DNA of 64,000 nucleotides from NCBI RefSeq assembly GCF_024298965.1, contig NZ_CP085193.1, positions 11,222,001 through 11,286,000 on the forward strand. Direction: 5' to 3'. Each line of letters opens with the position of its first letter. Position 1 is the stretch's first letter. A model generated the notes under the pieces. It saw only the letters and a program-made list of their open reading frames with translations, searched no databases and was not told the DNA's origin. Below are positions 1 to 64,000 of this stretch, one piece after another. The DNA comes from Streptomyces rapamycinicus NRRL 5491. Lineage in GTDB: Bacteria > Actinomycetota > Actinomycetes > Streptomycetales > Streptomycetaceae. The position numbers and the translations under genes were made by a program.

Positions 1-2
1 CG

Positions 3-977
3 GTCGGTCGGCTGCACCCATGGGTGGCCGAGATGGCCGCGTACTCCTTCGGCTGGTGCGATGTGGGCGGTACGCCCGCCGAGGGATCGGGCGGCAAGGG
101 GGTGCGGCAGGCCCTGGCCGTGCTGTGCGCGGAGGCGGCCGGGGCATCCGGTGAGGCGGCGGTCGCCGGGGCGGTGGCGGTGGAGCTGGTGCACACCTTC
201 TCGCTGCTGCACGACGACATCATGGACGGCGACCAGACCCGCCGCACCCGCCCCACCGTGTGGAAGGCGTACGGGACCGGCCCGGCGGTGCTCGCCGGTG
301 ACGCCCTGTTCGCGCTGGCAGTGGAGGCACTGGCCGGCGTGGACGGCGCCGGAGCCGCGGCCGCGGTGCGGCAGCTGAGCGCGGCGCTGGGCGACCTCGT
401 CCGCGGCCAGGCGGACGACCTGCTCTTCGAGTCGCGCCCCTGGACGGGACCCGAGGCGGTGGGGCCGGAGGAGTACCGCACGATGGCCGAGCACAAGACC
501 GGCGCGCTGCTCGGCTGCGCCGCCGCCCTGGGTGCCGCGCTCGCCGGGGCGCCGGAGCCCACCGTGGCCGCCCTGGACCGGGCCGGACGGCACATGGGCG
601 TGGCGTTCCAGGTGGTGGACGATCTGCTGGGCATCTGGGGCGATCCCGCGGTCACCGGTAAACCCGTCCACCGCGATCTGCGGCAGCGCAAGAAGACCTT
701 CCCCGTGCTCGCCGCGCTGAGCGCCCGCGGCCCCGGCGCCCCGGCCGCCGAGCGGCTGGCCACGCTGCTGGAGGAGTCCTCGGAGACCCCGGACGACGTC
801 ACCACGCGCCGGGCGGCCGCCCTGATCGAGCAGGCCGGTGGCCGCTCCGCGGCCCTGGAGGAGGCCGACCGCCACATCGCGGCCGTGGAGACGTGCCTGG
901 AGAGCCTGTCGCTCGCGCCCCGGGCGAGCGCGGAACTGCGCACCCTGCTGGGCTTCCTCGTACGGCGTGACATCTGA
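3..977 (+). CDS. Polyprenyl diphosphate synthase family protein (5' end outside window)
   Basis: An isoprenyl chain-elongating enzyme condensing allylic diphosphates with IPP. The frame is open to the left edge (codons begin at base 3), so the N-terminus is missing. Visible are the GGKGVRQAL substrate-binding segment, the first Asp-rich motif HDDIMDGD (DDxxD at bases 213-227) followed by RTRPT, the EHKTG lysine motif, and the second Asp-rich motif DDLLGIWGD near base 618. The second motif has Gly where classical FPP/GGPP synthases have the last Asp of DDxxD, as in many actinobacterial homologues. Product chain length cannot be read from sequence. Some actinobacterial relatives are cargo of family 2 encapsulins, but the diagnostic upstream gene would lie outside the window. 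It is convergent with the regulator that follows. Confidence 0.85.
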   Translation, partial: VGRLHPWVAEMAAYSFGWCDVGGTPAEGSGGKGVRQALAVLCAEAAGASGEAAVAGAVAVELVHTFSLLHDDIMDGDQTRRTRPTVWKAYGTGPAVLAGDALFALAVEALAGVDGAGAAAAVRQLSAALGDLVRGQADDLLFESRPWTGPEAVGPEEYRTMAEHKTGALLGCAAALGAALAGAPEPTVAALDRAGRHMGVAFQVVDDLLGIWGDPAVTGKPVHRDLRQRKKTFPVLAALSARGPGAPAAERLATLLEESSETPDDVTTRRAAALIEQAGGRSAALEEADRHIAAVETCLESLSLAPRASAELRTLLGFLVRRDI

Positions 978-1003
978 TCCGCGGCGGGCCTGCCGCCGCG
1001 TGG

Positions 1004-1753
1004 TCAGCGGCGGTCGCGCACCGCGTCCAGCCGGTCGCGGACCCACAGCTCCACATCGCCCACATGCCGGCTGGCCGCGGTGAACGCGGCCAGGCTGTCA
1101 TGGGCGCGGAGCGCGGTGTAGATGTCCATGTGCTGCTGGTGGGTCCAGGACAGCACATCGGACTTGACCAGGGCGCGCCAGATGCGGGCCCGGGCGGTGC
1201 GCTGGGTGACCGAGTCGGCCAGCGAGGCCAGGGTGCGGTTGCCGGACGCGGCGACGATGTCGGCGTGGAAGGCGATGTCCTCGCGGACCAGCTCCTCCGG
1301 GTCGTGCAGACCGCGCATCCGCTCGATCCGCTCCTGGAGCCGGTCGAGAGTGGCCTCGTCCACGCGGGTCGCGGCCAGCGCGGTGGCGCCCGGCTCCAGG
1401 ACCTTGCGGCATTCCAGCATCTCGTTCAGACCGGTGTCCTGGGCCAGGTCCAGGAAGCTGCCGAGGGCGCGCAGCAGCCGGTCGGGGCGCAGATCGGTGA
1501 CGAAGGTGCCGTCCCCGCGGCGTACGTCCAGGACCCCGGCCATCGCCAGGGCGCGGACCGCCTCCCGCAGCGACGGGCGGGAGAGTTCGAGCTCGCTCGC
1601 CAGCACCGCCTCCGGCGGCAGACGGTGGCCCGGCGTGAACTCACCGCTCTCGATGCGATTGCGCAACCGGCCGATGGCTATGTCGACGACACTGCTCCCG
1701 GCGGCGGGGACACCGTCGCCGCCGGGGCCGGAGCGGTCTGGATTGGTGGACAT
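1004..1753 (-). CDS. GntR/FadR-type transcriptional regulator
   Basis: A 249-residue regulator. An N-terminal winged helix (about residues 25-90, with SRPSLREAVRALAMAGVLDVRRGDGTFV) is followed by an all-helical FCD effector domain carrying the Asp/His metal-ligand pattern (EDIAFHADIV...SGN). The start is the ATG at 1753 (MSTNPDR); a longer open frame upstream runs antisense to the neighbour and is not real. It lies 17 bp downstream of the fuconate dehydratase gene on the same strand, so it is probably co-transcribed and may control the fuconate genes in response to a sugar acid. The ligand is inferred only from context. Confidence 0.85.
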   Translation of the reverse strand: MSTNPDRSGPGGDGVPAAGSSVVDIAIGRLRNRIESGEFTPGHRLPPEAVLASELELSRPSLREAVRALAMAGVLDVRRGDGTFVTDLRPDRLLRALGSFLDLAQDTGLNEMLECRKVLEPGATALAATRVDEATLDRLQERIERMRGLHDPEELVREDIAFHADIVAASGNRTLASLADSVTQRTARARIWRALVKSDVLSWTHQQHMDIYTALRAHDSLAAFTAASRHVGDVELWVRDRLDAVRDRR

Positions 1754-1770
1754 GGCGACCAGGATGCCAC

Positions 1771-3120
1771 TCAGCCGCGGTGGCTCCAGACCGGTCCGTC
1801 GGGGTAGCGGTACGCCTCCAGGGTCTCCCGCCGGATGCGGGCGCTGAAGCCGGGTGCCTCGGGGACGAGATAGCGCGAGCCACGGATGCGGACCGGGTCG
1901 TGGAAGTGTTCGTGGAGATGGTCGACGTACTCGATGACACGGTCGTCCATGGAGCCGCTGACGGCCACGTAGTCGAAGATCGACAAATGCTGGACCAGCT
2001 CGCACAGGCCGACCCCGCCGGCGTGCGGACACACCGGCACGTCGTACGCCGCGGCCAGCAGCAGAACGGCCACCGCCTCGTTCACACCGGCCAGGCGGCA
2101 GGCGTCGATCTGGCAGACGCCGATCGCGTCGGCCGCGAGGAACTGCTTGAACATCACCGCGTTGTGGGCGTGTTCGCCGGTGGCCACCCGGGTCGGGCCG
2201 ATCCGCCGGGCGATGGCCGCGTGTCCGAGGATGTCGTCGGGGCTGGTGGGCTCCTCGAACCACCAGACGTCGAACTCCCGGAGCGCCTCGGCCCAGGAGA
2301 CCGCCTCCGCCACGCCCAGGGTCTGATTGGCGTCGATCATCAGCCGGCGGTCGGGTCCGATGACACCGCGGGCGATACGGCAGCGCCGGATGTCGTCCTC
2401 CAGATCGGCGCCCACCTTCAGCTTCACCGAGTCCCAGCCCTGGTCGACGGCCTCCTGGCAGAGCCGGGCCAGCTTGGCGTCGTCGTATCCGAGCCAGCCC
2501 GCGCTGGTGGTGTACGCGGGATATCCGTGCTCGCGGACGTACGTCTCGCGCTCGGCGCGGCCCCCGGCACGGGATTCGAGCATCTTCAGGGCGGCATCGG
2601 GGGTGAGCGCGTCCTTGAGGTAGCGCCAGTCCACCAGGTCGACCACCTGCTGGGGCGAGAGGTCGGCGAGGAGCTTCCACACGGGTTTGCCCGCCCGCCG
2701 GGCGGCGAGGTCCCAGGCCGCGTTGATGACGGCGGCGCTGCCCAGGTGGATGGCGCCCTTGTCCGGGCCGAGCCAGCGCAGTTGGCTGTCGCCCAGCAAG
2801 TGGCGTGAGAAGGCGCCCAGATCGCCGGTGATCTCCGCCACGGACAGGCCGATGGCCCGCTCCCCGATGGCGCGCGCCGCCCGCACCGCCAGGTCGTTGC
2901 CACGGCCGATGGTGAAGGTGAAGCCATGGCCCTCCAGGGGTTCGGCGCCGGGCGCGGACTCCGGCGCGCCCTGGCCGGAGGGGGCGTCATCGGCGGTCTT
3001 GAGCACCACGTACGCCGCCGAGTAGTCCGGCGCCTCGTTCATGGCGTCGGAGCCGTCGAGGTGCTGGGAGGTCGGGAAGCGGACATCGATGGTCTCGACG
3101 TCGACGACACGAAGGGTCAT
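1771..3120 (-). CDS. fucD: L-fuconate dehydratase (enolase superfamily)
   Basis: A 449-residue cytoplasmic Mg-dependent dehydratase of the mandelate racemase/enolase superfamily, predicted to convert L-fuconate to 2-keto-3-deoxy-L-fuconate. The N-terminal capping segment has the hallmark LEGHGFTFTIGRGND. The barrel carries the KLKVG lysine motif, metal ligands in MIDANQ, WFEEPT and GEHAHN, and QIDACRLAG near the end. ATG at 3120 is chosen because AGGAG sits 9 nt upstream and the protein begins MTLRVVDVETIDVRFPTS as in this family; seven codons earlier there is an in-frame start without such support. It heads a two-gene operon with the GntR gene and faces the MFS/FAH genes divergently. The fucose dehydrogenase, lactonase and ketodeoxyfuconate dehydrogenase of the pathway are not in the window. 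Confidence 0.9.
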   Translation of the reverse strand: MTLRVVDVETIDVRFPTSQHLDGSDAMNEAPDYSAAYVVLKTADDAPSGQGAPESAPGAEPLEGHGFTFTIGRGNDLAVRAARAIGERAIGLSVAEITGDLGAFSRHLLGDSQLRWLGPDKGAIHLGSAAVINAAWDLAARRAGKPVWKLLADLSPQQVVDLVDWRYLKDALTPDAALKMLESRAGGRAERETYVREHGYPAYTTSAGWLGYDDAKLARLCQEAVDQGWDSVKLKVGADLEDDIRRCRIARGVIGPDRRLMIDANQTLGVAEAVSWAEALREFDVWWFEEPTSPDDILGHAAIARRIGPTRVATGEHAHNAVMFKQFLAADAIGVCQIDACRLAGVNEAVAVLLLAAAYDVPVCPHAGGVGLCELVQHLSIFDYVAVSGSMDDRVIEYVDHLHEHFHDPVRIRGSRYLVPEAPGFSARIRRETLEAYRYPDGPVWSHRG

Positions 3121-3178
3121 GGCACGCGCTCCTGTGGGCAAAAGGGCGAGGGAAAGCGAGCAACGCCGACCAACATGT

Positions 3179-3281
3179 CAGATGTCTGCCGTAGTCGCCA
3201 AGGGTCATCTGGCAGAAAGCTCGTGGTTGTTGAGGTCTTGTCAAAGTCTGCAGATGACACCTACGTTCCACGGGTCAGATG
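3179..3281. promoter_or_regulatory. Cluster of CAGA/TCTG palindromes upstream of fucD
   Basis: Three short dyads lie within 76 bp: CAGATGTCTG at 3179-3188, TCTGGCAGA at 3208-3216 and the perfect palindrome TCTGCAGA at 3247-3254. The last two are embedded in the same longer word, GTCATCTG(G)CAGA, once on each strand, and a GTCAGATG half site follows at 3274-3281. The stretch is less GC-rich than its surroundings and sits between the divergent fucD and truncated MFS genes. It is probably the operator for the adjacent FadR-type regulator; this is inferred from position and symmetry. Confidence 0.5.
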
Positions 3282-3320
3282 TTTCCGCGAGACAGCGTGG
3301 TCCGCAGGGAGGCCCGGTGA

Positions 3321-4388
3321 ACCCGGTTCGGGCTCGGCGCAGGTGTCTTCTTCATCGGCTACGCCCTGCTGGGCGTACCCTCCAGCCTGGTGCTGCACCG
3401 CTTCGGGGCCCGCCGGTGGTCGGCCGCGCTGATGTTCGTCTGGGGGCTGCTGTCCTGTGCGATGGCGCTGGTGTCCAACCCCACCGGGATGTTCCAGGCC
3501 GCCGTGGCGGTCGCCAGCATCATCGGCAACCCCCTCGGCGGCAGCCTCATCGGGCTGCACGGCATCGCCGGCCTGGAGGGCTGGCAGTGGATGTTCCTCC
3601 TGGAGGGCGCCCCGACCGTGGTCCTGGCGCTGGCCGTACCGTGGCTGCTCACCGACCGCCCCGAACCGGCCCGCTGGCTGACCGCCGAGGAGAAGGACCT
3701 GCTCGCCCGGCGCATCGAGGCCGACCGACCCGGCGAGAGCGTCAGACCGCCGCGCCGGGCCCGCGAAACGCTCCGCGACGGCCGGGTGCTGCGGCTGATG
3801 TTCGTGTACTTCGCCATCCAGATCGGCGTCTACGGCGTGACGTTCTGGCTCCCCGCCCTGGTCGGCCGGATCGACGGGCTGGGCGATGTGGGCATCGGCT
3901 TCGTCTCGGCGCTGCCGTGGGTGTGCGCGCTGCTGGGTGTGCTGATCCTGCCGTGGATGTCGGACCGCAGCGGCGACCGGCGCGGGCCGCTGCGGCTCGC
4001 CCTGGTGCTGACCGTCGTCGGTCTGCTCGGCGGGGTGCTGCTGCCCCCGGTCCCCGCCATCGCCGCCCTGTGCGTGGCCGCCTTCGGTTTCCTGGGCGCG
4101 CAGCCGGTGTTCTGGACCGTGCCGCCGACCATCCTGTCCGGCGTCCATATGGCCGGGACCATCGCGCTGATCTCCGGTTTCGGCAACCTGGGCGGCTTTC
4201 TGGGCCCGTATCTGATGGGCGTCGCGGAGTCGGCGACCGGCTCGGGCGCCACGGGCCTCTACGCCATCGCCGCCATCGTGGCGGCCGGTGTGTGCACGGC
4301 CACCACCCTCCGCTGGGTAGGAGCACCGACCACACCGTCACGAGAGGAGAGGACGACAGATGACACGCATCGTGCGCTTCGCCGATGA
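3321..4388 (+). pseudogene. MFS (anion:cation symporter-type) transporter, 5'-truncated
   Basis: The frame resumes right after a TGA at 3318-3320 with TRFGLGAGVFFIGYALLG, which corresponds to the middle of the second membrane helix region of ACS-type MFS proteins. The usual first 50-60 residues (cytoplasmic tail, TM1 and its DR-NVGFA loop) are absent from this and the other two frames upstream. The only early start is a GTG at 3390 with no ribosome binding site. The remainder, through FLGPYLMGVAES, looks intact and holds about ten helices. I read this as a deletion that joined the fucD control region to the transporter body. It would have been the sugar-acid uptake protein of the fuconate island. 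Its last codons overlap the start of the FAH gene. Confidence 0.75.
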
Positions 4389-5295
4389 GGCGGGGACGGT
4401 CCGGACCGGAGTGGCCGACGACGCCGGCGGGATCCGGCCCTTCCCCGGTGTGCCGCTCATCGCCGAGCTGCTGCGGCTGCCCACGGCGGAGCTGCGGGCC
4501 CTGGTGGAGAACACCGCCACCGGCCCGGCCGCCGCCCATGAGCGGGACGTCCTGCCGCTGCCGCCGCTGGACGGGCTGATGGAGCTGTGGGCGGCGGGGG
4601 TGACGTATGAACGCTCGCGCGCGGCCAGGGTGGAGGAGAGCACCGAGCAGTCGGTGTACGAGCGGGTCTACGACGCCGAGCGCCCGGAGCTGTTCTTCAA
4701 GTCCCCGCCGTGGCGAGTGGTGACCGATGGCGAGCCGATCGCCGTACGGGACGACTCCGAGCTGAACGTCCCCGAGCCCGAACTGGCGCTGGTCCTCAAC
4801 CGGCACGGCGAGACCGTCGGCTATCTGGTCGCCGACGACGTGAGTTCACGGTCCATCGAGGGCGAGAACCCGCTCTACCTCCCGCAGGCCAAGATCTACG
4901 CCGGAAGCGCCGCCGTGTCCTCGGCCATCGTGCCCGCCTGGGAGATCGGCGCGCCCGACGCGCTGGACATCACCATGGCGGTGTGGCGCGACGGCGAGGC
5001 GGCGTACCAGGGGGCCACCTCCACCAGGGCGTTCCACCGCACCCCGCAGGGGCTGGTGGACCACCTGTGGCGCTCCCAGCCCTTCCCCGACGGCGCCGTG
5101 CTGTCCACCGGCACCGGCATCGTGCCCGCGCTCGATTTCACCCTGCGCGCCGGGGACGTGGTGGAGATCTCCATCGAGGGGGTGGGCGTCCTGCGCAACC
5201 CGGTACGGGCCCATCAGTCCGAACTGGACTGGCTGGTGGAGGCCATCGCCGAGCCGCTGACCCGCCGTGCCCACCGCGGCCGCTTCCCGGAGTGA
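4360..5295 (+). CDS. Fumarylacetoacetate hydrolase family protein (likely diketo-deoxy-fuconate hydrolase)
   Basis: A 311-residue FAH-fold enzyme. The core has AAGVTYERSRAAR, FFKSPPWRVV, metal-ligand acids in VPEPELALVL and ADDVSSRSIEGENPLYLPQAK, and the C-terminal LSTGTGIVPA strand. GAGAGGAGAG lies just upstream of the ATG. Family members hydrolyse C-C bonds in acylpyruvate-type substrates. Next to fuconate dehydratase the natural assignment is cleavage of 2,4-diketo-3-deoxy-L-fuconate to pyruvate and L-lactate. The start overlaps the end of the truncated MFS frame, so its promoter may have been disturbed by the same deletion. Substrate is inferred from context. Confidence 0.85.
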   Translation: MTRIVRFADEAGTVRTGVADDAGGIRPFPGVPLIAELLRLPTAELRALVENTATGPAAAHERDVLPLPPLDGLMELWAAGVTYERSRAARVEESTEQSVYERVYDAERPELFFKSPPWRVVTDGEPIAVRDDSELNVPEPELALVLNRHGETVGYLVADDVSSRSIEGENPLYLPQAKIYAGSAAVSSAIVPAWEIGAPDALDITMAVWRDGEAAYQGATSTRAFHRTPQGLVDHLWRSQPFPDGAVLSTGTGIVPALDFTLRAGDVVEISIEGVGVLRNPVRAHQSELDWLVEAIAEPLTRRAHRGRFPE

Positions 5296-5308
5296 GCCGG
5301 GAAGTGAC

Positions 5309-5340
5309 CCGGGAGGGGATCCGGGAGGGGATCCGGGAAG
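5309..5340. repeat. Short tandem repeat after the FAH gene
   Basis: Two perfect copies of the 12-bp unit CCGGGAGGGGAT (5309-5320 and 5321-5332) and a partial third copy lie in the gap between two convergent genes. No function is evident. It is probably replication slippage in non-coding DNA. Confidence 0.6.
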
Positions 5341-5375
5341 TGGCCCAGGAGGTGGCCCCGCGGATGGCACGGCCC

Positions 5376-6026
5376 TCAGCGCTCCAGTGAAGCCGCGTCG
5401 CCCATGACGACGACGGGCTCACGGCCGGGGTCCAGCGCCCGGAGCAGTTCCTTCATGGCACCCTCCGCGAGGCTGACACAGCCGCGGGTGGGGCCGCCGT
5501 GGTCGACGTGCAGCCAGATGCCGCCGCCCCGGTCCGGGCCGAGCGGGCGGGTCCGGTCCAGGGGGGAGGTGCCGGGCCGGCGGTTGTAGTCGATGGCGAT
5601 CACGTAGTCGAACGAGCCGGACAGGGGCTCGCCTTCGAAGCCCGTACCGCTCGTGGTGAAGCGGGCCGACCGGTCGTAGGGCAGCCGCGTTCCGGGGTCG
5701 GCGAGCCGTCCGCCGGCGTCCGTGAGGGTGTGGACGCCGATGGGGGAGCGCAGATCGCCTTCCCGGTGGTCGTCGGTCCAGCCGTGGAGCGCGTTGTGCG
5801 CCGCCCGGGCCGCCCCGGCCCGCCACCCGTCCCCGGCGCGCTCGTACAGGACCGCCGTGGACACCGGTGAATTCCGGTCGTGGCCGGTCACCACCAGCAC
5901 CTGCCGGGACCGGCGCGGCACCTCGGCCCAGGTCATGGGCCCGAGCCCCGGTGGCCGCGAGGGCGCCGGACACGGTGTGCGCCGTGGTGTGCCACGCGAT
6001 GTGCCATGTGGTGTGCGCATGGTCAT
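5376..6026 (-). CDS. L,D-transpeptidase (YkuD-type) catalytic protein
   Basis: A 216-residue protein carrying the YkuD catalytic signature HVDHGG..RGCVSLAEGAM, with Cys183 as nucleophile and a conserved Gly-rich segment LRSPIGVHTLTDAGG. Such enzymes form 3-3 crosslinks or attach proteins to peptidoglycan outside the membrane. Oddly, no signal peptide or membrane anchor is visible. The N-terminus (MTMRTPHGTSRGTPRR and on) is a low-complexity Arg/Thr/Pro stretch. Either translation starts further in (an ATG precedes TWAEVPRR), export uses another route, or the true N-terminus has been lost. It is convergent with the FAH gene and divergent from alkB. Confidence 0.75.
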   Translation of the reverse strand: MTMRTPHGTSRGTPRRTPCPAPSRPPGLGPMTWAEVPRRSRQVLVVTGHDRNSPVSTAVLYERAGDGWRAGAARAAHNALHGWTDDHREGDLRSPIGVHTLTDAGGRLADPGTRLPYDRSARFTTSGTGFEGEPLSGSFDYVIAIDYNRRPGTSPLDRTRPLGPDRGGGIWLHVDHGGPTRGCVSLAEGAMKELLRALDPGREPVVVMGDAASLER

Positions 6027-6221
6027 GGACCGGCCCCCGGCCTGGATGGAGAGCGACGCGTCAGGCCAAGTGTCGCGCGACGGCTCGAATGATGCCGCCG
6101 CTGCCGCTGTTCGGCGCCGAAGCGTCGCTGACCTGCGGTGTTGTCACCCAAGCGGCCATGGGTGCATCCGCCCGGACCCGCCAGTAGAACGCTTGCTCGA
6201 TTACGCGGGTACGCTGCACAT

Positions 6222-6848
6222 ATGGGTGCGTATCTCCAGGGCTCGCTCTTCGACCAGACCGATGACATCGGTCTCGGCTCGCTGCGTGGGACACAACGGG
6301 CCGAACTCGGGTCCGGGGCCTGGATCGATCTGCTGCCCGGGTGGCTGCGGGGAGCGGACGACCTGTTCGCGCGGCTCGTCGCCGAGGTTCCGTGGAAGGC
6401 CGAGCGGCGCCATATGTACGAGCAGGTGGTGGACGTGCCACGGCTGCTCGCCCACTACGGCGCCGGGGACCCGCTGCCGCACCCCGTCCTGGCCGAGGCC
6501 CGGGAGGCGCTCTCCACGTACTACGCCACCGAGCTGGGGGAGCCCTTCACCACGGCCGGGCTGTGCTACTACCGCGACGGCCGGGACAGCGTGGCCTGGC
6601 ACGGCGACCGCATCGGCCGCGGCAGGACCGAGGACACCGTGGTGGCCATCCTGTCCCTGGGCACGCCCCGGGACCTGCTGCTGCGCCCGCGTGGCGGCGG
6701 CAAGGCCATGCGGCGGCCGCTCGGCCACGGCGATCTGCTGGTGATGGGCGGCTCCTGCCAGCGGACGTGGGAACACGCCATCCCCAAATCCTCCCGCGCC
6801 ACCGGCGCACGCATCAGCGTCCAGTTCCGTCCCAGCGGCGTGGGGTGA
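6222..6848 (+). CDS. alkB: AlkB-like 2-oxoglutarate/Fe(II) dioxygenase
   Basis: A 208-residue predicted DNA/RNA alkylation-repair oxygenase that removes N-methyl groups oxidatively. It shows the Fe-binding triad HGD (in SVAWHGDRIGR) and the distal His in TWEHAIPK, with the 2-oxoglutarate-binding Arg pair in RISVQFRPS. The nucleotide-recognition lid is at the N-terminal side (WKAERRHMYEQ). ATG at 6222 is preferred because it begins MGAYLQGSLFDQ as in actinobacterial homologues; the upstream in-frame region is Pro/Arg noise. It is monocistronic. Confidence 0.88.
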   Translation: MGAYLQGSLFDQTDDIGLGSLRGTQRAELGSGAWIDLLPGWLRGADDLFARLVAEVPWKAERRHMYEQVVDVPRLLAHYGAGDPLPHPVLAEAREALSTYYATELGEPFTTAGLCYYRDGRDSVAWHGDRIGRGRTEDTVVAILSLGTPRDLLLRPRGGGKAMRRPLGHGDLLVMGGSCQRTWEHAIPKSSRATGARISVQFRPSGVG

Positions 6849-7437
6849 CACCCGCCGACCACCCCGGTGCGATCAGGGGTCTCACGGCGCGCTGTTGATG
6901 CGGCTGGATTTTGGTACGGACCATTGACATATATGTTCGGGGGCGGTGTCATGGGGCCCGTCAGCTCTTGAGAGTGCCTCGGGTGGATGTCGTCATCCGG
7001 GGCCGGACCTCGGAGAGTTCCCCGTGAATGGACGTCCCGTCTCAGGGGTGTGGGCCGCTGCCGTGGCCACGCCGTCGCTGGGTCGATTATGGACGGACCG
7101 GGCCGCAGAGCCCGTGTCCGATGTGGAAGGTTGTCATGGTCGTGACAATCCATTCTTCCGTGTGCCCCCTCAGGTCGCGGCCGCGAAGGGCCTGAGCGGA
7201 CCGAGTCACGGTCCACCGTGGCAGGGCCACGGCGCATGACCTCTAGTGGATTCACCAGTTTTCCGTAGCACCTTTCCCGCCGCGCCATCACGCGGCACCT
7301 TCCCACGGGCCTCCCGCCCCAAGGGCGGCGGCGCGTCGCCCGTGCGTCACCACGCCCGATGACCGCCCGAAGCGCACGTTCCCGTGCGTCATCGGCGCGG
7401 TGGCATCCAATGTTCCGCCACGAAAGAGAGATGAGAC
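6849..7437. other. Long non-coding leader upstream of the chitinase locus
   Basis: A 589-bp gap with no convincing gene. One 97-codon frame exists but has no ribosome binding site and an unremarkable composition. It contains a TTGACA hexamer at 6924-6929 within the comparatively AT-rich stretch ATTGACATATATG, a weak -10 match (TGTCAT) 17 nt later, a perfect hexamer dyad at 7131-7148 and an imperfect TGG/CCA dyad near 7245-7259. The length suggests a complex control region or long untranslated leader for the secreted enzyme operon. Confidence 0.5.
7131..7148. promoter_or_regulatory. Inverted repeat TTGTCA-N6-TGACAA
   Basis: A perfect 6-bp dyad with a 6-nt spacer lies in the otherwise featureless leader, about 290 bp upstream of the chitinase start. 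The size and symmetry fit a repressor or activator half-site pair. No cognate regulator lies next to it. Confidence 0.4.
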
Positions 7438-8193
7438 ATGCCCATAAGACGTGCCCTCGTGGCCACGGCCGCGACGGCGGCGGCCGGAATATCGGCGCTC
7501 GCGCTTCCTCCTTCGGCCGCTGACGCGGCCTCCGGCGCGGCGCGGGACTCGTCGTCGGCCCAGGCGCAGGCCGCCGGCTTCGTGGTGAGCCGGGCCCAGT
7601 ACCAGCGGATGTTCCCGAACAAGAACGCGTTTTACACGTATGACGCGCTGGTCAGCGCGATGAACCGGTTCCCCGCCTTCGCCAAGACCGGTACGGATAC
7701 GGTCAAGAAGCAGGAGGCGGCGGCCTTTCTGGCCAACGTCGGCCATGAGACCGGTGGCCTCCGCCACATCGTGGAGCAGGACACCTCCAACTACCCGAAG
7801 TACTGCGACACGACGCGCCCCTACGGATGTCCGGCGGGGAAGGCCGCGTACTTCGGACGCGGGCCGATCCAGCTCAGCTGGAACTTCAACTACAAGGCGG
7901 CGGGCGACGCGCTGGGCGTCAATCTGCTCAACAAGCCGGGCCTGGTGCGGACGGACGCCGCCATCTCCTGGAAGACCGCGCTCTGGTACTGGACCACCCA
8001 GTCCGGGCCCGGCTCCATGCCCGCACACAAGGCCATGACCACCGGCGCCGGATTCGGGCAGACCATACGTGCCATCAATGGCGCGAAGGAGTGCAACGGG
8101 GCCAACCCGGCGCAGATGCAGGACCGGGTCAACCTCTACAAGAAGTTCACCAGCCTCCTCGGCGTCGCGCCGGGCGCCAATCTGACCTGCTGA
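7438..8193 (+). CDS. Secreted family 19 chitinase
   Basis: A 251-residue GH19 endochitinase hydrolysing beta-1,4-GlcNAc chains with inversion. A Sec signal peptide (about residues 1-31, ending ADA) is followed directly by the catalytic domain, with no chitin-binding module. The general acid is Glu104 in NVGHETGG and the general base Glu113, nine residues later, the spacing of bacterial GH19 enzymes. The YFGRGPIQLSWNFNY substrate-cleft signature and the NGAKECNG / C-terminal Cys follow. It is like the short, CBM-less GH19 chitinases of streptomycetes. It is the first gene of a run of four secreted proteins; the next start follows 22 bp after its stop. Confidence 0.93.
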   Translation: MPIRRALVATAATAAAGISALALPPSAADAASGAARDSSSAQAQAAGFVVSRAQYQRMFPNKNAFYTYDALVSAMNRFPAFAKTGTDTVKKQEAAAFLANVGHETGGLRHIVEQDTSNYPKYCDTTRPYGCPAGKAAYFGRGPIQLSWNFNYKAAGDALGVNLLNKPGLVRTDAAISWKTALWYWTTQSGPGSMPAHKAMTTGAGFGQTIRAINGAKECNGANPAQMQDRVNLYKKFTSLLGVAPGANLTC

Positions 8194-8215
8194 GCGACGT
8201 TCCCACGGAGGAGTC

Positions 8216-9013
8216 ATGCGCAGAATTCTGATCGGCCTGGCCACCGCGGCACTGGTGGTGCTGGCGGCCCTGCTGCCGACCGCGGGGACGAGCGCGGCCA
8301 CGAGCGTGGCGCTGCCGACCGGCAACGCACCCGCCGCGGCCAAGGCGACACTCGCCGCCAACCACACGGTCACCTTCGTCAATCACACCGGACGGAAGGT
8401 GTGGATCGGCAGCGCCGTCAATGCCGATGGCTCGAAGCAATTCGCCAAACTGCCCATCCTGGAACCCGGTCGGTCGGCGTCGGTGACGGTCCCCGAGAAC
8501 GCCGACCCCGGCCACTGGCGTGGAAAGTTCTTCGCCCGCCTGGGATGCACCGGCGCCTCGGGCAGCACCTTCCACTGCAAGGTGGGGGACTGCGGCAAGT
8601 TCGCCGACCGCTGTGAGCTGGGCGAGCAGCCCGTCAGCCTGGCCGAGTTCAATTTCGACACCAAGGACACGCTCGCTCCCTGGTACAACGTGAGCTACGT
8701 CAACGCGTTCTCCAACCCCATCACGATCGCCCCCAACAACCCCGCCGGTGGCGGAGGTTGCGGCACCCAGGGCTGCACTCAGAACCTGCTGCCGTTCTGC
8801 CCGGCCGCCAACCTCACCCGCTGGCCGGACGGCACGCCGATGCTGTGCACCAACCCCAACCGGGACGTGAAGACGCCGTACAGCAACGCGATCGCCTCAC
8901 GGTGCCCCAAGGCGTACGCCTACTCCAAGCAGGACCAGGAGCCCGGCAACCAGGTGATGCAGAACTGCGGTAAGTGCAGTGGCTTCACCGTGACCTTCAA
9001 CGCGGGGTCGTGA
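8216..9013 (+). CDS. Secreted thaumatin-like (PR-5 family) protein
   Basis: A 265-residue exported protein with the thaumatin fold. The signal peptide ends near residue 28-30 (TSAAT). The body starts VTFVNHTGRKVWIGSAV, as thaumatin-like proteins do. It contains GHWRGKFFARLGC, KVGDCGKFADRC, LAEFNFD, WYNVSYVNAFSNPI (the acidic-cleft strand region), GCGTQGCTQNLLPFCP, and the terminal SRCPKAYAYSKQDQ and GFTVTF. I count eleven Cys, fewer than the sixteen of long plant forms. Plant members bind beta-1,3-glucan and permeabilise fungi. A GGAGG site precedes the start. The next gene begins 2 bp after the stop, so expression is coupled to a beta-1,3-glucanase. Confidence 0.9.
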   Translation: MRRILIGLATAALVVLAALLPTAGTSAATSVALPTGNAPAAAKATLAANHTVTFVNHTGRKVWIGSAVNADGSKQFAKLPILEPGRSASVTVPENADPGHWRGKFFARLGCTGASGSTFHCKVGDCGKFADRCELGEQPVSLAEFNFDTKDTLAPWYNVSYVNAFSNPITIAPNNPAGGGGCGTQGCTQNLLPFCPAANLTRWPDGTPMLCTNPNRDVKTPYSNAIASRCPKAYAYSKQDQEPGNQVMQNCGKCSGFTVTFNAGS

Positions 9014-9015
9014 CC

Positions 9016-9837
9016 ATGCGCAGGATGCGACTTCTCGCCGTACTGCTGGCGGTGGTGACCCTGCTGACCGCGGGAAGCCAGACGGGCGCCGGCGCGTCCA
9101 CGGCCGCGGTGAAGAAGAAGGGCGTCAGCGCCTGGAAGTTCAACGGGGTCACGGCGGCGATGTCCGATGCCAAGGTCGGCTGGTTCTACACCTGGGCCTC
9201 GGGCAAACAGCAGATCCAGGCTCCGGCCGGGGTCGAATTCGTGCCCATGATCTGGGGTCCCGGCTCGGTGACCGACGCCGAACTCAACCAGGCCAAGAGT
9301 CAGGGCACGACCCTGCTCGGCTTCAACGAACCGGACATGGCGGGCCAGGCCAATATGACCGTCGCCAAGGCGCTCGATCTGTGGCCCCGGCTCCAGTCGA
9401 CCGGTATGCGGCTCGGCGCGCCCGCGGTGGCCTACGGCGGCGATGTCGCCGGGGGCTGGCTCGACCGCTTCATGAAGGGCGCCGCCGACCGCGACTACAA
9501 GGTGGATTTCATCCCCCTGCACTGGTACGGCGCCGACTTCGACGCCACCCGCGCGACCGAACAGCTGCGCGGTTATCTCCAGGCCACCCACAACCGCTAC
9601 AACAAGCCGATCTGGCTCACCGAATACGCGCTGATCGACTTCTCGACCGGTACCCCGAGGTATCCGACCCCGGCCCAGCAGGCCGCGTTCGTGAAGAAGT
9701 CCACCGCCATGCTGCAAGGCCTGTCCTTCGTCCAGCGGTACGCGTGGTTCACGCTCTCCGCGGACCGCGGCGGCACCGGTCTCTACAACGGCGCGACGCC
9801 AAACCAGATCGGCACCGCCTACCGCGCGGCCGGCTGA
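9016..9837 (+). CDS. Secreted beta-1,3-glucanase-like enzyme (GH128-type)
   Basis: A 273-residue exported TIM-barrel glycosidase of the Asl1-like / GH128 type, predicted to cut beta-1,3-glucan. Signal peptide about residues 1-28. The acid/base is Glu105 in LLGFNEPDMAG and the nucleophile Glu203 in PIWLTEYALIDF. The barrel begins KKGVSAWKFNG and has PMIWG and DFIPLHWYG strands. ATG 9016 is used; upstream in-frame codons overlap the thaumatin-like gene. The 2-bp gap to that gene indicates tight coupling. No carbohydrate-binding module. The exact linkage is family knowledge, not demonstrated here. Confidence 0.88.
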   Translation: MRRMRLLAVLLAVVTLLTAGSQTGAGASTAAVKKKGVSAWKFNGVTAAMSDAKVGWFYTWASGKQQIQAPAGVEFVPMIWGPGSVTDAELNQAKSQGTTLLGFNEPDMAGQANMTVAKALDLWPRLQSTGMRLGAPAVAYGGDVAGGWLDRFMKGAADRDYKVDFIPLHWYGADFDATRATEQLRGYLQATHNRYNKPIWLTEYALIDFSTGTPRYPTPAQQAAFVKKSTAMLQGLSFVQRYAWFTLSADRGGTGLYNGATPNQIGTAYRAAG

Positions 9838-9905
9838 GACAAGGCCACTCGCGCACGCCACACCACTCACACCACATCATGACAACCGAAACGAGGTCCT
9901 CCGCC

Positions 9906-10340
9906 ATGCGCAAGGCAACGCTGATCGGCCGACTGGCGGTCGGAGCCGCCGCACTGACCGCCGTAGTGACCGTCGCCCCGACGAGCACCGCGGCCACCAG
10001 CGACACCCCGCCGCCCGGGCAGAACTGCTGGGCCACGCACTACGGGTACATACCGCCCGGTGCCTACACCGCCAGCGGCGAACTCTTCGACAACAACGCG
10101 AACACCGTCGCCACCTCCCTCAGCCGCAGCCCGCAGCTGCCGTTCGGCACCAAGGTGAAGGTCACCAACGTGGCCAACGGCAAGTCACTGGTCGTGCGCG
10201 TCAACGACCGCGGCACCTTCGGCTGGACGCCGTCCGTGCCCAAGTGTCTGGACCTGACCGACGGCGCCTACTCCCGGCTCGGCGGAGTCCTCAATCCCGA
10301 CTCGGGCCACATCGTGGTCAAGGAAAAAATCGTGAGGTGA
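9906..10340 (+). CDS. Secreted double-psi beta-barrel (barwin/RlpA-like) protein
   Basis: A 144-residue exported protein. A signal peptide (about 1-30) is followed by one RlpA/barwin-type double-psi barrel: NCWATHYG, YTASGELFDNN, PFGTKVKVTNVANGKSLVVRVNDRGTF and CLDLTDGAYSRLGG. The conserved Asp of NDRG is present. No SPOR domain, so it is not a classical septal RlpA; the layout is closer to microbial barwin/expansin-like proteins that bind or loosen polysaccharide. The ATG at 9906 has GAGG upstream and gives an intact signal peptide; nine codons earlier is a weaker alternative. It is the last gene of the four-gene run, followed by a terminator hairpin. Confidence 0.85.
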   Translation: MRKATLIGRLAVGAAALTAVVTVAPTSTAATSDTPPPGQNCWATHYGYIPPGAYTASGELFDNNANTVATSLSRSPQLPFGTKVKVTNVANGKSLVVRVNDRGTFGWTPSVPKCLDLTDGAYSRLGGVLNPDSGHIVVKEKIVR

Positions 10341-10357
10341 GAGGGTATTTGGTGAAG

Positions 10358-10389
10358 GATGTGGGGCGCCGGTTCCGGCGCTCCACATC
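10358..10389 (+). terminator. Strong intrinsic-type hairpin ending the secreted-protein run
   Basis: Fifteen-base arms at 10358-10372 and 10375-10389 pair over their whole length with one G-T wobble, around a TT centre. It lies 18 bp after the barwin-like stop codon. It probably insulates the four secreted genes from the kinase gene downstream. Confidence 0.75.
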
Positions 10390-10555
10390 GGCCCCCTGAC
10401 GCCCGGCTCGCGAAGCGACCGTCGTGCGCCGGAGGCTTCCCTCTTTCCGGGGGCTGTCCGCCGGAAGCGCTACCCACTGACCTCGCGGGCAAGTACTCTC
10501 CGTGGCGACACTGGAACGTAACGGGTGATGAAGCGGGGTAGCGGGGGTGCGGGTG

Positions 10556-12487
10556 ATGGCGGAGGCCGGTGACAAGGTCGCCGACCGATATCTCCTCCAG
10601 GAGCCCATCGGGAGAGGTGGGATGGGCGTCGTCTGGCTGGCGCACGATGAACTGCTGGACCGCCAGGTCGCGGTGAAGTGTGCCCGTCCGGACGACGACC
10701 GCGCGGTGGGGCGCCTGACCAACGAGGCGCGCAACGCCGCACGGCTGCACCATCCGCACATCGTCTCGGTGTTCGACTTCGTGGACGAGGGCGAGATCTG
10801 CTGGATCGTCATGGAGTACGTGTCCGGGGGCAGCCTCGCGGACATGGTGCGCGCCCGTGTCGCGCTCCCTCCGGAGGAGGCGGCCGCCATCGGCTGCCAG
10901 ATCGCCGCCGCGCTGGCGAAGTCGCACGCCGAGGGCGTGGTGCACGGCGATGTCACCCCGGAGAACGTCCTGATCACCGAGGACGGGGTCGCCAAGCTGA
11001 CCGACTTCGGCATCTCCCGGGCGCTGTGGAGCGAGGCCACCATGACCCAGACGGGCGGGGTGCGCGGCAAACCGCCGTATCTGCCGCCCGAGGTGGCCAG
11101 GGGAGAGGCGGCCGACCGGAAGTCCGATGTCTTCTCACTGGGCGCGACCCTCTACGCGGCGATCGAGGGGCGGTCCCCGTACGGCGAGGCATCGCATCCC
11201 ATGGCCTATGTGGCGCGGGCCATCGAGGGCTATATCGAGACCCCGCACCGGGCCGGTCCGCTGGCGGACGCGCTCACCAAGCTGCTGCATCTGGAGCCGA
11301 GGCGGCGCCCCGCCGCCGACCAGGCCGTACGGCTGCTGCGACGGGTGGCGCCGTCGTCCACGCCGATCGAGGACACCGAGGGCCCGCACGACGGCGACAC
11401 GCTGGACCGCACCCCCTTCACGATGCGCCTGGTGCCGCCGTCCGTCCGGGGGGCCCGGCGCCGCCCGGGCCGCCGGGTGGTCATCACCGCGGCCGCGCTG
11501 GTCACCGCCGCGGTCCTGGTGGGCTGGGCCACCCTCTTCGGCCCCTGGGGCGGCGGGCGCTCCGACGAGAGCGGCGGGTCAGGGAAGGACGGCGGGCGTG
11601 GCACGTCCGGTACGGCCGACTCGGCGACCCGGACGGGACCGGCCGGCACCATAGGCGACGCGCGGACCGCCGATCCCTGCAAGTTGCTCAACCCGGCCTC
11701 GCTCAGCCGCTTCGGCGAGACCGTGCTCGACCCGGACTACGGCGAGATCGACCGGTGCGATGTCCTGCTGCAGGGCGAGAGCGGCGATGACATCGCCGAC
11801 GTCCAGCTCAACTTCAGCGCCGATCCGCCGGAGCCGGGTGGCGATGTGCCCACCAGAAGGGTCGGCAATGTCACCGTCGGCGCGTATCAGCGCGATGGCG
11901 ACGAGTGCCTGCGGAACATCGCGTCCGCCGACCACAAGCAGATCTGGATCATCACCGAGCGGCTCGACGCCCCGGCGCCCGACCCCTGCCAGCTGGGCGA
12001 CGCCGCCACCGACTACGTGGTCAGCGTGCTGGACCGCGGCCAGGTCCCCCGGCGTTCCGGGCAGCCGGTGGCGAGCTCCCTGCTCCGGGGACACGCATGC
12101 CGGGTGCTGGACGGCGATGAGCTCAAGCGGGTCGCCGGTGTCCGGGTGGCGGACCGCGACCCGGGCTTCGGGGACTGGCAGTGCGAGTGGACGGACGGCT
12201 CGGGCGACGCGGGGGTGAAGGTGGTGTTCAACCGGGACAACCAGTTCACCACGGACGACGGACAGTCGGCGGTCATCGCCGGCAGGCGGGGCTCGGTGTC
12301 GCCGAATGAGTGGGACGACGACTCATGCCTGGTCCGGGTGTTGCACCGGTCGTACCGCAACTCCCTCGGCGACGACACCGTCGAGTTCATGTCGTTGAAC
12401 GTCTACGGACCGGAGTCCACCGGAAAGGTCTGCAAGACCGCCAAGGCGCTCGCCGCCGCGGCCGCGAAGAAACTCCCGGCATCATGA
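10556..12487 (+). CDS. Membrane Ser/Thr protein kinase with altered catalytic loop
   Basis: A 643-residue Hanks-type kinase. The N-terminal kinase domain has GRGGMGVVW (P-loop), VAVK (Lys41), the alpha-C Glu in TNEARNAARL, DFGISRA and PPEVARG. The catalytic loop reads HGDVTPEN instead of HRDxKPxN: Arg is Gly (a non-RD kinase) and the conserved Lys is Thr, while Asp and Asn remain. A single TM helix (about 307-327, VVITAAALVTAAVLVGW) leads to a Gly/Ser-rich linker and an extracellular region of about 300 residues with paired Cys, likely two related sensor domains, and no PASTA repeats. The ATG at 10556 follows GGGGGTG; a GTG three codons earlier is possible. It shares an ATGA overlap with the FHA gene, the expected phosphopeptide-binding partner. 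Confidence 0.88.
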   Translation: MAEAGDKVADRYLLQEPIGRGGMGVVWLAHDELLDRQVAVKCARPDDDRAVGRLTNEARNAARLHHPHIVSVFDFVDEGEICWIVMEYVSGGSLADMVRARVALPPEEAAAIGCQIAAALAKSHAEGVVHGDVTPENVLITEDGVAKLTDFGISRALWSEATMTQTGGVRGKPPYLPPEVARGEAADRKSDVFSLGATLYAAIEGRSPYGEASHPMAYVARAIEGYIETPHRAGPLADALTKLLHLEPRRRPAADQAVRLLRRVAPSSTPIEDTEGPHDGDTLDRTPFTMRLVPPSVRGARRRPGRRVVITAAALVTAAVLVGWATLFGPWGGGRSDESGGSGKDGGRGTSGTADSATRTGPAGTIGDARTADPCKLLNPASLSRFGETVLDPDYGEIDRCDVLLQGESGDDIADVQLNFSADPPEPGGDVPTRRVGNVTVGAYQRDGDECLRNIASADHKQIWIITERLDAPAPDPCQLGDAATDYVVSVLDRGQVPRRSGQPVASSLLRGHACRVLDGDELKRVAGVRVADRDPGFGDWQCEWTDGSGDAGVKVVFNRDNQFTTDDGQSAVIAGRRGSVSPNEWDDDSCLVRVLHRSYRNSLGDDTVEFMSLNVYGPESTGKVCKTAKALAAAAAKKLPAS

Positions 12488-13338
12488 TCACAACACCTCC
12501 CGGCAGCGACCGTCCTGCCACCGGGCGGGCACCCGCCGCCCGTCGCCCCGCCACCGGCCGTCCCGCCGCGGGCGGCCGCCCGCTGCCCGCCGCGCACGGC
12601 AGCCTGGCCCGCGGGGTGACCGCGCCGGTGCCGGGCACCGCCTTCGCGCTCGCCCTGACCGGTGGCATGACCCTCGGCCCCGGTGACGGCCGTGAGCTGC
12701 TCTTCGGGCGGAACCGCCCCGAGGTGCACATCTGTGTGGGCGAGGACGATCCACAGGTCAGCCGCTGCCAGGGCAGACTGACCCACCGCCACGGCCGCTG
12801 GTGGGTCGCCAACAACGGCCGGCTGCCGCTCCGGTTCCCGTCCCGGCTGCTCTTCACCGGCGAGGAGCCACTGCCCCTCGAGACCGGCTACACCCCGCTG
12901 TTCGTCCGGGGCTCGCGCGACCGTGAGCATCTGCTGGAGGTCTTCGTCAGCGGCCCCGAGACCGAGCGGCCGGTGGCCCTGCCCGGGGATGTCACCCGCC
13001 CGCCCCGCGTATGGGTGCTCAGCGACGAGGAGAAGCTCGCGCTCGTCGTCCTCGGCCAGCGGTATCTGCTCCACGAGCCCAGGCCGCAGCCCCTCACCTG
13101 GCGGCAGACCGCCTCCCAGCTCGCGGAGTTGCGCCCGGCAGAGGGCTGGAGCGAGAAGCGCGTCGAGCACCTGGTCAACCGGGTCCGCACGATGCTGTCC
13201 CGCGACGGAGTGCCCTGGCTGACCCGCGAAGAGGTCGGCGAACCGGTCGGCAACGCGCTCAACGACCATCTGATCCGGGCCCTGATGATGTCGACCACGC
13301 TCGTCCCCCCGGACCTGGCCCTGATCGACGCCGCCTGA
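12484..13338 (+). CDS. FHA-domain protein partnered with the kinase
   Basis: A 284-residue cytoplasmic protein. After a Pro/Ala/Arg-rich tail of about 50 residues comes an FHA-like beta-sandwich (ELLFGRNRPEVHIC, DDPQVSRCQGRLTHRHGRWWVANNG), the phosphothreonine-recognition fold. It shows R/S/H-type motifs GRN, VSR and the NNG turn. The C-terminal 120 residues (LSDEEKLALVVLGQRYL ... WRQTASQLAEL ... RVEHLVNRVRTML) look like a winged-helix or response-type domain, suggesting the kinase signals directly to transcription. The start codon overlaps the kinase stop (ATGA), so the two are translated together. Confidence 0.85.
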   Translation: MITTPPGSDRPATGRAPAARRPATGRPAAGGRPLPAAHGSLARGVTAPVPGTAFALALTGGMTLGPGDGRELLFGRNRPEVHICVGEDDPQVSRCQGRLTHRHGRWWVANNGRLPLRFPSRLLFTGEEPLPLETGYTPLFVRGSRDREHLLEVFVSGPETERPVALPGDVTRPPRVWVLSDEEKLALVVLGQRYLLHEPRPQPLTWRQTASQLAELRPAEGWSEKRVEHLVNRVRTMLSRDGVPWLTREEVGEPVGNALNDHLIRALMMSTTLVPPDLALIDAA

Positions 13339-13389
13339 CCGCCCGGTGAGTTCCCACCGCTCAGCGCGCCCTGACCGTTCGTCGACCGT

Positions 13390-14412
13390 TCAGCGCGCCT
13401 CCTCGACCCCCGCCGTCGTGCCGGTCTCCGGGCGCTGGAAGAGCGCGTAGAGCCAGCCCAGGGACGGGATCAGCAGCAGCGCCCCGACCGCGAACACGAT
13501 CAGCACGGCGGCCAGCACCGACGGCGGTGCGGCCGCCCGTGCCACGGTGAGGTCCGGGACCAGCATCAGCGGGTACTGCGCCACGCCCCAGGCCCAGACG
13601 ATGAGGGCCACGGCGAGGGCGGCGGCGGCCCGGGCCCAGCCCCACAGCGACCGCATGAGCAGGACCAGCCCGGCCACTCCGGTGACGGCCGACAGCACCA
13701 CCAGGGGCAGGGCGCGATGGGTGAGTCCGTGGAACAGCCGTGGCGCGTCGGCGTGCAGCACGGCGATGCCCGCCAGCGCCACGGCACCCGCGGCCAACCC
13801 GCTGGCCAGGGCCCGCCGCCGGAACGCCCGCACCAGGTCGGGCCCGCCGCCGCGCGCCGCGTCCGCGCACAGATAGACGGCGGCCAGATGGGCGCAGGTC
13901 ACCACGGCCAGCACACCGCCGAGGAAGGACGCCGGATTGAGCCAGCTGGTGACCGTACTGCCCGCGGCGAGGCCCGGGGGTACGCGCCCGGAGGCCACAC
14001 CACCGGCGACCGTGCCCAGGAAGAAGGGCGTGACGACCGAGGACGTGGCGAAGCAGGCCCCGAACAGCCGCTGCTGCCACAGCTGGGTGCTGGCCTTGCG
14101 GAACGCGAACGCGGCGCCGCGCGCGATGATGCCGAGCGCCGCCAGGGTCAGCGGCAGATAGAGGGTGGACATCACGGCGGCGAACACCTCGGGGAAGCCG
14201 CTCCACAGCATCACCACCACGAAGATCAGCCACACGTGGTTGGCCTCCCAGACCGGTCCGATGGCGTGCTCGATCAGTGCGCGCTGCGGCCGCCCGCGAC
14301 GGCTGCCACCGGCCACCAGATCCCACAGCCCCGCCCCGAAGTCGGCGCCGGCGAAGAGGGCGTAGCACATCAGACCCAGCCACATCACCGCCAGGACGGT
14401 GTCCGCGAGCAT
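13390..14412 (-). CDS. cydB: Cytochrome bd-type quinol oxidase subunit II
   Basis: A 340-residue membrane protein with about eight or nine helices, beginning MLADTVLAVMWLGLMCYALFAGADFGAGLW as CydB proteins do. It pairs with CydA to form a high-affinity terminal oxidase that reduces O2 without proton pumping. It lies 16 bp downstream of cydA. No cydDC (heme/thiol exporter) follows on this strand before the convergent FHA gene. Confidence 0.94.
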   Translation of the reverse strand: MLADTVLAVMWLGLMCYALFAGADFGAGLWDLVAGGSRRGRPQRALIEHAIGPVWEANHVWLIFVVVMLWSGFPEVFAAVMSTLYLPLTLAALGIIARGAAFAFRKASTQLWQQRLFGACFATSSVVTPFFLGTVAGGVASGRVPPGLAAGSTVTSWLNPASFLGGVLAVVTCAHLAAVYLCADAARGGGPDLVRAFRRRALASGLAAGAVALAGIAVLHADAPRLFHGLTHRALPLVVLSAVTGVAGLVLLMRSLWGWARAAAALAVALIVWAWGVAQYPLMLVPDLTVARAAAPPSVLAAVLIVFAVGALLLIPSLGWLYALFQRPETGTTAGVEEAR

Positions 14413-14428
14413 CAGTACCTCCAGCGCT

Positions 14429-15862
14429 TCACACGACCGGATAGCCGGTCACATCGGCTTCCTGCGGGGCCACCGGGACCGGGCGCTCGCCCGCGAGCCG
14501 GCGCAGGACGTAGACGGTGGCCACCGTCATCGCGGCGTACACCACGAGCACCAGCCACAGCCCGGTCATGAGGCCGGGGGCGGGATTCACCGCGTCCCGG
14601 ACGCTGAGGACCCCCTGCACCACCCACGGCTGACGACCCTCCTCGGTGACCACCCAGCCGCACTCCAGCGACACGACCGCCGCCAGACCGCTGAAGGAGG
14701 CCAGCCACAGGAAGAGGCGTGTGCCGCGGCGGGCCAGCGGGTCGCTCTCGCCCCGGCGCCGGGTGCGCCACCAGGCCAGCAGCAGCCAGACCCCGAGCCC
14801 GATCAGGAACAGCCCGCCGAGCACCATCAGGTCGAACGCCAGATGGGTGCCCGTGATCGGGGGCCGCTGGGCGGGAGGCACCTGGTTCAGACCCTCGACG
14901 ACCGTGCTGGGACTGAAGCCGACCAGCAGCGACAGACCGTTGGGGATCTCCAGACCGCCCTTGATGCCGTGGTCGCCCGCGATACCGCCCACGGTGAGCG
15001 GCACATGGCTGGAGGTGGTGAGGACACCCTCCATGGCGGCGAGCTTGACCGGCTGGTAGTCGGCCACGAAGCGGGCGATCCAGTCGCCCACCACGAGCTG
15101 GACGGGTGAGACGACGGCGCCGAGGACGAACGGGATGAAGAACCCCGCGCGGTGGTAGCGGTCGGTGCGGCCGCGCAGCAGGGAGACCGCGTACACGCTC
15201 GCGGTCAGGAAGGACGCCACCATCAGCGCGGCGAGGATCATATGGACGGTCTGCGGCGGACTGGCCGGGTTGAACATCGCGGCCAGCGGATCGACGCCCA
15301 CGACCCTGCCGTGGCGGACGGTGAAGCCACGCGGCTGGTTCATCCACGCGTTGGCGCACACCACGAAGAACGCCGAGGCCACACCGGCGATGATGATGGG
15401 GATCGCGGTGAGCATATGGACGCGCGGCGGCAGCCGGTCCCATGCGTAGAGGTAGATGCCGAGGAAGATGGCCTCGATGAAGAAGGCGATGCCCTCGATG
15501 GCGAACGGCAGCCCGATGACCTGGCCGTAGCGGCCCATCAGCCCCGGCCACAGCAACCCCATCTCGAAGCTGAGGATGGTGCCGGAGACCGCGCCCACGG
15601 CGAACAGCACCCCCATGGCCCGCGCCCAGCGCCGGGCGAGCAGCCGGTACGAGGGGTCGCCGGTGCGCACCCCCCACCATTCGGCGATCAGGGTGAGCAG
15701 CGGAAGCCCCACGCCCAGACAGGCCACCACGATGTGCCAGGCGAGCGAGAAGCCCATCTGGGCGCGGGCCGCGGCCAGATCGCCGGACGTGGCCGGGCCC
15801 GCCAGCCAGTCCCTCACCGCGGCCGCGGCCTGCGGCCACGGGTGCTGGTCGACAGCGGGCAC
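14429..15862 (-). CDS. cydA: Cytochrome bd-type quinol oxidase subunit I
   Basis: A 477-residue polytopic membrane protein binding hemes b558, b595 and d. It has ARAQMGFSLAWHIVVACLG (His43 equivalent to the E. coli b595 ligand), SFEMGLLWPGLM, AIEGIAFFIEAIFLGIYLYAW, NAWMNQPRGF and CGWVVTEEGRQPWVV. The quinol loop is short, as in actinobacterial and cyanide-insensitive-type forms. The GTG start at 15862 follows GAGGAG-like bases 7 nt upstream. In the roughly 120 bp upstream I do not see the TGTGAAC-N-TTCACA type site of the redox repressor Rex that is expected for cyd promoters. Confidence 0.94.
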   Translation of the reverse strand: MPAVDQHPWPQAAAAVRDWLAGPATSGDLAAARAQMGFSLAWHIVVACLGVGLPLLTLIAEWWGVRTGDPSYRLLARRWARAMGVLFAVGAVSGTILSFEMGLLWPGLMGRYGQVIGLPFAIEGIAFFIEAIFLGIYLYAWDRLPPRVHMLTAIPIIIAGVASAFFVVCANAWMNQPRGFTVRHGRVVGVDPLAAMFNPASPPQTVHMILAALMVASFLTASVYAVSLLRGRTDRYHRAGFFIPFVLGAVVSPVQLVVGDWIARFVADYQPVKLAAMEGVLTTSSHVPLTVGGIAGDHGIKGGLEIPNGLSLLVGFSPSTVVEGLNQVPPAQRPPITGTHLAFDLMVLGGLFLIGLGVWLLLAWWRTRRRGESDPLARRGTRLFLWLASFSGLAAVVSLECGWVVTEEGRQPWVVQGVLSVRDAVNPAPGLMTGLWLVLVVYAAMTVATVYVLRRLAGERPVPVAPQEADVTGYPVV

Positions 15863-15920
15863 GGCCGCTCCTCACTCGTCGCTGAGCCCCCTCCCGGAAA
15901 ACACCTTTACCCGCCTCTGC

Positions 15921-15951
15921 CGTGTCGCGGTGGTTTCCCGGCCGCGACACG
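15921..15951 (-). terminator. Hairpin between the permease gene and cydA
   Basis: Perfect 10-bp arms CGTGTCGCGG (15921-15930) and CCGCGACACG (15942-15951) with an 11-nt loop. It lies downstream of the permease and upstream of cydA on the minus strand. It most likely ends permease transcription; a protein-binding dyad for cydA cannot be excluded. Confidence 0.55.
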
Positions 15952-15986
15952 CCGGGGTGGGGCAACGGGCGGTCGCCCCACGACCG

Positions 15987-18497
15987 TCACTCGGTGTCCG
16001 CGCCGATGGCCTCCAGCATCGGGATGCGCGCGGCCTGACGGCCCGGCCAGAGCGAGGCCAGCACGCCGATCGCGGCACTCGCGAGGAAGAAGAGGGCCGT
16101 CCTGTCCCAGGGGATGACGAGCGGAACGGCCTCCTGGCCGAGGACCGCCGCCGCGCCGATGGCCGTACCGGCGACGACACCGAGCGCGGAGCCGAAGAGG
16201 GAGATGGTCACCGACTCCAGGCGCAGCACGGATCCGATGCCACCGCGGTCCAGCCCGATGGCCCGCAGGAGCCCGATCTCCCGCACCCGCTCGAAGACGG
16301 CCATGCTCATGGTGTTGACCACCCCGAGGGCGCCGATCAGCACGGTGACGCTGAGCATGGCGTACATGATGTTCAGGAACGGCGCGGTCCGCGCGGTGGC
16401 GGCGGCCCTCGCGTCGGCGCGGTCCTGGACGAGCAGCGCCGGGTTGTCCAGGGCGCGTCGGATCTCCTCCTGGAGCGCGGCGGTGCGGCCGGGGGCCGCC
16501 TTGACCAGGACCGAGCCGATGCTCGGCCGGCCCTCGGCGCCGGCCGGACGTGGCAGGGCGCGCTCGGAGACGAGGGCGGGGGTCAGCTCCTCCGGGCCGT
16601 CGTAGATCGCGACGACGGGCAGACTGGCCCTGGTGTCCGGCGTACGCCCGCTCGCACTGGTGAAGCTTCCGGTGACACGGGAGCCGAGCCGCCAGCCGTG
16701 GGCGGCGGCCAGTTCCTCGGTGACGGCGATGCCCCGGTCGAGGCGGTCCAGCGACCCCTCCCGGACCGTGAGCGACGCGGCGCGTTCCACCGCGGCGGGG
16801 TCGACCGCGGTGACCGAGAGGGGGGTCTTGCCGGCGAGGTCGAAGTAGGTGGGGATGACGGAGGTGACGGCCTCGGCGTCGGCGAGCCGCGCCACCCGGG
16901 CCGCCGTGCCCTGGCCGACCTCCCCGAAGTCGACGGCCGTGATGCGCAGGTCCGAGGCCATGGAGCGGTCGGCCTCCCGCTCGTCGAAGCGGTTCACCGA
17001 GGTGACGGCCACGGTGACCGCGGTGACCATCGCCAGACCGACCATCAGGGTGGTCGCGGTGGCCGCCGTACGCCGTGGATTGCGGCGGGCGTTCTCCACC
17101 GCCAGCTTGCCCCGGACGCCCGCCAGCCGGGTCAGCGGGGAGCGCAACAGCCCGGTGAGGCCCAGGGCGAGCAGCGGGGTGAGGACGATCAGCCCGACCA
17201 GCAGCAGGGGCGCGGCGCCGAAGAGGAGGTCCGGCTCGCCGACGGCGGCGGCGATCAGCAGCGCGCCGCACGCGGTGGTGATCAGCCCGATGGCGTTGCG
17301 GCGGCGCAGCGAGGCGGCGGTGGACGGCTGGACGGTCCGCAGCGCCGCCACGGGCGGTACGGCCGCCGCCCGGCGGGCCGGGAGGTAGGCCGCGAGGACG
17401 GTGACACCGATGCCCACGGCGAAGGCCGCGAGCAGCGGTTCGGCGGACAGCGCGGGCACGGTGGCGTTCCCCGCTCCGGCGGCGTCGAACAGGCCGCCCA
17501 GCAGATGTGCGACGCCGACGCCGAGACCGTAGCCGATGGCCGACGCGGCCGTGCCCACCACGGCGGCCTCGGTCAGGACCATGCGCATCACGTAGTTGGT
17601 GGTGGCGCCGATGGCCCGCAGCAGTGCGTGTTCCCGGGCGCGGGCCGCGCTGAGCATGGTGAAGGTGTTGGCCACCAGGAAGGTGGAGACGAACAGGGCG
17701 ATCCCGGCGAAGCTGAGCAGCAGTGTGGTGAGCTTGTCCGCGTCACCCGCGGGAGCGGCACCGGACTCCAGCTCGGCGCGGGTGACCGCCCGCAGTCCGG
17801 AAGGCAGCGACGTCTGTGCCCGCTGGGCGAGTTGGGCGTCCGATGTGCCCTCGGCGGCGGTCAGTGTGATCGCCGAGTAGCCCTTCGGCGCGGGGGCGAA
17901 GTGCCGTTGCGCGGTGGCGGTGTCGAAGGCGGTGAGCGTGCCACCGGAGTCCACCCGGCTGTCATGGGCGGTGAAGACGCCGACCAGCCGTGCGTCGAGT
18001 GCCGTGCCCGCCACGACGATGCGCACCCGGGCGCCGACCCGGTACCCGGCCCGCTCGGCGGTCCGCCGGTCGACGGCGATCTCGGCGGCGCCACGGGGGC
18101 CACGGCCCCCGGCGAGCGGATAGCGGATGTCCTTGCCACTGCCGTCGGGCACGTAGTTGACGCCCGCGGCCTGGTTCAGATCGCCGACCAGAGTGCCGTC
18201 GGAGCCGACGAGGAAGGAGCGGCCCTCCACCACGCCGCGCGCCGCGGCCGCCGACGGCAGCGCGCGCAGCCGCCGCAGCAGCGTGTCGTCGAGCCGGTGT
18301 GGCGCGGCGGGGTCCGCGGTGATGGAGACGGACGCATCGGGCTGGGAGTTGGACCGGGCGCGGTTCACGGCCGCTCTGACGGAGTCGCCGTAGAGCAGCG
18401 AACCGGTCACGAAGGCCACCCCGAGCACGACGGCGAGGGCGGGCATCGCGAAACGGAGCCGATGGGATCGGAGGGTGCGCAGGGCGGTGCGGAACAT
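15987..18497 (-). CDS. FtsX/MacB-type ABC transporter permease
   Basis: An 836-residue large permease of the MacB/LolC-like class: TM1 near residue 20 (FAMPALAVVLGVAFVTGSLL), a long extracytoplasmic domain, two sets of three FtsX helices (around 270-420 and 700-830), and further helices between them. The repeated motif RAREHALLRAIGATT / RVREIGLLRAIGLDR is the coupling-helix signature that contacts the ATPase. ATG 18497 is chosen because it begins MFRTALRTLRSHRLRF; a longer frame continues into the divergent promoter. No ATP-binding gene adjoins it, although these permeases usually have one directly upstream, where a divergent histidine kinase gene stands instead. The class usually exports lipids or peptides, or senses antimicrobials. 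Confidence 0.88.
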   Translation of the reverse strand: MFRTALRTLRSHRLRFAMPALAVVLGVAFVTGSLLYGDSVRAAVNRARSNSQPDASVSITADPAAPHRLDDTLLRRLRALPSAAAARGVVEGRSFLVGSDGTLVGDLNQAAGVNYVPDGSGKDIRYPLAGGRGPRGAAEIAVDRRTAERAGYRVGARVRIVVAGTALDARLVGVFTAHDSRVDSGGTLTAFDTATAQRHFAPAPKGYSAITLTAAEGTSDAQLAQRAQTSLPSGLRAVTRAELESGAAPAGDADKLTTLLLSFAGIALFVSTFLVANTFTMLSAARAREHALLRAIGATTNYVMRMVLTEAAVVGTAASAIGYGLGVGVAHLLGGLFDAAGAGNATVPALSAEPLLAAFAVGIGVTVLAAYLPARRAAAVPPVAALRTVQPSTAASLRRRNAIGLITTACGALLIAAAVGEPDLLFGAAPLLLVGLIVLTPLLALGLTGLLRSPLTRLAGVRGKLAVENARRNPRRTAATATTLMVGLAMVTAVTVAVTSVNRFDEREADRSMASDLRITAVDFGEVGQGTAARVARLADAEAVTSVIPTYFDLAGKTPLSVTAVDPAAVERAASLTVREGSLDRLDRGIAVTEELAAAHGWRLGSRVTGSFTSASGRTPDTRASLPVVAIYDGPEELTPALVSERALPRPAGAEGRPSIGSVLVKAAPGRTAALQEEIRRALDNPALLVQDRADARAAATARTAPFLNIMYAMLSVTVLIGALGVVNTMSMAVFERVREIGLLRAIGLDRGGIGSVLRLESVTISLFGSALGVVAGTAIGAAAVLGQEAVPLVIPWDRTALFFLASAAIGVLASLWPGRQAARIPMLEAIGADTE

Positions 18498-18708
18498 CGA
18501 CGGCCTTCGGGAGGGGTGAGGGGCAACGGTTGAGAAGGGGCGTGGCGCAGCGGGCTTGAGCGCTCTCCGGTCGCCCCGGATGCCATCCTTCGCGGGGACG
18601 TGGCGCGGCGGATCCACCGGAATGCCGAAGCGGGCCGTGCCACTTCCCCGGTTTCCTCGGCCGAAAGTCTGATGTGGCGACGGCGGCCGGACCGTAGCGT
18701 GACCTGCC

Positions 18709-19974
18709 ATGATCTCCGAGTTCCGGTCCCGTTTCCGCTTCCGGCACCTCCGGCAGGGCCTGGTCGGCGTCGCTCTGGTCGTCCTCGTGGTCCTGGAGGG
18801 GCTGAACGCGCCGCATCCGGCGATGGCCGCGGCGACGATGGTGTCCGGGGTGCTGTGCCTGGCCGCGCTCGCGGTGCCGGAACGCCTCTTCGCGCGCTAC
18901 GGCCTCGGCGCGGCGGCCCTCTCATGCGCGCTGACCGTGACGGAAGCGCAGCTGTCCGAGCGTCCCCCGAACACCCCGGGCATGGTGGAACTGGGTGCGC
19001 TGCTGCTGCTCAGTACCCGCGCCGTGCGGCGCTGCCCGCCCCTGCGAGCGACCGGGCTGGTCGCGGTATCCTCCCTCGCCGCCGTGGTCCTTCCGCTGCG
19101 GATCGAGCTGTGGGACGACTACCTCAAGAACCTGATCACCGTCATCGCGGTCTGCGCCGTGCCGTTCATGGTGGTGGTGGGGCTGTGTCTGCGTCTGTAC
19201 GACACACTGCGGGAGCGGGAGCGCGAGACCATCCGGCAGGCCCAGCGCCTGGAACACGCCCGGGAGTTGCACGACTTCGTGGCCCACCACGTGACGGCGA
19301 TCGTCGCCCAGACCAAAGCCGCGCGTTTCACCGCCGCGGCCGGACACACCCAGTCCCCGGAGGATCTGGACCGGATGCTCGCCCAGATCGAGCGGGCCGG
19401 ATCCCAGGCACTCGGTTCGATGCGCGCCATGGTCACCAGCCTGCGGGACCATGCCACCGCCTCCGCCACGACCCGGCCCACGGGTGATCCGGCGGGCCCG
19501 CGCGGACCGCGTAGGCTGCGTGATCTGCGTGCCCTCACCGAGGAGTTCTCCGAGGTGGGGCCGGCCGCCGAGCTGATCCTCGCCCCGGAACTCGCCGATC
19601 GGCCGCTTCCGACCGGCATCGCCACCACGGTCCACCGCGTGGTGCAGGAGTCCCTGACCAACGTCCGCAAACACGCCACCGGGGTCGGCCGGGTGGAGGT
19701 GCGGATCGGCGTCCGGCCCGGCCATCCGGAGCGGCTGGAGGTGTCGGTCGTCGACGACGGGCAGGTTGGCGCCTCGCCCGCCGCCGGGCGGTCGGTCGAG
19801 GGGAGCGGCTACGGTCTGGTGGGGCTCGCGGAACGGGCCGAGAAGGTCAACGGGCACATCACATCAGGGCCACGGGACGGCGGCGGCTGGCACGTCCTGG
19901 CGGTCCTGCCGCTGGACAAGGCGGCCACTGACAAGACGGCCACCGAGGAGACGATCGCCTGCGATCATGCGTGA
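18709..19974 (+). CDS. Two-component sensor histidine kinase (NarL-partner type)
   Basis: A 421-residue membrane sensor. About five N-terminal helices in residues 20-165 form the sensing part without a large extracellular loop. The HisKA_3 dimerisation helix has the phospho-acceptor His188 in ARELHDFVAHHVTAIV. The HATPase domain shows HRVVQESLTNVRKHAT, VVDDG and SGYGLVGLAERAE (N and G boxes). The last codons overlap the response regulator start. It is divergent from the FtsX-type permease, an arrangement often seen when the system controls the transporter. Confidence 0.92.
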   Translation: MISEFRSRFRFRHLRQGLVGVALVVLVVLEGLNAPHPAMAAATMVSGVLCLAALAVPERLFARYGLGAAALSCALTVTEAQLSERPPNTPGMVELGALLLLSTRAVRRCPPLRATGLVAVSSLAAVVLPLRIELWDDYLKNLITVIAVCAVPFMVVVGLCLRLYDTLRERERETIRQAQRLEHARELHDFVAHHVTAIVAQTKAARFTAAAGHTQSPEDLDRMLAQIERAGSQALGSMRAMVTSLRDHATASATTRPTGDPAGPRGPRRLRDLRALTEEFSEVGPAAELILAPELADRPLPTGIATTVHRVVQESLTNVRKHATGVGRVEVRIGVRPGHPERLEVSVVDDGQVGASPAAGRSVEGSGYGLVGLAERAEKVNGHITSGPRDGGGWHVLAVLPLDKAATDKTATEETIACDHA

Positions 19975-20692
19975 CATGACGATCCAGGTACTCATCGCCG
20001 ACGACCAGGAGATGGTCCGTGCCGCCTTCCGCATGATTCTCGACTCCCAGCCGGACATGCGAGTCGTCGCCCAGGCGAAGAACGGCGTCGAGGCGGTCGA
20101 GCAGGCCCGCCGCCTGCGGCCCGATGTCTGCCTCCTCGACATCCGCATGCCCGAACTGGACGGTCTGGAGGCCACCCGGCTCCTCGCCGGGCCCGATGTG
20201 CCGGATCCCCTCAACGTCCTCATCGCCACCACCTTCGACCTCGACGAATACGTCTACCGGGCGCTGCGCAACGGCGCGTGCGGCTTTCTGCTCAAGGACG
20301 GCGCACCGGGGCTGCTCACCGAGGCGGTACGGGCCGCGGCGTCGGGCAACTCGCTGATCTCCCCGTCGGTGACCGTCCGCCTGCTCGCGCACATGGCACC
20401 CCACCGCGACCGGCCTGCCCCTTCCGAGGCCCGTCCGGCCCGCCGGGGCAGGGGCGGGCTCAAGGATCCGATCGAGCCGCTGACCCAGCGTGAGGTCGAG
20501 GTGGTCCGGCGGGTCGCCCGTGGCCGTACCAACGAGGAGGTGGCCGCGGATCTCCATGTCACCCTGTCCACCGTCAAGACCCACCTCGGCAACGTCCAGC
20601 GCAAGCTGGCCGCCCGCAACCGCGTCGAGATCGCGGCCTGGGCCTGGGAGCACGGCATGGTGGACGAGTCCTCGCCGAACCGCGGCGGCTGA
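19967..20692 (+). CDS. NarL/FixJ-type response regulator
   Basis: A 241-residue regulator. The receiver domain has acidic pocket DDQ, phospho-acceptor Asp58 in CLLDIRMPELDG, Thr in IATTFD and Lys in FLLKDGAP. The LuxR-type HTH (LTQREVEVVRRVARGRTNEEVAADLHV) is at residues 170-225. Start codons at 19967 (overlapping the kinase stop by 8 bp) and 19976 (MTIQVLIADDQ) are both reasonable. It is co-translated with its kinase. Confidence 0.92.
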   Translation: MRDMTIQVLIADDQEMVRAAFRMILDSQPDMRVVAQAKNGVEAVEQARRLRPDVCLLDIRMPELDGLEATRLLAGPDVPDPLNVLIATTFDLDEYVYRALRNGACGFLLKDGAPGLLTEAVRAAASGNSLISPSVTVRLLAHMAPHRDRPAPSEARPARRGRGGLKDPIEPLTQREVEVVRRVARGRTNEEVAADLHVTLSTVKTHLGNVQRKLAARNRVEIAAWAWEHGMVDESSPNRGG

Positions 20693-20706
20693 CCCGCCCG
20701 GCGGGT
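20692..20706. terminator. Short GC hairpin between convergent genes
   Basis: ACCCGCCCGGCGGGT begins at the last base of the response-regulator stop codon: 7-bp arms around one base. It lies between the response regulator and LysR stop codons and can serve both strands. Confidence 0.5.
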
Positions 20707-20722
20707 GTCCCCGGTGTGTGCG

Positions 20723-21679
20723 CTACCAGGTGCGTGCGGTGCGCTGAAGCCGCTCCCGGACCCGGGCGACGTCCGGGTTGGCGTCGGCACCCGGCCGCTG
20801 TACGAGGAAGAGCGTGTTGAGCGGCGGCTCTTCGGGCTCATGGAGCAGGACGAGTCCACCGGAGGCGAGTTCGTCCTGGCACAGATAACGGGGGAGCACG
20901 CTGTAACCGGCGCCCGCGGCGACGGCCGACACGGCCCCGCGCAGATCCGGCACGGTCACCGCGGCCTGGGCGGTGAGCCGCTTGCCGAAGACATTGCGCC
21001 AGTACCGGCGGGCGATGGGGAGGTCCTCCGCGTAGGTGATCAGGGGTATGTCACGGACGGCCGCGCACGGCCCGTCGGCCGCCAGCCGCTCCCCGGCGCG
21101 CCGGGCCCAGCCGGGCGAGGCGACCAGCACATAGTCCTCGTCCGCCAGCGGGAGCGAGGTCAGCGTGCGGCCACCGGGGCGTCTGGTGGCGATCACGAGG
21201 TCGTGGTGTCCCGCCCGCAGCGCCTCCAGCAGCGGATCGGTCAGCCCCATGGTGATCCGCAGCCGCACCCCCTCGGCGACCAGCGGGGCGAGTGCGGGCA
21301 GGGCGCGGGCGCACAGCAACTCCGCGGGCCCGGCCAGGTGGACGAGGGTGGTGCGGCCGGTGAGTACGGTGTTCCGGCCGCCGAGTGAGGCGAGGGCGTC
21401 GAGTGGTCCGGCGATGTGTCCGGCCAGGTCATGGGCGAGGTGGGTGGGCTCCGCACCGCGCGGGAGCCGGGTGAACAACGCGCGTCCGGTCTGCTGCTCC
21501 AGGGCCCGGATCTGGGCGGTGACGGTGGGCTGGGAGAGCCCGAGCAGCGGGGCCGCGGCGGTGAACGAGCCGGAGCGGTAGACGGCCAGGAAGGTGCGCA
21601 GCAGATTCAGATCGGCATGTTGCGGGGGCGCCCCGCCGCCGATGACGATGTCGCCGTCCTGGTGTGTCCCGTCCGCCAT
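20723..21679 (-). CDS. LysR-family transcriptional regulator
   Basis: A 318-residue regulator. The N-terminal HTH (LNLLRTFLAVYRSGSFTAAA, LGLSQPTVTAQIRALEQQTG) is followed by a periplasmic-binding-protein-like effector domain with RRPGGRTLTSLPLADEDYVLVASP. The start at 21679 (MADGTHQDG) is taken; two further in-frame ATGs lie upstream (21691, 21757), but the last would run through the putative operator. It is divergent from the DJ-1/PfpI gene, which is its likely target. Confidence 0.88.
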   Translation of the reverse strand: MADGTHQDGDIVIGGGAPPQHADLNLLRTFLAVYRSGSFTAAAPLLGLSQPTVTAQIRALEQQTGRALFTRLPRGAEPTHLAHDLAGHIAGPLDALASLGGRNTVLTGRTTLVHLAGPAELLCARALPALAPLVAEGVRLRITMGLTDPLLEALRAGHHDLVIATRRPGGRTLTSLPLADEDYVLVASPGWARRAGERLAADGPCAAVRDIPLITYAEDLPIARRYWRNVFGKRLTAQAAVTVPDLRGAVSAVAAGAGYSVLPRYLCQDELASGGLVLLHEPEEPPLNTLFLVQRPGADANPDVARVRERLQRTARTW

Positions 21680-21715
21680 GCGGCCCAGCATAGAGAGGTA
21701 CCCGGCGCTTCCTTC

Positions 21716-21766
21716 CATCGGAAACCCGATGTCATCGATCGACTGATCTATTGGCATTCCGATGCC
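21716..21766. promoter_or_regulatory. LysR-type operator dyads in the divergent promoter
   Basis: CATCGG-AAAC-CCGATG (21716-21731) and GGCAT-TCCG-ATGCC (21753-21766 region) are two short perfect dyads about 22 bp apart, with an ATCGAT palindrome between. The spacing and A/T-containing interrupted palindrome fit regulatory and activation sites of a LysR protein shared by the two divergent genes. Confidence 0.5.
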
Positions 21767-21881
21767 CAGTGGATCTACCTTCGAGCACGCCGCCAGGACG
21801 GCGGCGCGATGTCGGGGCGGCGACGCCCCAGGAGAACCCAGCGACCGCGCTCAGCGCGCGTGATCGCATCGAGGAGTGAGC

Positions 21882-22577
21882 ATGGCGAAGATCCTGTTCG
21901 TGATGACCGGTGCCGACCAGTGGACACTGGCCGACGGTACGAAGCACCCCACCGGCTACTGGGCCGACGAGGCCGTGGTCCCCTATGAGGCGCTCAAGGC
22001 CGCGGGCCACGAGATCACGGTGGCCACCCCCGGCGGCGTCGTCCCGCCCGTGGACTCCGCCAGCCTCAGCCCCGAGGCCAACGGCGGCCCGGAGAACGCC
22101 GCCAGGGTCAGGAGCGTCACCGAGACCGCGGCGGAGTTCCGTGCCCCCATCGCGCTGAGCGACGTAACGCTGGACGACTACGACGCCGTCCATGTGCCCG
22201 GTGGCCACGGCCCCATGGAGGACCTCGCGGTCGACGCCGCCTCGGGCAAGATCCTCACCCTGGCGGTGCGCGGTGGCATGCCGGTGAGCGTGGTCTGCCA
22301 CGGCCCGGCGGCGCTGTTGGCGGCGGTCACGGAGGACGGCACCCACGCGTACGCGGGCTACCGGATCACGGCCTTCACCAATGAGGAGGAGAAGATGGCC
22401 GGGAACGCCGACAAGGCCAAGTGGCTCCTTCAGGACCGGCTGACCGAGGCGGGCCTGACGGTGCGGGTCGGCGACCCCTTCGCACCGCATGTGGAGGTCG
22501 ACCGCAACGTCATCACCGGCCAGAACCCGGCCTCCTCCGGCCCGCTCGCCGAAGAACTGCTCAAGAAGCTCGGCTGA
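21882..22577 (+). CDS. DJ-1/PfpI-family protein (Hsp31-like glyoxalase/deglycase type)
   Basis: A 231-residue cytoplasmic class I glutamine-amidotransferase-fold protein. The nucleophile is Cys139 in VSVVCHGPAALLAA, the conserved acid-containing segment is PGGHGPMEDL, and FTNEEE and the NPASSGPLAEELL tail match Hsp31-like members. Such proteins detoxify methylglyoxal or act as chaperones under carbonyl stress. GAGGAG sits 6 nt before ATG 21882; a GTG two codons earlier is unlikely. It is probably controlled by the divergent LysR regulator. Confidence 0.88.
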   Translation: MAKILFVMTGADQWTLADGTKHPTGYWADEAVVPYEALKAAGHEITVATPGGVVPPVDSASLSPEANGGPENAARVRSVTETAAEFRAPIALSDVTLDDYDAVHVPGGHGPMEDLAVDAASGKILTLAVRGGMPVSVVCHGPAALLAAVTEDGTHAYAGYRITAFTNEEEKMAGNADKAKWLLQDRLTEAGLTVRVGDPFAPHVEVDRNVITGQNPASSGPLAEELLKKLG

Positions 22578-22594
22578 CCTCTCGACCCTCCCCC

Positions 22595-22609
22595 CCCGCC
22601 TCAGGCGGG
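22595..22609. terminator. Bidirectional hairpin between DJ-1 and LacI genes
   Basis: CCCGCC-TCA-GGCGGG forms a perfect 6-bp stem. The TCA loop is itself the stop codon of the LacI gene on the minus strand. It lies between two convergent genes. Confidence 0.6.
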
Positions 22610-23629
22610 CTCGGCCGTGGTGCCCCGGATGACGAGATGGGGGGCGACCACGGCCTCCCCGTCGGGGACCCGCTCTCCCTCCAGGCGGGCGATGGCCCGG
22701 CTGACGGCGAGTTCGGCGAGGCGGGGGATGTCCTGGCCGACGGTGGTGAGGTCGATATGGGCCAGACGCGCCAAGTGGCTGTCGTCGAAGCCGACGACGG
22801 AGATCTCGTCGGGGACGGGGACCCGGGCGCGCAGGAGGGTGTCCAGAACCCCGGTGGCGGAGCGGTCGTTGAAGGCGAGGACGGCCGTGGGCCGGGGAGT
22901 GGTGTCGAGGAGGGCGCGGGCGCCCGCGGCGCCGTCCTCCTCGGTGAGCCCGCCGGGCAGGACGCGGACGCGGTCGGCCAGGCCGTGGCGGCCCATGGCG
23001 GTACGATAGCCACGGCGCCGGTCGGCGGCGCCGGGTGCGCTGCCGCCGTCGATATGGGCGATGTCGCGGTGGCCGAGGGCCACCAGGTGGTCCACGGCCT
23101 GACGGGCGCCCTCGTCATCGGCGGTCCGCACCACCTCCACCCCCGGGGCGGCCCCGCGCAGCCGCCGGGCCACGGAGACCACCGGGAGCTGTGCGGCGAG
23201 TTCGGCCAGCCGCGCGGCCGGGGCCTGCGGGCCGAGCAGGATCAGGGCCTCGCAGCGGTCGGCCAGCAGGGTGTCGGTGGCCCGCTGCTCACCACGCCCG
23301 GCGGCCACGGCGCTCAGCGCGATCTGGTACCCGGCGGGCTCGGCCACCGCGTACACGCCCTCCAGCAGATCGGAGTGGAAGGGGTGCTGAAGGCCGAACT
23401 GCACGCCGAGGAGATGGGACCGGTGGCTGCGCAGCAGCCGGGCCCGGGCGTCCGGCCGGTAGCCGATCTCCTGTGCCGCCTGGAGGACCCGCTCACGGGT
23501 GGCGGCACCGGCGCCCTTGGCGTCCCGCATCACGATGGAGACCAGCGCCGTGGACACGCCTGCCCGCGCCGCCACGTCCGCGAGGGTCGGGCGCTTCCCA
23601 TGGGGGACGGCCGGCGTCGGTGGCACCAC
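22601..23629 (-). CDS. LacI-family repressor of the isomerase/oxidoreductase operon
   Basis: A 342-residue regulator. HTH at residues 13-33 (TLADVAARAGVSTALVSIV with hinge helix), then a ribose-binding-protein-like effector domain (LLGVQFGLQHPFHSDLLEGV ... GFDDSHLARL). The GTG at 23629 has AGGGAG 6 nt upstream. A longer frame extends through the intergenic region and its operators and is rejected. The gene is divergent from the hydroxypyruvate-isomerase-like gene, with AACGTT palindromes in between, so autoregulation and control of that operon are likely. The inducer is unknown, perhaps an inositol-type or ketose sugar. Confidence 0.9.
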   Translation of the reverse strand: MVPPTPAVPHGKRPTLADVAARAGVSTALVSIVMRDAKGAGAATRERVLQAAQEIGYRPDARARLLRSHRSHLLGVQFGLQHPFHSDLLEGVYAVAEPAGYQIALSAVAAGRGEQRATDTLLADRCEALILLGPQAPAARLAELAAQLPVVSVARRLRGAAPGVEVVRTADDEGARQAVDHLVALGHRDIAHIDGGSAPGAADRRRGYRTAMGRHGLADRVRVLPGGLTEEDGAAGARALLDTTPRPTAVLAFNDRSATGVLDTLLRARVPVPDEISVVGFDDSHLARLAHIDLTTVGQDIPRLAELAVSRAIARLEGERVPDGEAVVAPHLVIRGTTAEPA

Positions 23630-23742
23630 TGGTCTCCCTGGTCTAGGTGTCGTCTTCGGTCGAGGAGTCGTCTCGGGCCGGGGTTTCGCTTCCGGGCGCG
23701 ACGATCGTAGCCCAGGGCCCCGGGCGCACGCGCCCCCGCTGC

Positions 23743-23846
23743 TATAACGTTCTAGTGATTCCGCCGTCATCCCTTGACAGGGATGGTCGGCGGCTGGCGT
23801 ACTGCTGCTCGACATCTAGAACGTTCTAGTAGCTGCAACGTTCTAG
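23743..23846. promoter_or_regulatory. Three AACGTT operators in the LacI/isomerase divergent promoter
   Basis: The perfect 14-bp palindrome CTAGAACGTTCTAG is at 23816-23829. Flanking copies are CAACGTTCTAG (23836-23846) and ATAACGTTCTAG (23744-23755). A TTGACA hexamer at 23774-23779 precedes the central palindrome, so the operators would overlap or follow the transcription start of the isomerase gene. Central CG symmetry is typical of LacI-family sites. Confidence 0.75.
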
Positions 23847-23885
23847 TCGCTTTGTTGCCGGGCCGGACAGGGAGCGAGAAGTAGC

Positions 23886-24668
23886 ATGTACACATTGGCG
23901 GTCTGCGCCGAGATGGTCTTCCGGGATCTGCCGGTCCACGAACGGGCGCGGCGCATCCACGACGCCGGTTTCCAGGTCGAGATCTGGGACTGGAGCCGAC
24001 ACGATCTGGCCGCCCTCGAACGGACCGGCGCGGTGTTCTCCTCCATGACCGGCTACCTGCGCGGCAGCCTGACGGACAGGGACGGGGCGGCCGAACTCCT
24101 GCGCACCGCCGAGGAGTCGGTCAAGGTGGCCCATCAGCTCGGCTGCCCCCGGCTGAATCTGCACGGCACCGGGCTGGACGGCGACGGTCTGCCGGTGGCG
24201 CCGGTGGCGGGCGAGGCCACCGGCCCGATGTGGATCGCCGCCCACCGCACCCTCACCCGCCTCGCCGAGCTGGGCGAGCGCACCGGGGTCACCTTCACCC
24301 TGGAGAACCTCAACACCGCCGTGGACCACCCCGGTGTGCCGTTCGCGAAGGCCGCCGACACCCTGGCACTGGTCGAGGCCGTGGACCGGCCGGGGTTGCG
24401 GATGAACCTGGACTTGTACCACGCGCAGATCGGCGAGGGGAACCTCACCGAGCTCGTTCGCCGGGCCCACGGCCGGGGCCTGATCGGCGAGATCCAGGTG
24501 GCCGACGTACCCGGCCGCCGCGAGCCCGGAACGGGAGAGATCAACTACCCGGCCATCGCCCGGACCCTCGCCGACCTCGGCTACGAGGGCACCGTCGCCA
24601 TGGAGGCATGGGCCTCCGGCGACAGCGACCTCGCCCTGGAGCGCTTCCGCTCCGCCTTCACCGGCTGA
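23886..24668 (+). CDS. Hydroxypyruvate isomerase / sugar-isomerase TIM-barrel protein
   Basis: A 260-residue member of the xylose-isomerase-like TIM barrel (Hyi/OtnI) group. It shows the metal/substrate residues of FTLENLN, RMNLDLYHAQI, GEIQVADVPGR.EPGTGEINY and the terminal EAWA Glu. In the family these interconvert hydroxypyruvate and tartronate semialdehyde or 2-oxo-tetronates. The neighbouring MocA-type oxidoreductase suggests a sugar or inositol-type acid pathway here. It is the first gene after the LacI operators. Confidence 0.85.
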   Translation: MYTLAVCAEMVFRDLPVHERARRIHDAGFQVEIWDWSRHDLAALERTGAVFSSMTGYLRGSLTDRDGAAELLRTAEESVKVAHQLGCPRLNLHGTGLDGDGLPVAPVAGEATGPMWIAAHRTLTRLAELGERTGVTFTLENLNTAVDHPGVPFAKAADTLALVEAVDRPGLRMNLDLYHAQIGEGNLTELVRRAHGRGLIGEIQVADVPGRREPGTGEINYPAIARTLADLGYEGTVAMEAWASGDSDLALERFRSAFTG

Positions 24669-24736
24669 GGCGCGCGCCCGCGAGGCCGTCCAGCCCTCAT
24701 CGCACGCCGCCACCCACCGACCCCACGGAGCACCGC

Positions 24737-25756
24737 ATGACCACACCGCATCCCCTCCCCGTAGGCCTCATCGGCGCCGGACGCATGGGCTCCTTCCACG
24801 CCGAGACCCTCGCCCACCGTCTCCCCGGTGTCCGTCTCGCCGCCGTCGCCGACCCGGCGCCCGGCGCCGCGCAGGGGCTGGCCGACCGGCTGGGCGGCAC
24901 CACGGCGTACACGGAGATAGCCGAGCTGCTCGCCGACCCCGGGGTCGAGGCGGTGGTCATCGCCACCCCGGCCCGTACCCACGCCGGGCTGGTCGAGGCC
25001 GCGGCCCGGGCGGGCAAGGCCGTCTACTGCGAGAAGCCCATGGCCGTCACCCTCGAGGAGGCGGACCGCGCCATCGCGGTCGCGGCCGACGCCGGTGTCC
25101 CCCTCCAGGTGGGCTTCAACCGCCGCTATGACACCGGCTTCCACGCCGCCCACGAGAAGGTCCGGGCGGGCGCCGTCGGCACCCCGCAGCTGCTGCGCTC
25201 GCTCACCCGCGACCCCAAGCTGGCCGACCCGGGCCGTATCCCACCGTGGACGATCTTCCTGGAGACCCTCATCCACGACTTCGACACCCTGCGCTACCTC
25301 AACCCCGGCGCCGCGCCGGTCGAGGCCTTCGCGTTCGCCGACGCACTGGTCCGCCCCGACTTCAAGGACCGCGGACTGCTCGACACCGCCGTGGTCACCA
25401 TCCGCTTCGACAACGGCGCCCTCGCCACCGCCGAGGCGAACTTCCAGGCGCTGTACGGGTACGACGTGCGCGGCGAGGTCTTCGGCTCGGCGGGGATGCT
25501 CACCATGGGCGACATCCGCCGCGGCCATCTGACCGCCTACGGCCCGGACGGCGGCGCCACCGAATGCGTCACCTACGACCAGGAACTCTTCCATGACGCC
25601 TACGTGGCCGAACTCGCCGACTTCGCCGAGTGCGTGCGCACCGGCCGCGCCCCCTCCGTCACCGGACAGGACGCCCGCGCCGCCCTGTCCGTCGCGCTCG
25701 CGGCCATCCGGTCGGTCACCACCGGCGTCCCGGTCCGCATCGACGACATCGCGTAG
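24737..25756 (+). CDS. Gfo/Idh/MocA-family oxidoreductase (inositol 2-dehydrogenase-like)
   Basis: A 339-residue NAD(P)-dependent dehydrogenase. Rossmann motif GLIGAGRMGSFHAET at the N-terminus, catalytic Lys in YCEKPMAVT, FNRRYD, and the Asp/His pair in LIHDFDTLRYL, as in IolG. A GGAG site precedes ATG 24737. It lies 68 bp after the isomerase gene and is probably co-regulated by the LacI protein. Whether the substrate is myo-inositol or another polyol or sugar cannot be told; no other iol genes are present. Confidence 0.88.
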   Translation: MTTPHPLPVGLIGAGRMGSFHAETLAHRLPGVRLAAVADPAPGAAQGLADRLGGTTAYTEIAELLADPGVEAVVIATPARTHAGLVEAAARAGKAVYCEKPMAVTLEEADRAIAVAADAGVPLQVGFNRRYDTGFHAAHEKVRAGAVGTPQLLRSLTRDPKLADPGRIPPWTIFLETLIHDFDTLRYLNPGAAPVEAFAFADALVRPDFKDRGLLDTAVVTIRFDNGALATAEANFQALYGYDVRGEVFGSAGMLTMGDIRRGHLTAYGPDGGATECVTYDQELFHDAYVAELADFAECVRTGRAPSVTGQDARAALSVALAAIRSVTTGVPVRIDDIA

Positions 25757-25910
25757 TGACACCGCCCTTCGGCTCTTGGTGACGGCGTCCGGCGAGGTAC
25801 GCCGATGACCATGTCCGGAGGCCGGGACTCGTTTCCGGAGAGGCGTTATATTCGGGCTATATAGGACGCGGCCGGCCTGCGATCCGTACGGCACCGGGCT
25901 CCCGAGGACG

Positions 25911-28568
25911 ATGACAGGTGACGCCATGGGTGTGGATGAGCAGCACCCAGACAGCGCGGACACCCGGATCACTCGGTCGGCGCGGACACGGCTTCGGCTG
26001 ATGGGTTCCGCGGGTGGCCAGCTGAGTGGCACCGGGCCGGTGAGACTCGCCCTCGGGCAGGCGGTCGCCGAACTCGGCGCCCTGGGCGGCATGATCCATG
26101 TGCGTGATCCGCGCCGGGGCGTGATGCGCCTGGTGGCCAGCATGGGGCTGCCGGACAACCTGGTCGCGGGGTGGGAGACCCTCACGGACGAGGACAGCGC
26201 GGCCCCGGTGTCCTGCGTCCGCTACCGCACCCACGTCTGGACGCCGCCACCGCCCGACGTACCGCACCGGGCGCCCCTCTCGTCGCCCGGCCGCCCCTCC
26301 CACGGGGACTTTTCTCCCGGTGCCGGGTCGCTGCCGCCCGGCAGCGGTGTGGTGTCGGTGCCGGTGGTCACGGCCGGCGGGCGGTCGGTGGGCGCGCTGT
26401 CCGTCCTGGTGGAGGCGCCGGATGAGCTCGATGACGGGCAGTGTGAGTTCCTGCGGAGGGTCGCCGACTGGGTCGCCGAGTATCTGCGGCCCGTCCGGCC
26501 CGCCGCCGCGGACGTCGAGCACGAGCGACAGCCCCTCGGCGGTGACGCCGTCGGCAGTGCCGTATGGCGGATGAACGACGGCCTCCTCGCTCTCGACGGC
26601 CAGGCGCGGCTGACCTTCGCCAACCCCGCGGCCCTGAAGTTGCTGGGTGCTTCCGCCCAGGAGGTGCTGGGGACGGTGCTGTGGGACCACCCGGTGGTCC
26701 GGGACACCGGGATGGCCGCCTGCCACGGGCGGGCCGTGACCACTCACGCACCGGCCGGATTCGACACCCGGTGGCCCGGCAGAGCGGGCTGGTACCACGC
26801 ACGTTTCGACCCGGCCCCCGACGGACTGGTCATCCACATCGCGGACATCACCGAACGCCGGAGGGAGGAGGCCGAGCAGTCCGCGGCCCAGCGCACCGCG
26901 GCCGAGCGGGTCATGCGCATGGGCGAGCTGACCTCGGCGCTCGCCGAGGCGCTGACCGTCCAGGACGTGGTGAAGGCGGTCGCCGACCGGATGCTTCCGC
27001 CGTTCGGCGCCACCGGCCTGATCTGCGGGCTGATCGAAACCGCGCGGCTGCGGATCGTCGGTTCGGCCGGATATCCGGAGGAGTTCCTCGAGATCGTCAA
27101 GAAAATGATGGTCTCGGAGATGTCCGCGGTCGTCCAGGTGCTCAACACCCGCACTCCGACCTTCCTGTCCACCCCGCAGGAGTACGCCGAACGGCATCCG
27201 GACGCGGTCGGCTATCTCCACCGCAGCGGGATGAAGGCGTGGGCGTTCCTCCCTCTGATCGCCTCGGACCAGCAGATCGGCTATTGCGTGGTGAGCTTCT
27301 CGCGGCCGCGCCACTTCTCCGAGGAGGACCGCTCCCTGCTCATCGCGCTGAGCGGGCTGGTCGCCCAGGCGCTGGAGCGGGCCCGGCTCTACGACGCCGA
27401 GCACACCCGCGCCCAGGAGCTCCAGCGCGGGCTGCTGCCCCGTACGCTGCCCGTCGTACCGGCCGTCGCCGCCGAGGCGCGCTATCTGCCCGCCACCGAG
27501 GGCGTACAGGTCGGCGGCGACTGGTACGACCTCATCCCGCTGTCCGGGGAGCGGGTCGCCCTCGTCATCGGCGATGTCATGGGCCACGGGCTGTCCGAGG
27601 CCGCCACGATGGGGCGGCTGCGCACGGCCGTCCACACTCTCGCCGATCTCGAGTTCCCGCCCGATGAGCTGCTCACCCATCTCAACGATCTGGTCGGCGA
27701 CCTCGGCGATGACTTCTACGCCACCTGTCTGTACACGGTCTACGACCCGGTCACCAATCGCTATGCCTTCGCGAGCGCCGGACATCCACCGCTCGCCATC
27801 GTCCACCCCGACGGCACGGCCCACTTCCCCCATGTCGACGCCGATCCGCCGCTCGGCGCCGCCAGCCCGCCCTTCGAGACCCATGAGGTCCAGGTGCCCG
27901 AGGGCAGCCATCTGGTGCTCTACACCGACGGCCTGGTCGAGTCGTCGACGGTCGACATCGACGAGGGCATGGCGCGGCTCGCCCAGGCCCTCACCAGGGC
28001 CGCCGCACCCCCCGCCGATTCGCCCGGGACCGCGTCCGCACCCACCTCCGCCCCCACCACGCTGCACGATCCCGGCCGGCTGTGCGACGCCGTCATCAAC
28101 GCGCTGGTGCCGGAGCAGGCCGAGACCCACGACGACGCCGCGCTGCTGATCGCCCGAACGCGGTCGATGGCCGCCGACCGGGTGGTGTCGTGGGCGCTGC
28201 CGGACGGCCCCATCGCCGCGGCCGAAGCCCGCCACCATGTCACCGAGCAGCTGTCCGCATGGCATCTCGACGAGCTGACGATGACCACCGAGCTCCTGGT
28301 CAGCGAGCTGGTCGGCAACGTCGTCCGGCACGCCAAGGGCCCGCCGCGGCTGCGCCTGCTGTACGGCCGGACGCTGATCTGCGAGGTCTCCGACCGCAGC
28401 CTCACCACCCCGCGGATCCGCCGCGCCGCCGAGACCGACGAGGGCGGGCGCGGGCTGCAGCTGGTGGCGGCGCTGTCCGATCGATGGGGCATGCGGTTCT
28501 CGGCGGCGGGCAAGTGCATGTGGACGGAACAGGCACTGCCATCGCCCGGCCACCCGGCCGCCGCCTGA
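25911..28568 (+). CDS. GAF/PAS/GAF-SpoIIE phosphatase with C-terminal anti-sigma-type ATPase domain
   Basis: An 885-residue cytoplasmic multi-domain switch. First GAF-like region at about residues 30-200, PAS at about 215-320 (ending IHIADITERRREE), second GAF at about 345-500, PPM/SpoIIE phosphatase at about 520-700 (GGDWYDLIPL, VIGDVMGHGL, FASAGHPPLA, LVLYTDGLVES, metal Asp residues present), then a HATPase_c domain (ELLVSELVGNVVRHA, DEGGRGLQLV). Streptomycetes use such proteins to dephosphorylate anti-anti-sigma factors and phosphorylate them in the same polypeptide. The upstream gap holds an AT-rich stretch TATATTCGGGCTATATA near 25847-25863, a possible promoter dyad. It is monocistronic. 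Confidence 0.9.
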   Translation: MTGDAMGVDEQHPDSADTRITRSARTRLRLMGSAGGQLSGTGPVRLALGQAVAELGALGGMIHVRDPRRGVMRLVASMGLPDNLVAGWETLTDEDSAAPVSCVRYRTHVWTPPPPDVPHRAPLSSPGRPSHGDFSPGAGSLPPGSGVVSVPVVTAGGRSVGALSVLVEAPDELDDGQCEFLRRVADWVAEYLRPVRPAAADVEHERQPLGGDAVGSAVWRMNDGLLALDGQARLTFANPAALKLLGASAQEVLGTVLWDHPVVRDTGMAACHGRAVTTHAPAGFDTRWPGRAGWYHARFDPAPDGLVIHIADITERRREEAEQSAAQRTAAERVMRMGELTSALAEALTVQDVVKAVADRMLPPFGATGLICGLIETARLRIVGSAGYPEEFLEIVKKMMVSEMSAVVQVLNTRTPTFLSTPQEYAERHPDAVGYLHRSGMKAWAFLPLIASDQQIGYCVVSFSRPRHFSEEDRSLLIALSGLVAQALERARLYDAEHTRAQELQRGLLPRTLPVVPAVAAEARYLPATEGVQVGGDWYDLIPLSGERVALVIGDVMGHGLSEAATMGRLRTAVHTLADLEFPPDELLTHLNDLVGDLGDDFYATCLYTVYDPVTNRYAFASAGHPPLAIVHPDGTAHFPHVDADPPLGAASPPFETHEVQVPEGSHLVLYTDGLVESSTVDIDEGMARLAQALTRAAAPPADSPGTASAPTSAPTTLHDPGRLCDAVINALVPEQAETHDDAALLIARTRSMAADRVVSWALPDGPIAAAEARHHVTEQLSAWHLDELTMTTELLVSELVGNVVRHAKGPPRLRLLYGRTLICEVSDRSLTTPRIRRAAETDEGGRGLQLVAALSDRWGMRFSAAGKCMWTEQALPSPGHPAAA

Positions 28569-28632
28569 GGGGACGGGGCCCGCGGTGTGCCCGGCGGTGC
28601 GGCCCGCGACCGGCACGCTCTAGGATCGGTCG

Positions 28633-29730
28633 GTGACCGCCGTGAAACAGCAGACCACCAGGGACCAGGCGACACCGGGGCGGAAGCGCTCGGACGGTGC
28701 CGGCCGGAGCGCCACCGTCAAGGACGTGGCGACGCTCGCCGGGGTCTCCCCGAAGACCGTGTCGAATGTGATCAACGGCTTCGTACATGTGTCCCCGGCG
28801 ACCCGGGAGCGGGTCCAGCGGGCCATTCGCGAACTCGGCTACCGGCCCAACCGGGTGGCGCGCAACCTCCGGCGCGGCAGCACCGGCATGATCGGTCTTG
28901 TCCTGCCCGAGCTGGACGTCCCGTACTTCGCCGAGCTGGGACGACACTTCCTCACCACGGCCGAGGAACACGGCCGCACCCTGCTGATCGAGCAGACCCT
29001 CGGCGACCGCGAGCGGGAGGCGGCGGTGATCCACGGCCTCGGCGACCAGGTCGTGGACGGCATGGTGGTGAGCCCGCTCGCCCTGCACGGCAGCGCCCTG
29101 GCGAACCACCTCGGCACCGTGCCGCTCGTGCTCATCGGCGAACGCCCCAGCGGCGGCCTCGCCGACCATGTGGTGATCGACAACGTGACCGCCGCCAAGG
29201 AGGCCGTGGCCCATCTGGTGGCCGGCGGGCGCCGCCGGATCGCCGCCATCGGCATCCAGCCCGAGCCGTACATCGGCACACCGCTGCTGCGCAGGACCGG
29301 CTACCGCGAGGCACTGGAGGAGGCCGGACTGCCGCTGGACCCCCTCCTGGAGCGGGAGACGCCCCGCTACCACCTGGCCGAGGGCGCCCGGGCGATGGCG
29401 GCACTGCTGGACCGGCCCGAACCGCCGGACGCCGTGTTCTGCTTCAACGACGCGCTCGCCCTCGGCGCGCTGCGCACCCTGTACGAGCGCGGACTGCGGG
29501 TGCCGGACGACATGGCCGTGATGGGCTTCGACGACATCGAGGCCGCGCGCTACAGCACACCGAGCCTGAGCAGCGTGGCGCCGGACAAGAGCGCCATCGC
29601 CCGGCGCGCCGTCGATCTGCTGCTGGAGCGGATCGAGACACCTGACCGTCCGGCCCAGGAGGTCGTCGTCGGCCACACCCTCCACACCCGTGAGTCCACC
29701 GAGGGCGGAATCGCCACTACCGCTCACTGA
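28633..29730 (+). CDS. LacI-family repressor for the GH2/ABC operon
   Basis: A 365-residue regulator. HTH at about residues 28-50 (ATVKDVATLAGVSPKTVSNVI), hinge and the effector domain (GMIGLVLPELDVPYFAELG ... VMGFDDIEAARYSTPSLSSV). Its tail overlaps the end of the convergent permease gene by 7 bp. The head of the neighbouring sugar operon has a 16-bp palindrome with a central CG of exactly LacI-family type, so this is the likely repressor. No similar palindrome precedes its own start. Confidence 0.9.
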   Translation: MTAVKQQTTRDQATPGRKRSDGAGRSATVKDVATLAGVSPKTVSNVINGFVHVSPATRERVQRAIRELGYRPNRVARNLRRGSTGMIGLVLPELDVPYFAELGRHFLTTAEEHGRTLLIEQTLGDREREAAVIHGLGDQVVDGMVVSPLALHGSALANHLGTVPLVLIGERPSGGLADHVVIDNVTAAKEAVAHLVAGGRRRIAAIGIQPEPYIGTPLLRRTGYREALEEAGLPLDPLLERETPRYHLAEGARAMAALLDRPEPPDAVFCFNDALALGALRTLYERGLRVPDDMAVMGFDDIEAARYSTPSLSSVAPDKSAIARRAVDLLLERIETPDRPAQEVVVGHTLHTRESTEGGIATTAH

Positions 29731-30662
29731 CCTCCCAGACCCGTGGTGGCCACCGATTTCACGATCTGACGCTGGAACAGCATGAAGACGATGAGCAGCG
29801 GGATGGAGCCGAGGATCGAGGCGGCCGACTCCTGGGCGTTGCGGAGCCCGGTGGAGTCCTTCACGGTCGACAGCCCCACCGGCAGGGTCATCAGCTGGGG
29901 ATCGCTCGTGCTGATGAACGGCCAGAGGAAGTTGTTCCAGGTGTTGATGAAGACGAAGATGGCCACGGCCGCGAGGATCGGCCGGGACAGCGGCAGCACC
30001 ACACTCCAGAACACCCGGAAGCTGCCGGCCCCGTCGATCCGGGCCGCCTCCTCCAGCTCCCGCGGAATGCCGTCGAAGAACTTCTTCAGGATGAACACCA
30101 TCGCGGGCGCCACCACCTGCGGCAGGATCACCGCCGCATAGGTGTCGACGAGGTTCATCGCGAGCATCTGCCGGAACAGCGGCACGATCAGGATCTGCGG
30201 CGGCACCATGATCGAGGCGACCGTGACGGCGAAGAGCACCCGGCGGCCGCGGAAGAGCGTCCGCGAGAAGGCGTACGCCGCCATCGCCGAGATGGCCACG
30301 GTGATGGCCGTGACGCACACGGCGATCACCACGCTGTTCACCGCCCACACCGGCAGATTGCCCTGGCCGAAGATGGTCCGGTAGGCGTCGAGGGTGAAGC
30401 CCGCCTTGGGGATCCAGTCGACGCCCGACGCGCTCGCGTCGACCTCCGTCTTGAACGAGGTGTCCACCCCCCAGCCGAACGGCACCAGCCAGACCACCGT
30501 CATCAGCGCCAGCGCCAGCAGCGTCAGCACACGGGGGAGGGGGCCCGTCCCGAGCGAGGGGTGCCAGACATGGCCGCCGTAGCGGCGCCGCCGGACCACC
30601 TCCCGGGGCATGGTCGACCGGGGCTTTCCGGGGGTACGGGGGGAGAGTGTGTCGGTGGTCAT
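29724..30662 (-). CDS. Sugar ABC transporter permease (MalG-type)
   Basis: A 312-residue inner membrane permease with six helices. The EAA coupling loop reads ELEEAARIDGAGSFRVFWSVVLPLSRP. The N-terminal 45 residues are a basic cytoplasmic tail. It follows the MalF-type permease by 7 bp in the operon. No ATP-binding subunit is present, which is normal for Streptomyces where MsiK energises many sugar importers. Confidence 0.92.
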   Translation of the reverse strand: MTTDTLSPRTPGKPRSTMPREVVRRRRYGGHVWHPSLGTGPLPRVLTLLALALMTVVWLVPFGWGVDTSFKTEVDASASGVDWIPKAGFTLDAYRTIFGQGNLPVWAVNSVVIAVCVTAITVAISAMAAYAFSRTLFRGRRVLFAVTVASIMVPPQILIVPLFRQMLAMNLVDTYAAVILPQVVAPAMVFILKKFFDGIPRELEEAARIDGAGSFRVFWSVVLPLSRPILAAVAIFVFINTWNNFLWPFISTSDPQLMTLPVGLSTVKDSTGLRNAQESAASILGSIPLLIVFMLFQRQIVKSVATTGLGGQ

Positions 30663-30669
30663 GGCGCGA

Positions 30670-31617
30670 TCAGTCCTCCCTGCGCGAGAAGATCTTCAGC
30701 TGGGCGATCGAGAGGATGATGATGAGCCCGAAGAACACATACGACACCGCCGAGGCGTAGCCGAGCCGGTAGTTGGTGAAGCCGGTGTCGTAGATGTACT
30801 CCAGGATCGGCCGGGTGGCGCCGTTCGGGCCGCCCTTGGTCAGCAGATAGATCTGGTCGAACACCTTCAGCGACGCCATCACCTGCAACACCGCGATCAG
30901 CCCGGTGGTCCGGCGCAGCTGCGGCAGGGTGACCGACCACAGCCGGCGCCACGCCCCGGCGCCGTCCAGCGCGGCCGCCTCGTAGAGGTGGTCGGGTATG
31001 GCCTGGAGCGCGGCCAGATAGAGCAGGAAGTTGAACCCCACGGTCCACCACAGGGTCACCAGCGCGATGGACCACATCGCGTACTTCTCGTCGGTCAGCC
31101 AGCCGATCCCGTCGATCCCGAAGATCTTCAGCAGGCCGTTGAGCATCCCCCGGTCCGGCTGGAACAGCATGCTCCAGATCTGGTAGACCACCGCGACCGG
31201 CAGCAGGTGCGAGGCGAAGAAGGCCAGCCGCCACAGCCACTGCCCCGGCATCCCCGTGTACACCAGCAGGGCCATCGCCAGGGCGACGAGCACGAGGGGG
31301 ACGGTGGTCAGAACGGTGAACCAGACCGTGTTGCCGAGGGTCTGCCACACCTGGCTGTCGCCGAACGCCTCGGTGTAGTTGTCCAGGCCGACGAGGGTGC
31401 TGTCACCGTGCCCGGTCAGACTGGCGTTGGTGAAGCTCATCCACAGGCCGATGCCGATCGGCACGATGAGGAAGAGCGTGAAGAACACCAGGAAGGGGGT
31501 GGCGAAGAGCCACCCGGCGCCGCCCGACCGAAGCCGGTCCGTGGCGGCGGCCCGCCGGAATCCGGCGCGCCGGGATCCGGCCGCGGCCCGCCGCGCGGGC
31601 GTGGAGACGGAAGCCAT
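30670..31617 (-). CDS. Sugar ABC transporter permease (MalF-type)
   Basis: A 315-residue permease with six helices and the EAA loop HLYEAAALDGAGAWRRLWSVTLPQ. The ATG at 31617 is preceded by AAAGGAG. It lies 34 bp downstream of the substrate-binding protein gene and forms the importer channel with the MalG-type partner. Confidence 0.92.
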   Translation of the reverse strand: MASVSTPARRAAAGSRRAGFRRAAATDRLRSGGAGWLFATPFLVFFTLFLIVPIGIGLWMSFTNASLTGHGDSTLVGLDNYTEAFGDSQVWQTLGNTVWFTVLTTVPLVLVALAMALLVYTGMPGQWLWRLAFFASHLLPVAVVYQIWSMLFQPDRGMLNGLLKIFGIDGIGWLTDEKYAMWSIALVTLWWTVGFNFLLYLAALQAIPDHLYEAAALDGAGAWRRLWSVTLPQLRRTTGLIAVLQVMASLKVFDQIYLLTKGGPNGATRPILEYIYDTGFTNYRLGYASAVSYVFFGLIIILSIAQLKIFSRRED

Positions 31618-31651
31618 GACATCGCTCCTTTCCATTGCGACTCCGTCGCGA

Positions 31652-32959
31652 TCAGGCCGGATTCGGCTGGGCCAGCAGGGTGTTGATCTGGGAGACCATC
31701 GTGCGCACCGCGCTCCGCGCGGACGACGAGCCGCCGAGCGCGGGATCGAGCGCCTGGCACATCCGGGTCTGGAAGTCCGAGCCGGAGCCCGCGAACCACA
31801 CCGGCGGGTCGAGCACGAGCTGTTTCGCGGCGCCCGCGTACTCGGACTGCGGGCGCAGCTTCGCGTACTGCGGGGACGAGACGGCCGGTGTGTACGCGGG
31901 GATGTGGCCCGCCGTCGCCCAGGTCAGCCCGGACTTCACCAGCTCGGCCACGAACCGGTGGGCGCGCCGCCTGCGCTCCGGATCCGGGTTGTCCTGGTGC
32001 GGCAGGACCAGGGCGTGGCTGTCCGAGGCCCCGGCCGGACGGTCGTAGAAGGTGGGGATGGGGGAGCCGCCCAGCTTGTCCTTCAGGGTGGACTTGTAGG
32101 TGGCCATGTCCCACTCGCCCGAGAAGATCATCGGGGAGCGGCCGTTGGCGAAGGCGGCGATGGCCGTCTGGACGTCCATGGTGCGGCTGTCGCGCGTCAG
32201 GTCGGCCATGAAGCGCACCACCTCGACGGCGGTGTCCTCGTCGATCTCGGCCCGCTTCCCCGTGAGGTCGAAGGTGGCGCCGGTCTGGCTGAACAGCGTC
32301 CAGAACATCCGCCAGCCCATCGCCGCGTCGTTGGCGTGGCCGAAGACGGGCCCCAGCTTGCCGCCGTCCTTGCGGAGCTTGTCCAACAGCTCCAGGGCGT
32401 GCTTCGGCGATTCGAAGGGCACCAGCCGCCCGTCGCCCGTGAGGAGACCCGCCTTGTCCATGACGTCCCGGTCGAAGAAGACGACGAACGGGTGGGTGTC
32501 CAGCGGAATGGCATACGGGTCGCCCTGGTACAGACTCCGCTTGACGAGCGTCTTGTTGAGGTCCTCCTGCTTCAGCCCGAACTCGGCCAGCAGATCCAGG
32601 TCCCAGGGGTCGAGCAGACCGCCCGGGGCATAGCCCGCCAGCCGGGTCAGATGCATGATCGCCACATCCGGCGAGCGGCCACCGGCCGAGGCCATCGCCA
32701 GCTTGGTGTAGTACGGCGGGCCCCAGTCCAGCACCGTCGTCCTGACCTTGAGACCCGGGACGCGCTTCTCCACGTTCCGCGTCATGGTCTTCATCAGTTC
32801 GCCGTCGGGGCCGGTGAACAGGGTCCAGTACTCGATCTCGTCCGCGCTCCGCACGCTCCCGGCGATCGAACCGCAGCCGCTGAGCGCGGACGCCGACACG
32901 GCGGCCCCCGCCCCGTACACCGCGCCTCTCAGCAGACCACGCCGTGACAGGCCGCTCAT
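31652..32959 (-). CDS. Sugar ABC transporter substrate-binding lipoprotein
   Basis: A 435-residue extracellular solute-binding protein (family 1). The N-terminus combines a twin-arginine motif SRRGLLRGA with a lipobox ALSGC (Cys29), so it is probably Tat-exported and lipid-anchored. The body has IEYWTLFTGPDGELM, SPDVAIMHLTRLAGY and NGRSPMIFSGEW typical of sugar binders. Its start overlaps the GH2 stop by ATGA, so glycosidase and uptake are translated together. Confidence 0.9.
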   Translation of the reverse strand: MSGLSRRGLLRGAVYGAGAAVSASALSGCGSIAGSVRSADEIEYWTLFTGPDGELMKTMTRNVEKRVPGLKVRTTVLDWGPPYYTKLAMASAGGRSPDVAIMHLTRLAGYAPGGLLDPWDLDLLAEFGLKQEDLNKTLVKRSLYQGDPYAIPLDTHPFVVFFDRDVMDKAGLLTGDGRLVPFESPKHALELLDKLRKDGGKLGPVFGHANDAAMGWRMFWTLFSQTGATFDLTGKRAEIDEDTAVEVVRFMADLTRDSRTMDVQTAIAAFANGRSPMIFSGEWDMATYKSTLKDKLGGSPIPTFYDRPAGASDSHALVLPHQDNPDPERRRRAHRFVAELVKSGLTWATAGHIPAYTPAVSSPQYAKLRPQSEYAGAAKQLVLDPPVWFAGSGSDFQTRMCQALDPALGGSSSARSAVRTMVSQINTLLAQPNPA

Positions 32960-34851
32960 CGCCCCTCCTCACCGGCCGGGCGCTCGAAGGCGGCGGGGCG
33001 CCGCTGCGCCGCGCGCAGCCGCTCCACGTCCAGCTTGTGGCTCCGGTCGAAGCGGTATACGCCGTTCTGCTCCTGGAACACGTCGGTGAGCTGGGTGTAG
33101 CAGTAGCCGAACATCAGGGGGTCGTCGAGCAGCGCCCCGGTCAGCCCCGCGAAGCGGGTCTGGAACTCCTCCTCGGTCCGCGGCCGCTGCCCGTACCCCC
33201 AGGACACGTCGCGGTCGTCACCGGCCGATCCATCCGCCTCCTCCGGATTCCACCAGATGCCGCCGAACTCGCTGCAGAAGTAGGGCTGGCCGCGGTACGG
33301 CAGCGACCACACCGCGTCGGTGTCCTTCTTGCCGGGGTTCCCCCGGTTGTCGGGGTTGAGATACGGGTCGTCCTTGTCCAGCCCCGCCATCTGGCGGCGG
33401 AACGCCTCCGGGTCCTGCTCATAGCTGTGCGAGTCGTACACGTCGGTCTCGGCCACGCGGTGGGAGTAGCCGGAGGCGTCCAGGACCGGACGGGAGGTGT
33501 CGGCGGCCTTCGTGGCCAGGAACATGCCCCGGGTGACATCGTCCAGGACGGTCTGCCGGTCGTGGAGTTCCTGGTGCGTCTCGTTGAGCGGGCACCAGCC
33601 CACGATCGACGGATGCGAGTAGTCCCGCTCCACGGCCTCCAGCCACTGGGCGATGAATCCGGCGGTGGGCCGCTGGTTGTCCCCCGTGGTGCGCCCGGTG
33701 CTGGCTCCCCAGTCGCCGAACTCGCCCCAGACGAGATAGCCGAGCCGGTCCGCGTGGTGCAGGAAGCGCTCCTCGAACACCTTCTGGTGCAGTCGCGCCC
33801 CGTTGAAGCCCGCGGCCAGCGACAGTTCGATGTCCCGGACGAGGGCGGCGTCGTCGGGCGCGGTCATCAGCCCGTCCGGGTACCAGCCCTGGTCCAGGAC
33901 GAGCCGCTGGAAGACCGGGCGGCCGTTGAGCAGCAGCCGCTTGCCGTCGATGGCCACCGACCGCAGCCCGGCGGTGCACTCGGCGCGGTCCAGGGTCTCG
34001 CCGCCGCCGTCCAGCAGCTCGATCCGCACCCGGTACAGATGGGGGTCCTCCGGAGACCACGGGCGGCGCCGGTCCTCGGGCAGCGCGAGCACCATCCGGG
34101 GCGCCAGATCCAGGTCGGCCCGTACGCTCGCCTCGGCCACCGCCCGGCCGTCCGCGTCGCTCACCCGGGCCGTGATCCGGTGGCCCGGGCGGTTGGCGCT
34201 GAGCGGCAGTTCGAGGTGGAAGGCGCCGGACGCGAGGTCGGGGGTGATCCGGGGCCTGCGCAGATGGACCTCGGGCACCGGCTCCGCCCACACCGTCTGC
34301 CAGATTCCGGTGGTGCGGGTGTAGTGGCAGTCGCTGTTGGCGTAGTCGGTGGCCTGCTTGCCGCGGGCCTGAGTGCCGTGACGGGCGTCCCGGGCCCGCA
34401 CCACGATCACCACCTCCGCGTCGCCGCCGGCCGTGCCCGCCACCGCGCCGAGGTCGGCGGTGAAGGAGGTGAAGCCGCCGCTGTGCCGGGCCACTTCGCG
34501 GCCGTCGGCCCATACGGTGGCGTCGTGGTCGACGGCCCCGAAGTGCAGCAGCACCCGCCGGCCGGCCCAGCCCGCCGGTATCCGGACCGTGCGCCGGTAC
34601 CAGACCGCGGGGTGGAAGTCGGTGTCCCCGATCCCCGACAGCTCGGACTCGGGGCAGAACGGGACCAGGATCCGTCCGTCCAGCTCCTGGTGCACCAGGC
34701 CGCGCTCGAGCCCGCTGTCGCCGGGGTCGAAGGCGAACTGCCAGCCGCCGTTGAGATTGAGCCAGTCCTCACGGACGAAACTGGGCCGGGGATATTCGGG
34801 TCGTGGAACGTCGTTCGACACTTCGGGCGAGGTGATGTCCGGGTGAGCCAT
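32956..34851 (-). CDS. Glycoside hydrolase family 2 enzyme
   Basis: A 631-residue exo-glycosidase of the beta-galactosidase/glucuronidase/mannosidase family with sugar-binding, immunoglobulin-like and TIM-barrel domains. The acid/base is Glu424 in GWCPLNETH and the nucleophile Glu528 in YFCSEFGGIWW. No signal peptide, so it acts inside on imported oligosaccharides. It is the first gene of the operon GH2 - binding protein - two permeases, with a 16-bp operator 54 bp upstream. The exact sugar is not readable; DUF4982 and other late domains are absent. Confidence 0.88.
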   Translation of the reverse strand: MAHPDITSPEVSNDVPRPEYPRPSFVREDWLNLNGGWQFAFDPGDSGLERGLVHQELDGRILVPFCPESELSGIGDTDFHPAVWYRRTVRIPAGWAGRRVLLHFGAVDHDATVWADGREVARHSGGFTSFTADLGAVAGTAGGDAEVVIVVRARDARHGTQARGKQATDYANSDCHYTRTTGIWQTVWAEPVPEVHLRRPRITPDLASGAFHLELPLSANRPGHRITARVSDADGRAVAEASVRADLDLAPRMVLALPEDRRRPWSPEDPHLYRVRIELLDGGGETLDRAECTAGLRSVAIDGKRLLLNGRPVFQRLVLDQGWYPDGLMTAPDDAALVRDIELSLAAGFNGARLHQKVFEERFLHHADRLGYLVWGEFGDWGASTGRTTGDNQRPTAGFIAQWLEAVERDYSHPSIVGWCPLNETHQELHDRQTVLDDVTRGMFLATKAADTSRPVLDASGYSHRVAETDVYDSHSYEQDPEAFRRQMAGLDKDDPYLNPDNRGNPGKKDTDAVWSLPYRGQPYFCSEFGGIWWNPEEADGSAGDDRDVSWGYGQRPRTEEEFQTRFAGLTGALLDDPLMFGYCYTQLTDVFQEQNGVYRFDRSHKLDVERLRAAQRRPAAFERPAGEEGR

Positions 34852-34904
34852 GGGATCTCCGGGAGGGCGGGGGATTCGACCGGGCAGGGGTATGCCATCA
34901 CCCG

Positions 34905-34920
34905 TTTACATCGATGTAAA
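34905..34920. promoter_or_regulatory. LacI-type operator TTTACATCGATGTAAA
   Basis: A perfect 16-bp palindrome with central CG, in a locally AT-rich patch, 54 bp upstream of the GH2 start codon. The form fits operators of LacI-family repressors; the LacI gene at the other end of the operon is the candidate binder. Confidence 0.8.
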
Positions 34921-34973
34921 GATCCCGCGCAGCAACTTTTGCCACGACCTCGGACGGCCGCCGGTGGGCCTGG

Positions 34974-35207
34974 CTAGATCTCGCCCTTCCGCACCTTGTA
35001 CAGCTCGACGTCCTTGTTGGCGAAAAGGTGCACATAGCCGCAGTTCCAGCAGATCAGCCCGGTGGCCGATTCGTTGGCCCAGCCGAACTTGAACAGCTCC
35101 ATGCCGGTGCTGTTGAGCTTCACCTCGCGATCCCGGAAGAGATCGCCCTTGCAGAACACACATGTGATCCACACGTCCCCGACAGCCGCACGCACAGGCT
35201 TGGCCAC
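34974..35207 (-). CDS. Small conserved zinc-ribbon protein
   Basis: A 77-residue cytoplasmic protein with two CxxC knuckles (ITCVFCKGD and LICWNCGYVH), which should bind one zinc. No other domain. The GTG start at 35207 follows AAGGTGAG. Function not known; similar little zinc ribbons are widespread in actinobacteria. It lies between the GH43 operon terminator and the GH2 operator and appears to be its own unit. Confidence 0.75.
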   Translation of the reverse strand: MAKPVRAAVGDVWITCVFCKGDLFRDREVKLNSTGMELFKFGWANESATGLICWNCGYVHLFANKDVELYKVRKGEI

Positions 35208-35236
35208 GCTCTCTCACCTTTTCCGGCCACCGAAGT

Positions 35237-35283
35237 GGCCCCCGTCTCGCGTCAACAACGGTGATCAGCATAGGACGGGGGCC
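35237..35283 (-). terminator. Hairpin after the sulfatase/GH43 operon
   Basis: Perfect 10-bp arms GGCCCCCGTC (35237-35246) and GACGGGGGCC (35274-35283) with a 27-nt loop, immediately downstream of the GH43 stop codon on the minus strand. Confidence 0.6.
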
Positions 35284-35294
35284 CACTCGGCACG

Positions 35295-37679
35295 TCAGCC
35301 GCGATAGGTGCGCAGATAGTCGAACCGCGCGACCGCGCCCGCGGTGTTCTGTGAGACCAGGCCGATCCTGAACTCGCTCACGGTCGGCAGGGTCCAGACG
35401 CCGGTGTGGACCCAGTGCACACCGTCCGTGCTGGTGGCGGCGCGCACCTCGGTCTCGTCCCGTGCGGTGTCGGCGTGGTACGACAGCCGCATCCACAGCG
35501 TGTCCGCGGGCGGGCCGCCGAACATCGGCCCGTAGGCCACCGGGGTCGGTGGTGTGGTGGTGGGCCGCTCGCCCTCCTTCGCGAACTCGGTGACATGCGT
35601 GGTCCTACCGTCCGCGTGGCTCACCGGCAGCACCCCGTGCACCAGCTTGTAGTAGCGGTCGTCGTTCCCGTACAGCACCAGCCCGGCCTGCTGATCGGCC
35701 CGCCCCGGCGCGAACCGGAGCCTGGTCTCCACGGTGTAGTCGCCCCGGGGAGCGTCCCGGGTCAGCACCGACGCCGTATTGGTGCCGAGATAGAGCTCGG
35801 CACCCTGAGCGGGCCAGGACAGGGCGCCATCGGACATCGTGACCCCGGACGCCGGTCCGCGCACCCAGGACCACGGGGAACCCGCGGTGGTGCCGGGGAC
35901 GGTGGCGGTGTCGAAGTCATCGCTGTAGCCGGGCAGCAGCGGACCCGGCACATGCTCGGGGACGCGGCTGGTGACCGGTGTGTGGAGCGCCGCGGCCCCC
36001 ACGTTGTCGGCCGCCGCACCGGCGCCCCGGGCGGCCACGCCGACCTTGCCGGAGCGGACCGCCGCCGCGGGCAGCGACCGCTCCTGGGTGGCCACCGCGT
36101 CCCGCAGCCGGTCCGCGCTCACCTCCACGGTCAGCCGGGTGCCACGGATCTCCGCCGACACGTTGTGCCAGGTGTCCCAGGCGAAGCCGGGTGGCAGCGG
36201 GGTCGTACGGGTGCCACGGCTGCGGCCGTCGACCCGTACGTCCGTCACCAGTGCGTCGCGCTGCCGGTCCAGCCACGCCACCACGAAGTCGTCCGGGCCG
36301 GTGTAGCCGGCCAGCAGCCCGGCCGCGCCGGTGGCCGAGGTGACCCGCAGATCGGCCTCGGCGCGCCGGGCCGCCGGGGCGGACCGGTCCGAGACCAGGT
36401 GGGCGGGGGCGGTGGGATTCCCGCGCGGTGTGACGAAGCCCCGCGCGTCCTGCTCATGGCCGACGCTCCAGCCGTCCGTACCGGAGCCGCCACCGCCGTG
36501 CCACCCCTTCAGCGAGCCGTCGTTGAAGGTGCCGCCCGCGGCCCAGGAGGCCACCGGGGCCCGCTGTGCGCCCTGGGAGGCGCCGGCCCCCGCCCGTACC
36601 ACCGGCCAGCCGTCGATCCAGTCCAGCCGGTCCATCAGCATCGGCCGCTTGGACAGCTTCAGCGTGCCGCCCGAGGCCGGTTTCAGATCCGGGTCGTCGG
36701 AGGAGATGGCGTGGTAGACGAGCCAGTCCTGGCCGGACAGATCGGTCTGGAGGGCGTTGTGCCCGGGGCCGATCCAGCCGTTGCCGTTCGCGGTCAGCAC
36801 CACACCGCCCTTGCTGGTGGCGGCCGTCAGCGGAACGCCCTGGTCGTCCACGAAGGGCCCGGTCGGGCTGGTCGCCCGGCCGACCTTGACCTGATAGCCG
36901 CTGTAGGCGCCGTCGCAGCAGCCCGCGTCGGAGTAGAACAGGTAGTAGTGGCCACCGCGCCGGACGACGAAACCGCCCTCCATCCGGCGGCCCTGCGCCA
37001 CTTCGGTCACCGCGCCCTCGATGCGGGTCCGGGCGGCGTTCATCTTCGCCACGCAGATCGTGTCGTAGCTGCCCCAGTACAGATACGGCTGACCGCCCTC
37101 GTCCGTGAACTGGGCCTGGTCGATGTTGCCGGTGGCGCAGCCGCTCGGCGAGGGCAGCACGGCTCCCCGGTCGGTCCAGGGGCCGGTGGGGGTGGGCGCG
37201 GTCGCCACGGCGACGGTGTTGCCGGCGGACACCGAGTAGTAGAGGTTGTAGTGGCCGTTCACATAGCGGATGTCGGGGGCCCACAGCCGGGCGCCCTTGT
37301 GCCAGGCGGGTTTGGTCTCCGGGGTGAAGACCTCCCCGGCGTACTCCCAGTGCGCCAGGTCGGCCGAGCGGAGGATCGGCAGCATCCGCTCACCGTCCTC
37401 GCCCTTGCTCTGGAACACCGGGTTCTGAGTGCCGTACGCGTACCACAGGCCGTCCTTGCCCCGGATCATCACCGGGTCGGGGAAGGTGTCGACCACTCCG
37501 GCCGTGAGGGGGTTGTGGTAGGTGGGCGCCTGGTGGGCCGTGGTGGTGTGCTCCGTCGCCGGGCGCTGGGCGGCCGTCGCCCGGGCCGCGGGCAACAGCC
37601 CGGCCAGCAGCGCGCACAGCAGCGCGGCGACGAGGGTGCCGGGGCCGTGTCGAGTGCTCCGTCTACGGCTTGGTCTCAT
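35295..37679 (-). CDS. Secreted family 43 glycoside hydrolase
   Basis: A 794-residue exported enzyme. Basic N-region and signal peptide (about 1-37), then a five-bladed propeller GH43 domain (about 50-360): catalytic base Asp68 in TFPDPVMI, transition-state Asp in GNIDQAQF, acid Glu in RRMEGGFVV. Two beta-sandwich regions follow (about 380-560 and 575-794, the last with YSDDFDTATVPG and FDYLRTY), likely concanavalin-like glycan-binding modules. Family members attack arabinan, xylan or galactan side chains. Its ATG directly abuts the TAG of the sulfatase gene (no gap), so it is translated from the same message. Confidence 0.88.
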   Translation of the reverse strand: MRPSRRRSTRHGPGTLVAALLCALLAGLLPAARATAAQRPATEHTTTAHQAPTYHNPLTAGVVDTFPDPVMIRGKDGLWYAYGTQNPVFQSKGEDGERMLPILRSADLAHWEYAGEVFTPETKPAWHKGARLWAPDIRYVNGHYNLYYSVSAGNTVAVATAPTPTGPWTDRGAVLPSPSGCATGNIDQAQFTDEGGQPYLYWGSYDTICVAKMNAARTRIEGAVTEVAQGRRMEGGFVVRRGGHYYLFYSDAGCCDGAYSGYQVKVGRATSPTGPFVDDQGVPLTAATSKGGVVLTANGNGWIGPGHNALQTDLSGQDWLVYHAISSDDPDLKPASGGTLKLSKRPMLMDRLDWIDGWPVVRAGAGASQGAQRAPVASWAAGGTFNDGSLKGWHGGGGSGTDGWSVGHEQDARGFVTPRGNPTAPAHLVSDRSAPAARRAEADLRVTSATGAAGLLAGYTGPDDFVVAWLDRQRDALVTDVRVDGRSRGTRTTPLPPGFAWDTWHNVSAEIRGTRLTVEVSADRLRDAVATQERSLPAAAVRSGKVGVAARGAGAAADNVGAAALHTPVTSRVPEHVPGPLLPGYSDDFDTATVPGTTAGSPWSWVRGPASGVTMSDGALSWPAQGAELYLGTNTASVLTRDAPRGDYTVETRLRFAPGRADQQAGLVLYGNDDRYYKLVHGVLPVSHADGRTTHVTEFAKEGERPTTTPPTPVAYGPMFGGPPADTLWMRLSYHADTARDETEVRAATSTDGVHWVHTGVWTLPTVSEFRIGLVSQNTAGAVARFDYLRTYRG

Positions 37680-39146
37680 CTACGCGGTCCCTTCCGGCTC
37701 GAAGGAGCTCAGGCTCGGGTCGTAGTCCAGGTCGCCGATGTCGAACATCGGGGTCATCCAGTGGTAGAAGTTGTCGCCGCGCTCCCGCAGCAGGTCGTAC
37801 AGGCGGCGCATCAGACGGCGGCGCACGGGCAGCAGCTCGGGGTGCTCATAGCGGTTGGTCAGCTCATGGGGGTCGGTGTCCAGGTCGTACAGCTCGTTGA
37901 CCGACTCGGGGTTGACGATGAGCTTGTGGCGCTCGTCGCGGATCATCCGCTGTGGATACGGGAAGTGGTGGCCGTGGAACTCGGCGAGCAGCTCCTCCGG
38001 CCACCGCGGATGCTCACCCCGCACCAGCGGCACCAGGCTTCGGCTGTCCACGGCCGGTGAGGTGTCACAGCCCGCGAGGTCCAGGATGGTGGCGGTGCAG
38101 TCGGTGAGGCTGACGAACTCCTGGCGCACCTGGGGGGCTTCCCCGGGGATGCGGAGGATGCCGGGGATGCGGTAGATGTCCTCGTACATCGCCGGGCCCT
38201 TGTCGTGCAGCCGGTGGGCGCCGGTGAACTCGCCGTGGTCGGCGGTGAAGAACACCGAGGTGTCATCGGCCAGCCCGAGCTCGTCGAGCCGGGTGAGGAT
38301 GCGCCCGATCTGCTCGTCGATCAGCGTGACATAGCCCCAGTAGACCGCGATCAGCTTGCGGGTCACCTCGATGGGGATGGTGTCGAAGGTCCAGTGGGCG
38401 CTGTAGTTGCGCTGTACCGGTGGCTTTCCCTCGAAGGTCTCGGCGATCGAGGCGGGCAGGTCCACCAGGTCGGGGTCGTAGCGGTCGAAGTACGCGTCGG
38501 GCAGCAGATACGGCAGATGCGGCCCGAAGAAGTGGGTGGCCAGGAAGAACGGCCGCCCGTCCGCGGCGTAGCGCTCCAGCTGCTCGATGGCGCGGGTGGC
38601 CAGATAGTGCTCGAAGGTGGCCTCCACCGGCTGGTGCAGCCGCGCCGCCAGCAGATTGCCCGGGTTGCCGTTGGGCGTGGTGCCGCGGATCGGATCGGAT
38701 ATCCGGTACGGCGGCAGGCCCCGCTCCGCCAGGTACGCCGCGTAGTCCGGGTGGTCCACGGGGTTGTGCCAGCCGGGCAGATCGGGTCCGTCGAAGCCGT
38801 ACGAGGCGGCGTTGCGGTGGGTGCCGACATGCCACTTGCCGACCAGGCCGAGCTGGTAGTCGCGCTCGGCCAGGGCGCCGGGGAAGGTGAACGCGTCCTC
38901 GCGCAGATCCTCCAGATAGCCGACGTTGCGCTCGTAGTTGGCCAGCAGCCGGTGGCGAAAGGGCGCCTGCCCGGTGAGCAGACTGGCGCGGGCCGGGGTG
39001 CAGATGGCGGTGGGGGTGTAGAAGCGGTCGAAGCGGGTGCCGGTCGCCGCCAGCCGGTCGAGGTTCGGCGTGGCCACATGCGGATTGCCATAACAGCCGA
39101 GGGTGTCGACGCGGTGCTGATCGGTCATCAGGAACAGCAGGTTCAT
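37680..39146 (-). CDS. Type I sulfatase (cytoplasmic)
   Basis: A 488-residue alkaline-phosphatase-fold sulfatase. The formylglycine motif CTPAR is at residues 49-53 (ICTPARASLLTGQ), metal-site MTDQHRVDTLGCYG is at the N-terminus, GKWHVG follows, and FFTADHGEFTGAHRL holds the second Asp/His pair. There is no signal peptide, so it should act on sulfate esters after import. It needs the formylglycine-generating enzyme, which is not in the window. The start overlaps the binding-protein stop (ATGA) and the stop abuts GH43, placing it in the middle of one operon. Confidence 0.9.
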   Translation of the reverse strand: MNLLFLMTDQHRVDTLGCYGNPHVATPNLDRLAATGTRFDRFYTPTAICTPARASLLTGQAPFRHRLLANYERNVGYLEDLREDAFTFPGALAERDYQLGLVGKWHVGTHRNAASYGFDGPDLPGWHNPVDHPDYAAYLAERGLPPYRISDPIRGTTPNGNPGNLLAARLHQPVEATFEHYLATRAIEQLERYAADGRPFFLATHFFGPHLPYLLPDAYFDRYDPDLVDLPASIAETFEGKPPVQRNYSAHWTFDTIPIEVTRKLIAVYWGYVTLIDEQIGRILTRLDELGLADDTSVFFTADHGEFTGAHRLHDKGPAMYEDIYRIPGILRIPGEAPQVRQEFVSLTDCTATILDLAGCDTSPAVDSRSLVPLVRGEHPRWPEELLAEFHGHHFPYPQRMIRDERHKLIVNPESVNELYDLDTDPHELTNRYEHPELLPVRRRLMRRLYDLLRERGDNFYHWMTPMFDIGDLDYDPSLSSFEPEGTA

Positions 39147-40120
39147 CGGGCGGCCGCCTTCGTGTAGAGGTCACCGGCGTAGAACGTGGACGAGTCGGGG
39201 GACTTCGGCAGCTGCCCGGTCCGGACGAAGAAGCTGCTCATGCCGTCCAGCCACTTCTCGACGGTGCCGTCCTTGGTCCTGGCCACCAGCTCGGCGGTCG
39301 TCATCGTCTTCACGTGCTTCGCGTCCGCCGCGACCTTCGCCTCATCGGCCTTGAGCAGCTTCGCGGCCAGCGCGATGGACTCCTTGGAGTGTGCGGCCCG
39401 CCAGTCGTTGGCCTCCTGAAGGACCTTCACGACCTTCTGGTCGCGCTCCGGCTTCGCCTTGGCGGCGGAGACGAACGCGGTGGGGAAGGAGGAGCCGGGG
39501 AGGTCCTCGGTGCTCGCCACCTCCTTCATCCCCGGTACCTTCTCCTTGATGGTGTCGATGAGCGGATACCAGATCCCGGCGCCGTCGATCTGCCCGGAGG
39601 CGAACGCGGAGACCACGGTGGGCGCGTCCATCACCACCTTCGAGATGTCCTTCATCGTCATCCCGGCCTTCTGGAGCGCCAGATTGAGCGCCATCTCACC
39701 GGAAGTGCCCTCGGGGACGCCGACCTTCTTGCCTCTCAGGCCCTGGATCGAGTCGATACCGGGCCTGGCGATGACCCGGTCGGCGTAGGTGAGGGTGTCG
39801 ATGGCCACGATGGTGGCCTTGCCGGAGGCGGGCAGCCACAGGGCGCCAGGACCGATGTAGCCGTAGTCGAGATTGCCGGTGCGCAGGGCCTGGATCTGGA
39901 CCGGACCGTTGACGAACACCTTGGGCTCGGCGGTCAGGCCGTGCTTCTTCCACAGCCCCCGCTCCTCGGCGATGGCCAGCAGGCTCGCGCCGTTGTAGTC
40001 GGCGATATAGCCGAACCTGACCGCGGAGCCGCCGCCGCCGGAGGACGAACACGCCGCCACCGAAAGTGCCGCTCCGGTCGCGGAGAGTGAGATCATGAAG
40101 TCGCGTCGGCTCATCCTCAT
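39143..40120 (-). CDS. NitT/TauT-type ABC substrate-binding lipoprotein
   Basis: A 325-residue binding protein of the NMT1/SsuA/TauA class. Tat-type MRMSRRDFMISLSATG followed by a lipobox-like VAAC. The body has VRFGYIADYNGASLLAIAEERGLWKKHGL and the switch VGVPEGTSGEMALN. The class binds small anions such as sulfonates, nitrate or thiamine precursors rather than oligosaccharides. With a sulfatase translated from the same message, a sulfated small molecule is the plausible ligand; this is inference. Confidence 0.88.
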   Translation of the reverse strand: MRMSRRDFMISLSATGAALSVAACSSSGGGGSAVRFGYIADYNGASLLAIAEERGLWKKHGLTAEPKVFVNGPVQIQALRTGNLDYGYIGPGALWLPASGKATIVAIDTLTYADRVIARPGIDSIQGLRGKKVGVPEGTSGEMALNLALQKAGMTMKDISKVVMDAPTVVSAFASGQIDGAGIWYPLIDTIKEKVPGMKEVASTEDLPGSSFPTAFVSAAKAKPERDQKVVKVLQEANDWRAAHSKESIALAAKLLKADEAKVAADAKHVKTMTTAELVARTKDGTVEKWLDGMSSFFVRTGQLPKSPDSSTFYAGDLYTKAAAR

Positions 40121-40165
40121 CTCGGGTGAGTCCTTTCGAGAAATAAGTGCGGTTGGGGAGTGCGG

Positions 40166-40945
40166 TCAGGCGGCGGAGTCGGCCGGTGACTGGTGGTAGA
40201 CGTGGGTCCAGACGTCGTTGCGGATGCGCGCGAACTCCGCGGAGAGCCGGATCTCCTCGGTCCGCGGATAGGGGAGGTCCACATCGATGACCCGGTGGAT
40301 CCGGCCGGGCCTCGCGGCCATCACGACCACGCGACCGGCCAGATAGACGGCCTCGTCGACGTCATGCGTGATGAACAGGACGGTGCGCCGCTCCTGAGTC
40401 CAGGTGTCCAGCAACTGGTCCTGCAACTGCACCCGGGTCAGCGCGTCCAGCGCCCCGAACGGCTCGTCCATCAGCAGGACTTCGGGGTCCGCGGCGTAGG
40501 CGCGGGCGATGGCGCAGCGCTGTTTCATTCCTCCGGAGAGGGTCTTGGGCAGGGCGTCGGCGAAGTCGGCGAGCCCGACCAGCTCGATGGCGTGATCGGC
40601 GCGCCGCCGGCGCTCCGCGGCGGGGACGTGTGCCAGCTTCAGCCCGAACTCGACATTGCCGCGCACCGTCAGCCACGGGAACAGCGCGTACTGCTGGAAG
40701 ATCACCCCACGGTCCGGCCCCGGCCCGATGACCGGCGTGCCGTCCACCGTGACCGAGCCGGAGGTGGGCTCCACCAGTCCGGCCACCATGGACAGCAGGG
40801 TGGACTTGCCACAGCCGGACGGGCCGACGACCGCGACGAACTCCCGGTCCCCGATGTCCAGGGAGACCTGGCCGAGGGCGGTGAAGGTGGTGTTCTTCAT
40901 CGGGTACGTCTTGACCACGTCCCGGAAAGAGATCTTGGGGCTCAT
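40166..40945 (-). CDS. ABC transporter ATP-binding protein (SsuB/TauB-type)
   Basis: A 259-residue ATPase. Walker [11 protein letters not shown]-loop [10 protein letters not shown], signature LSGGMKQR, Walker [14 protein letters not shown]-loop THDVDEA. The start overlaps the permease stop as ATGA. It powers the NitT/TauT-type importer with the adjoining permease and binding protein. Confidence 0.93.
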
Positions 40946-41751
40946 CGGCGCTCCTGCCACGCGGTGAGACGGCGTTCGGCCAGCAGCAACAGACGGTCCA
41001 TGACCAGGCCGATGACACCGATACTGATCAGACCCACGAAGATCGTGGGCACGTCGTAGTAGGTCTGGGCGTGGACCATCTCGAAGCCGAGACCCTTCTG
41101 GGCGCCGATCATCTCGGCCGCCACCACGGTCGCCCACGCCGCGCCGAGCCCGATGCGCATGCCCACCAGGATGAACGGCGTGGACGCCGGAATGACCACC
41201 TTGAGGAAGACGGTCCGGTCCGAGGCGCCGAGCACCCGCGCCGCGTCGATCAGCGTCCGGTCCACTCCGGTCACCCCCTGGAAGGCGGCCACCACACAGG
41301 ACATGAACGCGGCCAGGAAGATGACGAAGATCTTCGGGGCCTCGCCGATGCCCATCAACACGATCACCAGCGGGATCAGTGCGAGTGGCGGGATCGTGCG
41401 GAAGAACTGGACGTACGGCTCCAACAGGCCCCGGGCCACCGGGTACCAGCCCATCAGGAAGCCCACGGGCACGGCGACCAGAGTGCCGAGCGCGAACCCC
41501 AGGAGCACTCGCTGGAGGCTGGCCAGCGCGTCCTCGGTGAGGGTCCCGTCGGAGAGCAGTTCGCGCGCCCGGGAGCTCACGGAGAGTGGTCCGGGGATGT
41601 CCGCGAGCCCCGCCGCGGCGGTCAGCGCCCAGAGGGCGATGGCCAGGACGAGGGCGATCAGATTGAACACGAGGGGGTGGACGGTGCGTCGTGCGCCGCG
41701 TGGCGCTTGTGGTGCTGTGGGGGTCTTCTCGGGTGCGGTGACCACCGTCAT
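40942..41751 (-). CDS. ABC transporter permease (SsuC/TauC-type)
   Basis: A 269-residue permease with about six helices and the coupling loop [22 protein letters not shown]. The N-terminal 25 residues are cytoplasmic and proline-rich. It lies 53 bp after the ROK regulator gene and overlaps the ATPase gene. It is of the small-anion family, consistent with the binding protein. Confidence 0.92.
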
Positions 41752-41804
41752 GGACGCCTCGCGGGGTACATGGGTCCTCCTCTTCGGCCCGGGACCGGGC
41801 CGGA

Positions 41805-42983
41805 TCAGCCCGGACGGGCCGGGTAATGGCTGAGCAGGGGGGATTCACGAAGGACGAGGGCGATACCGCCCAGGGCGCCACCGGCCTCGCCGAGTGTCGC
41901 CGGCCTCAGGTCCACGCGGTCCCGTGAGATCGGCATGATGTGTGCGCGCAGCGCCTGTTCGACCGGCTCGAAGAGCGGTGGACCGGCCGCGGCGAGTTCG
42001 CCACCGAGCACGATCACCCCGGGGCCGATCGCGTTGCACACCGCCGCCAGCACGGTGCCGATATGGGTGCCGGCCGCCTCCAGTGTGCGCAGTGCCACCG
42101 GATCACCGGCCTCCAGCGCCCCGAGGAGCGCGGCCAGGCCGTCCGCGTGGCCGCCGGCGCGGCGGTAGGCGGCGAGCACGGCGCCCACCGAGGCCACTGT
42201 CTCCAGGCAGCCGGTGGCGCCGCACGAACATCGTCCGTCGCCCGACTCGACCGCGATATGCCCGAACTCGCCGGACAGGCCGTACGCCCCGCGGTGCAGG
42301 GCGCCGGACACCACCAGCCCGCCGCCCACACCGTGCGACAGCCGCAGGTACAGCACGTCCTGACCGCCCGCCGCGGCACCCCAGGTGGCCTCGGCGAGCG
42401 CGGCGAGCCGGGTGTTGTTGTCCACCAGCACCGGGGCCTCGAAGCGCTTGCGCAGCAGGGCTGGCAGATCGGCGGAGGGGCACGGTTGCGCGGGCCCCGC
42501 GTCGGGGTCCCCGACCGGGCCGACGACACCCACGCCGATGGCGTGCAGCGCGTCCAGCCGCAGTGCGCCGTCGGCGAGCGTGCCGACCAGCCGCTCGGCC
42601 AGCGCGATCCGCTCCTCCCAGGGCAGCCCCGGGTCGTGCGGTTCACTGGCCGAACCGATCACCTCGTGGGCGACGTTGACCGCGGAGACATGCACCGCCC
42701 GGCGGGCGAAGTCGATACCGATGGCCTGGCCCGCGCTGGGGTTGAGCGTCAGCGCCTCCACCGGCCGCCCCCGCCTGCGCGGGGCCGTTCCGGGCGCCGT
42801 GGCGACCACGGCGCCGCTCTCGATCAGCTCCGTGACGATATCGCTGAGGGTGGTCCGGGAGAGCCCGCTGTGCTGCCCCAGTTCGGCCCGGCTGAGCGGG
42901 CCGTGTTTGCGCAACAGGTCCAGTACCAAGTCTTCGTGTCCCCGCCGTAGCCGGGCCAGCGGGCCGTCCTGATGGGGGTGCAT
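41805..42983 (-). CDS. ROK-family transcriptional regulator
   Basis: A 392-residue repressor. N-terminal winged HTH ([35 protein letters not shown]), then a sugar-kinase-like ROK fold: [34 protein letters not shown] with the zinc-binding His/Cys cluster. The ATG at 42983 (MHPHQDG) is used; ATG 42995 and GTG 43001 are alternatives, and a TTGACG -35-like hexamer at 43014-43019 on this strand favours the shorter form. It is the first gene of the importer/sulfatase/GH43 operon and so probably its sugar-responsive repressor. It is divergent from the NPP1 gene. Confidence 0.9.
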
Positions 42984-43201
42984 GCCGACCAGCATGCGCA
43001 CGCCGACCTATTTCGTCAACACCCCGGAATAAAAGAAGTCCCAGGCCCCGCCGCACCGTGCCTGCTATAGCTGTTGGCTGACTCTTCATCACGGCGACAT
43101 ATCCCGCCGCAGCTCAAGGAATGCGATCATGCTGACCTGAGCATGCCAACCCCCCCACCTTCCCGGCGTGCAGTCACGCCGCGGTCGTCCAGGAGGACCC
43201 A

Positions 43202-43969
43202 GTGAAGAAGAGTTCGCGGATCGGCAGAGTATCCGCCATCCTCGGCAGCGCCATCGCGCTGGTCGTGGCCTTCCCGGGCAGTGCGCTCGCGGATCCGCCC
43301 ACGTCCCTGCCCGCCAACGCGGACGGCACGGAGCAGACGTTCCAGCCGGCGTTCGACTACGACACCGACGGTTGCTACCCCACGCCCGCCATCGGCCCTG
43401 ACGGGACGATCGCGGGCGGTCTCGACCCGAGCGGCGCCCTCAACGGCCAGTGTCGCGACTCCTGGGACCTGGACAACACCAACGGATACTCCCGCTCCAA
43501 GTGCAACAACGGCTGGTGCGCGATCATCTACGGCCTGTACTTCGAGAAGGACCAGGCCGTGGCCGGGAGCGGTCTCGGCGGCCACCGCCACGACTGGGAA
43601 CACGTCGTGGTGTGGGTGCAGGGCGACGAGGCCAAGTACGTGGCCACCTCGGCCCACGGCAACTTCAACATCTACAACCGGGACCAGATCCGCTGGGACG
43701 GCACCCACCCCAAGGTCGTCTACCACAAGGACGGCCTGAGCACCCACTGCTTCCGCCCGGCGAACTCCAACGACGAGCCGCCGGAGAACCACAAGCACAC
43801 CTGGCAGTACCCCGCGCTGGTCGGCTGGAACGGCTACCCCGCCGGGCTGCGCGACAAGCTGAGCCAGGCCGACTTCGGCAGCGCCACCCTCGGCCTCAAG
43901 GACAGCACGCTCAACTCCCACCTCGCCAAGGCCAAGCCGTCCGACATCCCCTTCGACCCCAACGCGTGA
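43202..43969 (+). CDS. Secreted NEP1-like (NPP1) protein
   Basis: A 255-residue exported protein of the necrosis- and ethylene-inducing family. Signal peptide about 1-30 (ending SALA). The family heptapeptide GHRHDWE is present without change at residues 127-133, followed by HVVVWV; this motif holds the divalent-metal ligands needed for cytolysis in oomycete and fungal members. Upstream Cys residues at 58, 84, 101 and 106 can form disulfides. The GTG start follows AGGAGG by 7 nt. Family members bind plant sphingolipids (GIPC) and permeabilise eudicot membranes; bacterial roles are less clear. It is divergent from the ROK operon. Confidence 0.92.
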   Translation: MKKSSRIGRVSAILGSAIALVVAFPGSALADPPTSLPANADGTEQTFQPAFDYDTDGCYPTPAIGPDGTIAGGLDPSGALNGQCRDSWDLDNTNGYSRSKCNNGWCAIIYGLYFEKDQAVAGSGLGGHRHDWEHVVVWVQGDEAKYVATSAHGNFNIYNRDQIRWDGTHPKVVYHKDGLSTHCFRPANSNDEPPENHKHTWQYPALVGWNGYPAGLRDKLSQADFGSATLGLKDSTLNSHLAKAKPSDIPFDPNA

Positions 43970-43977
43970 GCGACACC

Positions 43978-44019
43978 GCCCCGGGAGGCGACATGGCGTC
44001 AGCCCCCGCCTCCCGGGGC
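43978..44019. terminator. Convergent-gene terminator with 13-bp arms
   Basis: Perfect arms GCCCCGGGAGGCG (43978-43990) and CGCCTCCCGGGGC (44007-44019) with a 16-nt loop, 8 bp after the NPP1 stop codon. The right arm encodes the last codons of the convergent gene. It should work in both directions. Confidence 0.75.
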
Positions 44020-44469
44020 CGGGGGCGGCTCGACCTCGAGGTAGCGGTGGCGGCGCGGCCCCCGGTACTCCAGCGCGTCCCAGCCCAGCCGCCGCAGTAC
44101 GTCCGCACAGTTCCGCAGCGCCTCTTCCGCCGCGTACCCGGCGCCACTTCCCGGCGGCCCCAGCCACTCGACCCGCACCGCCCCGGTCCGCTCCGCCGCG
44201 CCGAGGCAGTATCCGGTCGCCGTACGGCGGCCCTCCGCGTCGACGGCCGACGGCGGAACACCGGCCGCCTCCAGCGCCAGGGCCACGGCCCGCACCGGTT
44301 GGCGCCGCTCCCACTCGGCGGGCACCCCTCCGGGGTCGGTGGCGCCGGTGTTCATCAGCCGGCGGATCTGCAGCAGCCCCTCGAAGGCGGTCCGCACCGC
44401 GGCCCCGCGGCCCCGGTCGTCGCCGGCGGGGAGTTCCGCGGCGCCGGTGGCCACCTCGAACTCCGCCAT
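43999..44469 (-). CDS. Hypothetical protein (156 residues)
   Basis: Not recognised. A soluble, acidic N-terminal half (MAEFEVATGAAELPAG) with a helical segment GLLQIRRLMNTG, a middle part ERRQPVRAVALALEAAGVPPSAVD with EGRRTATGYCLG, and a C-terminal strand-rich part ending in a Pro/Gly tail. No signal peptide, TM helix or catalytic motif. AGGGGG precedes ATG 44469. The C-terminal codons form one arm of the terminator shared with the NPP1 gene. It lies 74 bp downstream of the hydrolase gene and may be co-transcribed. Confidence 0.65.
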   Translation of the reverse strand: MAEFEVATGAAELPAGDDRGRGAAVRTAFEGLLQIRRLMNTGATDPGGVPAEWERRQPVRAVALALEAAGVPPSAVDAEGRRTATGYCLGAAERTGAVRVEWLGPPGSGAGYAAEEALRNCADVLRRLGWDALEYRGPRRHRYLEVEPPPAPGGGG

Positions 44470-44543
44470 CCCCTGCCCCCTTCGGACCTGGCCTTCCACG
44501 GCCTCCCGTGGCCCGGCCGCGCTGCTCAGCCCAGTCGCGCTGC

Positions 44544-45623
44544 TCAGCCCAGTCGCGCCGCTCGGTGCCGTCGCAGACGGTCGGCCTCGACCACGGCGTC
44601 GGCGAAGGCTTCCGGAGCCTCCTGGGGCACATTGTGGCCGATGCCCGTCAGCGTCCGGTGGGCATACGGGCCCGAGAACTTGTCCCGGTACGCGGCACCG
44701 CCCCCGGCCGGGGTGAACGGATCGCGCCCGCCGTCCAGCGTGACCGTGGGGACGCCGATGACGGGCCCCTTGGCCAGGCGCCGCTCCAGACCGTCGTACC
44801 GGGGATCGCCCGCCGCGAGCCCCAGCCGCCAGCGGTAGTTGTTTATCACGATGCGCACGTGGTCCGGATTCCTGAAGGCGGCGGCGGTGCGCGCGAAGGT
44901 GGCGTCGTCGAAATGCCAAGTCGGGGAGTTGAACCGCCAGACGAGCCGCGCCAGTTGGCGTCGGTAGTCGGGATTCTCCAGCCCGAGCACACCCCTCTCG
45001 GTGGCGAAGTAGTACTGATACCACCAGGCCCATTCGACCTTCGGCGGCTGCGGCCGCTTGTTCGCCTTCCGGTTGGTGATCAGATAACCGGTCACCGAGA
45101 CCAGGGCCTTGCAGCGCTCCGGCCACAGTGCCGCGACGATGTCGGCCGTGCGCGAGCCCCAGTCGAATCCGGCGAGGACCGCCCGCTCGATCCCGAGGGC
45201 GTCCATGAAGGTGATGAGATCGACGGCGAACACCGACTGCTGGCCGTCGCGGAGTGTCCGGGGCGACAGGAAGCGCGTCGTCCCGTAGCCGCGCAGATAC
45301 GGGACGATCACCCGATAGCCCTCGGCGGCCAGCAAGGGCGCCACAGCCGCATAGCTGTGGATGTCATAGGGCCAGCCGTGCAGCAGGACGACCGCGGGGC
45401 CATGGGCCGGACCGGCCTCGGCGTAGCCGACGTTCAGCACCCCGGCCCTGATCTGCCGCGGGGCGGCGAAGGACGGGTGCGGCCGCGCGGCCGACGTGCC
45501 CCGCTCCGCCGAGTCCGAAAGCACCCCCGCGGCCTCCGCCGAGCCGGTGGCGGCCCGTGTGGCGAGCGGTGCACCGACCGCGCCCGCACCCACGATCTTC
45601 CAGAAGCTGCGCCTGCTGAACAT
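44544..45623 (-). CDS. Tat-exported alpha/beta hydrolase (epoxide hydrolase-like)
   Basis: A 359-residue enzyme. Twin-arginine leader SRRSFWKIVGAGAVGAPLA, then an alpha/beta-hydrolase fold with oxyanion motif LLHGWPYDIHSY, Asp154 as nucleophile in LAGFDWGSRTAD (the Asp, rather than Ser, is typical of epoxide hydrolases and haloalkane dehalogenases), and catalytic His in GIGHNVPQEAPEAF. A lid domain spans about residues 180-260. ATG 45623 is preceded by GGAGGG. An extracellular epoxide-opening or dehalogenating role is inferred; the substrate is unknown. Confidence 0.85.
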   Translation of the reverse strand: MFSRRSFWKIVGAGAVGAPLATRAATGSAEAAGVLSDSAERGTSAARPHPSFAAPRQIRAGVLNVGYAEAGPAHGPAVVLLHGWPYDIHSYAAVAPLLAAEGYRVIVPYLRGYGTTRFLSPRTLRDGQQSVFAVDLITFMDALGIERAVLAGFDWGSRTADIVAALWPERCKALVSVTGYLITNRKANKRPQPPKVEWAWWYQYYFATERGVLGLENPDYRRQLARLVWRFNSPTWHFDDATFARTAAAFRNPDHVRIVINNYRWRLGLAAGDPRYDGLERRLAKGPVIGVPTVTLDGGRDPFTPAGGGAAYRDKFSGPYAHRTLTGIGHNVPQEAPEAFADAVVEADRLRRHRAARLG

Positions 45624-45740
45624 CCGCACCCTCCACCAGTGCGCACCGCTCCCCGGGCCTGGCATCCACCATGGCGCACGGGGCCGCCCCTCGCACGCCG
45701 TGCGTCACCTGCCAGGGAGGTGATACGACGCGGGGCGGAA

Positions 45741-45780
45741 GGGTCTCCGCCCGGGTGGATGGGTCTCTGCCCGGGTGGAT
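45741..45780. repeat. Tandem 20-bp repeat downstream of doxX-like gene
   Basis: Two 20-bp copies (45741-45760 and 45761-45780) differ at one base. They sit right after the DoxX stop codon, between it and the hydrolase promoter. No function is evident. Confidence 0.6.
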
Positions 45781-45784
45781 GGGC

Positions 45785-46321
45785 CTACTCGTAGAGCTCC
45801 TCCTCCTCGGCGAACTCACGCTCCGCGGTCACCGCCATCCTGCGCTTGATCACCGCGGCTGCCGCCAGCGCGCTCGTCGTGAACGCCGTCGCGATCAGCC
45901 ACGGCCGGTCCAGCACATGGCAGGTGAGGTGGTCGAGGGAGTAGCGGCCGGGCCCCGAGATCCCGAGCGCCGCCGCCGAGCAGCCGAGCAGGGCCGGGAA
46001 CTCATAGCCTCCGGACTGGGCGAAGAACCCGGCCGGCGCGCTCACCGACACCGCCCCCGCCATCGTCCCCGCGGCCGCCGCCCCGGCCCCGGGAGTGGCG
46101 AACCCGAGCGCCAGCAGCAGCCCGCCGCCCGCCTCGCCCAGCCCGGCCAGCACTGCGCCGGCCCGCCCCGGACGGAAGCCCATCGCCTCCATGGCCTCGG
46201 CGGTACGGCCCAGGCCGTCGCCCCCGCACCAGCCGAAGAGCTTCTGCGTGCCGTGCGCGACCAGCACCCCGCCCACGCCGAGGCGCAGGACGAGCAGTCC
46301 GAGGTCCTTGCGGTGGTGCAT
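45785..46321 (-). CDS. DoxX-family membrane protein
   Basis: A 178-residue protein with about four TM helices: LGLLVLRLGVGGVLVAHGTQKLFGW is the DoxX/TQO small-subunit signature, followed by GAVLAGLGEAGGGLLLALGF, a third helix and a final one near TAFTTSALAAAAVI. DoxX proteins are associated with thiol/redox membrane complexes. Two equally good starts exist, ATG 46321 and ATG 46345, each with GGAGGAG five bases upstream, because the start region is duplicated in frame. Confidence 0.85.
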   Translation of the reverse strand: MHHRKDLGLLVLRLGVGGVLVAHGTQKLFGWCGGDGLGRTAEAMEAMGFRPGRAGAVLAGLGEAGGGLLLALGFATPGAGAAAAGTMAGAVSVSAPAGFFAQSGGYEFPALLGCSAAALGISGPGRYSLDHLTCHVLDRPWLIATAFTTSALAAAAVIKRRMAVTAEREFAEEEELYE

Positions 46322-46362
46322 GGGGTCTCCTCCGCTCCGGGGCATGGGGTCTCCTCCGCTCC
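46319..46362 (-). repeat. In-frame duplicated ribosome binding site and start codon
   Basis: A 20-bp identical block occurs at 46319-46338 and 46343-46362 (period 24 bp = 8 codons). Each copy holds GGAGGAG plus an ATG, so the DoxX gene has two tandem complete initiation regions in the same frame. Confidence 0.75.
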
Positions 46363-46396
46363 CGTACGGGCACACCACGGGTGGCCGCCCGGCCTC

Positions 46397-47260
46397 TCAC
46401 CCAGTCTCGGTACGCCTCGCGGGCCCCGCCGTCGCTGCTACGCCATCGGAGTGCATCAGCTCCGTCGTGGTGACCGCGCGCAGCCCGCGCCGGTCCAGAC
46501 CGTCGAGGACGGCGGGCAGCGCGGTCAGGGTCCCGGAGTGGCCGAAGTGCAGACTGACCACGGAACCGGCGCGGACCTGGCCGAGGACCGTGTCCCGCAC
46601 CGCGTCCGGGCCCGGGTCCTGGAAGTCGAGCGAGTCCACGTCGTAGGAGAGGACGTGCGGGTATCCGGCGCGGGCCGCGAGACGGGTCACGAGGTCCGTG
46701 GCGGTACGGGCCTGTGACGGCCGGAACCAGCCGCCGATGGTCCCGGTGAGGCGGCGCAGCCGCTCGGCGCACCCGGCGATCTCCGCGTACGCCTCGTCGG
46801 CGGGCAGGGCGCATACGGCGCGGTGCCGCATGGTGTGGTTGCCGAGCTCATGGCCGCCGTCCAGGACCCGCCGGGCCATCTCCGGGTGCTCGTCCAGCCA
46901 GGTTCCGACGGCGAGGACGGTGACACGGGCCCCGGCGCGCTCGGTCTCGGACAGCAGCGAGCGGGCGAGTTCCGCGTCGCCCTGGCCGTGGAAGGTGAGG
47001 GCCACCGCGCTTCCGTCGCGCGGCCCGTGGTCGATCCGCGGTGGCAGCCCGGGGAAGCGCACCGGTCCGCGTGGCGCGTGTCCGGCGGGCGTGGCCCGGT
47101 CCGAGGCCGCGCCCGAGGAGGGCGTCTCGCCGGGACCGGCCGGCCGGGACGACGAGGAGTCGGCGTGCCGGCCGCAGCCGACGCCACAGGTCGTGGCCGC
47201 CACGGCACCGCTCGCGGACCGCAGGAGAGCACGGCGGGAGGGAGAGGACATCTGAAGCAT
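46397..47260 (-). CDS. Polysaccharide deacetylase-like protein with altered NodB motif 1
   Basis: A 287-residue exported protein. The N-terminus SPSRRALLRSASGAVAATTCGVGC is Tat-like with a possible lipid-attachment Cys. The NodB fold shows motif 2 ELGNHTMRH and motif 3 WFRPSQARTA, and the late SLDFQDPG and VVSLHFGHSG. Motif 1 reads TFHGQGD rather than TFDDG, so the two Asp that normally act as base and metal ligand are changed. It is either a divergent but active form or a carbohydrate-binding descendant. The start at 47260 has GGGGGCG upstream; ATG 47251 is possible. Confidence 0.8.
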   Translation of the reverse strand: MLQMSSPSRRALLRSASGAVAATTCGVGCGRHADSSSSRPAGPGETPSSGAASDRATPAGHAPRGPVRFPGLPPRIDHGPRDGSAVALTFHGQGDAELARSLLSETERAGARVTVLAVGTWLDEHPEMARRVLDGGHELGNHTMRHRAVCALPADEAYAEIAGCAERLRRLTGTIGGWFRPSQARTATDLVTRLAARAGYPHVLSYDVDSLDFQDPGPDAVRDTVLGQVRAGSVVSLHFGHSGTLTALPAVLDGLDRRGLRAVTTTELMHSDGVAATAGPARRTETG

Positions 47261-47433
47261 GAGAGCACGCCCCCGGCCGATATCCGGCGATTCCTCTCCG
47301 GTGGGGTGTGTTTTTCCGTCGATCGCCTCGCACGGGCTCGCGCCGAGGCCCGGGGCGCGTCGGCGGAGCCCCTCGGCACGCATGGCACGCTGGGCCTTCG
47401 CATGTTCGTGCACCACCGAGGAGACGAGCCACC

Positions 47434-49044
47434 GTGTCGCAGAACCACCCGCCGGAGTCCATCGCCGCGCCGGCGGTGCTCGCCGAGGAGCGACGACTCC
47501 ACAAGGACCTCGGATTCTGGGCCCTGACCGCGATCGGGTTCTCCAACATCCTGGGGTCCGGGTGGCTGTTCGCGGCCCTGTACGCCGCCCAGACCGCCGG
47601 CCCCGCCGCCCTGCTGTCCTGGATCGCGGCGGGTGTGCTGTGCGCCCTGATCGCGCTGGTCATGGTGGAACTCGGCGCCACCCGCCCGGAGGGCGGCGGC
47701 ACCGTGCGATGGCCGCTGTACGCCAGCGGACGGCTGGTCGGCACGATGATCGGCTGGTCGGTGCTGCTCTCGGTGGGCGGTACGGCGGCCGAGATCAGCG
47801 CGATCATGCAGTATGCCGCCCACTATCTGCCGGGGCTCTACAACGGCGGCACCCTGAGCGCCTCGGGCCTCGCGGTGGCCGTCGCGCTCAGTGTCGTACT
47901 GACGGCGTGCAACTGGTTCGCCGTGCGGATATTCGCCCGGCTGAACAACCTGATCTCGGTGTTCAAGGTCGTCGTCCCCATCCTCACCATCGTCGCGCTG
48001 TTCCTGTCCGGCACCCATTCCGGACGCCTCACCGATCACGGCGGTTTCGCCCCGTACGGCTACGCGGCCTGCCTGACCGCGCTCGCCGGCGGCGGCATCG
48101 TGTACTCCGTCAACGGCTTCCAGGCCCCGCTCGACTTCTCCGGTGAGGCCCGTAATCCGCGCCGTAACGTACCGGCCGCGGTGCTCACCGGCATCGGCCT
48201 CGCCGTGCTGGTCTACCTCGGGCTCCAGCTGGCGTTCCTGTACACGGTGCCCGAGTCGCTGCTGGGCCACGGCTGGAAGGGAGTCGACTTCGAGTCGCCC
48301 TTCGGACAGCTCGCCCTGGTGCTCAACCTCCACTGGCTGGCCACGCTGCTCTACGCCGACGCGGTGGTCTCACCGGGTGGATCGGCCTATGTGGGCGTGG
48401 CCATCGACGCTCGCCATACGTACGCCCTGGCCAAGAACGGTCTGCTGCCCCGCTTCTTCATGCGCATCCACCCCTGGTCCGGGGTGGCGCGGCGGGCGCT
48501 GCTGCTCAACCTCGCGGTCATCGTCGTCTTCATGCTGCCGTTCGGCGGCTGGCAGGACATCGTGAGCGTGATGGGGGACATGTATCTGCTGATCTACGCC
48601 GCCTCGGCGGTGGCCGTCGCGGCGTTCCGGGCACACGACCGCGAGCGGGGAGTGGCGCGGGCCGAGGGCCAGGTGCCGGGGGTGCGCTGGATCGCACCGG
48701 TGAGCTTCGTGGTGGCGAGCGAGTTCGTCTACTGGTCGGGCTGGCACGATCTGCGGCTGGCGCTGCCCTTCGTGCTGGTCGGCGCTGTGTTGTTCCTGCT
48801 GCAGCGGCGCGAGGACGGAGGCACACCGCTGGGGGAGGAGCTGCGGCGCGGCGCCTGGCTGGTCTTCCACCTCGCCGCGCTGACCGTGCTGTCGTGGCTG
48901 GGCACCTTCGGTGGTTCCGGCCGCCTCCCGGCGCCGTACGACACCGTGACGGTGGGCGTCCTCGCGCTCGCCGTGTTCCTGTGGGCGGTCCGCTCGGGCG
49001 CCCAGCACCTGCGCACCTCGCGGCTCAGCGCAGCGTCGCCGTGA
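47434..49044 (+). CDS. APC-family amino acid permease
   Basis: A 536-residue transporter with about twelve to fourteen helices. TM1 FWALTAIGFSNILGSGWLFAAL holds the unwound Gly-rich substrate site, followed by PEGGGTVRWPLYASGRLVG and FQAPLDFSGEARNPRRNVP. The GTG at 47434 follows GAGGAG by 10 nt. The far C-terminus overlaps the convergent PL8 gene by 20 bp. The substrate is an amino acid or polyamine; it cannot be narrowed. Confidence 0.87.
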   Translation: MSQNHPPESIAAPAVLAEERRLHKDLGFWALTAIGFSNILGSGWLFAALYAAQTAGPAALLSWIAAGVLCALIALVMVELGATRPEGGGTVRWPLYASGRLVGTMIGWSVLLSVGGTAAEISAIMQYAAHYLPGLYNGGTLSASGLAVAVALSVVLTACNWFAVRIFARLNNLISVFKVVVPILTIVALFLSGTHSGRLTDHGGFAPYGYAACLTALAGGGIVYSVNGFQAPLDFSGEARNPRRNVPAAVLTGIGLAVLVYLGLQLAFLYTVPESLLGHGWKGVDFESPFGQLALVLNLHWLATLLYADAVVSPGGSAYVGVAIDARHTYALAKNGLLPRFFMRIHPWSGVARRALLLNLAVIVVFMLPFGGWQDIVSVMGDMYLLIYAASAVAVAAFRAHDRERGVARAEGQVPGVRWIAPVSFVVASEFVYWSGWHDLRLALPFVLVGAVLFLLQRREDGGTPLGEELRRGAWLVFHLAALTVLSWLGTFGGSGRLPAPYDTVTVGVLALAVFLWAVRSGAQHLRTSRLSAASP

Positions 49045-51580
49045 AGCTCCGGCCGTAGGCGTGCCGGGTGGTGACGACGATCCGGGTGCCGCCGGGGACC
49101 CGGCCCACCCGGACACCGTCGTCCACCGCCAGGGCCCTCATCCTCCGGCCCCGGATGACGACCGAGACCGTGTCGCGCTCGGTGGTCGGATCGGACACCG
49201 CGACCGACACACCGCCGTCCCGAGTCTCCCGCAGGATCACCGAGCCGGGGCCGCGCACCGACAGCCGCCCGGCGTGGTGGGTGCCGGGGGCGAAGGCGTT
49301 GAGCGCGGTGATCCGCAGGCCCCGGTGGGCCACGGCCTGCAGCCGGGTGGTGTTGGCCAGGACGGTGAGCGGGCGGCGGGCGTAGCCGCCCAGTTGACGC
49401 TCGGTGGCGTTCGGGACGAGGGCGTACGCCATCGAGGTGTGCGGCGCGCCCGCCGCCCGCTCGACCGTGACGGCGAAGAGCTGTTTGGTCACCGGGAGGT
49501 CGGGGTTGGCGAGGCGGACCGCGCGGCGGCTGCGGGTGACGGTGTCCAGCGTGACGGTGGGCGGCGGCCCGTCGAGGAAGACATATCCGACCGAGGCGGC
49601 CCGGGTGGTGTTGGCGTAGCGCAGCCAGGCGAGGGAGGCGGTGCCGGTGCCGGACCAGGGCGCACCGTCGCGGAGCCGCCCGGTGAGGGCGAGGGTGTCC
49701 GAGGGCGCGGCGATCCGGGTGTCGAGGGTGGTCGTCACCGCGCGGCCGGTGGCATCGCCGGCCCCCGCGGCCAGCACCACGATCTCGTCGTCGAACAGGA
49801 ACCACGACTTGGTGGCATCGGCGTTGCGGTACACCACGAAGTCCTCGGGCAGGTCGCCCGCCCGCTTCGCGGCGTACGCCACGTCGTCGGACTGGACGAA
49901 CCCCGCCAGACCGTACGGGCCCAGGGCGGCGCCACCGGAGAACGGGTGGGTGCTCCGGGGGAAGTAGACATAGGTGTTCTGCGCCTCCGAGGAGGAGGTG
50001 AAGCCACGTTCGGGGTTGTCGTACCAGAGCGTGCCGTACAACTCGGGGATCGTGCGGCGGGTCTCCACGGGGGCGGTGACACCGGCGAGGCGCTGGGGCG
50101 GGACGGTGGTGAGGTAGTCGATGCCGAACGCCTGGGTCTGGTCCTGGCCGGACAGATAAAGATGGTGGGCGCCGTCCCCTTGGAACCAGGGCATCAGGTT
50201 CTCACCGCTCATGTACTCGTATCGGCTGATCCTGGACGAGCTCCGGGCCAGGGCGAAGGCGTAGCCGGGGCGCCGGTGGACGGTTCTGTCCATCGCGTTG
50301 AACGCCACATGGCGCTCGGCGGGCCCGAGGTCGCTCGCCGGGATCGAGGAGTCGGCGAGGATGTCGGCGTAGCCCGCGATGCTCACCGGGGACACGAACC
50401 CCGAAGGGTCGAGCGTGGCCTTGGAGGTCTGCCGCAGATACGCCACATAGCCCTTGAGCGCCGTGGCGTCGGCGCCGGTGGCATGGCCGGAGAGGCCCAC
50501 CACGGCCTCCACGACCTCGGCCGCGTCGGCGTACCCCGTGGCCGGCCGGGACACCCCGCGCCCCTTGACGATCTCCATCAGCCAGCCCTCGAAGATCAGC
50601 GGTGCGAAGCCGTCCACCACCCACCCCTGCACGACGCGGACCAGCTGGTCGTCGGTCGTGTAGCCGGTGCCTTCGAGCATCTTGACGCTCTGTACGACGC
50701 GGGTGAGCAGGCCCTTGCCGTAGGAGCCCGTGTAGGCCACGGACGCGTGCTGGATGAAGGAGCCGTCGGCGTAGAAGCCGTCGGTGACCCCGTGCCGGAG
50801 CTCGTACGGGTCGATGGTGGCCAGGATGGTCAGCTGGTCGGCGATGGCCTTGGTGATCCGGGCCTCGTCGCCGAGGACGGCGCCCTGGAGGATGCGGTTG
50901 GTGGTGATGTCGGCGAGGTTGGCGCCGGTGTGGAAGCGTGAGTCGAGGTCGACGTCGCCGTCCTCGCCGTTGCGCAGATACGCGTCCATCGAGGCCACGT
51001 AGGTGGCGGCGAGATCGGGCCGGTAGGCGGCGAGTTCGTCCGCGAGCAGCGCCAGCATCTTGCTGACGTGGGTGGAGATGCCGATCTCCCAGGTGAACCA
51101 GTTGCCGTAGTAGCCCTTCGACTGGTCGCCGTAGTAGTGCTCGTGGAGCCATATCAGACCGTCGATGACGCGCCGCTGGACATCGGTGTCGCCGTGGAGT
51201 GCGGACGGTGTGCCGCCGTCCGGGGTGCGGGTGGCGAGGGCGATCTCGTAGAGGTACTGGAAGGAGGTGACCAGGTTGGGATCGCTGGTGCCCAGGGCGA
51301 GACCCTGGAAGAGCTCGCCCTGCCCGGCGCGGTCCATCGCGGTGAGCCGGGAGCGGGCGGTCGCGGCGATGGAGGCGAGTTTGGCGCGCACCTCGGGGCG
51401 GGCGTTGGTCTCCGGTGTCCCGGCGAAGACGGCCAAGGTGTTGTCGATCAGCCGGGTGTGAGCGGCACCGGTCGCTTCACCGGCCGCGGCTCCCGCGGCC
51501 CGTGCGCGCAGCGGGAGGGCCATGGCCGCCAGCGCGGCCGCCGGGAGCGTGGAGACGAGAGCACGACGCGAGAGGGGCAC
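49025..51580 (-). CDS. Secreted polysaccharide lyase family 8
   Basis: An 851-residue exported lyase of the hyaluronate/chondroitin/xanthan lyase family. Tat-type leader SRRALVSTLPAAALAAMALPL, an alpha/alpha toroid (about 50-380) and beta-sandwich super-domains (about 400-851). Catalytic residues are recognisable: Asn in YGNWFTWEIGIS, His and Tyr in FIQHASVAYTGSYGKG, and the Arg-containing RSSSRISRYEYMSGEN patch. It cleaves uronate-containing polysaccharide by beta-elimination. The GTG at 51580 has GGAG 8 nt upstream; GTG 51586 is the alternative. The exact substrate is not determined. Confidence 0.9.
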   Translation of the reverse strand: MPLSRRALVSTLPAAALAAMALPLRARAAGAAAGEATGAAHTRLIDNTLAVFAGTPETNARPEVRAKLASIAATARSRLTAMDRAGQGELFQGLALGTSDPNLVTSFQYLYEIALATRTPDGGTPSALHGDTDVQRRVIDGLIWLHEHYYGDQSKGYYGNWFTWEIGISTHVSKMLALLADELAAYRPDLAATYVASMDAYLRNGEDGDVDLDSRFHTGANLADITTNRILQGAVLGDEARITKAIADQLTILATIDPYELRHGVTDGFYADGSFIQHASVAYTGSYGKGLLTRVVQSVKMLEGTGYTTDDQLVRVVQGWVVDGFAPLIFEGWLMEIVKGRGVSRPATGYADAAEVVEAVVGLSGHATGADATALKGYVAYLRQTSKATLDPSGFVSPVSIAGYADILADSSIPASDLGPAERHVAFNAMDRTVHRRPGYAFALARSSSRISRYEYMSGENLMPWFQGDGAHHLYLSGQDQTQAFGIDYLTTVPPQRLAGVTAPVETRRTIPELYGTLWYDNPERGFTSSSEAQNTYVYFPRSTHPFSGGAALGPYGLAGFVQSDDVAYAAKRAGDLPEDFVVYRNADATKSWFLFDDEIVVLAAGAGDATGRAVTTTLDTRIAAPSDTLALTGRLRDGAPWSGTGTASLAWLRYANTTRAASVGYVFLDGPPPTVTLDTVTRSRRAVRLANPDLPVTKQLFAVTVERAAGAPHTSMAYALVPNATERQLGGYARRPLTVLANTTRLQAVAHRGLRITALNAFAPGTHHAGRLSVRGPGSVILRETRDGGVSVAVSDPTTERDTVSVVIRGRRMRALAVDDGVRVGRVPGGTRIVVTTRHAYGRSFTATLR

Positions 51581-51715
51581 GGGCACGCTCCAGCGGTCTA
51601 CGGGGTCCGATGGGGAACCGCCGGACCATTGAAGCAACCCCGGCTTTCCCTGTCACGGGGCCGGAGCGAGGCCGGAATCAGGGGTGCGTGGGCCGGTTCC
51701 TGTCGCCAATATAGG

Positions 51716-51732
51716 CAACGAAATCGTTGACA
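51716..51732 (+). promoter_or_regulatory. Dyad and -35 element upstream of gntR
   Basis: CAACGA-AA-TCGTTG (51716-51729) is a perfect 6-2-6 dyad overlapping a TTGACA hexamer at 51727-51732, 55-70 bp before the GntR start. A bound repressor here would block the promoter, consistent with autoregulation by the GntR protein. Confidence 0.55.
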
Positions 51733-51786
51733 ATCTTGTTGGCCTAGATTTACCTTCGACAGGCACCCACTCAGGGAGGGCACACG

Positions 51787-52437
51787 ATGCCGAAGGAAGC
51801 TCGTCCAGGCACCGGAGAGCAGGCCAAGCAGCATGCCTTGGAGCAGCTGCGGCAGGCGATTTTGCGCGGGGAGATGGCGCCGGCCCAGCGGCTGGTGGAG
51901 AACGAACTCGCCGAGCAGTTCGGTGTGACCCGGGCGAGCATCCGCGCGGCGCTGATCGATCTGGCCTCCGAGGGTCTGGTCGAGCGGATCCGCAACCGTG
52001 GCTCACGGGTGCGGGTGGTGAGCGTGGAGGAGGCCGTGGCCATCACGGAATGCCGCATGGTCCTGGAAGGGCTGTGCGCGGCCAAGGCGGCCGTCGAGGC
52101 AAGCGACGAGCAGCTGACCGAGCTGGCCGACCTCGGTACGGCGATGTCCAAGGCGGTCGCCGACGGCGAACCGCTGACCTACTCCGACCTCAACCACCAA
52201 CTGCACGCCCGCATCCGGGAGTTCTCCGGTCAGCAGGTGGCGGTGGAGCTGCTGGAGCGGCTCAACGCACAGCTGGTGCGCCATCGCTTCCAGCTCGCGC
52301 TGCGGCCGGGGCGTGCCCAGCGGTCCCTGGGTGAACACCTGGCCGTGATCGAGGCGATCAGGGCCAGGGACCCACAGGCGGCCGAAGTGGCCGTCCGTGC
52401 CCACCTCGCCAGTGTGATCGACGCGTTGGGCGAATGA
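51787..52437 (+). CDS. GntR-family regulator of the aromatic-acid operon
   Basis: A 216-residue regulator. Winged helix at residues 15-80 (ALEQLRQAILRGEMAPAQRLVENELAEQFGVTRASIRAALIDL), then a small FCD domain (ITECRMVLEGLCAAKAA, SDLNHQLHARI). GGGAGGG precedes the ATG. It lies 57 bp upstream of the aldolase gene and probably controls the whole run to 56 kb. The effector is unknown, likely an aromatic acid or oxo-dicarboxylate. Confidence 0.88.
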   Translation: MPKEARPGTGEQAKQHALEQLRQAILRGEMAPAQRLVENELAEQFGVTRASIRAALIDLASEGLVERIRNRGSRVRVVSVEEAVAITECRMVLEGLCAAKAAVEASDEQLTELADLGTAMSKAVADGEPLTYSDLNHQLHARIREFSGQQVAVELLERLNAQLVRHRFQLALRPGRAQRSLGEHLAVIEAIRARDPQAAEVAVRAHLASVIDALGE

Positions 52438-52494
52438 CGCGGGGCTCGCGCCGCGGGGTGGGTCACCGACCTGTCCAGCAAGGAGATATCAGCA

Positions 52495-53256
52495 ATGACG
52501 CACGGTAGCGCGGGTGACGTGCCCGCCGCCGCACGGCCGAGCGGTGTGATCGTCACCGGCCCGCCACGCGCCGGGGCCAAGCATGTGGAGGCCCTGCGGG
52601 AGTACGGCGTGGCCACGGTGCACGAGGCCATGGGCCGTACCGGATGCCTCGGCCCCGGGCTGCGCCCCGTCCAGCAGGACGTGCGCATCGCGGGCACCGC
52701 GGTCACGGCCCTGTGCTGGCCCGGCGACAACCTGATGATCCACGCCGCGGTCGAGCAGTGTGCCGAGGGCGACATCCTCGTCGTCGCCACCACATCGCCG
52801 TCCACGGACGGCATGTTCGGCGAGCTCTTCGCCACCGCGCTCCAGCACCGCGGGGTCCGCGGCCTGGTCATCGACGCCGGGGTGCGCGACACCGCCGAGC
52901 TGCGCGCGATGGGCTTCCCCGTGTGGTCGGCCGCCGTATGCGCGCAGGGCACCGTCAAGGCCACGGCCGGATCCGTCAATGTGCCCGTGGTGGTGGGCGG
53001 GCAGTGCATACGCCCCGGCGATGTGATCCTCGCCGACGACGACGGGGTGATGTGCGTACCGCGCCAGTCGGCCGCCACGGCCGTCGAGGCGGCCGAGGCC
53101 CGCGCCGCGAAGGAGGAGGCGACCAGGGCCGCCTTTGCCGGGGGCCAACTCGGCCTGGACCGCTATGGGTTGCGGGAGACCCTGGCCCGGCTCGGGGTGC
53201 GGTACCAGCCGTACGCCGAGTACGCCGGGGACGTCCGTGGCGGGGCCGTCTCATGA
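52495..53256 (+). CDS. RraA-fold aldolase (4-carboxy-4-hydroxy-2-oxoadipate aldolase-like)
   Basis: A 253-residue class II aldolase of the RraA/LigK/GalC type, predicted to split 4-carboxy-4-hydroxy-2-oxoadipate to pyruvate and oxaloacetate. Motifs GELFATALQHRGVRGLVIDAGVRD (Arg/Asp of the pyruvate and metal site) and GQCIRPGDVILADDDGVMCVP are present. The C-terminal extension with AKEEATRAAFAGGQLGLD is the length expected for CHA aldolase rather than RraA. It is coupled by an ATGA overlap to the tautomerase gene, which acts just upstream in the same pathway. Confidence 0.85.
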   Translation: MTHGSAGDVPAAARPSGVIVTGPPRAGAKHVEALREYGVATVHEAMGRTGCLGPGLRPVQQDVRIAGTAVTALCWPGDNLMIHAAVEQCAEGDILVVATTSPSTDGMFGELFATALQHRGVRGLVIDAGVRDTAELRAMGFPVWSAAVCAQGTVKATAGSVNVPVVVGGQCIRPGDVILADDDGVMCVPRQSAATAVEAAEARAAKEEATRAAFAGGQLGLDRYGLRETLARLGVRYQPYAEYAGDVRGGAVS

Positions 53257-54314
53257 GCGGGCCGGAGGGCGTGCGCTGCATGCTGATGCGCGGCGGCACC
53301 TCCAAGGGCGCCTACTTCCTCGCGGAGGACCTGCCGTCCGGCCCCGGCGCCCGGGACGATCTGCTGCTGCGGATCATGGGCAGCCCCGATCCACGGCAGA
53401 TCGACGGCCTCGGCGGAGCGCACCCCCTCACCAGCAAAGTGGCCGTGGTCTCCGCCGCCCGGGGCCCGGACACCGATGTCGACTATCTGTTCCTTCAGCT
53501 CGGCGTGGACAAGGCCGACGTCTCCGACCGGCAGAACTGCGGCAACCTCCTGGCCGGGGTCGGCCCCTTCGCCGTGGAGCGGGGCCTGGTCGCCGCCCGG
53601 GACGGGCGGACACCGGTACGGATCAGGATGGTCAACAGCGGCGACCACGCCACCGTGACCGTTCCCACCCCGGACGGGCGCGTCGACTACACCGGTTCGG
53701 CGGAGATCGCGGGTGTCCCGGGCTCCGCCGCCCCGATGGTGATCGGCTTCGAGCAGGGCGGCGGCCCGCTGCTGCCCACCGGCCACGCCCGCGACCTCAT
53801 CGACGGTACCCCGGTGACCTGCGTCGACAACGGCATGCCGACCGTGCTCATCGCCGCGTCCGCCCTGGACGTCACCGGCTATGAGGACCCCGAGGAGCTG
53901 GAGGCGAACGCGGCGCTCGGCGCCCGGCTCCAGGAGATCCGGCGGGCGGCGGGCCGGTTGATGGGCCTGGGCGACGTGAGCGCCACGACCGTGCCCAAGC
54001 TCAGCCTGCTGGCCCCGCCCGCGCACGGTGGCACCGTGATGACCCGCACCTTCATCCCGGTCCGCTGCCATACGGCGATCGGCGTCCTGGGCGCCGCCAG
54101 TGTCGCCGCCGGGCTGTGCGTCGCGGGAAACACCGGCGAGGACGTGGCCCGGCTCCCGGCGATGGGGGAGCGGCTGCGCATCGAACACCCCACCGGCTTC
54201 CTGGACATCGGCACCTCCGTGGACGACGGCGCCACTCCGGTGGCGCAAGGGACGGCCGTCGTACGCACCGCACGGAAGATCTTCGACGGTACGGTCTTTC
54301 CCCGCCCGGCCTGA
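53253..54314 (+). CDS. 4-oxalomesaconate tautomerase-like protein (PrpF/GalD family)
   Basis: A 353-residue cofactor-independent isomerase of the diaminopimelate-epimerase-like fold. MLMRGGTSKGAYFLAEDLP and GSPDPRQIDGLGGAHPLTSKV are family signatures; paired catalytic Cys lie in RQNCGNLL and PVTCVDNGMPTVLI. In gallate and protocatechuate meta-cleavage routes, GalD interconverts oxalomesaconate tautomers before hydration and aldol cleavage. It overlaps the aldolase stop. The hydratase (GalB/LigJ) is not in the window. Confidence 0.85.
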   Translation: MSGPEGVRCMLMRGGTSKGAYFLAEDLPSGPGARDDLLLRIMGSPDPRQIDGLGGAHPLTSKVAVVSAARGPDTDVDYLFLQLGVDKADVSDRQNCGNLLAGVGPFAVERGLVAARDGRTPVRIRMVNSGDHATVTVPTPDGRVDYTGSAEIAGVPGSAAPMVIGFEQGGGPLLPTGHARDLIDGTPVTCVDNGMPTVLIAASALDVTGYEDPEELEANAALGARLQEIRRAAGRLMGLGDVSATTVPKLSLLAPPAHGGTVMTRTFIPVRCHTAIGVLGAASVAAGLCVAGNTGEDVARLPAMGERLRIEHPTGFLDIGTSVDDGATPVAQGTAVVRTARKIFDGTVFPRPA

Positions 54315-54407
54315 TCCGGCGCCCCGTTCCGCGCCCGCACCACCCCTCCACTCCCGCCACGGCACCACCATGCCTCCTCCCCGCCCACTCGACTCAAGGA
54401 ACTGCCG

Positions 54408-54704
54408 ATGACCCCGCCGCTCGGGGACGTCGCCCACCTCGGGCATGTCGAACTGCTCACCCCCGACCCCGACCGCAGTCCGTGGTTCTTCACCACCATC
54501 CTCGGGCTGACCGAGAACGGCCGCTCAGGCGACTCGGTCCACCTGCGGACCTGGGACGACTACGAACACCACAGTCTGACCCTCACCGCACACTCCACCT
54601 CGGGCATCCGCCGCACCGCCCTGCGCGCGGCCGGCGCGGAAGCCCTCCACCGCCGGGTGGAGGAGGCCGAGGCCGCCGGGCTCCCCGGGCGCTGGGCCGA
54701 TGCC
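54408..54704 (+). pseudogene. VOC-family extradiol dioxygenase, N-terminal fragment
   Basis: The first 99 residues of a glyoxalase/extradiol dioxygenase fold protein: VAHLGHVELLTPDPDRS (first metal His), WFFTTILGLTENG, VHLRTWDDYEHHSLTLT. Functional members are about 300 residues; this one stops being recognisable at GLPGRWADA and continues in frame into the start of a membrane transporter. The remaining two thirds, with the second metal His and Glu, are gone. This would have been the ring-cleaving enzyme of the operon. Confidence 0.75.
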
Positions 54705-56035
54705 ATGTCCTCCATACCCACCCCTCGCGCCGCCGGTTCGCGCGGCAGGGCACTCGCGGTCCTCGTGGTCGCGCTGTGCTGGACGGTCGTCCTCTTCGAC
54801 GGCCTCGACCTGTTCATCTACGGTGCCGTGCTGCCCGGCATGCTCGGCGACCCCGACCTCGGGCTGAGCCCCGGCCGGGCCGGTGACCTCGGCAGCTACG
54901 CCACGTTCGGCATGTTGCTCGGCGCCCTGTCGGCGGGCATCGTCACCGACCGGATCGGACGCAAGAAGGTGATCATCGGCTGTACCACGGTGTTCTCCCT
55001 GGTGTCCGCCGTCTGCGCCATGGCCCCCGGCCTGGGGGTCTTCGGCGTCGCCCGGTTCGTCGCCGGCTCGGCCTGGGCGGTCTGCTGCCCACCACCATCA
55101 CCCTGGTCGCCGAATACGCCCCGCGCGGCCGCGGCAACCTCATGATCGGTCTGTTGATGACCGCCCATCAGGCGGGCGGCATCCTGGCGGCGTTGCTGGG
55201 CCTGTGGCTGGTGGAGCCGTTCGGCTGGCGCTCCGCCTTCTGGGTCGGGCTGGCGCCGCTGGTCGTCGCGGTGCCGCTGGTGGCGATGTACCTCCCCGAG
55301 TCGCTCGGTTTCCTCCTCGCCCGCGAGCGTACCGACGAGGCCCGCCGGCTCGCCGACCGGTACGGGGTCGAACTGCCCGCCGGCGAACCGGCCACCGGGA
55401 TCTCGCCCGACCGCCGCCACGCCCTGTTCGCGCTGTTCCGCGACGGCCAGTGGAGGAAGACCCTGCTGTTCTGGTGCGCCTCCTTCGGCGGGCTGCTCCT
55501 CGTCTACGGCGTCAGCACCTGGCTGCCGACCATGATGCGCGGTCAGGGCTATGAACTCGGCTCCGCCCTGGCCTTCCTCATCGTCATCAACCTCGTCGGC
55601 ATGCTGGTGGCCGGGCGCATCGCCGACGGCTTCGGCGCCGCCCGGGTGGCGGCGGTCTGGTTCGGCTGCACCGCCGTCGGCATCTATCTGCTGGGCATCC
55701 ATATGCCGCTGGCGCTCACCTACATCGTGGTCTTCCTGACCGGTCTGTGGCTCTTCAGCGCCCAGACCATGGTCTACGCGACCGTCGCGGGGCGCTCCAC
55801 CACCGAGAACCGTGCCACCGCCGTCGGCTGGACCTCCGGCATGGGCCGCTTCGGCGCCGTCTTCGGGCCCTGGCTCGGCGGGCGGCTCGTCGCCAACGAG
55901 GCGCAGGACTGGGGCTTCACCGTGTTCGCCGCCACCGCGCTGTTCGCCGCCGTGATGATCGGCCTCACCGGCCTCCGTACCGTGCGGAGCACACCGCGGA
56001 GCGGCCCCGCACGGCCCGTGTCCACCCCTGGCTGA
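54705..56035 (+). pseudogene. AAHS-type aromatic acid MFS transporter, frameshifted
   Basis: About 440 residues over two frames. The first part from ATG 54705 has ALCWTVVLFDGLDLFIYGAV (the aromatic-acid:H+ symporter signature) and GIVTDRIGRKKVI. At 55065-55067 one C appears to be missing: shifting frame there restores AGLGLGGLLPTTITLVAEY and runs into the second part, which continues with LPESLGFLLA to the end. Without the shift the first frame ends shortly after 55140. It lacks its own ribosome binding site because the gene start is fused to the dioxygenase fragment. Unless the base is a sequencing error, the operon has lost its importer. Confidence 0.75.
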
Positions 56036-56161
56036 CGTATTCCACCACCGGCTGACGTCTCCACCCCTGGCCGACGTGTCCGCCCCTGCCCGGCCACGCC
56101 GCACAGCGGGGTCACAGCAACGCCTCATGCCCGTCAAAGGTTCGCGGTCTAGCCTCCGGGC

Positions 56162-57040
56162 ATGCCGATGACGCGCTCCACGGACGAGGCACTGGCACGG
56201 GGCGCCGTGCTCGCCCTGATCGCCCAGGCGGAGCTGACGCCCAAACCGGGCCTCGCCGACACCCGCGATCTCCAGGCCCGCGCCACCGGTGCGGATCTGC
56301 TCGCGCTGCGCTGGTCGGCCAAGGCGCTGACGCCCGGGTTCGCGGCCATGGCCGCCGCGGCCCGCCGTCCCGGGGAGCCGACCCGGGCGCTGCGCGAGGA
56401 GTTGGGTGCCATCGGCCGCTGTGCCGAGTGGACGATGGCACGGGCCGGTGGCGGCGCGGCCACCGGCCCCCTCCACCACGGCGCGCTGTGGGTGATGGGC
56501 CTGCTGGTGGCGGCCGCCGCGCTGCGCCCCGGCGCCGGGCCCGACGAGGTGACCGCCACCGCCAAACGGATCGCGGACCACCCCGACCGCGGCGCACCGC
56601 GCCGCCCCTCACCGGGCTCGCACGTCTCCGCCACCTATGGGGCGCCGGGCGCGCGCGGCGAGGCACGGGCCGCCTTTCCCCATGTGCGCCGCGCCCTGGA
56701 CGCCCTGTCCCGGGTGCGTGCGGCGGGGGCCACCGAAACCCAGGCGCGCCTGGACGCGCTGCTCACCGTGATGAGCACCCTCCAGGACACCGGGCCGCTG
56801 TACCGGGCGGGCCCGCCCGGCCTCCGGCGGGTGAAGGAGGGGGCGCATACCGTGCTCGAGGCGGGCGGCACCGCCACGCCCGAGGGCGCCGCCGCCCTGG
56901 CCGCGCTGGACACCGAGCTGCGGGAGCTGGACATCGCGCCGCGCGGAAGCGCCACGCTGCTCGCGGGCGCCCTGTTCCTGGACGGCCTCCCGGCACCGGC
57001 GGTCACGGTACCGGCGATCACGGCGCCGTCCGGGCGGTGA
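56162..57040 (+). CDS. Triphosphoribosyl-dephospho-CoA synthase-like protein (CitG/MdcB)
   Basis: A 292-residue all-helical protein. Motifs ELTPKPGLADTRD and SHVSATYGAPGARGEARAAFPHV are those of enzymes making the prosthetic-group precursor of citrate lyase or malonate decarboxylase acyl carrier subunits. The following segment (TVMSTLQDT) is also typical. The Cit/Mdc subunits it would serve are not in the window. It stands alone between a decayed transporter and a convergent TetR gene. Confidence 0.8.
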   Translation: MPMTRSTDEALARGAVLALIAQAELTPKPGLADTRDLQARATGADLLALRWSAKALTPGFAAMAAAARRPGEPTRALREELGAIGRCAEWTMARAGGGAATGPLHHGALWVMGLLVAAAALRPGAGPDEVTATAKRIADHPDRGAPRRPSPGSHVSATYGAPGARGEARAAFPHVRRALDALSRVRAAGATETQARLDALLTVMSTLQDTGPLYRAGPPGLRRVKEGAHTVLEAGGTATPEGAAALAALDTELRELDIAPRGSATLLAGALFLDGLPAPAVTVPAITAPSGR

Positions 57041-57069
57041 CTCCCCTCGGACTTCGGGCTTCCGGGTGT

Positions 57070-57720
57070 TCAGTCCTTCGCCGGTGCCGTCAGCCCGTGG
57101 CGCTGGAGGAAGGCGTCGACGAGCCGGTCGGTGAACTTCTGGCCGACGGGTTCGCCGGTCACCAGCACCCGGTAGTAGACGGGGCCCATGAGCTGGTCGG
57201 TCTCGGCCGTCAGATCGAGGCCGGGCGACAACTCCCCGCGCTCCAGGGCCCGTTCCAGCGGAAGGCGGTCGCGGCGGCGCTGGTCGTCGAGGTACCGGGA
57301 CCGGAAGTCCTCGGCGAACGCCGGATCGTGCTGCGCATGGGCGATCAGCGCCTTGAAGACGGCACCGGAGTCGGACGCGCTGAGGAACCAGGCCAGCTCG
57401 CGCAGATAGGTGCGCAGGTCCCGGGCGAGGTCACCGTGGTCGCGCACGGTCAGGTCCTCGGCCACGTCCTGGAGGAAGGCGTCCATGAGGACGCCGGTCT
57501 TGGTGCTCCACCAGCGGTAGATGGTCTGCTTGGCGACACCGGCCCGGGTGGCGATGCCCTCCATGGTGACGCCCGCGAAGCCCTTCTCGACCAGCAGGTC
57601 GTCGGCCGCGTTCAGCACCGCGAGCCGGGCCTGCTCGCTGCGTCCGTGCCGGTTGCCGTGGTGGCGTGCCGCCGGTCGGCCGGTGCCTGGTGTCCCGGTG
57701 GTCTGTGTCGCGCGTGCCAT
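57070..57720 (-). CDS. TetR-family transcriptional regulator
   Basis: A 216-residue repressor. The HTH at about residues 30-75 (AVLNAADDLLVEKGFAGVTMEGIATRAGVAKQTIYRWW) is preceded by a basic 28-residue tail. The helical C-terminal domain has ELAWFLSASDSGAVFKALIAHAQHDPAF, like TetR_C regulators of efflux or detoxification genes. It is convergent with the CitG-like gene; its promoter side faces the MITE. Confidence 0.88.
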   Translation of the reverse strand: MARATQTTGTPGTGRPAARHHGNRHGRSEQARLAVLNAADDLLVEKGFAGVTMEGIATRAGVAKQTIYRWWSTKTGVLMDAFLQDVAEDLTVRDHGDLARDLRTYLRELAWFLSASDSGAVFKALIAHAQHDPAFAEDFRSRYLDDQRRRDRLPLERALERGELSPGLDLTAETDQLMGPVYYRVLVTGEPVGQKFTDRLVDAFLQRHGLTAPAKD

Positions 57721-57887
57721 CTCGCCTCCCCGGTCAGGATAGCGACCCGCCGGGGCCGCTCCGACCGGGAGGCCCTCCCGGCGTGGGGGGCGGCATTACG
57801 CGTCAGCCGCCGCGTCCGGGGCACATGGCTGGGCCCGCCTGCCGGTGGGAGATCACCGGCCCGCGGGCCCGGGTGCCGAGAGGGGGC

Positions 57888-58053
57888 TAGGGCCTGTCTG
57901 GAGTTGTGATCTGGGCTCGCGGGGCGTGGCACGCACGCTCGCGGCGTTGCCGAAATGCCCTAGTAGCTCCGCTACGAGGGCCTTCCGGCGCCTTGCGATC
58001 GCACGCACCACGCCCCGCTCCCTGATCCAGATCACAACTCCAGACAGGCCCTA
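57888..58053. mobile_element. MITE-like element with perfect 27-bp inverted termini
   Basis: A 166-bp non-coding element. The bases 57888-57914 and 58027-58053 are perfect reverse complements over 27 bp (starting TAGGGCCTGTCTGG). If the outermost TA is the duplicated target, the element proper is GGGCC...GGCCC, as for IS630/Tc1-mariner relatives. Internal sequence continues the pairing imperfectly (GGGGCGTGG against CCACGCCCC), and a central hairpin CCCTAGTAGC / GCTACGAGGG makes nearly the whole element foldable. No transposase is encoded, so mobility would depend on an autonomous copy elsewhere. Confidence 0.8.
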
Positions 58054-58221
58054 ATCCCGTTCCCCTTCGGCCTGTGAGGGAGTCGTCCTCTGTACGTCGG
58101 GGTGGCCGGTGTCCATCTCGTCGTCGCGCTCGCCCTCGGCCTGCGAGGGGGTCGTCCACGGCACGTCCGGGTGGCCGGTTTCCCGTTTGCGTTCGGTGCG
58201 GGAGGGGGCTGCCTCGGTCAT
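58051..58221 (-). CDS. 56-residue small protein of two repeats
   Basis: A hydrophilic 56-residue protein starting at ATG 58221, with GGAGG 8 bases upstream. It begins MTEAAPSRTERKR and then contains two nearly identical 20-residue units, ETGHPDVPWTTPSQAEGERD (residues 14-33) and DTGHPDVQRTTPSQAEGERD (residues 37-56). The TAG stop is formed by the terminal CTA (58051-58053) of the MITE, so the frame either ended there by chance or was cut by the insertion. No signal peptide or known domain; function not recognised. Strong ribosome binding site and repeat conservation at protein level support a real gene. Confidence 0.65.
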   Translation of the reverse strand: MTEAAPSRTERKRETGHPDVPWTTPSQAEGERDDEMDTGHPDVQRTTPSQAEGERD

Positions 58222-58387
58222 CTGATGCCTCCGCTCCTCGTGCCCTCCTGAGTGCGGACGCGGCCCATTTTACGCCCGAATGCCCACGTCGGCGTAGTAC
58301 GGCCGGGTCGCGGGGGCCTCGCCACCGTGTGCCACCGCCTCTCACGGGCTGTCCCCGCCCGCCCATGCGCTGATGTCGGCACGTGAG

Positions 58388-58402
58388 AATGTCTAGACCA
58401 GT
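58388..58402. promoter_or_regulatory. DasR-like (dre-like) site upstream of GH64/GH76
   Basis: AATGTCTAGACCAGT, whose other strand reads ACTGGTCTAGACATT. It matches the left two thirds of the DasR operator core TGGTCTAGACCA. It lies 108 bp before the GH64 start. DasR is the GlcNAc-responsive repressor of chitin-related genes in Streptomyces; binding here is inferred. Confidence 0.5.
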
Positions 58403-58509
58403 GTCATGTTCACTGCCATGATGACTCTGCACTTCCGGCACCCCCGCTTCATGAGACCCCCCATTCCCCCCGCAGACGCGGCCCCGTGGGGCCGCGCGAG
58501 AGGTGGCGT

Positions 58510-59718
58510 ATGTCCAGACGCGTCTCCACCCGATTCCGGACCCTGCCCTGCTGGGCGTCGGCCTTGCTCCTGGCCCTGGGCATGACCGCACTGGCCCCCG
58601 AGGCGTCCGCCCGGCCGGCCGTGCCGAGCACGATCCCGCTGAAGTTCACCAACAACTCCGGGCGCGGCGACCAGATCTACGTCTATACGCTCGGCACCCT
58701 GCTCTCGACCGGGCAGCAGGGCTGGGCCGACGCCTCCGGGACCTTCCACCCCTGGCCCGCCGGTGGCAACCCGCCCACCCCGGCGCCCGACGCGTCGATC
58801 GCCGGACCGGCCAACGGCCAGTCCCTGACGATCCGCATCCCCAAGCTCTCCGGCCGGGTCTACTTCTCCTACGGCCAGAAGATCGACTTCCGGCTCACCA
58901 CCGGCGGCCTGGTGCAGCCCGCCGTGCAGAACCCCTCCGATCCCAACCGGAACATCCTGTTCAACTGGAGCGAGTTCACCCTCGACGACTCCGGGCTGTA
59001 CATCAACAGCACCCAGGTCGACATGTTCTCCGCGCCGTACGCGGTGGGCGTGCAGGGCGCCGACGGCAGCGCGAAGACCGCCGGGCACCTCAAGCCCGGC
59101 GGCTACAACGGCGTCCTCAACGCGCTGCGCGCACAGGCCGGCGGCTGGGGCAAGCTCATCCAGACCCGCCCGGACGGCACCGTGCTGCGGGCCCTGTCAC
59201 CCGGGCACGGCATCGAGGCGGGCGCCCTGCCCGCCAACGCCATGGACGACTACATCAACCGGGTCTGGCAGAAGTACGCCGGCACCACCCTCACCGTCAC
59301 ACCCTTCGCCGACCGGCCGAACACCAAGTACTTCGGGCGGGTCTCCGGCGACGTCATGAACTTCACCAATGGTTCGGGAGCCGTGGTCACCAGCTTCCAG
59401 AAGCCGGACTCCGACTCCGTCTTCGGCTGCTACAAGCGCCTCGACGCACCCAACGACCAGGTGCGCGGCCCCATTTCGCGGACTCTGTGCGCGGGCTACA
59501 ACCGCACGACCCTGCTCACCAACCCCAACCAGCCGGATACCGGCGCCGCCGGGTTCTACACCGACGGCGTGACCAACCACTACGCCCGGATCATCCACGG
59601 CCAGATGGCCGACGGAAAGGCGTATGCCTTCGCCTTCGACGACGTCGGCCAGCACGAGTCGCTCGTCCACGACGGCAATCCGCAGCAGGCGTCCATCACC
59701 CTGGACCCCTTCAACTAG
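58510..59718 (+). CDS. Secreted family 64 beta-1,3-glucanase
   Basis: A 402-residue exported glucanase of the laminaripentaose-producing GH64 family. Signal peptide about 1-36 (ending EASA). The body starts IPLKFTNNSGRGDQIYVYTLG with the thaumatin-like/beta-barrel core typical of GH64, then NILFNWSEFTLDDSGLYINSTQVDMFSAPY and HGIEAGALPANAMDDYINRVW. No carbohydrate-binding module. GAGGTGG precedes ATG 58510. It is the first gene of a two-gene operon with the GH76 enzyme (18 bp between), with a DasR-like site upstream. It should attack linear beta-1,3-glucan of fungal walls. Confidence 0.93.
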   Translation: MSRRVSTRFRTLPCWASALLLALGMTALAPEASARPAVPSTIPLKFTNNSGRGDQIYVYTLGTLLSTGQQGWADASGTFHPWPAGGNPPTPAPDASIAGPANGQSLTIRIPKLSGRVYFSYGQKIDFRLTTGGLVQPAVQNPSDPNRNILFNWSEFTLDDSGLYINSTQVDMFSAPYAVGVQGADGSAKTAGHLKPGGYNGVLNALRAQAGGWGKLIQTRPDGTVLRALSPGHGIEAGALPANAMDDYINRVWQKYAGTTLTVTPFADRPNTKYFGRVSGDVMNFTNGSGAVVTSFQKPDSDSVFGCYKRLDAPNDQVRGPISRTLCAGYNRTTLLTNPNQPDTGAAGFYTDGVTNHYARIIHGQMADGKAYAFAFDDVGQHESLVHDGNPQQASITLDPFN

Positions 59719-59736
59719 GCCGGGAGGAGGCACGGC

Positions 59737-61203
59737 ATGAGACGCAAGAGACCGCTGCGCACCCGCCTGGCCGCCCTCGCCGCCGGAGCACTCGCCCTGC
59801 TGGCTCCGCAACTCCTCCCGGCCACGGCCGAAGCGGCACCGTCCGCCACCGTGTGCAACAAGTACTGCGACGCCCGCGATCCGGCGCTCGCCCCGCAGAG
59901 CCGCACCCCCGTCACGGCCACCGTCTTCGCCCGCTCCATCGCCCTGCACTTCGACGACACCGACGCGATGGGCTGGGCCTCCATCGACAACGGCAGCCCC
60001 GGTGACGAGGTGTGGCTGGACCGCTCCTTCGACGGCGGCCGGACCTGGTCCTCGGGCAGCCGCCTCGGCAACACCGCCATCCCCGCCGGACAGCGCGGCT
60101 GGCGCACCCTGATGTACAACGTGGACGACTGGGGCGCCCAGGGCGTCGGCGCGCTGCGGGCCTGCGGCAAGGCCGGTGACCGCGCCGACATCGCGTGCAC
60201 ACCGTGGGCCCGTACGACCTGGAACGCATGGGACCGCCGTACGGCCGCCGCCACCGCCCAGATGGCGTTCTACTCGAACGGGACCGGCCTGTTCTCCACC
60301 ACCGGCTGGTGGAACTCGGCCAACGCCCTCACGGCCGTCATCGACAACATCCGCGTCACGGGCATGCACAGCTATGAGTACGCGATCGCCCGCACCTACG
60401 ACCTCAACCTCGGTGCGCAGGGCGGGCAGTTCCGCAACGACTACATCGACGACACCGGCTGGTGGGGTCTGGCCTGGGTGGCCGCCTACGACCTCACCGG
60501 GGACTACCGCTATCTCGCCACCGCCCGCGCCGACGCCGACTACATGGCCTCCTACTGGGACTCCACCTGTGGCGGCGGTGTGTGGTGGAGCACGGCGAAG
60601 ACGTACAAGAACGCCATCGCCAACTCCCTCTACCTCCAGCTCAACGCCGCCCTGCACAACCGGATCCCCGGCGACACCGCCTATCTCCAGCGGGCGAGGG
60701 CGGAGTGGACCTGGTTCCAGGGCACCGGCATGGTGAACTCCTCGAACCTGGTCAACGACGGCATCGACCTGGGCACCTGCAAGAACAACGGCAGCGCGGT
60801 CTGGTCCTACAACCAGGGTGTGCTGCTCGGCGGCCTCACCGAGCTGTACCGGGCGACCGGTGACGGTTCCGTGCTCGCCACGGCCCGTCGCATCGGCACG
60901 GCCGCCACCACGTCGTCCCAGCTCAACACGGCCGACGGCATCCTCAGGGACCCCTGTGAGACCGGCGACTGCGGTGCCGACGGCCCGTCGTTCAAGGGTG
61001 CCCATGTGCGGGGGCTGGCCAAGCTGAACGCGGCCCTGGCCGACCACCCCTACACGGCCTACCTCAAACGGCAGGCGGACCGTGCCTACGCCGCCGACCG
61101 CAACGCCCTGGACCAGTACGGACTGCGCTGGTCAGGACCGCTGGACAAGACCGACGCGGCACGACAGCACAGCGCACTGGACCTGATGAACGCGGCCTCC
61201 TAG
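59737..61203 (+). CDS. Secreted family 76 alpha-1,6-mannanase
   Basis: A 488-residue exported enzyme. Signal peptide about 1-33, an N-terminal beta-rich region (about 40-150), then the alpha/alpha-barrel GH76 domain. The adjacent catalytic Asp pair is Asp238-Asp239 in [14 protein letters not shown], with [22 protein letters not shown] lining the cleft. GH76 enzymes cut the alpha-1,6-mannan backbone of yeast and fungal mannoproteins. GGGAGGAGG precedes the ATG. It is co-transcribed with the GH64 glucanase, giving an operon that opens both wall layers of yeast. Confidence 0.92.
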
Positions 61204-61252
61204 GCCACGACAGCGGCCACGACAACCGGCTACGACAACCGGCCACGAAAGC
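61203..61252. repeat. Four imperfect 12-13-bp tandem copies after GH76
   Basis: Units of the form GGCCACGACAACC occur at 61203, 61215, 61228 and 61241, between the GH76 stop and the convergent oxidoreductase gene. No hairpin or coding role is evident. Confidence 0.55.
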
Positions 61253-61266
61253 GGCTGCGGCAGCGC

Positions 61267-62178
61267 TCACCACGGCCGCAGGACGAGCTTGCCGCGGCTG
61301 TGGCCGGCCTCGCTCCGCTCATGGGCCGCGGCGGCGTCGGCGAGCGGGAAGCTCCGCACCACGGGCACCCGCAGCCGGCCCTCCGCGGCGAGCCGGGCGT
61401 AGTCGGCGATGGCCTCCATGGGGCGGGCGCCGCCACCTCCCGAGAAGGTGACACCGAGATCGGCGGCCGCGGGGTCGGCGATGGTCACGACGCGGTCGGT
61501 CGTGCCGCCCCGCAGCTCGATCGACACGGGCAGGGCGCCCTGCCCGGCCGCGTCGTACACGGCGTCGACACCCTTCGGCGCAACGGCGCGCACCCGGTCG
61601 GCCAGGCCCTCGCCATAGGCCACCGGGATCGCGCCGAGCGAGCGCAGATAGTCGTGGTTGGCGGGCGAGGCGGTGCCGATGACGGTGGCGCCCCGGGCCA
61701 CCGCGAGCTGGACACCGACCCCGCCGACCGCACCTGCGGCCCCGTGCAGCAGCAGGGTCTCGCCCTCCGTCAGCCCCAGCAGGTCCAGGACGCGTGCCGA
61801 GGTCTCGGTGGCGACGGGCAGCGCGGCGGCCGTCTCCCAGTCGAGTCCGTCCGGTTTGGGGGCGACATCGGTGGCCAGCGCGTACGGGGCGTAGGCCCCG
61901 GTGTCCGTCCAGCCCAGCACCTCATCGCCCACCGACACATGGGTGACCCCGTCACCGACCTCGTCGACGACCCCGGCCGCCTCCCCGCCCGGGATCGCGG
62001 GGAACGAGGCGGGGCCCATCTGCGGCATCCAGCCACTGCGGATCTTGTAGTCGAGGGGGTTCACGGCGGCGGCCATGACCTTCAGCCGCACCTGCCCGGG
62101 TCCCGGATGGGGCTCCTCCGTCTCCTTCAGCCGCAGCACCTCGGGGCCGCCGTACTCCTCGTAGACGATCGCCTTCAT
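61267..62178 (-). CDS. NADPH:quinone oxidoreductase-like MDR protein
   Basis: A 303-residue zinc-free medium-chain dehydrogenase/reductase of the QOR type. GroES-like N-terminal half (AIVYEEYGGPEVLRLKE, AAAVNPLDYKIRSG, PGGEAAGVV), Rossmann NADPH motif HGAAGAVGGVGVQLA, and tail HSRGKLVLRPW. The catalytic zinc Cys/His are absent. ATG 62178 is chosen; a longer frame runs through the divergent promoter and inverted repeat. It is divergent from the LuxR-type regulator and may be its target. Confidence 0.88.
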   Translation of the reverse strand: MKAIVYEEYGGPEVLRLKETEEPHPGPGQVRLKVMAAAVNPLDYKIRSGWMPQMGPASFPAIPGGEAAGVVDEVGDGVTHVSVGDEVLGWTDTGAYAPYALATDVAPKPDGLDWETAAALPVATETSARVLDLLGLTEGETLLLHGAAGAVGGVGVQLAVARGATVIGTASPANHDYLRSLGAIPVAYGEGLADRVRAVAPKGVDAVYDAAGQGALPVSIELRGGTTDRVVTIADPAAADLGVTFSGGGGARPMEAIADYARLAAEGRLRVPVVRSFPLADAAAAHERSEAGHSRGKLVLRPW

Positions 62179-62262
62179 CACTCTCACTCCCGTCAGCCCT
62201 GTCGAGGGGGCATGTCTGTGGCGACAACGCCATCCTCGGCCGGGACATGCCCCGCCCCGGCA

Positions 62263-62296
62263 GTTCCTCCGGCCAGGTGGAACTGGCCGGAGGAAC
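62263..62296. promoter_or_regulatory. Perfect 14+14-bp inverted repeat in divergent promoter
   Basis: GTTCCTCCGGCCAG (62263-62276) and CTGGCCGGAGGAAC (62283-62296) are exact reverse complements with a 6-nt spacer, 39 bp before the regulator start codon and 85 bp before the oxidoreductase. It can be a strong operator, or a hairpin in the leader of either transcript. Confidence 0.6.
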
Positions 62297-62334
62297 AGCC
62301 GGGGCCGCGGGACGGGCCCATTACGCTGACGGAC

Positions 62335-63561
62335 ATGGACCTCACGGCCGCAGTCGATGTGATCCGGGCGCCCCTGGGCGAGATCCTGCCGCGCCTGTCC
62401 GCCGCGCTCTCCGGGGCGATCGCGCACCGGGCGGTGGCCGAGCTCTCCGGCAACTGCCCGCACTCACCGTTCAAGGCCCATGGCGACCCGCCCGGCGACC
62501 CCGGAACCACCATCACCAGCGCCGAGATGGCCGCCATCGCCCCGGTGGCGCGCGCCGAGGGAACCTGGCAGGGCCGGGCATGGATGGCCGGGGCCGAGGT
62601 GCCCGTACTGGCCGTGCACAGCGACGCCACCGCGCGGGGCGCGCTGTGGGACCTGGTGACCGCGCACCGCGACCGGATGGCGGTGGAGGCGGTGCCGGGG
62701 ATGCTGGTCCAGTCGCGGGCCGCGGCGGCGGCGCGGGCCACGGCCATCGCCGAGCTCGTCGACGCCCACGGCGCCGCCTTGTCCGCCCTGCTCGGCGTGT
62801 TGCGCGGCCGCGATCTGGACGACCGGACCGCCCGGGCCCGCGCGGTGGACCTCGCCGTCGGCGCCCTGGCCGAACTGCGCGCCCGGACCGACCGCGATCA
62901 GGCGCTGGTGGAGGAGCCGGCCGGTGACGCCTTCGCCCGGCTCGCCGAATCGCTCCGCCCGGTGCTGCGCGGCCTGTCCGTACGGCTGGACCTCGGCCCG
63001 CCCGGTACCGAGGAGGGCGCGGACCGGCTGCTCGCCGCCGACGTGGCCAATACGGCCCGCGCGGTGGTGCGGGCCGTGGTGCACGCCATGCTCGACGAGC
63101 AGGGACCGGGCCGGGACGGCGCGCCGCGCCCGGTGCACCGCGTGCACATCGGCTGGAAGGTCGGCGAGGGCGAGCTGCGCGCCACCGTACGGGACGACGG
63201 CCCCGGCGTCCTGAGACGGACCGCACTGGACGCCCGCCGGGTCGGCGAGCGGCTGGCCGCGCTGGGCGGACGGCTGGACGTGGACGCGGTCCCGGAGTGG
63301 GGCACCACGGTGACGGCCACCCTGCCGCTCGGCCCGCCGCAGCCCGCCCGCGAGGATCCGCTGGACGGCCTGGGCGCGCGCGAGCCGGAGGTACTGGAGC
63401 AACTGGCCCGCGGCCGGCGCAACCGGCAGATCGCCCAGGAGCTCCACATCAGCGAGTCGACGGTGAAGTTCCACGTGGCGAACATCCTGGAGAAGCTGGG
63501 CGTCACCTCGCGCGGCGAGGCGGCCGCGCTGGCCCACGCATGGGAGGCCACCGGCTCCTGA
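62335..63561 (+). CDS. HATPase/LuxR-HTH hybrid regulator
   Basis: A 408-residue cytoplasmic protein. An N-terminal PAS- or GAF-like region (about 1-130), a helical section AELVDAHGAALSALLGVLRGRDLDD that resembles a dimerisation helix without a usable phospho-His, a degenerate HATPase region (about 240-325, RDDGPGV and GGRLDVDAVPEWGTTVTATLPLG present, N-box weak), then a full LuxR HTH at about 335-400 (LGAREPEVLEQLARGRRNRQIAQELHI). Kinase-like ATP binding and DNA binding are thus in one chain. ATG 62335 is used. It may bind the 14-bp inverted repeat just upstream. Confidence 0.8.
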   Translation: MDLTAAVDVIRAPLGEILPRLSAALSGAIAHRAVAELSGNCPHSPFKAHGDPPGDPGTTITSAEMAAIAPVARAEGTWQGRAWMAGAEVPVLAVHSDATARGALWDLVTAHRDRMAVEAVPGMLVQSRAAAAARATAIAELVDAHGAALSALLGVLRGRDLDDRTARARAVDLAVGALAELRARTDRDQALVEEPAGDAFARLAESLRPVLRGLSVRLDLGPPGTEEGADRLLAADVANTARAVVRAVVHAMLDEQGPGRDGAPRPVHRVHIGWKVGEGELRATVRDDGPGVLRRTALDARRVGERLAALGGRLDVDAVPEWGTTVTATLPLGPPQPAREDPLDGLGAREPEVLEQLARGRRNRQIAQELHISESTVKFHVANILEKLGVTSRGEAAALAHAWEATGS

Positions 63562-63656
63562 GCCGCCGCCGACATGGCGTACCCGGCAGGCACGTCGGCG
63601 GACGGCCTTACGCTTCGGAACGTATCGTTGGCGAGGAACGGCGAGCGGAGCGTTTG

Positions 63657-64000
63657 ATGACCACACCGCGGGACCTGCTGATCGTCACTCTGGACGTGGC
63701 GCCCATCCGACCCCTGGAGCGGGGCGACCTGTCGCTCGCGCTCGCGGGAGCCGAGCTGATCGACCTCCTCGGCACCGATGCGCTCACGATCGAGGACGAG
63801 CGGATCGTGCCGGGGCTCTGCCCGCCGACCGGGGACCGCCTGCTGGACGAGGCCGCGGCGTCACTCGTTCGCCAGCCGCCCCACGAGCCGGTCGGCGAGT
63901 GGCTGTGGCGCAGGGGCCGCGGTCTGTCCTCCGCCTATCTGGACGCCCTGGAGGAGGCGGGACAGATCACCCGGCGTCGCCACGGCTGGCTGCCGCTCCG
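63657..64000 (+). CDS. GOLPH3/VPS74 (GPP34)-family protein, 3' end outside window
   Basis: The first 114 residues of a GPP34-like helical protein: RDLLIVTLDVAPIRPLERGDLSLALAGAELIDLL is the family's N-terminal signature. In eukaryotes the fold binds phosphoinositide; in actinomycetes the role is unknown, and some Streptomyces members lie near cell-division or differentiation genes. GGAG precedes the ATG. The frame remains open at the window edge. Confidence 0.8.
   Translation, partial: MTTPRDLLIVTLDVAPIRPLERGDLSLALAGAELIDLLGTDALTIEDERIVPGLCPPTGDRLLDEAAASLVRQPPHEPVGEWLWRRGRGLSSAYLDALEEAGQITRRRHGWLPL

Follow-up and report, generated by a model that had tools for sequence, protein, structure and literature searches.

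In plants, an acidic cleft with the residues REDDD is associated with the antifungal action of thaumatin-like proteins (TLPs) (PMC3048497). In fungi, according to a review, beta-1,3-glucanase activity is typical of TLPs, and those of Puccinia graminis frequently occur fused to glycosyl hydrolase (GH) domains, with a cleft that is altered (PMC13148976); these fusions are fungal, and the passage on them specifies no GH family and mentions no arrangement as adjacent genes. Since such TLPs already come with GH domains, a TLP–GH fusion as such is less novel than it might appear. Two further systems are close to the locus presented below: a GH128 enzyme carrying a CBM6 module that breaks up curdlan gel and increases hydrolysis (PMC10956234), and the chitinase promoters of Streptomyces, with a dre consensus or direct repeats and TGGTC-type operators (PMC6097792). 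Bacterial thaumatins are known from annotation, but on their function a literature search from which subscription papers were largely missing returned no paper.

The window, that is, the whole stretch of DNA analysed, comprises 64,000 nt of Streptomyces rapamycinicus NRRL 5491 (NZ_CP085193.1, 11,222,001–11,286,000, forward strand). Between positions 7438 and 10340 it encodes, all on the + strand and in this order, a GH19 chitinase (7438–8193), a TLP (8216–9013), a GH128 glucanase (9016–9837) and a double-psi-barrel (DPBB) protein (9906–10340), separated by 22, 2 and 68 bp, respectively. The corresponding Pfam profiles (Glyco_hydro_19, Thaumatin, Glyco_hydro_cc and DPBB_1) all score above their curated cut-offs, and the four N-termini, judged by eye and without a predictor, resemble Sec signal peptides. 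The four-gene row is thus confirmed as real, as an earlier note on this DNA had claimed, together with its gaps of 2 to 68 bp and the 2-bp spacing between the end of the TLP gene at 9013 and the GH128 ATG at 9016; the interpretation which that note placed on the row, a plant-like defence set of PR proteins, is partly supported. The 12.47-Mb genome encodes one TLP, one PF11790 protein, two GH19 and two DPBB_1 proteins. With so few copies, the presence of all four families together in a 2.9-kb segment is not due to chance. The set is under purifying selection, with dN/dS values of 0.07–0.30 in 16 gene comparisons between the window and five relatives.

For the two enzymes of the row, the enzyme type and the catalytic residues announced beforehand hold. 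The GH19 protein (251 aa; PF00182, 160.5 bits against a cut-off of 25.5) retains the catalytic pair E104 and E113. Its closest solved structures are the S. coelicolor ChiG-type enzyme 2cjl (204 residues aligned, E 5e-100) and chitinase C, 1wvu (220 residues, E 3e-96), from which it differs in its genomic partners and in consisting of a predicted secreted catalytic domain only. The GH128 protein (273 aa from ATG 9016; PF11790, 170.3 bits) is a predicted beta-1,3-glucanase of the type of 6uaq, the nearest solved GH128 (E 1e-109), which we take to be AmGH128_I. Both share the core and the two catalytic glutamates, acid/base and nucleophile, which in the window are E105 and E203 and align to the residues changed in 6uat and 6ufl. 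What sets the window enzyme apart is the position of its gene, 2 bp behind that of a TLP, while a related clade fuses TLP and GH128.

The TLP itself (265 aa) scores 100 bits against PF00314, with a cut-off of 27.4, and therefore belongs to the same family as the plant PR-5 proteins. Its cleft, whose columns were set from an alignment to 2ahn using what we presume to be the numbering of the plant positions, reads KENND in place of REDDD, with both middle aspartates replaced by asparagine and the arginine by lysine. Its 11 cysteines, against 16 (eight disulfides) in the plant proteins, are invariant in the window and in 25 relatives hand-picked for spread from 120 listed homologues. In both features the protein departs from plant-type antifungal PR-5, and given the different cleft and cysteine number the plant mechanism is not simply transferable. 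The nearest solved structure, 7p22 (‘Thaumatin pathogenesis-like protein’, E 3e-101), differs from the window TLP at the first of the two middle cleft positions, with aspartate instead of asparagine; a literature search aimed at 7p22 found no paper on that structure.

Alternatively, the TLP could be a beta-1,3-glucanase in its own right, complementing GH128 by hydrolysis rather than by binding, as the typical activity of fungal TLPs would suggest (PMC13148976). Consistent with this, the cleft glutamate is conserved in all 75 rows of a TLP alignment and the last aspartate in all 70 rows with a letter there; against it, the arginine and both middle aspartates are changed in the window, and asparagine is common at both of the latter positions (third position, 50/75; fourth, 63/75). 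We regard this alternative as very improbable. The alignment covers 75 of 80 loci, with L064, L070, L105, L107 and L121 left out for a TLP match that was absent, short or interrupted by stops; three rows are second copies (L004/L063, L009/L078 and L011/L122), which were dropped from the 72-row clade analysis, where L105 and L121 likewise have no row.

Comparison across genomes points to a smaller conserved unit than the four genes. Among 38 bacterial-type TLP loci from 392 Streptomyces genomes, 36 are accompanied on their own strand by a GH128 no more than 3 kb away (in one case a 53-residue remnant), and in 18 the two form a single fused frame; a Pfam scan of two of these 18 fusions revealed both domains in each. 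A separate, plant-like TLP clade (L065–L070; 8 of 46 Streptomyces TLP matches) was set apart from the 38, and GH128 proteins lie nearby in five of its six fetched stretches. In a second family, GH128 is linked to 15 of 26 TLP loci, in both gene orders, and the other 11 show no GH128 within ~8 kb on either side. GH19 is found near the TLP in only 7/38 Streptomyces and 1/26 second-family loci, several relatives having a GH19 that is absent or broken, while a CAP (PR-1-family) protein lies within 3 kb in six of the 26 and is the additional member of one distant five-gene set. The ring at 3–8 kb from these 38 and 26 TLPs contains a DPBB protein in one and two loci, respectively, and no GH128, GH19 or CAP. 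Presence in the genome follows the same pattern, with GH128 in 39/41 Streptomyces genomes with a TLP versus 6/351 without, and in 24/26 versus 13/174 in the second family, counts that are not independent tests, as the genomes are related. All four genes occur in the same order in six of the 38 loci, including the window and one locus with a broken GH19 (G096), and one more locus (G326) carries the four genes in a different order; the order is thus conserved beyond this strain, and the proposed set does not fail on that account. A phylum-wide draw of 396 genomes contained TLPs in three, the same three that have GH128, and is uninformative beyond the genus, since all are Streptomyces. Taken together, TLP plus GH128, often fused, is the conserved core, with GH19 and DPBB as accessories; the earlier view of four genes as one coherent module holds for the coherence of a fungal-wall gene set, the conserved unit itself being narrower.

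The DPBB protein (144 aa, single domain) had been compared with barwin, a resemblance at the level of fold at most. At E ≤ 0.01 it matched only DPBB_1 and a sub-threshold ACC_epsilon, and its best fold match is the RlpA-like PA4485 (4avr), barwin-like structures being weaker; its other close known folds are kiwellin, loosenin, the Streptomyces papain inhibitor (SPI) and expansin. By sequence, it is best described as RlpA-like, not barwin. Many of its relatives are named ‘septal ring lytic transglycosylase RlpA’ in databases, and the row could accordingly be read as a device for growth or remodelling of the cell's own wall, with the DPBB protein as RlpA transglycosylase and the other three as bystanders. 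The name and the 4avr match favour such a role, but the protein reaches only 55 bits against the TIGR00413 (RlpA) cut-off of 82.15, and it keeps the aspartate of the RlpA NDRG motif while the column that we take to be the catalytic histidine is replaced. That column is not histidine in 20 of 29 aligned rows (the window plus 28 of 120 listed homologues, hand-picked for spread); other RlpA relatives have the histidine, whereas DPBBs of the window type carry a five-residue insert there. Moreover, some relatives are fused to ricin-B-type (4/120 listed) or PF02839 domains (2/120 listed), and the substrates of GH128 and GH19 are absent from the actinomycete wall. The transglycosylase role is thus disfavoured, and own-wall remodelling is hardly credible as an explanation of the row. 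The SPI model NF041659 gave no hit on the window protein; its cut-off is passed by two other TLP-linked DPBBs, those of L117 and L010.

Upstream of the genes lies a feature on which the earlier note was silent, namely a candidate promoter on the + strand (6912–6952), ~510 bp before the first start codon. A dre-like operator, TGGTACGGACCA (6912–6923), directly abuts a -35 box, TTGACA (6924–6929), followed after a 17-nt spacer by a poor -10-like hexamer, TGTCAT (6947–6952); a sigma-70 scan called no promoter. The element aligns in the window and four relatives and precedes 15 of 24 distinct unfused Streptomyces TLP–GH128 loci (L004/L063 and L009/L078 counted once each; L047 and L064, TLPs without GH128, excluded), a rate that is biased, as eight of the 15 come from the similarity draw (two of these were drawn for the genus as well); within the genus draw, the figure is 9/18. 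It is found in none of the 18 fused and none of the 26 second-family loci. Its sole other exact copy in the genome lies upstream of a GH18 chitinase, and four more sites occur at two mismatches, where a reversed control pattern gives two. The 12-mer dre core was rejected as evidence when taken alone: the window operator has three mismatches to it (one or two in 12 of the 15 element loci), and the 64-kb window contains 39 sites with ≤3 mismatches (shuffles, mean 14), so that the regulatory case rests on the longer element. The TGGTC-type operator, which here adjoins the -35 box, is shared with the chitinase promoters of PMC6097792, but that of the window is single, imperfect and placed before a TLP–GH128 set. 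A conserved leader of ~480 nt follows (6953–7437, +), aligned with four relatives and containing an inverted repeat, TTGTCA-N6-TGACAA (7131–7148); the whole stretch 6849–7437 shows a mean column identity of 83% over 676 columns in the window and these relatives, and Rfam had no match in 6850–10560. At the other end, folding revealed a 14-bp hairpin (10358–10389, +) within an 80-nt stretch of -43 kcal/mol (z -2.9). A hairpin had previously been reported here as a terminator with 15-bp arms; the label is weaker than claimed, since a T-run is lacking and the terminator scan does not list it; nor does the repeat search.

Altogether, the locus is probably a secreted, chitin-responsive operon for the degradation of fungal walls, built on the TLP–GH128 pair. 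Chitin breakdown products would lift repression by a DasR-type regulator bound at the dre-like operator by the -35 box, and a single transcript, suggested by the short gaps and by an element seen solely upstream of the set, would yield four exported proteins. GH19 would then cut chitin and GH128 beta-1,3-glucan, as family and catalytic residues suggest, while the TLP, probably without a plant-type glucanase role, may bind beta-1,3-glucan as a non-catalytic partner and help GH128 to reach or loosen it, as linkage and fusion suggest. The DPBB protein could serve as a wall-binding, wall-loosening or shielding accessory, and the products would feed the bacterium and may damage or kill fungi. That the set is instead a specialised weapon against fungi, on a par with the PR proteins of plants, with a TLP attacking membrane or wall and four products synergising on live hyphae rather than in nutrition, seems unlikely. 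The families do parallel PR-3, PR-5 and PR-2 function, the CAP proteins and SPI-type DPBBs near other TLPs point the same way, and published work describes a GH19 enzyme of S. coelicolor as potently antifungal (PMC6097792) and reports yeast lysis by Streptomyces with glucanases and chitinases (PMC13170338); however, this TLP lacks the acidic cleft tied to antifungal action, and a chitinase-type promoter element fits nutrition equally well.

Beyond the fungal-wall operon, a broader proposal can be offered only tentatively, and with rather less than even confidence: that actinobacterial TLPs are distinct non-catalytic auxiliaries dedicated to GH128, whose thaumatin fold binds or disrupts glucan, acting as neighbours in trans or domains in cis, to which chitinase, DPBB and CAP proteins were repeatedly and independently added in a plant-PR-like manner. 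The recurrent mixture of GH19, TLP, GH128, DPBB and CAP would then represent an assembly convergent with the plant PR proteins. Their linkage and fusion with GH128 suggest a likely role for bacterial thaumatins, a little-studied group, that can be tested directly, and prompt one to ask what the thaumatin fold adds in a protein without the plant cleft; should the TLP boost GH128 on insoluble glucan, it would be a helper of a new kind, loosening glucan for enzymes that attack fungal walls. Among known systems, yeast predation by Streptomyces lavendulae likewise directs secreted glucanases and chitinases at the yeast wall, and the word ‘thaumatin’ occurs 0 times in the main text of the paper on it (PMC13170338). 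A precedent for the proposed TLP–GH128 pair is CBM6E, in which GH128 is likewise coupled to another module that binds beta-1,3-glucan without hydrolysing it; there the partner is a CBM6 and the enzyme belongs to GH128 subgroup II, whereas in the window the partner is a TLP (PMC10956234).

The four genes lie in a row on the forward strand, and their positions and strand, described earlier from the sequence alone, are borne out by the open reading frames and by Pfam family matches above the curated cut-offs: a GH19 chitinase (7438-8193; nearest solved structures 2cjl and 1wvu), a thaumatin-like protein (TLP; 8216-9013; nearest 7p22), a GH128 beta-1,3-glucanase (9016-9837; nearest 6uaq) and a double-psi-barrel (DPBB) protein (9906-10340; nearest 4avr), separated by gaps of 22, 2 and 68 bp. 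The catalytic glutamate pair of the chitinase, E104/E113, is conserved in 14 of the 15 alignments examined, the remaining one not covering these positions, and each of the GH128 glutamates, E105 and E203, in 73 of 75, a count that includes doubled loci and in which the remainder again lacks coverage. Signal peptides of the four products were assessed by eye alone. As for the terminator proposed in the earlier note, folding does give a 14-bp hairpin 3' of the DPBB gene, the last of the set, but it lacks the T-run required by the terminator scan. The 12.47-Mb single-contig genome encodes only one TLP, one PF11790 protein, two GH19 and two DPBB_1 proteins, and one of each lies within this 2.9-kb stretch; with so few family members, the grouping is not due to chance. 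The genes are also under purifying selection, with dN/dS values of 0.07-0.30 (16 comparisons, five relatives).

Among 392 Streptomyces genomes, TLPs were found in 41 (46 matches), relatives of the window's GH128 (E<=1e-20) in 45 and both together in 39, a co-occurrence for which Fisher P values overstate the evidence, as the genomes are related. The stretches around these matches were fetched and scanned for neighbour families. Eight TLP matches belong to a distant plant-like clade and were set apart; in the other 38 loci (37 genomes, window included), the search for conserved gene order suggested earlier recovered GH19-TLP-GH128-DPBB in five, and in one more with an added CAP gene, whose family includes plant PR-1. 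TLP-GH128 accounts for 20 loci, 18 of them as a single fused reading frame (both domains present in the two scanned with Pfam), and TLP-GH128-DPBB for eight; one locus has TLP-GH19-GH128, its DPBB 3.3 kb from the TLP, and in one more the TLP-GH128 pair is accompanied by a further GH128 encoded on the opposite strand. The two TLPs without a partner comprise one on a 4.4-kb contig and one that is broken. The GH128 match of genome G384 is a 53-residue remnant, and the GH19 of G096 is broken. Decay is visible as a GH128 remnant in locus L054, a broken GH19 in L060 and broken TLPs in L121 and L064, while several frame breaks in L005 may represent assembly errors. Two Streptomyces genomes without TLP (L091, L092) have a CAP gene immediately upstream of GH128.

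A phylum-wide draw returned TLP/GH128 in the genus Streptomyces alone; in 200 genomes drawn from the family of Goodfellowiella (locus L011), TLP occurs in 26, GH128 in 37 and both in 24, and the caution on P values applies here too. Within 3 kb of these 26 TLP loci lie GH128 in 15 (before the TLP in ten, after it in five), DPBB in 12, CAP in six and GH19 in one, with a weak GH18-like match on the opposite strand in two and no partner in four. In a ring control 3-8 kb from the TLP, GH128, GH19 and CAP are all absent from the 38 + 26 loci, and DPBB appears in 1/38 Streptomyces and 2/26 second-family loci. Locus L117 carries five genes on one strand, DPBB-GH128-GH19-TLP-CAP (7430-10809), its CAP matching a PR-1-related human chain, and an Actinomadura locus (L010) combines GH128, DPBB, two LuxR-type regulators and TLP with GH19 on the opposite strand. 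The DPBBs of L117 (10402-10809, minus strand) and L010 (999-1469) pass the papain-inhibitor model NF041659 and could possibly serve as a protease shield for secreted enzymes.

In a TLP tree of 72 rows, built by a quick method that leaves 23 of 69 inner branches unresolved, all 18 fusions fall inside one supported group (99*), together with two unfused rows. Outside the plant-like clade nine arrangement changes are required; thus, adjacency was kept or remade across rearrangements. Near plant-like Streptomyces TLPs, a GH128 protein is encoded on the opposite strand in five of six fetched stretches (L065-L067, L069, L070), and L068 has none within its 10 kb. Three of these five carry sigma-70 region 2 at the N-terminus. 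The architecture of sigma-70 region 2, hydrophobic stretch (membrane-like by eye in L066) and C-terminal GH128 is seen in L066 (8817-10679), L067 (8586-10553, minus strand), L069 (5871-7838, minus strand) and L133-L138; one test recovered it in eight of nine proteins, and L066 was recovered separately. Those beside plant-like TLPs may possibly be glucan-sensing sigma factors.

Upstream of the window set, TGGTACGGACCATTGACA at 6912-6929 comprises a dre-like operator and the -35 box that it abuts. Within the full set of loci then fetched, which had been selected by TLP or by GH128, the element TGGTNC[AG]GACNATTGACA stands upstream of TLP sets only, in 15 of 24 distinct unfused Streptomyces TLP-GH128 loci (9/18 in the genus draw alone), and is absent from fused and second-family loci. 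Sites with at most two mismatches from TGGTCTAGACCA occur in 15 of 74 upstream stretches, three being second-family sites without the long element, versus about 1.9% of random 553-bp draws from the same loci. The window's genome holds two exact copies of the element, plus four sites that deviate from it at two positions (2 for the reversed control pattern). The first exact copy belongs to the window set; the second starts 42 bp ahead of the longest open reading frame for a GH18 chitinase and is followed by another repeat, ACTGGTCTAGTCC. A review gives the dre consensus as A(G/C)TGGTCTAGACCA(G/C)T; in its account, there are direct-repeat promoters that chitin induces and glucose represses, and chitinase transcripts change only slightly upon dasR deletion (PMC6097792), so that additional control must exist. 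We infer DasR control of the four-gene set; speaking against it are the three positions at which the window's copy deviates, the poor -10 box and the length of the leader, about 480 nt. An inverted repeat, TTGTCATGGTCGTGACAA, lies inside the conserved leader (7131-7148), both arms being intact in three of four aligned relatives.

At the positions of the REDDD cleft, as assigned from an alignment with 2ahn and from residue numbering, the window TLP reads K-E-N-N-D. Across 75 aligned TLPs (five plant-like, three second copies of loci), the first position is K in 57, T in 10 and R in 8, the second Glu in all 75, the third N in 50 and D in 25, the fourth N in 63, D in 8, E in 3 and S in 1, and the last D in 70 with five gaps. 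In eukaryotic TLPs, this conserved acidic cleft is tied to antifungal or lytic action (PMC3048497, PMC13148976). The window TLP would more probably act in binding than in plant-type catalysis. Eleven cysteines are invariant across it and 25 relatives, whereas typical plant TLPs have 16 (PMC3048497). Seven of 120 relatives listed, from other actinomycetes and metagenomes (P0058, P0067, P0073, P0082, P0108, P0110, P0119), fuse the TLP to a ricin-B-type domain, again pairing it with a carbohydrate-binding part.

We favour a chitin-responsive wall-degrading set, in which walls would be degraded in response to chitin and the TLP would be the glucan-binding partner of GH128. The rivals are a weapon equivalent to plant PR proteins, as in the antifungal role first proposed, a TLP with glucanase activity of its own, and remodelling of the bacterium's own wall. 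Lysis of yeast by Streptomyces through secreted glucanases and chitinases has been reported (PMC13170338), which fits nutrition or attack alike. In literature searches judged by title and abstract opening, with subscription papers mostly out of reach, no paper emerged on this set or on bacterial TLP-GH128 fusions. A review describes fusions of certain fungal TLPs with glycosyl hydrolase domains (PMC13148976), and therefore a TLP-GH fusion is not in itself without precedent. For the favoured chitin-responsive set, a working precedent for a glucan-binding partner of GH128 is offered by a GH128-CBM6 enzyme, whose CBM6 disrupts the curdlan gel and boosts hydrolysis (PMC10956234).
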